From the IMG/VR virus record IMGVR_UViG_3300025407_000112, positions 1-26,137 of that record: a DNA stretch of 26,137 nucleotides; one strand, given 5' to 3'. This document shows, piece after piece, positions 1 through 26,137 of this stretch. Both the position numbers and the translations under genes were made by a program. Each line of letters opens with the position of its first letter. Within the stretch, counting starts at the first letter, position 1. The notes beneath the pieces were generated by a model, which saw only the letters and a program-made list of their open reading frames with translations, was not told where the DNA came from and did not search any database. This DNA comes from a virus.

Positions 1-320
1 GTTACGATCGCATCACCCCAGCTACCATTCTTTTTGATTGAATTGTAATCTGATGTATCAGCAATGGAAGCTGGCACAAGCGCTGGAGCGCAGTATTTAT
101 CAACCAAAACAGAGTCAAAGAAAATATGAACTCTTTGATTTGGTCTCAAACCATACGCATAGAAAGAAACAATTCTCGGAGCAATATATGGCTGAATAGA
201 AACATCAGTTACTAAGTTACCAATGCTTACAGTATTAGTTTGCGACTGAACAGATAATTGAATACCCTGTTGTACCGCAGTATTAGTCGTAGTAGTTATT
301 GCAATGTCTGCTGTTGCCAA
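1..320 (-). CDS. Virion structural protein, 5' part only (TTG start)
   Basis: This is the first 106 codons of a gene that runs off the left edge. It follows the DUF4815 gene by 16 nt in the same direction, so it is probably another baseplate or fibre-network protein. The start must be TTG at 320-318: the frame has an in-frame TAG at 332-330, no Met occurs in the visible part, and a GGAG lies 6 nt upstream. The visible protein has a Thr/Gln-rich N-terminus, then a stretch reading IQPYIAPRIVSFYAYGLRPN followed by RVHIFFDSVLVDKYCAP. In my recollection this 'R-x-V-x-F-x-A-x-G-L-x-P-N ... FFD' pattern is common in virion proteins encoded next to DUF4815 genes of T4-like marine phages. No enzymatic motif is visible. 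The exact function is unknown. Confidence 0.75.
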   Translation of the reverse strand, partial: MATADIAITTTTNTAVQQGIQLSVQSQTNTVSIGNLVTDVSIQPYIAPRIVSFYAYGLRPNQRVHIFFDSVLVDKYCAPALVPASIADTSDYNSIKKNGSWGDAIV

Positions 321-326
321 CTTTAT

Positions 327-330
327 CTCC
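327..330 (-). promoter_or_regulatory. Ribosome binding site fixing a TTG start
   Basis: GGAG on the minus strand, 6 nt before TTG at 320-318. With the in-frame TAG at 332-330 it leaves TTG as the only plausible start of the left-edge gene. Confidence 0.7.
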
Positions 331-336
331 TAAAAA

Positions 337-3300
337 TTATTTTTTTATATTTAACCATTCATCAAACGGCATCATTGTTGTACCTACCTTAGAGTAGTCG
401 ACTAACATAATTCCCAAATCATCTGTTATAACAGCACTTGGAATTAAATTCATAACTTCATGAGCCATAACACCAACATAGAATATATCGCTCCAGAAAT
501 AACGGAATTTATAGAGGTTAAGACCATTTAAAAGTTTACCGAGAATTGATATATCTTTCTTCAATCTTATATCAGATCCAGAATAGGTTAAATTATACTG
601 ACCAACAGTAACATTCGGTCCATATTTGCTGTGAATAATATCGATAGCAGTTTGCAAAGCAACGTTATAAGCCGAAGCTTGACTACCAGTTCTAAATGTA
701 CCAAGATTTCCAAGATCAACATTAATTGTTGAACCAGTTCCTCCATAAGCTTGACCATAAACTGTATTAGTTACAGAAACACTTGTTGTTTGCCAATCAC
801 CCCAAATTGAACCGAATGGGCTTTGAGCAAATTCTTGCCATGGAGTAGAAAGGTCAACAGTGATATTGATCGATCCAGTATTGTTGATATCATTATGGTT
901 ATCATATGATGGAATCAATACTGCTTTACCATTCCAAGACAAAGAAACATGCGCTGCTGAACGATATTTAGTGGAATATGGTTGAACAAGGAATGATTTC
1001 TCTGTGTATGGGAGAGTAATCAAACGACCTGTTTGTTCAGCATTTGTAGAATCATTAGAATCAAATTCGATGTTAACAATTTCACGAACAATACGAGGAC
1101 GAGCAGTTGCTGATTTTTGATCAATTGCAATAGTGTATTCTGGATTTGAAACATCGCTTTGTGTGAAGTCATTAAATGAATCTACGAAAATACCATTCTT
1201 GAAACGACTCAATCCGTTTGCATCTGTTACAGTCATGTCTGTTGCTTTCTTTTCCAAAAGCGACAATGACATATAATACTCAAGATTTGTAATACGATTA
1301 TCGAGTGTACCGATATCTTTCATCGTGTAACGGCGATTTGTTACAAGCGTAGTAGAAATCGCAGATGAAGTATCACGAACTAACGTTGTCGATAATTTGT
1401 TAATAGCAAGTAAAGAATCGCGCTGATCGGTTGATATTGAAGGATAAGCAGGAACATTGACAACAGAAAGAACCATTGCGTTGTCTGGGTACAATGGTGG
1501 CTGTGGACTTATGCTCGAAACACCTTCTTTAATCTTTAACACATTATCAGGTGTGATCATAATAAGATCATTACGAGGAAGATAAAACGTATAATCAGAT
1601 TGGAAATTATAACCATATGAAGGGAAGTTTAATCCACCAGATGGAATTTGCAATATGAAAGTGTTTGCTGGGTTAACAGTCGCATAGCTAATAGCTGTTG
1701 TAACTTGCGAAGTATTTGAAATATCGCAATTGCCAGTGTTATTTGCTGTGTTGTTTGAGTATGTACGGAAGTCGACATAATCTCTTAAATTAAGTTTATT
1801 TCCATTTGAATCAACATAAAGCGGAATTCCAATTGTTTGAATTGCAGTTGTATTCGCTGTATTCGCATCGTCAATTGGATAAGATTCAACTGTAAAGAAC
1901 CCAACACCAGAGTTTGTATTTGCTGTGAAGTAATCTAATTCCACAAGCAGATATGGAGTTGAAGCTGTTGTATAGCCAGTTACTGGATACAAATATGCTA
2001 ATCCATAGTGAGTGTCTTTTTGCCCTGTATCAAAAACAAAACTTGATGTGATGTTAGGGTTTGAAGTGCTATATGAGCCATCCGAAGAACCATAAACTGC
2101 TCTAATTTTATGAACGTCAGTTACACCGAGGCACCATGGTCCATATGGTGAAGTTGTTGTGTTAAGTTTCACAAAGCGATATTTGTTAATAACTTTTTGA
2201 GCTGGCGAAACTGAAGTTCTAAGGACGTTATAAACAACATCAACATTCAAGCTTGAACTTGGGAACTCTGCCGTATTAATTGTAAATGAAGTTGAGTTTG
2301 TTACTTGAACATAACCTTTTGGACCTGGAACGCTTTGTGATATGTTAATAGCTTTACCAGCGATATATGATTTGTAATACGTAGCCGCTGCGTTTGCAAC
2401 ACTAAACGGAGCATCAACATTCATATATGTGCTGTTAGCAATGCTTGTAATAGTTCTAATGTCAGATCCAACTTTAATAATGTCATTGACATTGTAATTA
2501 ACGGTAAACGAAGAAGAAGAACCAATAACCGCATTCGATGATGTATTAACGCTAACAGTTCCACCCAAAGCAGCGGAATCTACGTTAGCAGTTGCAATAA
2601 GATTAAAAGTTGACGCATTAGTGTCTGTAAGTTCGCCAATACCATATGGTAAAATATCAGTACCATGCGGTGCAGATGATGTAAGAGTGATTATAACATC
2701 ACCGCTTGTATTCATCGTACTGTTGGTTTTTGTGCGGTATGTATATTCTGAATGAAGATTGTTTGCTGAATCTCTTAGATTTTTTAAACCACTAATACCG
2801 AAAGAATACAACTGACCATTTTGAGAAGAATTCTGAATACCAGGAATTGCCAAATCCGCAACAGCTTTTGGAGAACCATTGTAGTAAACGGAATTAATGT
2901 TTGTTGTATTGTATCCAGCATTCATTTGCACATTGAAAATATGTAAAGCGTATTGTGCTGTATTCGAACCTGGAGTTCCATTTAAGAACGAAAAGCAGCG
3001 AGCATATGCTGTACCAATAGCATTACCTGTTGGTGTAAGCGAAGAATATTTTCTAGTTGTTACAGCCTGTTGAGCTGTGTCATAGAAAGTAACCTGTTGA
3101 GCTGTTGTAAATGGGAAATCGCCAGCAACTTCATCAAGGAGCAAATAGCCGCCATAGTTAAATGTAATCTGTTGTTCGAGATTTGTTTGAAGATCAACAC
3201 CACGACGCATTGTTATGTATGCTGTTTTTTGAAGTTCTACACGCTGACCTTGAGCGTAACCAACACCTGGAGAAACGCGACCAAGAACTGAATTCGCATC

Positions 3301-4302
3301 TAATGATGGTACAACGCTATTCGAAGATACAGTTGTAACAGTATCAACTGTGAACGGATTAACAACATAGTTACCCGCTTCATCATAGATACGTTGCGCG
3401 ATTGCATCACCTACGATTGAATAAACATTAGAGGATGCAGTTGACTTAGAAACAAGTGAACCATAATTATAAACAGCAATCGGGCTGAAACCAGAAGTAT
3501 TACCTGTTGCTGGATCAATTGAAACAAGAGTTGGAGAAAGCTTAACTCTCCATGCACCTGGAGCGTTTTCGTTTGAATAACCAAGAGCGTTATCGTTTAA
3601 TGAAGGATCTTGTGATTCATTGATGATTTGCTCATTAAGTTGGAAGCCAACAACGTTGTTAGAAGCATATGTTCCGAAGTTGTTAACCAAACCATATGTT
3701 GGCGTAAGAACTTGAACAAACTCACCATTGATGAAAACAACACCAGCGTCAACGTGAATGCCGTGCGCATTACCAGTAACAATCGCTGTTGAGTTTGGAG
3801 TCGCATAAGTGTTAATTGTAGCAATCGGAGTTCCGTTTGAAGGAATGCTATAGAAATGCAATGTTTCGTTGTTACCGAATGTAACAGCTCCATTATTACC
3901 AGTGTTAATATATTTTACGTAAATTACGTTTGTATTAGGATAATTTGAAACAAGACCCGAATTTGCTAAAATAATTGTAGCAGTCAAATTTGAGGTAGCA
4001 GAAACAACCTGCGCATTTGCAATAGCTGTTACATCTAACACAGCGCCATTAGTTTGAAAATCAGCAAGACGAATAAACGGAAGAATAGGATCGTCTGTGA
4101 TAGAGCAGCCTGATACTATTTCGCCGCTTTTGAAAGCCCAGTTACCGAATTTTTCGATTTGATCTTGAAGAATTGATTGTACTGTGTTAAGCTCTCTAGC
4201 CTGTAGAGCGACAGCTGGTCTGAACAGAACTCGATAATACTGATTATTAGCGTCAAAATCATCAAAGAATGGGGCAACATTTAGGTCGGTATTTAATGGC
4301 AT
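337..4302 (-). CDS. DUF4815 baseplate/fibre protein with C-terminal Peptidase_S74 chaperone domain
   Basis: A 1321-aa virion protein. The N-terminus (about residues 15-65: YYRVLFRPAVALQARELNTV, then LQDQIEKFGNWAFKSGEIV) is the DUF4815 signature of large T4-like baseplate/fibre proteins. The middle is a long Ser/Thr/Asn-rich beta region without recognisable enzyme motifs. The last 79 residues begin SDIRLKKDI (Ser1243, codon at 576-574) and continue with GVMAHEV, IPSAV and LVDYSKV, the Peptidase_S74 / endosialidase intramolecular chaperone pattern. In that family the domain helps trimerise the fibre and then cuts itself off just before the motif Ser, using a Ser-Lys dyad; both motif residues are present. 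Inferred mature product: about 1242 aa, trimeric. The start ATG at 4302 lies 13 nt after gp8. It could be the functional counterpart of T4 gp10, but homology to gp10 is not visible. Confidence 0.85.
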   Translation of the reverse strand: MPLNTDLNVAPFFDDFDANNQYYRVLFRPAVALQARELNTVQSILQDQIEKFGNWAFKSGEIVSGCSITDDPILPFIRLADFQTNGAVLDVTAIANAQVVSATSNLTATIILANSGLVSNYPNTNVIYVKYINTGNNGAVTFGNNETLHFYSIPSNGTPIATINTYATPNSTAIVTGNAHGIHVDAGVVFINGEFVQVLTPTYGLVNNFGTYASNNVVGFQLNEQIINESQDPSLNDNALGYSNENAPGAWRVKLSPTLVSIDPATGNTSGFSPIAVYNYGSLVSKSTASSNVYSIVGDAIAQRIYDEAGNYVVNPFTVDTVTTVSSNSVVPSLDANSVLGRVSPGVGYAQGQRVELQKTAYITMRRGVDLQTNLEQQITFNYGGYLLLDEVAGDFPFTTAQQVTFYDTAQQAVTTRKYSSLTPTGNAIGTAYARCFSFLNGTPGSNTAQYALHIFNVQMNAGYNTTNINSVYYNGSPKAVADLAIPGIQNSSQNGQLYSFGISGLKNLRDSANNLHSEYTYRTKTNSTMNTSGDVIITLTSSAPHGTDILPYGIGELTDTNASTFNLIATANVDSAALGGTVSVNTSSNAVIGSSSSFTVNYNVNDIIKVGSDIRTITSIANSTYMNVDAPFSVANAAATYYKSYIAGKAINISQSVPGPKGYVQVTNSTSFTINTAEFPSSSLNVDVVYNVLRTSVSPAQKVINKYRFVKLNTTTSPYGPWCLGVTDVHKIRAVYGSSDGSYSTSNPNITSSFVFDTGQKDTHYGLAYLYPVTGYTTASTPYLLVELDYFTANTNSGVGFFTVESYPIDDANTANTTAIQTIGIPLYVDSNGNKLNLRDYVDFRTYSNNTANNTGNCDISNTSQVTTAISYATVNPANTFILQIPSGGLNFPSYGYNFQSDYTFYLPRNDLIMITPDNVLKIKEGVSSISPQPPLYPDNAMVLSVVNVPAYPSISTDQRDSLLAINKLSTTLVRDTSSAISTTLVTNRRYTMKDIGTLDNRITNLEYYMSLSLLEKKATDMTVTDANGLSRFKNGIFVDSFNDFTQSDVSNPEYTIAIDQKSATARPRIVREIVNIEFDSNDSTNAEQTGRLITLPYTEKSFLVQPYSTKYRSAAHVSLSWNGKAVLIPSYDNHNDINNTGSINITVDLSTPWQEFAQSPFGSIWGDWQTTSVSVTNTVYGQAYGGTGSTINVDLGNLGTFRTGSQASAYNVALQTAIDIIHSKYGPNVTVGQYNLTYSGSDIRLKKDISILGKLLNGLNLYKFRYFWSDIFYVGVMAHEVMNLIPSAVITDDLGIMLVDYSKVGTTMMPFDEWLNIKK

Positions 4303-4315
4303 TTCTGTTCCCTAA

Positions 4316-5866
4316 TTAAATCTGTACGATAAGCTTGAAAGACTCAACACGACCACTCGAACGATTAACATTGTTAATATTCTGAATGTATAAAGGTACA
4401 ATATCCTTCGTGTAAATGCTTCCTCTGAAATCATATGTGCTGTTACTTGTATTTATAACAATGTTAGCGGATACGGATCCATTAGCATTGGTAATCATTT
4501 CTCCAGCACCATTTGCGAAATACTTGTCACCAGTGATGTATATGACAGAACCATTCGAGAAAGCCACAGTTCCCACAGCGCCAGAGATAGCGCCAGTAAC
4601 CTGATCACCGACAGTGAAAGTAGTTGATGGTGATACGTTTGCGGTAATAAACGAAGTGAAGGTATTACCCGCATATAGAGTTGCTGTTTTTAAACCAGTG
4701 TTACCATCGATCTCATATGGATTCTTGATAATACCGATTTTATTATATGTAACAGTTTGAGGAATCGTGTTGCTTTCTGTATTGGCAAAATTGAATGACA
4801 ATCCCATACCCTGAACATTCAATTCATTGGCTGGGTTAGCACCATGCCCACCCGCAGGAGGAACGATCGCATATACTTTAGCGCCTGAACCATAAGAATT
4901 GTTACTTTGAATAGTAACATTAGCCCAAGAAATGCCATAGCCTGTATCAACAATAACAATACTTGATATCGTGTTGCCAACTGAATTGATAACGCTATAG
5001 GCTTGAGGATCAGCAACGCCATCTGTTTGGAAAACAACTCTTGGGGAAATATAATATGTAGATTGTGAATTAGATGTTGTTATAGGCGTATCAACATAAA
5101 CGAAGTTACCAGAAGAATTTGCAATATAATTTGTGATGTTTCTCAGCTGAGAACCGATTGTGCTATTATACAAGTAAATTGCATTATTTGTGTAGAAGTT
5201 TTGAGAAACAGAAGCAGTCGACTGAATTTGTACAACAGTGCTGTTACCACCCTGAACATTACCGCTTGCCCAACAATTGTATCCATTACCACCATTTACG
5301 ATGTTAACAACTTCCACACCACTGTAATTATACGCTGAAGATTGGATTGTTGTATTTGGGTAAACGGGAATAAAGTTATCAGTAGCAAGTCTTCCATAAT
5401 CGAAATTAGAAATCGAAGTGATATATCTCCAAGTATAGCCGTCAGACTTAGTAAATGAAGATGCTTGAATTTGATCTGGGATTTGAGTCGATGGGCTACC
5501 ATTAGCATTATCAATGCATTTATAGATGTTGTAAGTACCACCAGAAACAGCTGGCTGAGTAACAACATAAAAAGAAGAATTTGATAGATCTAATGTGTTA
5601 TCGTAGCGAGTATATACTGTATTAGTAGTCCAAAAAATCTTATTGATAATTGGAAGAATGTCAGTATTAGCTAGCTTTTTACCGAAAAGCATTTGCCAGT
5701 CATTGGTAAATGTAGAAGAAAAATCATCAGAAGTTACCGCTGGCGTATTACCAGAATAAGAAATAGGATTACCCGCAAAACCATAATATGTGGCTGTGTT
5801 TGCTGTTATTGATGAGACAATATCATCAATAACCGATTTTTTAAATTGTGGTAAAAGCTTTCCCAT
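4316..5866 (-). CDS. 8: Baseplate wedge subunit gp8-like (enlarged)
   Basis: A 516-aa protein resembling T4 gp8, which bridges wedge proteins in the baseplate. Matching features are NIYKCIDNANGSPS followed by FTKSDGYTWRYITSI (about residues 109-152), like the T4 'YRCLD ... GDGYVWEYLFEIP' segment. The C-terminus, PLYIQNINNVNRSSGRVES then FKLIVQI, parallels the T4 'NRPPI ... EINILFTF' end. It is about 180 residues longer than T4 gp8. The extra middle contains Gly-Tyr repeats such as NGGNGYNCW and DTGYGISWANV. The ATG at 5866 has a good RBS (AAGGGA), and a TATAAATA late promoter octamer sits just upstream at 5889-5896. Gene order (gp6, gp7-type, fibre, gp8) supports the call. Confidence 0.8.
   Translation of the reverse strand: MGKLLPQFKKSVIDDIVSSITANTATYYGFAGNPISYSGNTPAVTSDDFSSTFTNDWQMLFGKKLANTDILPIINKIFWTTNTVYTRYDNTLDLSNSSFYVVTQPAVSGGTYNIYKCIDNANGSPSTQIPDQIQASSFTKSDGYTWRYITSISNFDYGRLATDNFIPVYPNTTIQSSAYNYSGVEVVNIVNGGNGYNCWASGNVQGGNSTVVQIQSTASVSQNFYTNNAIYLYNSTIGSQLRNITNYIANSSGNFVYVDTPITTSNSQSTYYISPRVVFQTDGVADPQAYSVINSVGNTISSIVIVDTGYGISWANVTIQSNNSYGSGAKVYAIVPPAGGHGANPANELNVQGMGLSFNFANTESNTIPQTVTYNKIGIIKNPYEIDGNTGLKTATLYAGNTFTSFITANVSPSTTFTVGDQVTGAISGAVGTVAFSNGSVIYITGDKYFANGAGEMITNANGSVSANIVINTSNSTYDFRGSIYTKDIVPLYIQNINNVNRSSGRVESFKLIVQI
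4450..4457 (-). promoter_or_regulatory. Possible late promoter octamer inside gp8
   Basis: TATAAATA on the minus strand, within the gp8 coding region, 148 nt before the DUF4815 start. It matches the T4 late -10 octamer exactly, but because it lies inside a gene in AT-rich DNA it may be chance. Confidence 0.3.
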
Positions 5867-5888
5867 TATATTCCCTTAATACTCTTTG

Positions 5889-5896
5889 TATTTATA
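5889..5896 (-). promoter_or_regulatory. Late promoter (-10 octamer) for gp8
   Basis: TATAAATA on the minus strand in the 31-nt gap between the glycine-rich gene stop (5898) and the gp8 start (5866). It is an exact match to the T4-type late promoter recognised by gp55. The position, about 22 nt before the ATG with an RBS in between, suits a leader of a few nucleotides. Confidence 0.65.
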
Positions 5897-5897
5897 A

Positions 5898-6686
5898 CTA
5901 GCTCATAAACATTAAATAGTTTGGTGCATAAGTGTCTGGTGTGTATGTAATAACAATCAAACCTTGTGCACCTGCGCCAGATGGAGCTCCTGAATTATTT
6001 CCATATGTTCCACCACCACCAGCACCATAAAAACCACCATCATATCCTGGAGCATTACTTCCAGCTGATCCACCAGCTCCGCCGCCACCAGAACCATAAC
6101 TAGCGCTAAATTCAGTACCAGCTCCACCAGCGCTGCTAGAACCACCAACACCGCCATAACCATTATCTCCAGAACCACCTAAACCACTACCACCTAGATA
6201 ACCACCAACACCATTTCCACCAGCATTACCATTTCCGTTTGGACCAGCAGCGCCACCGCCACCTCCGCCACCTCCGAAACCAGAACCGCCGCCACCAGCT
6301 CCGCCGCTATAAACAACACTTCCTATAGAATTGGAAGCTTGACCTCCAGGCGCTTGATATGCGCTACCACCACCTTGACCGCCCAAACCAAAATCAGCAT
6401 ACAAATATGAACCAAAATATGTACCAGTTCCAGGATGACCACCAGTGTTATAACTTGTTTGCGGTGCACCACCTTGTCCAATAGTTATTGGTATTGATGC
6501 GCCTGGAGTTAAGCTTAAATTGGTTATGGCTGCATAAGCACCACCGCCACCACCGCCACCTGAATTGTTACCACCAGATCCACCGCCACCAATTGCTTCA
6601 ATTTTATTATTACGGCTGTTCCAATTACTCGGAACAGTCCAAGAAGATCCAGAAGTAAGGAATATTTTAACTGGAGTTCCAGACAT
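5898..6686 (-). CDS. Glycine-rich tail fibre adhesin-like protein
   Basis: A 262-aa protein. It opens with VKIFLTSGSSWTVPSNWNS and then KIEAIGGGGSGG, followed by SLTPGASIPITIGQGG. This is the typical start of the phage 'glycine-rich domain' proteins. Residues about 33-240 are dominated by Gly with Ala, Ser, Asn and scattered Tyr, in runs of up to eight glycines. The tail GLIVITYTP is the usual closing strand, followed by a short extension ending YLMFMS. Such domains are found in fibre tips, and S16-type gp38 adhesins use packed polyglycine-II helices to display receptor-binding loops; whether this protein folds that way is inference. The start ATG overlaps the fibre gene stop (TAATG), suggesting coupled translation with the 416-aa fibre. 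It may be the receptor-binding tip or a fibre component. Confidence 0.7.
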   Translation of the reverse strand: MSGTPVKIFLTSGSSWTVPSNWNSRNNKIEAIGGGGSGGNNSGGGGGGGAYAAITNLSLTPGASIPITIGQGGAPQTSYNTGGHPGTGTYFGSYLYADFGLGGQGGGSAYQAPGGQASNSIGSVVYSGGAGGGGSGFGGGGGGGGAAGPNGNGNAGGNGVGGYLGGSGLGGSGDNGYGGVGGSSSAGGAGTEFSASYGSGGGGAGGSAGSNAPGYDGGFYGAGGGGTYGNNSGAPSGAGAQGLIVITYTPDTYAPNYLMFMS

Positions 6687-7936
6687 TAAATACTACCATC
6701 AACAATTGCTAAAACACTATTTGCTTGGAAAAGGCTAACTGAACCGTATGTATTTGCCAATGTATAATTACCAGTTCTAGAACCCAAAACAACACCAGCA
6801 TTATTTGCAATCACAACATTAGCAGCTCCAACTTTGGTAATCAATGTTCTGAAGCCAACAGGCAAATTATTCGGAACAGTAACTGTAACACTGGTACCGC
6901 TATTTGAAAAAGTTATAACTTTACCAGAATCACTATTTGCTAATGTATAATTAGCTGTTTGTGAGTTAACTAAAATGTAAGCTGAACCCACAGTGCCACT
7001 TGTGAATATACCACTAGAATTACCGAAATTGATATTAGAACTAAGATATGTTGCAGAATTTGCAGCTAAAAGAGCAACGTTTGAAGGTAACCCAGATGAT
7101 GTTTGATAGAAAGAAAGATTAGAAACTAAAGAAGTACTGGTAACATAACCAGCTAAATTAGCCTGTAATTGGGCGTTAGAAACAACATTAGCTGCAGGTA
7201 AAGAACCAATATAACTTGCAGAATTTGCTGACGAAGACCAATAAGTCGTAGTACCATTTGAAGTAAGAATTTGACCTGATGTACCAACACTACCATTAGA
7301 GCTCAAAGTGCCAATCGTTACAGTGTTATTGAAAGTATATTGATTGTTAGCATTAAAAAATGCTGCCCAAGCAACCGCTGAACCATTTGAGATAAGTGCC
7401 TGACCTGCAGATCCCAAAGAGCCGTTGGCATATAAAGCTGAACCTGGAGCGAGAACCAAATTGTCATTGATTGTTACGTTCGCAGTGTATGTATGATTGC
7501 CTGTAATTGTATAGTTACCAGAAGTATTTACATATCCGCTCGCTGCGACGCCACCAAGATTAACACTGTTATTGGCAGTAAGAGTAGCAACATTAGAAGA
7601 AAGACCAGCTAAAGAAGCATAGTTACCGAGATTAGAAGACAAAGCAGAAGAAGTTACATATCCCGAAAGATTAGCTGCAAGTTGAGCATTAGAAACAACG
7701 TTAGCGGCAGAAACTGAACCAACAAAGTTTGTATTGTTCGCTGTAACATTAATTACGTTAGCGGACAAACCAGCAAGAGTTTGGTAGCTAGCAAGATTTG
7801 CCGTCAGCTGCGTACTTGACACATAATTAGTGTAAAGATCACTAAAATTGCTTTGCACTTTGATCATGGCGGTACGGATAGGATCGCCAGTACCGTCATT
7901 TGGATTTGTGCCTACGTTTAAATTTTGCTGTGTCAA
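6686..7936 (-). CDS. Short tail fibre with gp9/gp10-type baseplate-anchoring N-terminus
   Basis: A 416-aa protein. Residues 5-38 (NLNVGTNPNDGTGDPIRTAM ... NFSDLYTNYV) match the N-terminal pattern shared by T4 gp10 (NIGNVVDDGTGDYLRKGG ... NENFDELY) and gp9, the segment near their baseplate attachment. After it come diverged repeats: VVSNAQLxANLxGYVTS at about 80-96 and 251-267, and NGSxGxxGQxLxSNG at about 171-185 and 214-228. This resembles a repetitive fibre shaft. The C-terminal 90 residues (NYTLANSDSGKVITF ... VTVTVPNNLP) look like a compact beta domain found at fibre ends. It has no enzyme motif. It lies between the gp7-position gene and the glycine-rich gene and overlaps the latter by TAATG. 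Probably a trimeric fibre; it could instead be the local gp9 or gp10 equivalent. Confidence 0.7.
   Translation of the reverse strand: MTQQNLNVGTNPNDGTGDPIRTAMIKVQSNFSDLYTNYVSSTQLTANLASYQTLAGLSANVINVTANNTNFVGSVSAANVVSNAQLAANLSGYVTSSALSSNLGNYASLAGLSSNVATLTANNSVNLGGVAASGYVNTSGNYTITGNHTYTANVTINDNLVLAPGSALYANGSLGSAGQALISNGSAVAWAAFFNANNQYTFNNTVTIGTLSSNGSVGTSGQILTSNGTTTYWSSSANSASYIGSLPAANVVSNAQLQANLAGYVTSTSLVSNLSFYQTSSGLPSNVALLAANSATYLSSNINFGNSSGIFTSGTVGSAYILVNSQTANYTLANSDSGKVITFSNSGTSVTVTVPNNLPVGFRTLITKVGAANVVIANNAGVVLGSRTGNYTLANTYGSVSLFQANSVLAIVDGSI
7055..7195 (-). repeat. Fibre repeat, second copy (residues 248-294)
   Basis: About 47 codons starting AANVVSNAQLQANLAGYVTS. It aligns without gaps to residues 77-123 (7568-7708) with an offset of 171 residues, as expected from internal duplication of the shaft. 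Confidence 0.6.
7568..7708 (-). repeat. Fibre repeat, first copy (residues 77-123)
   Basis: About 47 codons starting AANVVSNAQLAANLSGYVTS. Partner of the copy at 7055-7195; a more degenerate third unit appears near residues 39-68 (VSSTQLTANLASYQTLAGL). Confidence 0.6.
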
Positions 7937-7951
7937 AGTTCTTACTCCGAA

Positions 7952-10210
7952 TTAGAACGTATAGTCCTGATCTATTTCTATTGCTGTTGTATCAGATTTA
8001 ATTGTTGACGAATCAATCGACAAGTAATTTTGATAGAGTGCTTGTGTTGGTTCGTAAAGAATTTTAGCTGGTGATGACTCATCAATTAGCTGATAAAACT
8101 CACCGAACAATTCATTACCTGCCACATGGAAAGTATCATAAAGAATATCTTTATATTGATCCAGCGTAGCAGCAACTTTTATCTGATACGAATAATCTTG
8201 GTAAAAATAACTGTCTTGGATATATTTATCAGAACTAATGAAACCTCTGGTAGATTGCCAATAACCTTCTTGTTTACCAACGCCAGATTTTACAACTCTA
8301 CCCGTAACAGTGCTGTAATTATTAAACTCAACAACAGACGTTGTTAAAACAGCTCCAACGCCTGTATTTGAACGAACTGAAAGATTTGGTACTGAAGTAT
8401 AGCCAGAACCGCTACCATTTGAATAGCTAACAGAAGTGATACCACCAGAAGTGTTTGTTGTAACATAAGCACTTACTTGAGTTGAAACACCACCACCAGT
8501 GAAAATAACTGTATCGTTATTTGTATAGTTGCTACCACCATTTACAATTGTTATTGGTGCTAATCCGCCTGTAAGATATGCGTAAACGAATTCGTTATCG
8601 ATATAACCTTTACCAGAATTAATCGCAACAGCATTTGCTATGATAGTACTGTTAGCGGATGGAACAGCCTGAATGTTCTCGTTTTCACCATCGATTGAAT
8701 TATTCGCATTTACCATTGTTGGTTCATACAAAGCAAAGTTTGATGGTAATATTACTGGAGCTGTTTTATAAATTGCTGAAGCAGTAGAACTGTGCGTAGG
8801 TGGTCCAAAAAGAGTTATCTGTGTATTGCTATCAACAGATCTAATAATTTGATGTTCTATTGTTGAGCTGCTAGATGAATTAGCCTGTAAGCTGATTACA
8901 TCACCAGCGCTGAAATATGATGGGAATCCATTAGCACCTGTTACAGAATCAGTATAAGAACCACTCAATGTTACTGTATTTGAAGATGTTGAATATGATA
9001 TTGTTCCAGGTAAATGATTTACTGAAACCTGAGAAGAACGAACAAATACGTTTGCAGCCTGTGTATATTTAAGACCAGTTTGTATATTGGTTAAAGAAGA
9101 AATTGTACCAAATACTTGATTTGTAAAATTCAAAGCTGTTGCAATTGTAGAATTAGCATTTGCACTGGAATTTGCTGGAAAATTATAAGCCGAGCCAGTT
9201 GATGTATTACCGATTGTTACATTGGCATAATCGACAATAAGGTCGGTATTATATTGAATTGATTTATTATAGGATAAGCTACCGATAGAGAAAGATGCAC
9301 CAGAACCAGTTGTATCTAATAAACCTCTATAAAGATAAACATCTGCGTTTGCAGTATACCCAAAACCACCACCAATAATATCAAAAGATAACTGACCATT
9401 ACCTCTCGAGATACCAGTAACACGGAGCTTACCTTCAACACCATTAGAAATAACAGAATTGTTTGATAAACTACGATGAGCAATTTTGATAATGTCACCA
9501 ACAGCAAATCCTTGACCACCATTGATAATTTGTAAATGATCAAGAGAGCCAAGAATAGTTGGTGCTGCTATCACTGCAGCGCTGTTTGATAATTGTCCTT
9601 TTGTGACAATTTTTTCGCCTTCAGCAAAAGAGCCGCCTTTGGGTAATATATTTGACAAATAAAGAGTAGCGATAATGTTTTGATTGATTGGTTCTGTTAT
9701 ATAACTTTCAATAATAGCTGTCGTATTTGATGTGGCACCAACAACAGTTTGACCAACGTAGCTTCCCAAATTTGGAACATTGGTTACTTCAACGTATTTT
9801 GGTTGAACCCATGTACCATCAGATGGCTTTAAGATATCCTCACCTGGAAGATATATCTCAACGTCTTGATTGTATATGAGTTTGAATAGAAGTTTATAAC
9901 AACCGATAGAACCTTTTGAACGATAAACATCTAAAATATGTTTTAAAAGGAATCGTTTGTTAATAATAACGTTGAACGGAATACCATAAAGATATTTCGT
10001 TTGAAAATGCTCGAGAAAAGCTGTAAGCGTATTATCAATATCTCTAAGATCAAACAGACTGCGAGCCTGTTGAATAGCTTGACCTTCAGATTCTAACCAT
10101 TCGTAATAAGCCTGAACAAACAATACGAAGTTTGGACCCTCAGAAAGATAAAACTGAGGGAACTGGCTTTCTACAAAATTCGATATTGTTTTTTCAATAT
10201 TAAACTGCAT
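7952..10210 (-). CDS. Baseplate wedge protein in gp7 position
   Basis: A 752-aa structural protein encoded 4 nt after gp6, where T4 has gp7, the wedge initiator. The N-terminal 130 residues are strongly patterned: FVESQFPQFYLSEGPNFVLF, YYEWLESEGQ, LRDIDNTLTAFLEHFQTKYL, LLKHILDVYRSKGS and PGEDILKPSDGTW. This block is familiar from large virion proteins of T4-like cyanophages and related phages. The remainder is beta-rich and contains several Gly-Gly-x-Gly-Tyr/Phe units (NGGQGFAVGDII, GGGFGYTANADV, NGGSNYTNNDTV, GSGSGYTSVPNL). The C-terminal 90 residues (YQDYSYQIKVAATLDQYKDI) form another conserved-looking segment. Position supports gp7, but I see no direct sequence match to T4 gp7, so identity is inferred. 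Confidence 0.7.
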   Translation of the reverse strand: MQFNIEKTISNFVESQFPQFYLSEGPNFVLFVQAYYEWLESEGQAIQQARSLFDLRDIDNTLTAFLEHFQTKYLYGIPFNVIINKRFLLKHILDVYRSKGSIGCYKLLFKLIYNQDVEIYLPGEDILKPSDGTWVQPKYVEVTNVPNLGSYVGQTVVGATSNTTAIIESYITEPINQNIIATLYLSNILPKGGSFAEGEKIVTKGQLSNSAAVIAAPTILGSLDHLQIINGGQGFAVGDIIKIAHRSLSNNSVISNGVEGKLRVTGISRGNGQLSFDIIGGGFGYTANADVYLYRGLLDTTGSGASFSIGSLSYNKSIQYNTDLIVDYANVTIGNTSTGSAYNFPANSSANANSTIATALNFTNQVFGTISSLTNIQTGLKYTQAANVFVRSSQVSVNHLPGTISYSTSSNTVTLSGSYTDSVTGANGFPSYFSAGDVISLQANSSSSSTIEHQIIRSVDSNTQITLFGPPTHSSTASAIYKTAPVILPSNFALYEPTMVNANNSIDGENENIQAVPSANSTIIANAVAINSGKGYIDNEFVYAYLTGGLAPITIVNGGSNYTNNDTVIFTGGGVSTQVSAYVTTNTSGGITSVSYSNGSGSGYTSVPNLSVRSNTGVGAVLTTSVVEFNNYSTVTGRVVKSGVGKQEGYWQSTRGFISSDKYIQDSYFYQDYSYQIKVAATLDQYKDILYDTFHVAGNELFGEFYQLIDESSPAKILYEPTQALYQNYLSIDSSTIKSDTTAIEIDQDYTF

Positions 10211-10214
10211 TTAA

Positions 10215-12044
10215 TTACTTTTGAGTAGGAATTACGCTAACTGTGACGTCAGCAAGATCAATTAAAAGGATTTTATCTCGATTGACAAGAATATCTTTCG
10301 TAGCTGGTTCCATATAGATCGAGATATATTGATCATAATATGATGTTTGGAAATTAGAAATTGTCAACACACCTGTTGTATAATCAACTGTTCCTAAGTT
10401 TGGATTTAAAATTGTAAACACATTATTGATAGATGTATAAACAACAAGAGTTCCAAAGTTGTCATCGCGGATAAATGACTGTGGCCAAGCAACTCCATTT
10501 GAATCAATATAGGTAAACGCCGATGAAGTTATTTGAGGCTCATCATAAAATGGTTTACCAGCAACATAGCCCTCAGCAGTAATTCTACTTTCAACTTCTG
10601 TCGGATTGTTGTAATCTAAAACATAAGATGTGGGATAATTCAATAATGGTGAGATCCGTTTAATGATTCGAATCTCTGTGTCATTGCTTGTGATTGATGG
10701 GTCGGAGTTATCAATTGTCGCAGCGAATCTTGAATAACGGAAGTCAGCATTAAACAGTTCTAAGTTTTCGGTGCTGTAGTTAGCAATATCGCTTAGAACG
10801 ATACCTTTAATTTCATCAGCGACTTTGGTTGTTCCAGTAACATTGTATTGAACTGTTGAAGTAACACCAATGTAGGTATAATCTGGGTCAGTAATAATAG
10901 CACGTGCTGGTAAAGAAATATATGGAGAGAGATAGTTTGTTATTTCAGCTTTGATATAATCAGGCGCAACTGTCGCACCTGCTGGCTTTAAACAAATAGC
11001 CACGCGACCATATTGTTTTGGATTCAATAGCTCACCACCATAAACGCTAACGTCAGAAATTTGACCGCCGAACTTACCAAGGATAAGCGAAGAATAATCG
11101 TCCGAAGAAACAGCTCTTTGTTGTGAGCCGAATGTTCTTGGTGCATTTTTACGAATAGAATCTATTGTTTCTGGAAGAGAACCACCAGCAGAATTAGCAA
11201 CAGTTGTTATTGTCGATAGAGTTGCTGCACCACCATTGATAGCGCCGAGATCTTGCGTGATCAAGAAAGAGCTTACCCCTTGACCTTTATCACCCAATGT
11301 TACACGATAGTTTGCAACAACAGTTGCTAGATTGTTTGGAACACGACCGAGCAACCCGTCGCCGAATACGATTTCATATTGACCATTTTGAGCAGCCTGT
11401 AAGAAATAAACATCTGAATTAGACTGTAATCCAAATAAAGTTGATGCTTGAGTGAAATTGCTATTGACTCCGCTTTCAATTACGGTTATAATAAGACTGT
11501 CTGTGTCTATGTTAGGATTGCTGAGAATGAATCGCTGAGTTTCCTGAGTGTAGTCGACAACGAATGCGTCGGTGAAATACGATCCTTCATAGATCTGTAG
11601 ATTATCGATAGTAAATACGTTGTTCGCTGAAGTGAAGTTGCGATTTAATGCTGTTACGAATTGGAATTGTCCATTCGAATTCTGACCATTGAAAGTCGTA
11701 CCTTTGGGAATAGTGAGCGGAGATTTTATACCAGTTGTTGTTACAGTAAATGAAATATTCGCAGCAGGTGATTTCGCTGATTGCGGAACATAGTTTAACT
11801 CTTTGGCATGAGAAACGACAGAGTCGAGCTTCTGAGCCGAGTCAAGAAACATTTCGGACGCAACCATGTTAAGGTAAAATGCGTTCAAATATGAATTGTA
11901 AGAAAGAATGTCTAACAGAACATTGATATTCGAGCCAGTAAAGTTGTAATCTTTAAATGCTGGCTGATTCGTCAGATACTGCGTAAATTGTGTTTTTAAC
12001 GTATCAAAATCTAATGAAGTTAATGCTACTGAATTATTCGCCAT
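10215..12044 (-). CDS. 6: Baseplate wedge subunit gp6
   Basis: A 609-aa protein, near the 660 aa of T4 gp6, which forms the inner ring connecting wedges. The N-terminus has the gp6 pattern YNFTGSNINVLLDILSYNSY, then LNMVASEMFLDSAQKLDS and HAKELNYVPQSAKSPAA (about residues 34-94). The central part (EIVFGDGLLGRVPNN, NGGAATLST, DDYSSLILGKFG) is typical of the Baseplate_J-like core shared by gp6 and contractile-system homologues. The ATG at 12044 shares bases with the gp25 stop (TAATG), so the two are probably translationally coupled. gp25 and gp6 are physical partners in the wedge core of T4 and other contractile systems. Confidence 0.93.
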   Translation of the reverse strand: MANNSVALTSLDFDTLKTQFTQYLTNQPAFKDYNFTGSNINVLLDILSYNSYLNAFYLNMVASEMFLDSAQKLDSVVSHAKELNYVPQSAKSPAANISFTVTTTGIKSPLTIPKGTTFNGQNSNGQFQFVTALNRNFTSANNVFTIDNLQIYEGSYFTDAFVVDYTQETQRFILSNPNIDTDSLIITVIESGVNSNFTQASTLFGLQSNSDVYFLQAAQNGQYEIVFGDGLLGRVPNNLATVVANYRVTLGDKGQGVSSFLITQDLGAINGGAATLSTITTVANSAGGSLPETIDSIRKNAPRTFGSQQRAVSSDDYSSLILGKFGGQISDVSVYGGELLNPKQYGRVAICLKPAGATVAPDYIKAEITNYLSPYISLPARAIITDPDYTYIGVTSTVQYNVTGTTKVADEIKGIVLSDIANYSTENLELFNADFRYSRFAATIDNSDPSITSNDTEIRIIKRISPLLNYPTSYVLDYNNPTEVESRITAEGYVAGKPFYDEPQITSSAFTYIDSNGVAWPQSFIRDDNFGTLVVYTSINNVFTILNPNLGTVDYTTGVLTISNFQTSYYDQYISIYMEPATKDILVNRDKILLIDLADVTVSVIPTQK

Positions 12045-12472
12045 TATCTGACTCTTTTAAGGAAAATGTTAAGTTGAAGTGGTACCGTAGGATTATTTAT
12101 AATCGAAAAAACAACATTAATACCTATAGCATTTTGTTCGGAATTATCAGTAACGCTAACAGAAAGAACAGTTACTCTATCCTCAAACTGTTTGGCTGAC
12201 ATATTAACGTATCTTGTAATGTCTTCAACAACGAATGGACCAAAGTTTTCAAATAATGTTTTATTAACATTCGAGCCGAAAAATGGATTAAAGAATCGCT
12301 CATTAATGTTTGTAAGAATAAGATTCTTAAAAGCTTGTTTCACACTCTCTTCATTCTGAATAACAACCAATTCGTTTGTAATAGGATGTTTGACAAAGTT
12401 GTTGGTAAAGTCCGAATAAACAACGGCTTTCTTCTGAGTTTGTGTAATAGCCTGAGCGCGAGTAATTGCCAT
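12044..12472 (-). CDS. 25: Baseplate wedge subunit gp25
   Basis: A 142-aa protein of the GPW/gp25 family (T4 gp25 is 132 aa), the sheath-initiating wedge component. Visible family features are DFTNNFVKHPITNELVVIQN followed by EESVKQAFKNLILTN and the characteristic NERFFNPFFGSNVNKTLFE (about residues 57-75). The C-terminus is the usual beta-strand pair (INVVFSIINNPTVPLQLNIF). It has its own upstream TATAAATA octamer at 12493-12500 and ends in a TAATG overlap with gp6. Confidence 0.93.
   Translation of the reverse strand: MAITRAQAITQTQKKAVVYSDFTNNFVKHPITNELVVIQNEESVKQAFKNLILTNINERFFNPFFGSNVNKTLFENFGPFVVEDITRYVNMSAKQFEDRVTVLSVSVTDNSEQNAIGINVVFSIINNPTVPLQLNIFLKRVR
12094..12101 (-). promoter_or_regulatory. 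Possible late promoter octamer before gp6
   Basis: TATAAATA on the minus strand, inside the 3' end of gp25, about 50 nt before the gp6 start. Exact octamer match and a plausible distance, but it lies in coding sequence. Confidence 0.4.
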
Positions 12473-12492
12473 TTATTGACCTTTTTAATTCT

Positions 12493-12500
12493 TATTTATA
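12493..12500 (-). promoter_or_regulatory. Late promoter (-10 octamer) for gp25-gp6
   Basis: TATAAATA on the minus strand in the 30-nt gap between the spike gene stop (12503) and the gp25 ATG (12472). Exact match to the T4-type late promoter octamer, in one of the few intergenic gaps. Confidence 0.65.
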
Positions 12501-12502
12501 GC

Positions 12503-13294
12503 TCAACTACCATCCCATGGAAGAGGAGGAGTGAAACCAGCTTCAATTTGCGTACCAGTTTTAGACTTAATCGTGTTATCGTTACCTTCAATAGTGATAT
12601 TGTGTTGCGATTTAATGGTAATTCCGTTCAACCCAATCACAATAGAAGATTCACCAACTTGTAATGTTATAGAAGTAGCTGAAGTAATGGTAATATCGTC
12701 ACCAGAAGAATAGCTTACTTTTCCTCCTACAACGTGACCTTCGTTACCACCAACAATCATTGACAGTTCGTTTGATGGGTTAATGTGAATGCCATTACCT
12801 GTTGCTGTAATCGAAAAGTCTTGAGCAACGTTATAATGAACACCGCCTTCCTCAACAGTAAAAGCTTGGTCGCCCTGCATATGGTGGTGACCATCGCCTG
12901 TTGTATAATTTTTAGCGGATGAAGAACTTGTTTGCTGATGACTACCATCGGTAGCTTTTGTAGAGTCACCGCCTGTTTCATGGTGTTCGCTATTGTTCTG
13001 ATTTCTGTGACCACCTTGTGTTCTTTCGTCATGGTGACCAGTTGTATCAGCCGTTCTACCCTGTACAGCTTCGTGATGATCGCCATGCTGAATACGACTG
13101 CTATGTCCGTCATGTGAGTGTTCTTCGACAGAAAAACCTTCAGCTGCCATTTTAGCAACATAATGAACAATACCACCAGCAATATCCCAGCCTGTTACTT
13201 CATGGCTGGTTGGTGTAACTCTATTATACCGCAAAAATTGATTTGGCGGTTTTTGTTGAGTTCTTGTTCTTGAATTTGCGCTATTCGCCGCCAT
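12503..13294 (-). CDS. Baseplate spike, gp5 C-terminal beta-helix type, His-rich
   Basis: A 263-aa protein. Residues about 195-247 (SYSSGDDITITSATSITLQV, then GESSIVIGLNGITIKSQ and HNITIEGNDNTIKSKTG) show the short alternating strands of the triple-stranded beta-helix that forms the puncturing spike in T4 gp5, P2 gpV and VgrG proteins. There is no lysozyme or OB domain here; the OB domain is encoded separately at 14942-15265. Residues 59-138 are unusual: 15 histidines in 80 residues, often as HH or HHH within Gly/Asp/Glu/Thr-rich repeats. The ATG overlaps the stop of the preceding gene (TAATG), with GAGG upstream. Likely role: membrane-piercing needle below the hub. The His-rich part could bind metal, which is inference. 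Confidence 0.75.
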   Translation of the reverse strand: MAANSANSRTRTQQKPPNQFLRYNRVTPTSHEVTGWDIAGGIVHYVAKMAAEGFSVEEHSHDGHSSRIQHGDHHEAVQGRTADTTGHHDERTQGGHRNQNNSEHHETGGDSTKATDGSHQQTSSSSAKNYTTGDGHHHMQGDQAFTVEEGGVHYNVAQDFSITATGNGIHINPSNELSMIVGGNEGHVVGGKVSYSSGDDITITSATSITLQVGESSIVIGLNGITIKSQHNITIEGNDNTIKSKTGTQIEAGFTPPLPWDGS

Positions 13295-14934
13295 TATACT
13301 AACCTCGTTGTATTACCAATAACAACCTGTGTTCCTGCACTCACTACTGATTTAATAACGTTAGCAGGAGAAGATGTTATTCTATCACCAAAAGCTGTTA
13401 CCATAGAAATTGGTCCACCAACAGCTGCAGCTAAATTTGATGTTGAAGTAATAGCATCAACAATATGTTCTGCTCTAGATTGACCGAATATATTTTGAGC
13501 TACGTTATGAGCTGATTTTGATAATGCCATAGCTTTTGTTGCATTTTGCATAACAGTATTCATTTTGCCAGCACTAAGAGATGATTTAGGAAATGCTGAA
13601 ATTGATCCAGTAATATTGCCGCCGATTTGTGGTAGTAATTTTGTCACATTACCGAGCAACCCTGACATAGGGAATCCTAGGATCTTATTCAATCCACCAT
13701 CAACAATACCCGCAATACCACCATTAACAACACCAGCTAATGAACTAGGTCCAAAGCTTGCTATATTAGAAAAAGATCCAGCTAGATTAGAAATACCAGC
13801 CGTAACATCACTGATGCTACCCAGAGCTTGACCAACGCCTGAATTTACACCAAGAACATTACTCAATGTTCCAGCGATATTACTTACAGCAGCTGTTGCA
13901 ATTTCCACATGTTCTATACCCGTGAGAACAGGAATATTTTGAGTTGGGTGAGGATTCGGTGATGTTTGAATAACAGTATTGATTGTCACGCCACGAATAT
14001 TGCTAGAAGTTCTAACATAACCAGATGGACCAATCAAAGCAATTTTCGAAGCTAGAGATCCAGGTTGCAATCCGAAAGCAGGTCCACCAAATTGAGCTAC
14101 AGCATCTACAGCGTCAGGAGAACCAGCAACAATCGCTTGCATAGCATTAGATATATTTGTGGCATGATTTGTAGCAGCAGCAACTTCAGAAGCAGCAAGA
14201 GCACCAACGGCTACGTTGTTCATCATACCAATCATACCAGAGTGTAATGCATTGGTTGCTGAAGAATTGAGCAAACCAGAAACGGATAATGCTGGCATAA
14301 CGCTATTCAGAGCGCCCATCATAGACCCAAGACCAACTTGTCCAGCCAACCCCTGTAAAGCTCCACCGAGCCCACCAGAAGCCATTGAAAGGATACCTGC
14401 AGGGCTAGTAAGCTTATCCATCATTCTTAACATTACCATTGATTGTAATGCTTTCTTTAGAAAGATAGCTGCAGTTGCGCTAGGATCAGCGGCAAGAATA
14501 GCATCATGAATTGCTTGTGATGGATCTTGAGAACCAGCTGTAGGATGTGACTGATCTAATCCTTGATCCTTCTTATTCTTTTGAGCATTGTCGACCGAGC
14601 TCGCATTAGGATTTATTTTTGAAGTAGAAGCACGACCAGTTTTAGCATTTGTACCATATTCTAATCCAAGCTTTGATAAGAAGTCGGCGCGATTAGATGG
14701 TAAGTTAGGCGCACCATCATCATTGTTAATCGCTCCACCTTTATTAACAGTCCCATCAGCTGTTGTACAAACGCCGTAATCAGATGGATCTTTGTTCGCA
14801 GGATTACCATCACCTTCAGCTTTATCCGTTGCTGAAGGAGTTGCCACCGCATTTGGAGCTCCAGGCAAACCTGAACCTGAAGGAGCATTAGGGAAAACAA
14901 CTTGTCCAGAACTATTATATGTTACACCAGCCAT
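13294..14934 (-). CDS. Unrecognised Ala/Gly-rich hub-region protein
   Basis: A 546-aa protein that I cannot assign. It lies between the OB-fold hub protein and the spike, with an RBS (AGGA) before the ATG at 14934, so a role in the hub/spike is inferred from context. Residues 1-165 are polar and low in order (Pro, Asn, Asp, Lys, Ser), with one more structured island, LPSNRADFLSKLGLEYG (about 77-93). From about 165 on, the protein is rich in Ala, Gly, Ser and Met in amphipathic or mildly hydrophobic stretches (AIFLKKALQSMVMLRMMDKL, GGLGGALQGLAGQVGLGSMM, ISDVTAGISNLAGSFSNI). A more beta-like insert (YVRTSSNIRGVTINTVIQTS) sits near 306-325. No lysozyme, peptidase or PAAR-like motif is visible. 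It occupies the genomic place where T4 gp5 has its lysozyme domain. Confidence 0.55.
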   Translation of the reverse strand: MAGVTYNSSGQVVFPNAPSGSGLPGAPNAVATPSATDKAEGDGNPANKDPSDYGVCTTADGTVNKGGAINNDDGAPNLPSNRADFLSKLGLEYGTNAKTGRASTSKINPNASSVDNAQKNKKDQGLDQSHPTAGSQDPSQAIHDAILAADPSATAAIFLKKALQSMVMLRMMDKLTSPAGILSMASGGLGGALQGLAGQVGLGSMMGALNSVMPALSVSGLLNSSATNALHSGMIGMMNNVAVGALAASEVAAATNHATNISNAMQAIVAGSPDAVDAVAQFGGPAFGLQPGSLASKIALIGPSGYVRTSSNIRGVTINTVIQTSPNPHPTQNIPVLTGIEHVEIATAAVSNIAGTLSNVLGVNSGVGQALGSISDVTAGISNLAGSFSNIASFGPSSLAGVVNGGIAGIVDGGLNKILGFPMSGLLGNVTKLLPQIGGNITGSISAFPKSSLSAGKMNTVMQNATKAMALSKSAHNVAQNIFGQSRAEHIVDAITSTSNLAAAVGGPISMVTAFGDRITSSPANVIKSVVSAGTQVVIGNTTRLV

Positions 14935-14941
14935 TTAATTC

Positions 14942-15265
14942 CTATTTGTTATAATCAGGTAATGCTGAACGATGCAGCGAACCAAGAACAATTGGTATTT
15001 GTTTTGTATGTGGATCTAACCAAAAACCAATTACTGTACTTGCTGGGTGATAATTAACCGATTCACCAATACCATTTAATGATGGAGAATTATTCATTAT
15101 ACAATGTCCCCATGGCAAATCTTTATCGTCAATCGGTGTTGGTCCAACATTGTGATGACCATGAACCATTAATTTTACTTTACCAGCTCCACCATCGGGA
15201 TCTTGAATATCACGAACTTCTGCAGTAAACATTTCCATATGAGAACCGAGTGAATTTTGTGTCAT
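14942..15265 (-). CDS. Baseplate hub OB-fold protein (gp5 N-terminal domain type)
   Basis: A 107-aa protein when started at 15265. It matches the N-terminal OB domain of T4 gp5 and VgrG/gpV hub proteins: DPDGGAGKVKLMVHG, DDKDLPWGHCIMNNSPSLNG, and TVIGFWLDPHTKQIPIVLGS followed by LH. In those systems this domain links the gp27-type hub to the spike. The frame is open 11 codons further upstream to 15298. The start at 15265 is preferred because an AGGAGG lies just before it and because the ATG overlaps the stop of the preceding hub gene (TAATG). No lysozyme or beta-helix follows; the spike is a separate gene two positions downstream. Confidence 0.83.
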   Translation of the reverse strand: MTQNSLGSHMEMFTAEVRDIQDPDGGAGKVKLMVHGHHNVGPTPIDDKDLPWGHCIMNNSPSLNGIGESVNYHPASTVIGFWLDPHTKQIPIVLGSLHRSALPDYNK

Positions 15266-16491
15266 TATACTCCCTCCTGATATGCACCCTTTAAGCATTC
15301 TAAATTTGTTACATGGCGAGGTCTTACATCTGGGCGACGAACTTCATGGTGCGTTTTAGCAATAAGCCAACGACCACTCATCTGTGGTTCTGTATCAATT
15401 GAACCAGTCTCGCCTGTTATTTTAGGAACATTAGCAGTGATTGTTTTTCCAGGCTCCAAATTAGGATCGCCGATAACAGTCATCTGCATAAGCTGTTCTT
15501 GCATCGCTGCCATGTTCAATTGTTTATATGGAATCGATGCAGGAACAAAACTCTTACCAACATTAATAGCCTGATTGGGATTAACAACTCGATGAACTGT
15601 TCTGTTCGCATTCGGAAACAAAGATAAGAATGAAGCGAGTGTTGTAATCAAACCAGCACCAAGATTTGTTAATTCGTTCTGTTGTGGTTTAAAATCGTTA
15701 CTTACGTATTTATGAGTGTGTGGGTCATATGTTGTGACACGCTGATTGATAACACCCGCATGAATACGATTCATAGCATCCATATTTTGTTTGACCTGCC
15801 AAGAAAGGATGTTATCATCAATGGTATTGTTAATCGAATGACCGATGGTATTATCCTGTTTGAATATCTTTACGTCACCCTGATTAAGCATGTATTCTAA
15901 TGATTGGAAATAAAACCCTTTCCAAGTTTGCCAAAACATATAGTTTGAACCTTTGCTCTGAGCTGAGACAGCTTCATTACGTAGGTTTTCAATGGCATGA
16001 AAAGATGGCATATTAGGAACAACGAACTTACGATTACCCTTTGTAGGCTCTGTGAAGATAGGTAACTGGCTGTTATGAAAGTTTTGATGAATATCAGATA
16101 CGATCTGATCGATTGTCGTATTGTAAGCTTTTTGAACCTGATTACCCTGACCTGTCAATGCCTCGCGCGAAACGCATTCGAGCTTATAGGTTTTTGATTT
16201 CATAGCACCTTCAATTCCCATATCCTGAACTTGATTCAAATGGAACTGATAGGATACTGAAGCGCCATTCGGAGTGCTATATGATAGGCTAACTGTTTCG
16301 TCACCAGCTATTTTAAGATTACCAAGATAATCCTTATCGTCTAACACTTCAATCGTTGCTAGAACTGCAGGAGCAAAAATTGATTCGAAGATATCGAGCG
16401 AAAGGAATTGTGGTGCTGCTTGCCAAGGTCCAGATCTTGGAGAGTTAATAGTTAAATCATTTACAAGGAAATCGCCTGGATTTTGTGCCAT
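15265..16491 (-). CDS. Baseplate hub protein gp27-like
   Basis: A 408-aa protein, close to the 391 aa of T4 gp27. The N-terminal region (FLSLDIFESIFAPAVLATIE, VLDDKDYLGNLKIAGDETVS and the following LNQVQDMGIEGAMKSKTYKL) fits the tandem beta-barrel hub fold shared by gp27, gp44 of Mu, gpD and the VgrG head. The middle (NYMFWQTWKGFYFQSLEYML) matches the family pattern of an aromatic 'G-F-x-F-x-S-L' strand. It is immediately followed, with stop/start overlap, by the OB-fold gp5-type gene, the expected partner. Direct sequence identity to T4 gp27 is low, so the name rests on fold pattern, size and neighbours. Confidence 0.75.
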   Translation of the reverse strand: MAQNPGDFLVNDLTINSPRSGPWQAAPQFLSLDIFESIFAPAVLATIEVLDDKDYLGNLKIAGDETVSLSYSTPNGASVSYQFHLNQVQDMGIEGAMKSKTYKLECVSREALTGQGNQVQKAYNTTIDQIVSDIHQNFHNSQLPIFTEPTKGNRKFVVPNMPSFHAIENLRNEAVSAQSKGSNYMFWQTWKGFYFQSLEYMLNQGDVKIFKQDNTIGHSINNTIDDNILSWQVKQNMDAMNRIHAGVINQRVTTYDPHTHKYVSNDFKPQQNELTNLGAGLITTLASFLSLFPNANRTVHRVVNPNQAINVGKSFVPASIPYKQLNMAAMQEQLMQMTVIGDPNLEPGKTITANVPKITGETGSIDTEPQMSGRWLIAKTHHEVRRPDVRPRHVTNLECLKGAYQEGV

Positions 16492-16492
16492 A

Positions 16493-17359
16493 TTATTTCA
16501 ACAAATTCTTTACGTTGTTAACATACTTTGGAACATATTGTGGTTGCATTACAAGGATAGTTTTATTACCTTCATTCTTTTCATTCTCAATATCATAATT
16601 ATAAACAGGTGTCCAATAAACAAGCTCGTCATTTTGAAGAGTATTTGCGAGATAACTGAACGCTGTGATAGTTACATTTGATTGGCTTTGCTTACCATAC
16701 AAATAGCCAGATGAGGTGTTGATAACATTTTGAGTGTGTTGAACTATAACTGTTGAAGAGTTAGATTGAACAACCTGACCCGTTCCAGTTCCGTTAATGT
16801 TAACAATCTCATTAACAATAAAATTAGAGCTACCTGTGTAATTATAAGAAACGATTTGATTGGTTGAAACTGTCCAATCCACCTGCACGCGCGAGTAGGA
16901 TATAGGAACTCCAGCTAGAGAAAGATTTGGCTCCCAGTATTTTATTCTATTTGGATTTCCAGCAATTTCAGTGGCATATGCTGATGGGTTGAGAGAAGGC
17001 TGATCAACCCAGTTGTTTCTCCAAAATGCAATCGTTTGTGTCGCATTTGCCAACGAACCATACTTCAATTCTATAAAAGAATTAAATTGATCTTGTGTTA
17101 AATACCAATCATAATAGGGGTCAATGATATTGTTTGTAAGATATAAAACCCAGCTAGAATATGGATCACTGTAATTGGTATAAGCGATTTGATCGGCTCT
17201 ATCGCCTTCAGTAATATCTAATGGATAATAAAGATAAGGATTAATCTGAATGTTTTGAAGAGTAACAACACGCTCTGTAATATCAACGACAGCCGTATTG
17301 CTGGTGCTATTACCATATTGAATCGTGTTAAAGTTTTTAAAGTAAGTTTGAGTTGCCAT
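16493..17359 (-). CDS. 53: Baseplate wedge subunit gp53
   Basis: A 288-aa protein whose first 120 residues match gp53: YFKNFNTIQYGNST, then EGDRADQIAYTNYSDPYSSW, VLYLTNNIIDPYYDW and FIELKYGS (about 53-102). This is the 'P-x-x-I-A-x-x-x-Y ... W-x-x-x-x-x-N ... D-P-x-x-D-W' pattern of the family. The C-terminus (YDIENEKNEGNKTILVMQPQ, then YVPKYVNNVKNLL) also fits. It is about 90 residues longer than T4 gp53, with the extra length in a Ser/Thr/Asn-rich segment around residues 150-230. The gene sits between gp48 and the gp27-like gene. gp53 clamps neighbouring wedges together in the assembled baseplate. Confidence 0.88.
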   Translation of the reverse strand: MATQTYFKNFNTIQYGNSTSNTAVVDITERVVTLQNIQINPYLYYPLDITEGDRADQIAYTNYSDPYSSWVLYLTNNIIDPYYDWYLTQDQFNSFIELKYGSLANATQTIAFWRNNWVDQPSLNPSAYATEIAGNPNRIKYWEPNLSLAGVPISYSRVQVDWTVSTNQIVSYNYTGSSNFIVNEIVNINGTGTGQVVQSNSSTVIVQHTQNVINTSSGYLYGKQSQSNVTITAFSYLANTLQNDELVYWTPVYNYDIENEKNEGNKTILVMQPQYVPKYVNNVKNLLK

Positions 17360-17371
17360 TTAATTACCTTA

Positions 17372-18325
17372 CTAAAATATCGATTTCAATGCATTACCAA
17401 TCGAAGATCCAAACGTTGAAAGATCGACTGTACGCCCATTGAGACCAAAATCGCTTGAAAGCCAGTATTCGATTTCCATAACACCTAAGCGAATTTGAAC
17501 TTCGGTTGGAGCTGGCGACGCTGCTGAACCAAAGAACGATGGCTGACCTGATGGAGCAAAGTTAATATCAAAGCTTTCGATAACAGCTGGCTTAAATACG
17601 TAAGTAAAATAACCACCATTATTAACACTAACTGTAATTTGAACTATATTTGGATATGTCAAAAGTGAACCACCAAGAGCATTGTTTTTATCGGGTAACA
17701 TATTTGCTCTAAACGTATTGATGATCTGATTTAGCTGTTGCGATTCTGTTTCGTTGCTTGGTGAAAGCTTCCATTCAAGCGCATGTTGTTTAAATGCAGG
17801 TTGTTTAAACATAACCGTAAGGAACGGATTCAAAGCAGCACCTTGAGATTGTAATGCAACAGAAGCCTGTTGGCTTGAAGCTAGATTTTGCGCCGCTTGC
17901 CCCGCTGCGGTGAAACCTGCTATACCCTCAGCTAACCCTGCAGCCCCGCGACCTTGTTGTAAGCTATTAACCGCAGCGCCTGTTAAAAGGCTAAGACTCT
18001 CAGCTGAGTATTGAACATGCTGGCTATCGACCATAGAGTTCGGAAGCGGAAGGCGAATAGTTCCTTGATCGGTATAATAAACATTTTGCTGTGTCAACGA
18101 TGGCATGTTGTATTGATAAAACGAGAAAGACATCCAAAATGGTTGCTTTTCCAAATCGTATGGGAATCGCATTTGACCGCTGGTAAGCGTAGCTACAGTC
18201 GTACTAGTACTAGCGCCAGTTGGTAAACTAGGTGAGCTAGCAGTTTTAGTCGTTGATGTAGATGAAGCTTGACCCGCTGCTTTAGCATTCTGCGCGGCTA
18301 TCATTGCATTGGTTATTCCAGGCAT
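17372..18325 (-). CDS. 48: Baseplate tail tube cap gp48-like
   Basis: A 317-aa protein (T4 gp48 is 364 aa). The diagnostic part is the second half: NPFLTVMFKQPAFKQHALEW, KLSPSNETESQQLNQIINTF and then LTYPNIVQITVSVN (about 166-235), the pattern of gp48-type proteins that join the hub to the tail tube. The end (VQIRLGVMEIEYWLSSDFG) is a typical closing strand. The first 50 residues are Ser/Thr/Ala-rich and probably disordered, and residues about 120-165 are Ala/Gln-rich. It is the first gene of the long minus-strand unit, with RBS AAGGA 7 nt before the ATG and an upstream TATAAATA octamer. Confidence 0.8.
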   Translation of the reverse strand: MPGITNAMIAAQNAKAAGQASSTSTTKTASSPSLPTGASTSTTVATLTSGQMRFPYDLEKQPFWMSFSFYQYNMPSLTQQNVYYTDQGTIRLPLPNSMVDSQHVQYSAESLSLLTGAAVNSLQQGRGAAGLAEGIAGFTAAGQAAQNLASSQQASVALQSQGAALNPFLTVMFKQPAFKQHALEWKLSPSNETESQQLNQIINTFRANMLPDKNNALGGSLLTYPNIVQITVSVNNGGYFTYVFKPAVIESFDINFAPSGQPSFFGSAASPAPTEVQIRLGVMEIEYWLSSDFGLNGRTVDLSTFGSSIGNALKSIF

Positions 18326-18353
18326 TAAACGTCCTTGCTAAATATCTTTTTAT

Positions 18354-18361
18354 TATTTATA
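18354..18361 (-). promoter_or_regulatory. Late promoter (-10 octamer) of the minus-strand baseplate unit
   Basis: TATAAATA on the minus strand in the 43-nt divergent gap between gp48 (start 18325) and gp4 (start 18369), about 28 nt before the gp48 ATG. It matches the T4-type late octamer exactly. For the plus-strand unit only a partial match (GCTAAATA, 18337-18344) is visible in the same gap. Confidence 0.7.
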
Positions 18362-18368
18362 GGCTGCT

Positions 18369-18821
18369 ATGAAAACGAATAAAGGCTATTTTAAACCACG
18401 CAATCCTGCAAAATATAGAGGCAATCCCTCGAATATTATTTATCGGTCAGGATGGGAATTGAAATTGATGTTTTGGTTAGATGGCAAATCAGATGTAATC
18501 AACTGGGGATCTGAGGAAGTTGTTATCCCTTATCGCTCGCCGATTGATGGTCGGCTGCATAGATATTTCGTTGACTTCATCGTAACAACCATAAATAAAG
18601 AAGGTATAAAAGAAACAACGTTGATCGAAGTAAAACCAGCGGCGCAAACCAAGCCACCTGTTCTTAAAGAAGGAACAAACCCAAGGAATCGTAAGTATAT
18701 AAGTGAAGTTATGACTTGGGGTGTTAATGAGGCAAAGTGGAAAGCTGCTACTGAATACTGTAAAGATCGAGGCTGGAAGTTTCAGATATTTACTGAAAAA
18801 GAGTTAGGAATTACCTTTTAA
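18369..18821 (+). CDS. 4: Head completion nuclease gp4
   Basis: A 150-aa protein, the same length as T4 gp4, the head-completion factor. The sequence shows a nuclease-type core: YRSGWELKLMFWLD with Glu30, HRYFVDFIV with Asp69, and TLIEVKP with Glu87 and Lys89. This is the E ... D ... ExK arrangement of PD-(D/E)xK/TnsA-like enzymes. The N-terminus GYFKPRNPAKYRGNPSNIIY and the C-terminal YCKDRGWKFQIFTEKELG are both characteristic of gp4. It is the first plus-strand gene of the divergent pair and overlaps the next gene by TAATG. Its RBS is weak (AGG). Confidence 0.92.
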   Translation: MKTNKGYFKPRNPAKYRGNPSNIIYRSGWELKLMFWLDGKSDVINWGSEEVVIPYRSPIDGRLHRYFVDFIVTTINKEGIKETTLIEVKPAAQTKPPVLKEGTNPRNRKYISEVMTWGVNEAKWKAATEYCKDRGWKFQIFTEKELGITF

Positions 18822-19414
18822 TGGCATCATTATTCGCAGACACATTAGCGCAAGCTTCAGCAAACCAGCTTAAAACAGGTACAAAAGAAGCCATTGACTG
18901 GTTTCGCAAACAAGCTTTATCAATTAAGAAAGTTGATCGCCAGCAAATTCTCGGGCAGAACATGCCGTTCAAGCGCCAGCAGATGCTCAACGAAAAGAGC
19001 ATTGGCAAAATGTATATGTTCGTCTATGATGCTAAAACAAAGAACCTACCTTATTTCGATGCGTTTCCGCTGGTGTTTCCTATCGAGTTTTATGGTGAAA
19101 GCTTCCTTGGTATCAATCTACATTATCTACCGCCAAAGACAAGAGCTCTGCTGATGGACGCTCTCTATACGCTGATAAATAATCAAAAGTATGATCAAAC
19201 GACTCTATTGAAAATGTCATATCAGATATTGAATAGAGCTGGTCGTTTTAAATGGTTCAAACCCTGTTTGAAGAAGTATTTGTTCAGTCAGGTTGGATCG
19301 CCTTTCATTTATATTTCGCCAGACGAATGGGACTTTGCTTTGATGTTACCGACTGAAAACTTCCAAGGCGCAAGCAAACAAAAAGTCTTCAAAGACTCTC
19401 TATCAATGGTGTAA
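18821..19414 (+). CDS. Conserved virion-associated protein, possibly DNA end protector gp2
   Basis: A 197-aa protein. The central segment reads GKMYMFVYDAKTKNLPYFDA, then FPLVFPIEFYGESFLGINLH and YLPPKTRALLMDALYTLI. The C-terminal part is FKWFKPCLKKYLF followed by ISPDEWDFALMLPTENFQ. I recognise this as a conserved gene of T4-like cyanophages and relatives, in some annotations linked to gp2, the protein that protects the packaged DNA end and plugs the portal after packaging. I cannot verify that link. The position directly after gp4, with stop/start overlap and an AGGA upstream, supports a head-completion or neck role. There are no transmembrane segments and no enzyme motif that I can name. 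Confidence 0.5.
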   Translation: MASLFADTLAQASANQLKTGTKEAIDWFRKQALSIKKVDRQQILGQNMPFKRQQMLNEKSIGKMYMFVYDAKTKNLPYFDAFPLVFPIEFYGESFLGINLHYLPPKTRALLMDALYTLINNQKYDQTTLLKMSYQILNRAGRFKWFKPCLKKYLFSQVGSPFIYISPDEWDFALMLPTENFQGASKQKVFKDSLSMV

Positions 19415-19415
19415 A

Positions 19416-20084
19416 ATGGCATTTAATATTCTAGACTTTCAATCCTACATTGCCGATACAGGCGTACTTCAAACAAACAAGTACGATGTTATGATTATGT
19501 TTGATAACCCAGATGGTATCGGCGCATATAATATCATCGGAGCTGATGGCTCAACAAGAGGCGCAGCAGATAATGTAACAGATCTAAACTATCGTTGTAT
19601 CAATGCTTCGCTTCCAGGGCTAACAATGCGTACAGCCGACATCAATCGTTTTGGTCTTGGTGTTTCTGAAAAAATGCCTTTCTCTGCTAACTACACAGAC
19701 GTATCATTAACATTCTTGATGGATCGTTTTGGTGATCAATATAATTTCTGGTACGCTTGGTTCAATTATATTTTCGGCATTTCTGGTCAAGAAACACTTT
19801 CTAATATCTATGGATCTTATTCAGTTGGTGGTGATGGAGATTCTGGTCGCCCATTTTATACCGCAGAATATAAAGACAACTATTCGGCGACAATCGTAAT
19901 TACAGTTTATGATACTGAGGGAAATCCTAACATTCAGGCAACTCTTTTAAAAGCATATCCAATATCAGTAAACGACATCGCACTGAATTGGACTGATAAC
20001 AATAATCTCGTTAAACTAACAACCACTCTTACGTTTAGAGAGTGGGTGCTTGGAGACGGTCAAACAAACGTCACACTTGGATAA
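19416..20084 (+). CDS. Tail tube-fold protein (gp19/gp54 family)
   Basis: A 222-aa protein with the tail tube fold pattern. It shows LQTNKYDVMIMFDNP near the N-terminus, CINASLPGLTMRTADINRFG followed by EKMPFSANYTDVSLTFLMDR (about 61-102), and YKDNYSATIVITVYDTEG. It closes with AYPISVNDIALNWTDNNNLV, KLTTTLTFREW, like the 'P-x-x-x-x-x-L-x-W-x-x-x-N ... T-x-x-x-W' end of T4 gp19 and gp54. At 222 aa it is longer than T4 gp19 (163) and shorter than gp54 (320). Its place between head-completion and hub genes, with gp48 divergent nearby and no sheath gene beside it, favours the tube initiator gp54 over the main tube gp19. The alternative remains open. Confidence 0.75.
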   Translation: MAFNILDFQSYIADTGVLQTNKYDVMIMFDNPDGIGAYNIIGADGSTRGAADNVTDLNYRCINASLPGLTMRTADINRFGLGVSEKMPFSANYTDVSLTFLMDRFGDQYNFWYAWFNYIFGISGQETLSNIYGSYSVGGDGDSGRPFYTAEYKDNYSATIVITVYDTEGNPNIQATLLKAYPISVNDIALNWTDNNNLVKLTTTLTFREWVLGDGQTNVTLG

Positions 20085-20099
20085 TAACTGGAGTAAATT

Positions 20100-20813
20100 A
20101 TGGCATTACCTAAAATTGATTACCCTACAATCAACATTGCAATCCCACCTGAAAATAAAACCTATATGTTTCGCCCGATGTTGGTGAAAGAGGAAAAGCT
20201 TTTGTTGATGGCGAAAGTTTCCGAAGATGATACAGATATTCTACAGGCGATTAAACAGGTCGTTACAAACTGTTGCATTGAAACATCATTAGATGTTGAT
20301 ACACTTCCGCTATACGCGCTCGAGTATGTGTTTATTAAATTGCGTGGCTTTTCTGTGGGTGATGTTATTAGCGTTTCATATCGCGATTTAGAAGATAACA
20401 AGAGCTACGATTTTACAGTCGACTTAAACAAAGTTGAAATCAAGTTCCCAGAAGGCATTGATAAGATAATCAAGATCACTGATACTTCAGGAATCGTTAT
20501 GAAGTATCCTTCGGCTGGTATTTACTCTGATAAGACATTCCTTAAAGCTGAAGGTGAGGAAACATTCTATCGCCTTGTTGTTCGTTGTATTGATCAGGTA
20601 TATGATGCAGAAAACGTATATGAAGGCAAGGACTTTGAGGAAGATGCTATTCTTGAGTTCCTTGAATATATGGATATTCCAAGCTTTGAGAAAGTGCGTG
20701 AGTTTATGCTTAATTTGCCTTCGTTGTATTACAAAATTGAGTATACTAATTCAAACGGAAACGCTAGAACAATTGAGTTAAAAACTCTATCCGATTTTTT
20801 TACCTTGCGCTGA
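20100..20813 (+). CDS. 26: Baseplate hub assembly protein gp26 (zero-frame product)
   Basis: A 237-aa product of the T4 gp26/gp51 baseplate protein type (T4 gp26 is 208 aa), involved in assembling the central hub. Family-like segments are KTYMFRPMLVKEEKLLLMAK, ILQAIKQVVTNCCIETSLDV, YALEYVFIKLRGFSVGDVIS, IKITDTSGIVMKYPS and EFLEYMDIPSFEKVREFMLN. The ATG at 20100 has GGAG upstream. The gene ends ...SDFFTLR-stop (UGA 20811-20813). The two Phe codons before the end lie in a run of seven T (20795-20801) that forms a slippery heptamer. A -1 slip would replace the last three residues with a 61-residue extension, giving 295 aa. This two-product layout parallels tail-assembly chaperones such as lambda gpG/gpGT, encoded just before the tape measure. 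Confidence 0.85.
   Translation: MALPKIDYPTINIAIPPENKTYMFRPMLVKEEKLLLMAKVSEDDTDILQAIKQVVTNCCIETSLDVDTLPLYALEYVFIKLRGFSVGDVISVSYRDLEDNKSYDFTVDLNKVEIKFPEGIDKIIKITDTSGIVMKYPSAGIYSDKTFLKAEGEETFYRLVVRCIDQVYDAENVYEGKDFEEDAILEFLEYMDIPSFEKVREFMLNLPSLYYKIEYTNSNGNARTIELKTLSDFFTLR
20795..20801 (+). promoter_or_regulatory. Slippery heptamer T_TTT_TTT for -1 frameshift
   Basis: In the gp26 frame the codons read GAT TTT TTT ACC, so the heptamer T TTT TTT is in register for simultaneous -1 slippage of P- and A-site tRNA-Phe. Reading resumes TAC CTT GCG CTG AGT in the -1 frame. It is 9 nt before the zero-frame UGA. Confidence 0.75.
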
Positions 20814-20986
20814 GTCACAATACCCTAGAGAATTACTATCAAACGAATTTCTCTTTGGCTCAGCACCATAAATATTCGATATCGGAAATAGAAAGTTGGA
20901 TAGTTTTTGAACGTGATATCTATGTTGAAATGTTAGTAGCCTATTTACGAGAACAAGAAGAACGACAAAAACAACAGGCTAATTAA
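20801..20986 (+). CDS. -1 frame C-terminal extension of gp26 (frameshift product tail)
   Basis: The -1 frame reads YLALSHNTLENYYQTNFSLA, then QHHKYSISEIESWIVFERDI and YVEMLVAYLREQEERQKQQA, N, stop: 61 residues. It fills the whole 172-nt space between the gp26 stop and the next gene. Upstream the frame is blocked by TAG and TGA a few codons before the slippery site. There is no ATG or GTG and no RBS near its beginning; the first TTG is at 20855 and the first ATG is deep inside. Its composition (aromatic and His-rich start, 'E-x-W-x-x-F-E-R-D-x-Y' core, charged helical end) resembles the T segments of frameshifted tail-assembly chaperones. The TAA stop overlaps the ATG of the next hub gene (TAATG). 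It should be annotated as part of a 295-aa fusion starting at 20100. Confidence 0.78.
   Translation, partial: YLALSHNTLENYYQTNFSLAQHHKYSISEIESWIVFERDIYVEMLVAYLREQEERQKQQAN
20809..20864 (+). promoter_or_regulatory. Two-tier stem-loop downstream of the slippery site
   Basis: GCTGAGTCA (20809-20817) pairs with TGGCTCAGC (20856-20864): nine pairs with one G-U. It begins 7 nt after the heptamer, within the usual 5-9 nt spacing of stimulatory structures. Inside the 38-nt loop AGAGAA (20827-20832) pairs with TTCTCT (20849-20854), extendable by two pairs past a single bulged T. The zero-frame UGA lies in the 5' arm. Confidence 0.65.
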
Positions 20987-23256
20987 TGGCTAAAAAAGAA
21001 TCAGGCGAAGATATTCTCCGAGCGATTATGGAGAAAGGTGGGCAAGGTCCAAAAGGCGCTGCAGCCCTGCAAAGAGCAGCCGAAGAACTAGCCAAAGCTG
21101 CTCAAGCCATAGAACAACAGCCAGAGATAAAAGAAACTCTCGTTTCAACTCTAGAAAACGATATTCCAACTGCAGAAGCTGATGAGCCTGTACAAGTTGG
21201 TGAATCTCCCCGTAAAAAGTTTGCTAAGAAATTAGGCAAAGCTGCTCTTAAGAAAATGTTCCCAACGACATATTCTGGCGTTGAGGCATTACGTAAGTTA
21301 TGGAAAGAATCCAACGATAAAGAGCAAGCTGAGAAGAAACGTGATACAGCGGAAAAGAAACGCAAATATGAAGAGATCATAGACAATCTTAAAGATGCTA
21401 ATGATTCATTGCGTGAAATGGTTTCGCTACAGCAAGAAACCAGTTCTATATTATCTGGGGTCGCTGAAGCTTTAGCTAAAAACAATAAAGGTGGTGGTGG
21501 ATTATTAGGTAATCTTCTTGGTGGTGGAAAAACCATCGGAAGCTCATTACTAAGATCAATCAGTGGTATTGGTGGTATAATGGCTGGTACAGCGCTTTTG
21601 GGTGGCGCTGCAAAGCTTTTCTTAGGGAATAATGAAAATAAAGCTCCAGCTACTGGTGAAACTGGATCAGCGCCACCGCCCGCTCCACCTCTCTCAACAA
21701 CTTCAGATACAATACCAGCTTCTTCAACCACGCCATCATCTGGTGGCGGTGGAACAACTCCACCCGCTGGCGGCAATGTTTCTATTGCGGAAAGTAAAGA
21801 GTCAGCAGCTGTAAAAGAAGCAAAAACAAAGCAAACAAAAGCTGAAGACATTTTAAAAATTAAAGCTGATCAAATTCGTTTCAATTCTGATAAGCTTACA
21901 TTTGATGTTGAAACTTTTAGCATTGAATCAAAGCAAGAGCAACAGCAATCACAACAGCAACAGCAGCAACCACAAACTCCACAACAACAAGCGCAGCAAC
22001 AACAAGCTCCGAACATTGTTAACAATCCTAATGCGAATAAACCAACACTTTCGCCCGAAGAAGCTGGTTCGAGAAATGCACCTGGAACAACTGCACCAAG
22101 AAACGCTCCAATGTCGAGCGGTATCACTGGCGGACCTGCGGCTGCTGGACCTCCTGGATTATACAGACCACAATATAAGCTTTCAGAAGCAGATTTGAAC
22201 GATGATGTTTTAAATACTATCGCTGGCGAAGCTAGATTAAAAGATCCAAAAAGCGTTGATGCTGTTATCAATAATATGTTTAACAGACTTGGCGCGAAGG
22301 GATACGGTCCATCAGGAAATTTACAACAAGTTGCTCGCGCTCCAGGACAATATGAAGGTTATAGAATAGCGTCTGAAAAAGAAAAAGAGATGCTTCGTGA
22401 AAGAATTAAAGCGATCGCATCGGGTAGTGTTGAAGATATTACGCATGGCGCAGATCAATACAGAGCTGCTTCTTATGTTTATGGAGCAGGCGCAGGTAAA
22501 ACATTCGCTAATCTTGCTGCGTCTCAAGGTAACTTAAATCTTGGTGGTAACATTTATGCAAGAACTAAAAATGCTCCCGTTGGTCCATACGCCGCATACG
22601 CAACATTAGGTATTCAACCGCCTCCAGATGTTTTAGCTCGTGCAAAACAAGAACAGCAACAACAGGCTAAAACAGAAGCAAAAACGCAAGCAGAATCAGA
22701 AACAAAACCGCCAGTAACTCCTGCAGCTAATACAGCTCCCACCGCTCCTGCGTCTGGTAGCCGATTGAGTCAATACAAAGGTGAGTTCGGCTCATGGGAA
22801 TCAAATGGTCAGGGTGGTGTTAAGTTTGTTAAGGCGACTGACTTACAAACATACAAGGGCGAACAAGGTAGATGGGAAAAGAATGATACTGGAGGAGCAA
22901 AGTTTGTTCCTGCCAAAGCTGGTGACATTATATCATCCCCTAATCAAATGGTTGACAAAGCGCCAGCAAAACCAGCTGCTGGAATTACACCAGCTTCTGG
23001 GGGTCAATTTGAAGAAAAAGGTTATTTTGACGTCACTGGAAAAACGCCTAATCCTCCAACACCAAAAGCGAACAAAGATTCAAATGCAAAACCACATCCG
23101 CGCCGAGTTGAAAGCCATTCGCCTCAACCTTCTGATCCAGGCGGTAACTTAGTTTTCAGAATCGCAGCGTTATTACCGTATCTTGCTATTGCTGCTGTAA
23201 CAGGCGAACAAAGAGCAGCGCATTCTATAATGCAAAATAGAAGAAGACGCTACTAA
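20986..23256 (+). CDS. Hub/tape-measure-like protein with SleB-type cell wall hydrolase domain
   Basis: A 756-aa modular protein. Residues 1-60 are an Ala/Glu-rich helix. Residues 76-108 (RKKFAKKLGKAALKKMFPTT, YSGVEALRKLWKE) are shared with the next gene product. Residues 110-165 form a charged coiled coil. Residues about 183-214 are a Gly-rich hydrophobic, possibly membrane-inserting, segment. Residues 215-395 are Pro/Ser and Gln-rich linkers. Residues about 400-530 resemble cell-wall hydrolase SleB (Hydrolase_2): NTIAGEARLKDPKSVDAVIN with candidate catalytic Glu415, NMFNRLGAKGYG and ITHGADQYRAASYVYGAG. Two 26-residue repeats follow (594-645), then another hydrophobic segment near 722-739 and an Arg-rich end. 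Likely role: hub component that enters and cuts peptidoglycan, in the gp29 tape-measure place of T4. The ATG overlaps the -1 frame stop. Confidence 0.68.
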   Translation: MAKKESGEDILRAIMEKGGQGPKGAAALQRAAEELAKAAQAIEQQPEIKETLVSTLENDIPTAEADEPVQVGESPRKKFAKKLGKAALKKMFPTTYSGVEALRKLWKESNDKEQAEKKRDTAEKKRKYEEIIDNLKDANDSLREMVSLQQETSSILSGVAEALAKNNKGGGGLLGNLLGGGKTIGSSLLRSISGIGGIMAGTALLGGAAKLFLGNNENKAPATGETGSAPPPAPPLSTTSDTIPASSTTPSSGGGGTTPPAGGNVSIAESKESAAVKEAKTKQTKAEDILKIKADQIRFNSDKLTFDVETFSIESKQEQQQSQQQQQQPQTPQQQAQQQQAPNIVNNPNANKPTLSPEEAGSRNAPGTTAPRNAPMSSGITGGPAAAGPPGLYRPQYKLSEADLNDDVLNTIAGEARLKDPKSVDAVINNMFNRLGAKGYGPSGNLQQVARAPGQYEGYRIASEKEKEMLRERIKAIASGSVEDITHGADQYRAASYVYGAGAGKTFANLAASQGNLNLGGNIYARTKNAPVGPYAAYATLGIQPPPDVLARAKQEQQQQAKTEAKTQAESETKPPVTPAANTAPTAPASGSRLSQYKGEFGSWESNGQGGVKFVKATDLQTYKGEQGRWEKNDTGGAKFVPAKAGDIISSPNQMVDKAPAKPAAGITPASGGQFEEKGYFDVTGKTPNPPTPKANKDSNAKPHPRRVESHSPQPSDPGGNLVFRIAALLPYLAIAAVTGEQRAAHSIMQNRRRRY
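22765..22920 (+). repeat. Two tandem 26-codon repeats in the SleB-type hub protein
   Basis: Residues 594-619 and 620-645 share the pattern L-x-x-YKGE-x-G-x-WE-x-N-x-x-GG-x-KFV-x-A. They follow the hydrolase domain, so a small binding module, for example for cell wall or a hub partner, is possible but not shown. Confidence 0.75.
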
Positions 23257-25376
23257 TGAGTGTGATCGGTACAATACTTAAAACATCAGCAAAAGTTGCA
23301 GGTAGAGCAGGATTGATGCTCGGTAAAGCTGCACTTAAAAATATGTTTCCTAGTGTGTATTCTGCTCCAAGTAAAATCAGAAGTGTTTATAGAGAGCTGA
23401 CTGGTAAGAAAAATATAGAAACTGATTTTGATGCACTTATGGCGTTTGATGCTAGTGTTACAGTAACAAATAAGCTACTGGAACAAAACATAGAAGTTCA
23501 AAAGCAACAAAACGATGCCATAGAACAACTTGTCGCCGCTATTAAAAACATGAAAAAACAAGATGGGGGTGGAATATTAGATACAGGCGATCTAATTGGT
23601 AATCCATTTAAAAGAAAAAATCTGAAAGAACCAGTAAAAGAACCAATAAAAGAAGAACATGTTCCTAAAGGTGAGGGAACAAAAACAGCTGCTGAACTTA
23701 AAGAAGCTGAGGAAGCTGCAATTGCTGCTAAGGAAGCGGAAAAAATAGCCGCAAAAGAAACAAGCTTAGTTGGCAAAGTAACTGGTAAAATTGGTAAAGG
23801 TATTAAAGCAACCAAAGAAGTAATCATGGCTGCTGTGAAAAAAATTATTGGTCCAAAGATTGTTTCTATTGTTGCTAAACTTATTCCAGGCGAAGGCTTA
23901 ATTGCTGGTATTGGTTTTGGTGTTTGGCGTGCAGTCACTGGTGACTGGAAAGGTGGAATAGCCGAAGTCGTAAGTGGTGCAGCTTCAACTGCTCCTGTTG
24001 CTGGTACTGCAATTGCTATAGGCATACAAGCTGGCTTATTAGCACGCGATGTATACGAAGCGGTATACGGCGTATTTCCTGAAGATGATCCAGAGGCTGG
24101 CGAACGACTTAAAGCTGTTAAAGATGCTGTTGTTGAGTTTATTATGGCTCATATGCCAATGGCAAAGAAAGATGATAAGAAACCAACCACAGATATAACA
24201 CCTGCTATTGGTGGCGGCGCTGCTGTCGCGACTGGTGCTGGTGCTGAAGTATTAAATGCAGCAATCAAAACAGAGAAGGATGGGAGCAAACTCATATCTT
24301 CACCAGAGATAGAGTTTAATGCTAAGGATATCAGCTTCAATGTAAAAGATATGCTGATTCGTTATAATGAATTTAAAGTAAATGGTCAAACAGTTACTGG
24401 ACCACAAGCTGGATTAGCTGGTGCACAAGTTGGTGATGAAACAAATAGATTAGATAATCCAGCTGACACTGGGTATAGAGCTGATCCAAACGATCGAAGA
24501 CCAGAAAATATACCAGATGAACTTCCATCAATAACTCCAATGCCTGGAGAAACACAACAACATCTTGCAGCTCGTATAAGACAAGTTGCACCACATTTAA
24601 AAAATGAACAATGTGTAACGTTAGCAAAAGCAGCTGTTGGTAGTAATGATAGCGTACAAACATGGCGTCGTGGTTCAAATGCTGTAACCAATGAATTGCC
24701 CATCGGTACACCAGTTGCTACATTCATGGATAGAAGCGGTAAATCTTCAACAAGATATGATGCTGGTGGTACAGGATCTCCAGGAACAGGAACAACGCAT
24801 GCTGCTGTTGTTGCTGGATACGTAAAAGATAAAGATGGTAAAACTACAGGCATGCAAGTGTGGGAGCAATATACTGGCTCTGGTGGTCCACGTCTTAAAA
24901 CGTATCCAGTCGATAAAGGATTTGGTGAAAAGAATGCATCAAATTACTTTGCTATTGAACAAGAAAATAAAAAAGGCGAACGTGTTGCTTTGGGTGGAGA
25001 AAACACTGATTATGGTAAATATCTAACAGCACAAAAAGAAGCAGCCAAAGAACAAAAGAAACCTGATCAACAAGCACCTGTTCAACAGGCTCAGTTGGCG
25101 CAACAAAAACCACCACCTCCACCTGCACCTCCACCTGCAGCTCCCGTTCAACAGGCTCCGAGCAAACCAGCTCCACCACCACCAACGATTACGTCTAAAT
25201 ATCGTACACCAGAAAAACCAGCTGCGCCACAAGCAGCACAATCGGTGCCAACAAAACCAATTCCTCCTACTTCACCAATCAGTGATAAGGGGAATCCTAA
25301 AACGGCATCAGCAGCTGATATTTTAGGTGCACCATCGAATGTTTTAATTGGAGCTTATCTTCACACTGCCGCATAA
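23256..25376 (+). CDS. Hub/tape-measure-like protein with NlpC/P60-like (BPSL0067-type) domain
   Basis: A 706-aa modular protein, partly paralogous to the preceding one. Residues 20-47 (LMLGKAALKNMFPSVYSAPS and following) repeat the LGKAALKxMFPxxYS block. Residues about 56-100 form a coiled coil. A Lys/Glu/Ala-rich linker (120-190) is followed by two hydrophobic stretches (about 198-225 and 238-263) that could insert in a membrane. Residues about 430-568 show a cysteine-peptidase pattern: KNEQCVTLAKAA (Cys453), IGTPVATF, GTTHAAVVAGY (His515), MQVWEQYTG and ASNYFAIEQ. This fits the BPSL0067/NlpC-P60 amidase superfamily. The C-terminal 120 residues are Gln/Pro-rich, with runs of prolines. The ATG overlaps the previous stop (TAATG). 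Expected role: second peptidoglycan-cleaving component of the hub; tape-measure function is possible but unproven. Confidence 0.68.
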   Translation: MSVIGTILKTSAKVAGRAGLMLGKAALKNMFPSVYSAPSKIRSVYRELTGKKNIETDFDALMAFDASVTVTNKLLEQNIEVQKQQNDAIEQLVAAIKNMKKQDGGGILDTGDLIGNPFKRKNLKEPVKEPIKEEHVPKGEGTKTAAELKEAEEAAIAAKEAEKIAAKETSLVGKVTGKIGKGIKATKEVIMAAVKKIIGPKIVSIVAKLIPGEGLIAGIGFGVWRAVTGDWKGGIAEVVSGAASTAPVAGTAIAIGIQAGLLARDVYEAVYGVFPEDDPEAGERLKAVKDAVVEFIMAHMPMAKKDDKKPTTDITPAIGGGAAVATGAGAEVLNAAIKTEKDGSKLISSPEIEFNAKDISFNVKDMLIRYNEFKVNGQTVTGPQAGLAGAQVGDETNRLDNPADTGYRADPNDRRPENIPDELPSITPMPGETQQHLAARIRQVAPHLKNEQCVTLAKAAVGSNDSVQTWRRGSNAVTNELPIGTPVATFMDRSGKSSTRYDAGGTGSPGTGTTHAAVVAGYVKDKDGKTTGMQVWEQYTGSGGPRLKTYPVDKGFGEKNASNYFAIEQENKKGERVALGGENTDYGKYLTAQKEAAKEQKKPDQQAPVQQAQLAQQKPPPPPAPPPAAPVQQAPSKPAPPPPTITSKYRTPEKPAAPQAAQSVPTKPIPPTSPISDKGNPKTASAADILGAPSNVLIGAYLHTAA

Positions 25377-25387
25377 GGATAATAATA

Positions 25388-25903
25388 ATGGCTAAATTCT
25401 CGAGAAATACTGACGATGAACCAACTCCACCAGCTGAAAGAACTATACCTGCTGCACCCGCCCCCACAGTGGTTGTTGTTGATAATAACAATAATAGCGG
25501 TGGTGGTAGTTCTAGCAGCAATTCTACTACTAACTATCAGGCTGCGCAAGCTACTGCGACAGCTCAGGCTCAAGCATCAGTTGGCTTGGCGCAAACGTCT
25601 CTTGATAAAGAAGTCGTTGACGAACAGATTAAGAAAGAAGAAGAACATTGGGTAAAAGCATACTGGCGTCCAGCAATGGGCTGGCTCTACATGCTGATCT
25701 GCTTTATGGACTTCGTAGGCTTTCCGCTCATCTCAATGTTCCTGCCAGTTGTGTTTAAAGGATTCGGCGTACAATACCAATACGTTGCTTGGCAGTCGCT
25801 GTCATTGAGTAATGGTGGATTGATTCACTTAGCATTCGGTGCTATTCTCGGTGTGTCTGCTTGGACACGTGGTCAAGAAAAACTGGCTAAGGTCGGGCAA
25901 TAA
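25388..25903 (+). CDS. Holin-like membrane protein
   Basis: A 171-aa protein. Residues 1-70 are low complexity (Pro, Thr, Asn, Ser, Gly, Ala/Gln). Residues 71-92 are charged (SLDKEVVDEQIKKEEEHWVK). A typical holin-type segment follows: YWRPAMGWLYMLICFMDFVG, continuing FPLISMFLP (about 92-120), then a second membrane segment GGLIHLAFGAILGVSAW (143-159) and a short charged tail RGQEKLAKVGQ. The 'W-R-P ... W-x-Y' entry and 'W-T-R-G-Q-E-K' exit look like phage 3TM-type holins. I see two clear membrane spans, and perhaps a third between them. It has RBS AAGGA and lies 11 nt after the NlpC-type hub gene, so lysis and tail-hub functions share one unit. A small virion membrane protein is the alternative. 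Confidence 0.65.
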   Translation: MAKFSRNTDDEPTPPAERTIPAAPAPTVVVVDNNNNSGGGSSSSNSTTNYQAAQATATAQAQASVGLAQTSLDKEVVDEQIKKEEEHWVKAYWRPAMGWLYMLICFMDFVGFPLISMFLPVVFKGFGVQYQYVAWQSLSLSNGGLIHLAFGAILGVSAWTRGQEKLAKVGQ

Positions 25904-25907
25904 AAAA

Positions 25908-25925
25908 GGGGAGCCAAAGCTCCCC
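25908..25925 (-). terminator. Intrinsic terminator between convergent units
   Basis: A perfect 7-bp GC-rich hairpin, GGGGAGC / GCTCCCC, with a 4-nt loop (CAAA on the plus strand). On the minus strand it is followed directly by TTTTTT (complement of 25902-25907), so it is a strong terminator for the gp32-like gene. On the plus strand only a weak T-containing tail follows, but it could still slow transcription leaving the holin gene. Confidence 0.82.
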
Positions 25926-25932
25926 TCAATTC

Positions 25933-26137
25933 TTAGTCATCAGCGAGTTTCTTAAAGAACTCATCCATATCTTCGTCTTCATCATCCAATTTCGGAGCAG
26001 CTGCTAGCGTCTCCTTCAATTTTGGAGCTGGAGTCGATGGAATTACATCTTCATCAACTTGCTTCTTTGAAACATAGTCACCATCAAGACCAAGCACTTT
26101 ATTCAACTTAGCCTTCAACTCATCATAAGACTTGAAT
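25933..26137 (-). CDS. 32: Single-stranded DNA-binding protein gp32, C-terminal part
   Basis: The last 67 codons of a gene entering from the right edge; the frame stays open to the window end, so the TTG at 26118 is internal. The visible start FKSYDELKAKLNKVLGL aligns with the T4 gp32 segment FKSFEELNTKFGQVMG near the end of the core domain. A Lys/Pro/Ala linker follows, then an acidic tail ending DDEDEDMDEFFKKLADD. Such an acidic tail is the hallmark of gp32 and other SSB proteins and recruits replication and recombination partners. This early/middle gene converges on the late hub/holin unit, with the hairpin terminator between them. Confidence 0.83.
   Translation of the reverse strand, partial: FKSYDELKAKLNKVLGLDGDYVSKKQVDEDVIPSTPAPKLKETLAAAPKLDDEDEDMDEFFKKLADD

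Follow-up and report, generated by a model that had tools for sequence, protein, structure and literature searches.

A -1 frameshift in the lambda G/GT and P2 E/E' chaperones was reportedly described by Xu, Hendrix and Duda in 2004. In both systems a slippery heptamer lies near the end of a short ORF, and the short protein with its -1 extension is encoded ahead of a gene of the hub or tape-measure type. Hub assembly chaperones listed for T4 include gp26 and gp51, the latter needed for assembly but missing from the particle (PMC3004832). Tail assembly chaperone genes of T4-like phages were identified by Vladimirov, Gautam and Davidson (2022, Virology 566:9-15; cited in PMC10885494 and PMC12846349). 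Where it cites that work, the phage Adele paper describes poly-T slippery sequences as already known from the TAC-N genes of T4-like phages (PMC12846349). As summarised in the PRFect paper, separate short and long gene copies occur in some T4-like phages (PMC10885494). The citing passages name no genes; on our reading, the genes meant are gp26/gp51. The Vandenendeviridae/Andersonviridae chaperone locus, as presented in PMC12846349, likewise has a conserved -1 open frame after a short chaperone gene. As far as these citing passages go, the idea of frameshifted chaperones in T4-like phages is already known (Vladimirov et al. 2022, via PMC10885494 and PMC12846349). The passages on T4-like chaperones in PMC10885494 and PMC12846349 make no mention of a downstream hairpin or an upstream Shine-Dalgarno-like element, and our literature search turned up no paper reporting a frameshift for 'baseplate hub assembly catalyst'. 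What may be new here is the detail of the hairpin with its covariation and of the Shine-Dalgarno-like element, together with how widely the signal is conserved.

In this study, we analysed an IMG/VR contig of 26,137 bases, hereafter the window, in which a gp26 homologue is followed by an open -1 frame. The features of the locus are as follows.

20100-20813, + strand: gp26 homologue, the short (zero-frame) product and proposed TAC-N; 237 aa, stop TGA.
20795-20801, + strand: slippery heptamer T_TTT_TTT, in register with gp26, read from the sequence; T_TTT_TTN in 207 of 212 dereplicated relatives.
20801-20986, + strand: -1 frame extension with the gp51-type C-terminal domain, proposed TAC-C; 61 codons and TAA (20984-20986), PHROG 634.
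20809-20817, + strand: 5' arm of the downstream hairpin, a proposed stimulator, after a 7-nt spacer (20802-20808); from folding and covariation.
20856-20864, + strand: 3' arm of the same hairpin; from folding and covariation, as for the 5' arm.
20827-20832, + strand: 5' arm of an inner helix in the predicted fold of the window; single-sequence fold.
20849-20854, + strand: 3' arm of the inner helix; single-sequence fold of the window.
20986-23256, + strand: next gene, 756 aa, candidate hub or tape-measure client by its position.

The original prediction had placed an in-register T_TTT_TTT at 20795-20801, and the sequence check confirmed it: the gp26 frame reads GA[T_TTT_TTT], that is GAT TTT TTT, and stops three codons later. 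The further claims, a -1 frame open for 61 codons up to the next gene, closed upstream and giving a 295-aa fusion with gp26, also proved correct, and every coordinate holds. The TAA of the extension shares one base with the ATG of the next gene (20986), and upstream of the heptamer the -1 frame is shut by TGA at 20774 and TAG at 20765. The earliest ATG, GTG or TTG in this frame is the TTG at 20855, well within the conserved domain, and none lies ahead of codon 20 in the window. In-register X_XXY_YYZ heptamers are not rare in the window (39 in about 8,400 codon positions), and that at 20795-20801 is the only T_TTT_TTT among them. What counts as evidence is thus the conservation of the heptamer and not the motif alone. 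The differences from lambda and P2 are a larger gp26, a heptamer made up of T throughout, unlike that of lambda, and the presence of a downstream hairpin. The motif also differs from the GTTTTT of the Vandenendeviridae/Andersonviridae locus (PMC12846349), and the window has a single gene with proposed frameshifting where the T4-like phages of the PRFect summary have separate copies (PMC10885494).

The identity of both parts was determined by profile searches. The zero-frame product matched Pfam T4_baseplate (PF12322; E 9.4e-49) and PHROG 150 (E 3.6e-53). The extension, taken as 62 residues from the second slipped codon, matched PHROG 634, 'baseplate hub assembly catalyst' (gp51), with an E of 1.2e-25. 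The same 62 residues had a further, weak match at the end of the profile of the gp26 family, a hint that fusions exist within this family. A tblastn search with the extension gave 552 phage records at E <= 0.01, with matches in cyanophages, Vibrio, Rhizobium, Sinorhizobium, Methylophilales, Pelagibacter and other phages. In close relatives, third positions of the -1 frame hold most of the changes (10 of 12 against locus L004 and 17 of 27 against L007), which indicates that this frame is under protein selection. These comparisons identify the -1 extension as a gp51 domain and no chance ORF. In databases, it is annotated as a separate gene with varying starts or is omitted; the annotated start lies right after the gp26 stop in S-PM2 and about 50 nt further on in S-RSM4. 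The gp51 profile matches start at the heptamer or adjoining it.

We then compared the locus with T4. T4 gp26 aligned over its full length with the family profile (hhalign probability 99.3) and ends at the same Phe-Phe. T4 gp51 matched both PHROGs (150 and 634): its residues 6-187 matched the gp26 profile (probability 93.7) and residues 200-244 the extension profile (E 1.2e-5). T4 gp51 thus consists of a gp26-like region and the same C-terminal domain fused in frame, and needs no frameshift. Gene 26 of T4 lies on the - strand; gene 51 lies on the + strand and precedes genes 27-28-29. The window, by contrast, has one gene and a -1 frame. The view that T4, with separate gp26 and gp51 genes, is another arrangement of the same module was borne out by the profile matches to T4 gp51. 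T4 thus has two genes for the short and the long form, and the phage of the window very probably produces both from one.

To follow the heptamer in relatives, gp26 loci were gathered mainly by peptide patterns from its N-terminal half, which puts no selection on the junction; further loci came from annotated phages, some of them reached via the extension itself. Dereplication at 90% nucleotide identity left 212 loci. Heptamer and frame were conserved, in favour of the original prediction: 207 of the 212 had an in-register T_TTT_TTN with the gp51 domain in the -1 frame, a count, like the others given here, of related loci and not of independent events. The last base of the heptamer was T in 100, C in 98, A in 8 and G in 1. 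In a second set, of MAG contigs, counted with any overlap with the first set retained, the heptamer was found in 40/41 and gp51 in the -1 frame in 41/41. The residue preceding Phe-Phe varied among the 207 loci (Ser 93, Asp 77, Asn 28, Thr 5, Ala 3, Gly 1), and its codon ended in T in every one. The first Phe codon was likewise TTT in all 207, a codon that makes up 69% of Phe codons in the rest of gp26. With codon use in the remainder of these genes as the reference, log10 P was about -45 for the T before Phe-Phe and about -33 for the first TTT, figures that assume independent sites and, the loci being related, show direction only. A fixed T and a fixed TTT despite a varying residue indicate a constraint on the bases and not on the protein.

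The five exceptions comprise one locus cut off right after gp26 and four distant relatives without the heptamer, namely Dickeya phiDP10.3, Serratia phiMAM1 and Salmonella Mutine (Ackermannviridae) and the unclassified Vibrio D495. In these four (L107-L110), which are without the T6 heptamer, gp26 ends in ATT, GTT or CTT, then TTC and one codon. This motif is reminiscent of the Vandenendeviridae GTTTTT and may be a different slip site. In L109, a gp51-like match in the -1 frame follows the end of gp26, with no ATG at the stop. In the MAG contig NVVV01000063.1 (L285), G_TTT_TTT replaces T_TTT_TTT, and gp51 is still in the -1 frame.

The region 3' of the heptamer was examined by RNA folding. In the window, 20809-20817 pairs with 20856-20864 (9 bp), 7 nt from the heptamer, with an MFE of -16.9 kcal/mol and a z of -4.37; 0 of 200 shuffles were as stable. 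The pairing was assessed in a clade of 37 distinct sequences with gp26 identity of at least 37%. In this clade 90.4% of cells were paired, compared with only 21-39% in slid registers, and 0 of 500 shuffles reached the real pairing. Twelve cells were changed on both sides; examples of such compensatory changes are G-C to A-U at columns 20/65 and C-G to U-A at columns 16/69 and 22/63. RNAalifold predicted no consensus structure on the same alignment, so the hairpin rests on the count for the named structure and on single-sequence folds. Over the 207 loci, the mean folding z was -1.73 directly 3' of the heptamer and +0.13 to -0.59 in other folding windows. When synonymous codons were shuffled between sequences with the protein kept, folding energy after the heptamer went from -17.4 to -13.2 in the clade of the window and from -12.6 to -8.1 in the others. 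This cost of about 4 kcal/mol compares with at most about 0.8 in control regions. Outside the clade of the window, the predicted form of the hairpin differs between clades. We propose the downstream hairpin as a candidate stimulator of slippage. Upstream, GGAGG, GAGGG or AGGA was found 8-10 nt before the heptamer in about half of the loci, and the Glu codon at this Shine-Dalgarno-like element was GAG in 78/112, compared with 27% elsewhere; the element is absent from the window. The T before Phe-Phe and the hairpin 3' of the heptamer point to a ribosomal signal.

The reading of programmed -1 frameshifting in the original prediction is supported by the heptamer, its phase and the -1 frame in both sets of loci and by the downstream hairpin. 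We consider it highly likely (about 0.9) that a canonical -1 programmed frameshift yields two tail assembly chaperones in the manner of lambda G/GT, gp26 as the short one and gp26-gp51 as the long one. The heptamer, its phase, the open frame, the homology, the conservation and the hairpin with its compensatory changes are established at the sequence level, and from them we infer the slippage itself, its ratio and a role as chaperones. At the end of gp26, a one-base backward slip by some ribosomes is very probable. Ribosomes translating gp26 would arrive at GAT TTT TTT, where both Phe-tRNAs would re-pair one base back on T_TTT_TTT, helped by the 9-bp hairpin 7 nt downstream. A minority would bypass the gp26 stop, read 61 more codons and terminate at the TAA whose last base is the first of the next ATG. 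The predicted products are gp26 of 237 aa as the majority and gp26-gp51 of 295 aa as the minority, corresponding to TAC-N (as lambda G) and TAC-NC (as lambda GT). During tail initiation, the short and long chaperones may keep hold of the product of the next gene, a candidate hub or tape-measure protein.

Alternatively, gp51 could be a separate gene translated by reinitiation or from an internal start just after gp26, with no fusion made. Databases do annotate gp51 apart, with the differing starts noted for S-PM2 and S-RSM4, and an ATG overlaps or touches the gp26 stop in 33/207 loci; Vibrio CZ01, for example, has TAATG there. The ATG of these 33 loci would allow reinitiation. The first ten -1 codons contain no ATG, GTG or TTG in 124/207 loci. 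An early start with a Shine-Dalgarno in the -1 frame was found in only 2/207 loci. A separate gene also fits poorly with the window, where the -1 frame has no possible start before codon 20, and with gp51 profile matches that begin at or beside the heptamer, and it leaves the fixed heptamer, the T before Phe-Phe and the hairpin unexplained. We regard this alternative as improbable. Rhizobium phage RHph_N34 (L018) and two Vibrio phages (L016 and L017) have TGATG or TAATG at the gp26 stop and keep the T6 run; in these three, frameshift and reinitiation may coexist.

Homopolymer runs can cause polymerase slippage, and the heptamer of the window consists of seven consecutive T, so the fusion might be made by transcriptional instead of ribosomal slippage. 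However, 98/207 loci have only six T and then C, which is short for polymerase slippage, and neither the fixed codon phase nor the close hairpin would be needed by it; this explanation is more doubtful still. That T4 gp51 is an in-frame fusion would also allow the window to show a broken or mis-sequenced copy of a former in-frame gp26-gp51 gene. The same frame relation is found in over 240 contigs and phage genomes, and the third-position changes speak for protein selection on the -1 frame. A broken or mis-sequenced gene is excluded by this recurrence, and we give it a probability near zero. Ribosomal frameshifting remains the preferred reading, and a broader form of it has about an even chance of being right: gp51 of cyanophages and most T4-type phages would be a frameshift extension of gp26 with no gene of its own, signalled by the Shine-Dalgarno-like element, the near-universal T_TTT_TTN heptamer and the covarying hairpin, and T4 would be exceptional in having turned ratio control into two genes. 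The frameshift reading itself would extend the best-known phage frameshift to the T4/cyanophage superfamily with nucleotide-level evidence, and hundreds of cyanophage genomes would carry wrong gp51 starts or miss gp51. It would also give a concrete reason for the joint action of T4 gp26 and gp51, whose function has long been unclear, and make the short/long ratio in T4-type tails testable.

Structures were predicted with alignments built from the window and the scan loci only. The AlphaFold2 model of the extension was all-helical (pLDDT 87) and that of gp26 was of high confidence (pLDDT 91). The gp26 model matched predicted phage baseplate hub proteins; its PDB matches, those to known chaperones included, were all non-significant, and the HK97 tail assembly chaperone 2ob9 was among them (probability 0.28, E 2.0). 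The gp51 model gave no PDB fold match, and sequence searches for solved relatives of the gp26 and gp51 parts gave chance matches only.

The fusion locus sits after the tail tube gene. The 756-aa protein encoded next had no Pfam match at E <= 1 and weak PHROG matches; from the position of its gene, it is a candidate for the client (hub or tape measure). The proteins of 20986-23256 and 23256-25376 resemble each other over about 100 N-terminal residues (LGKAALKxMFPxxYS...; BLASTP E 4e-8), suggesting that these two neighbouring candidate tape-measure or hub proteins have a docking or hub motif in common.
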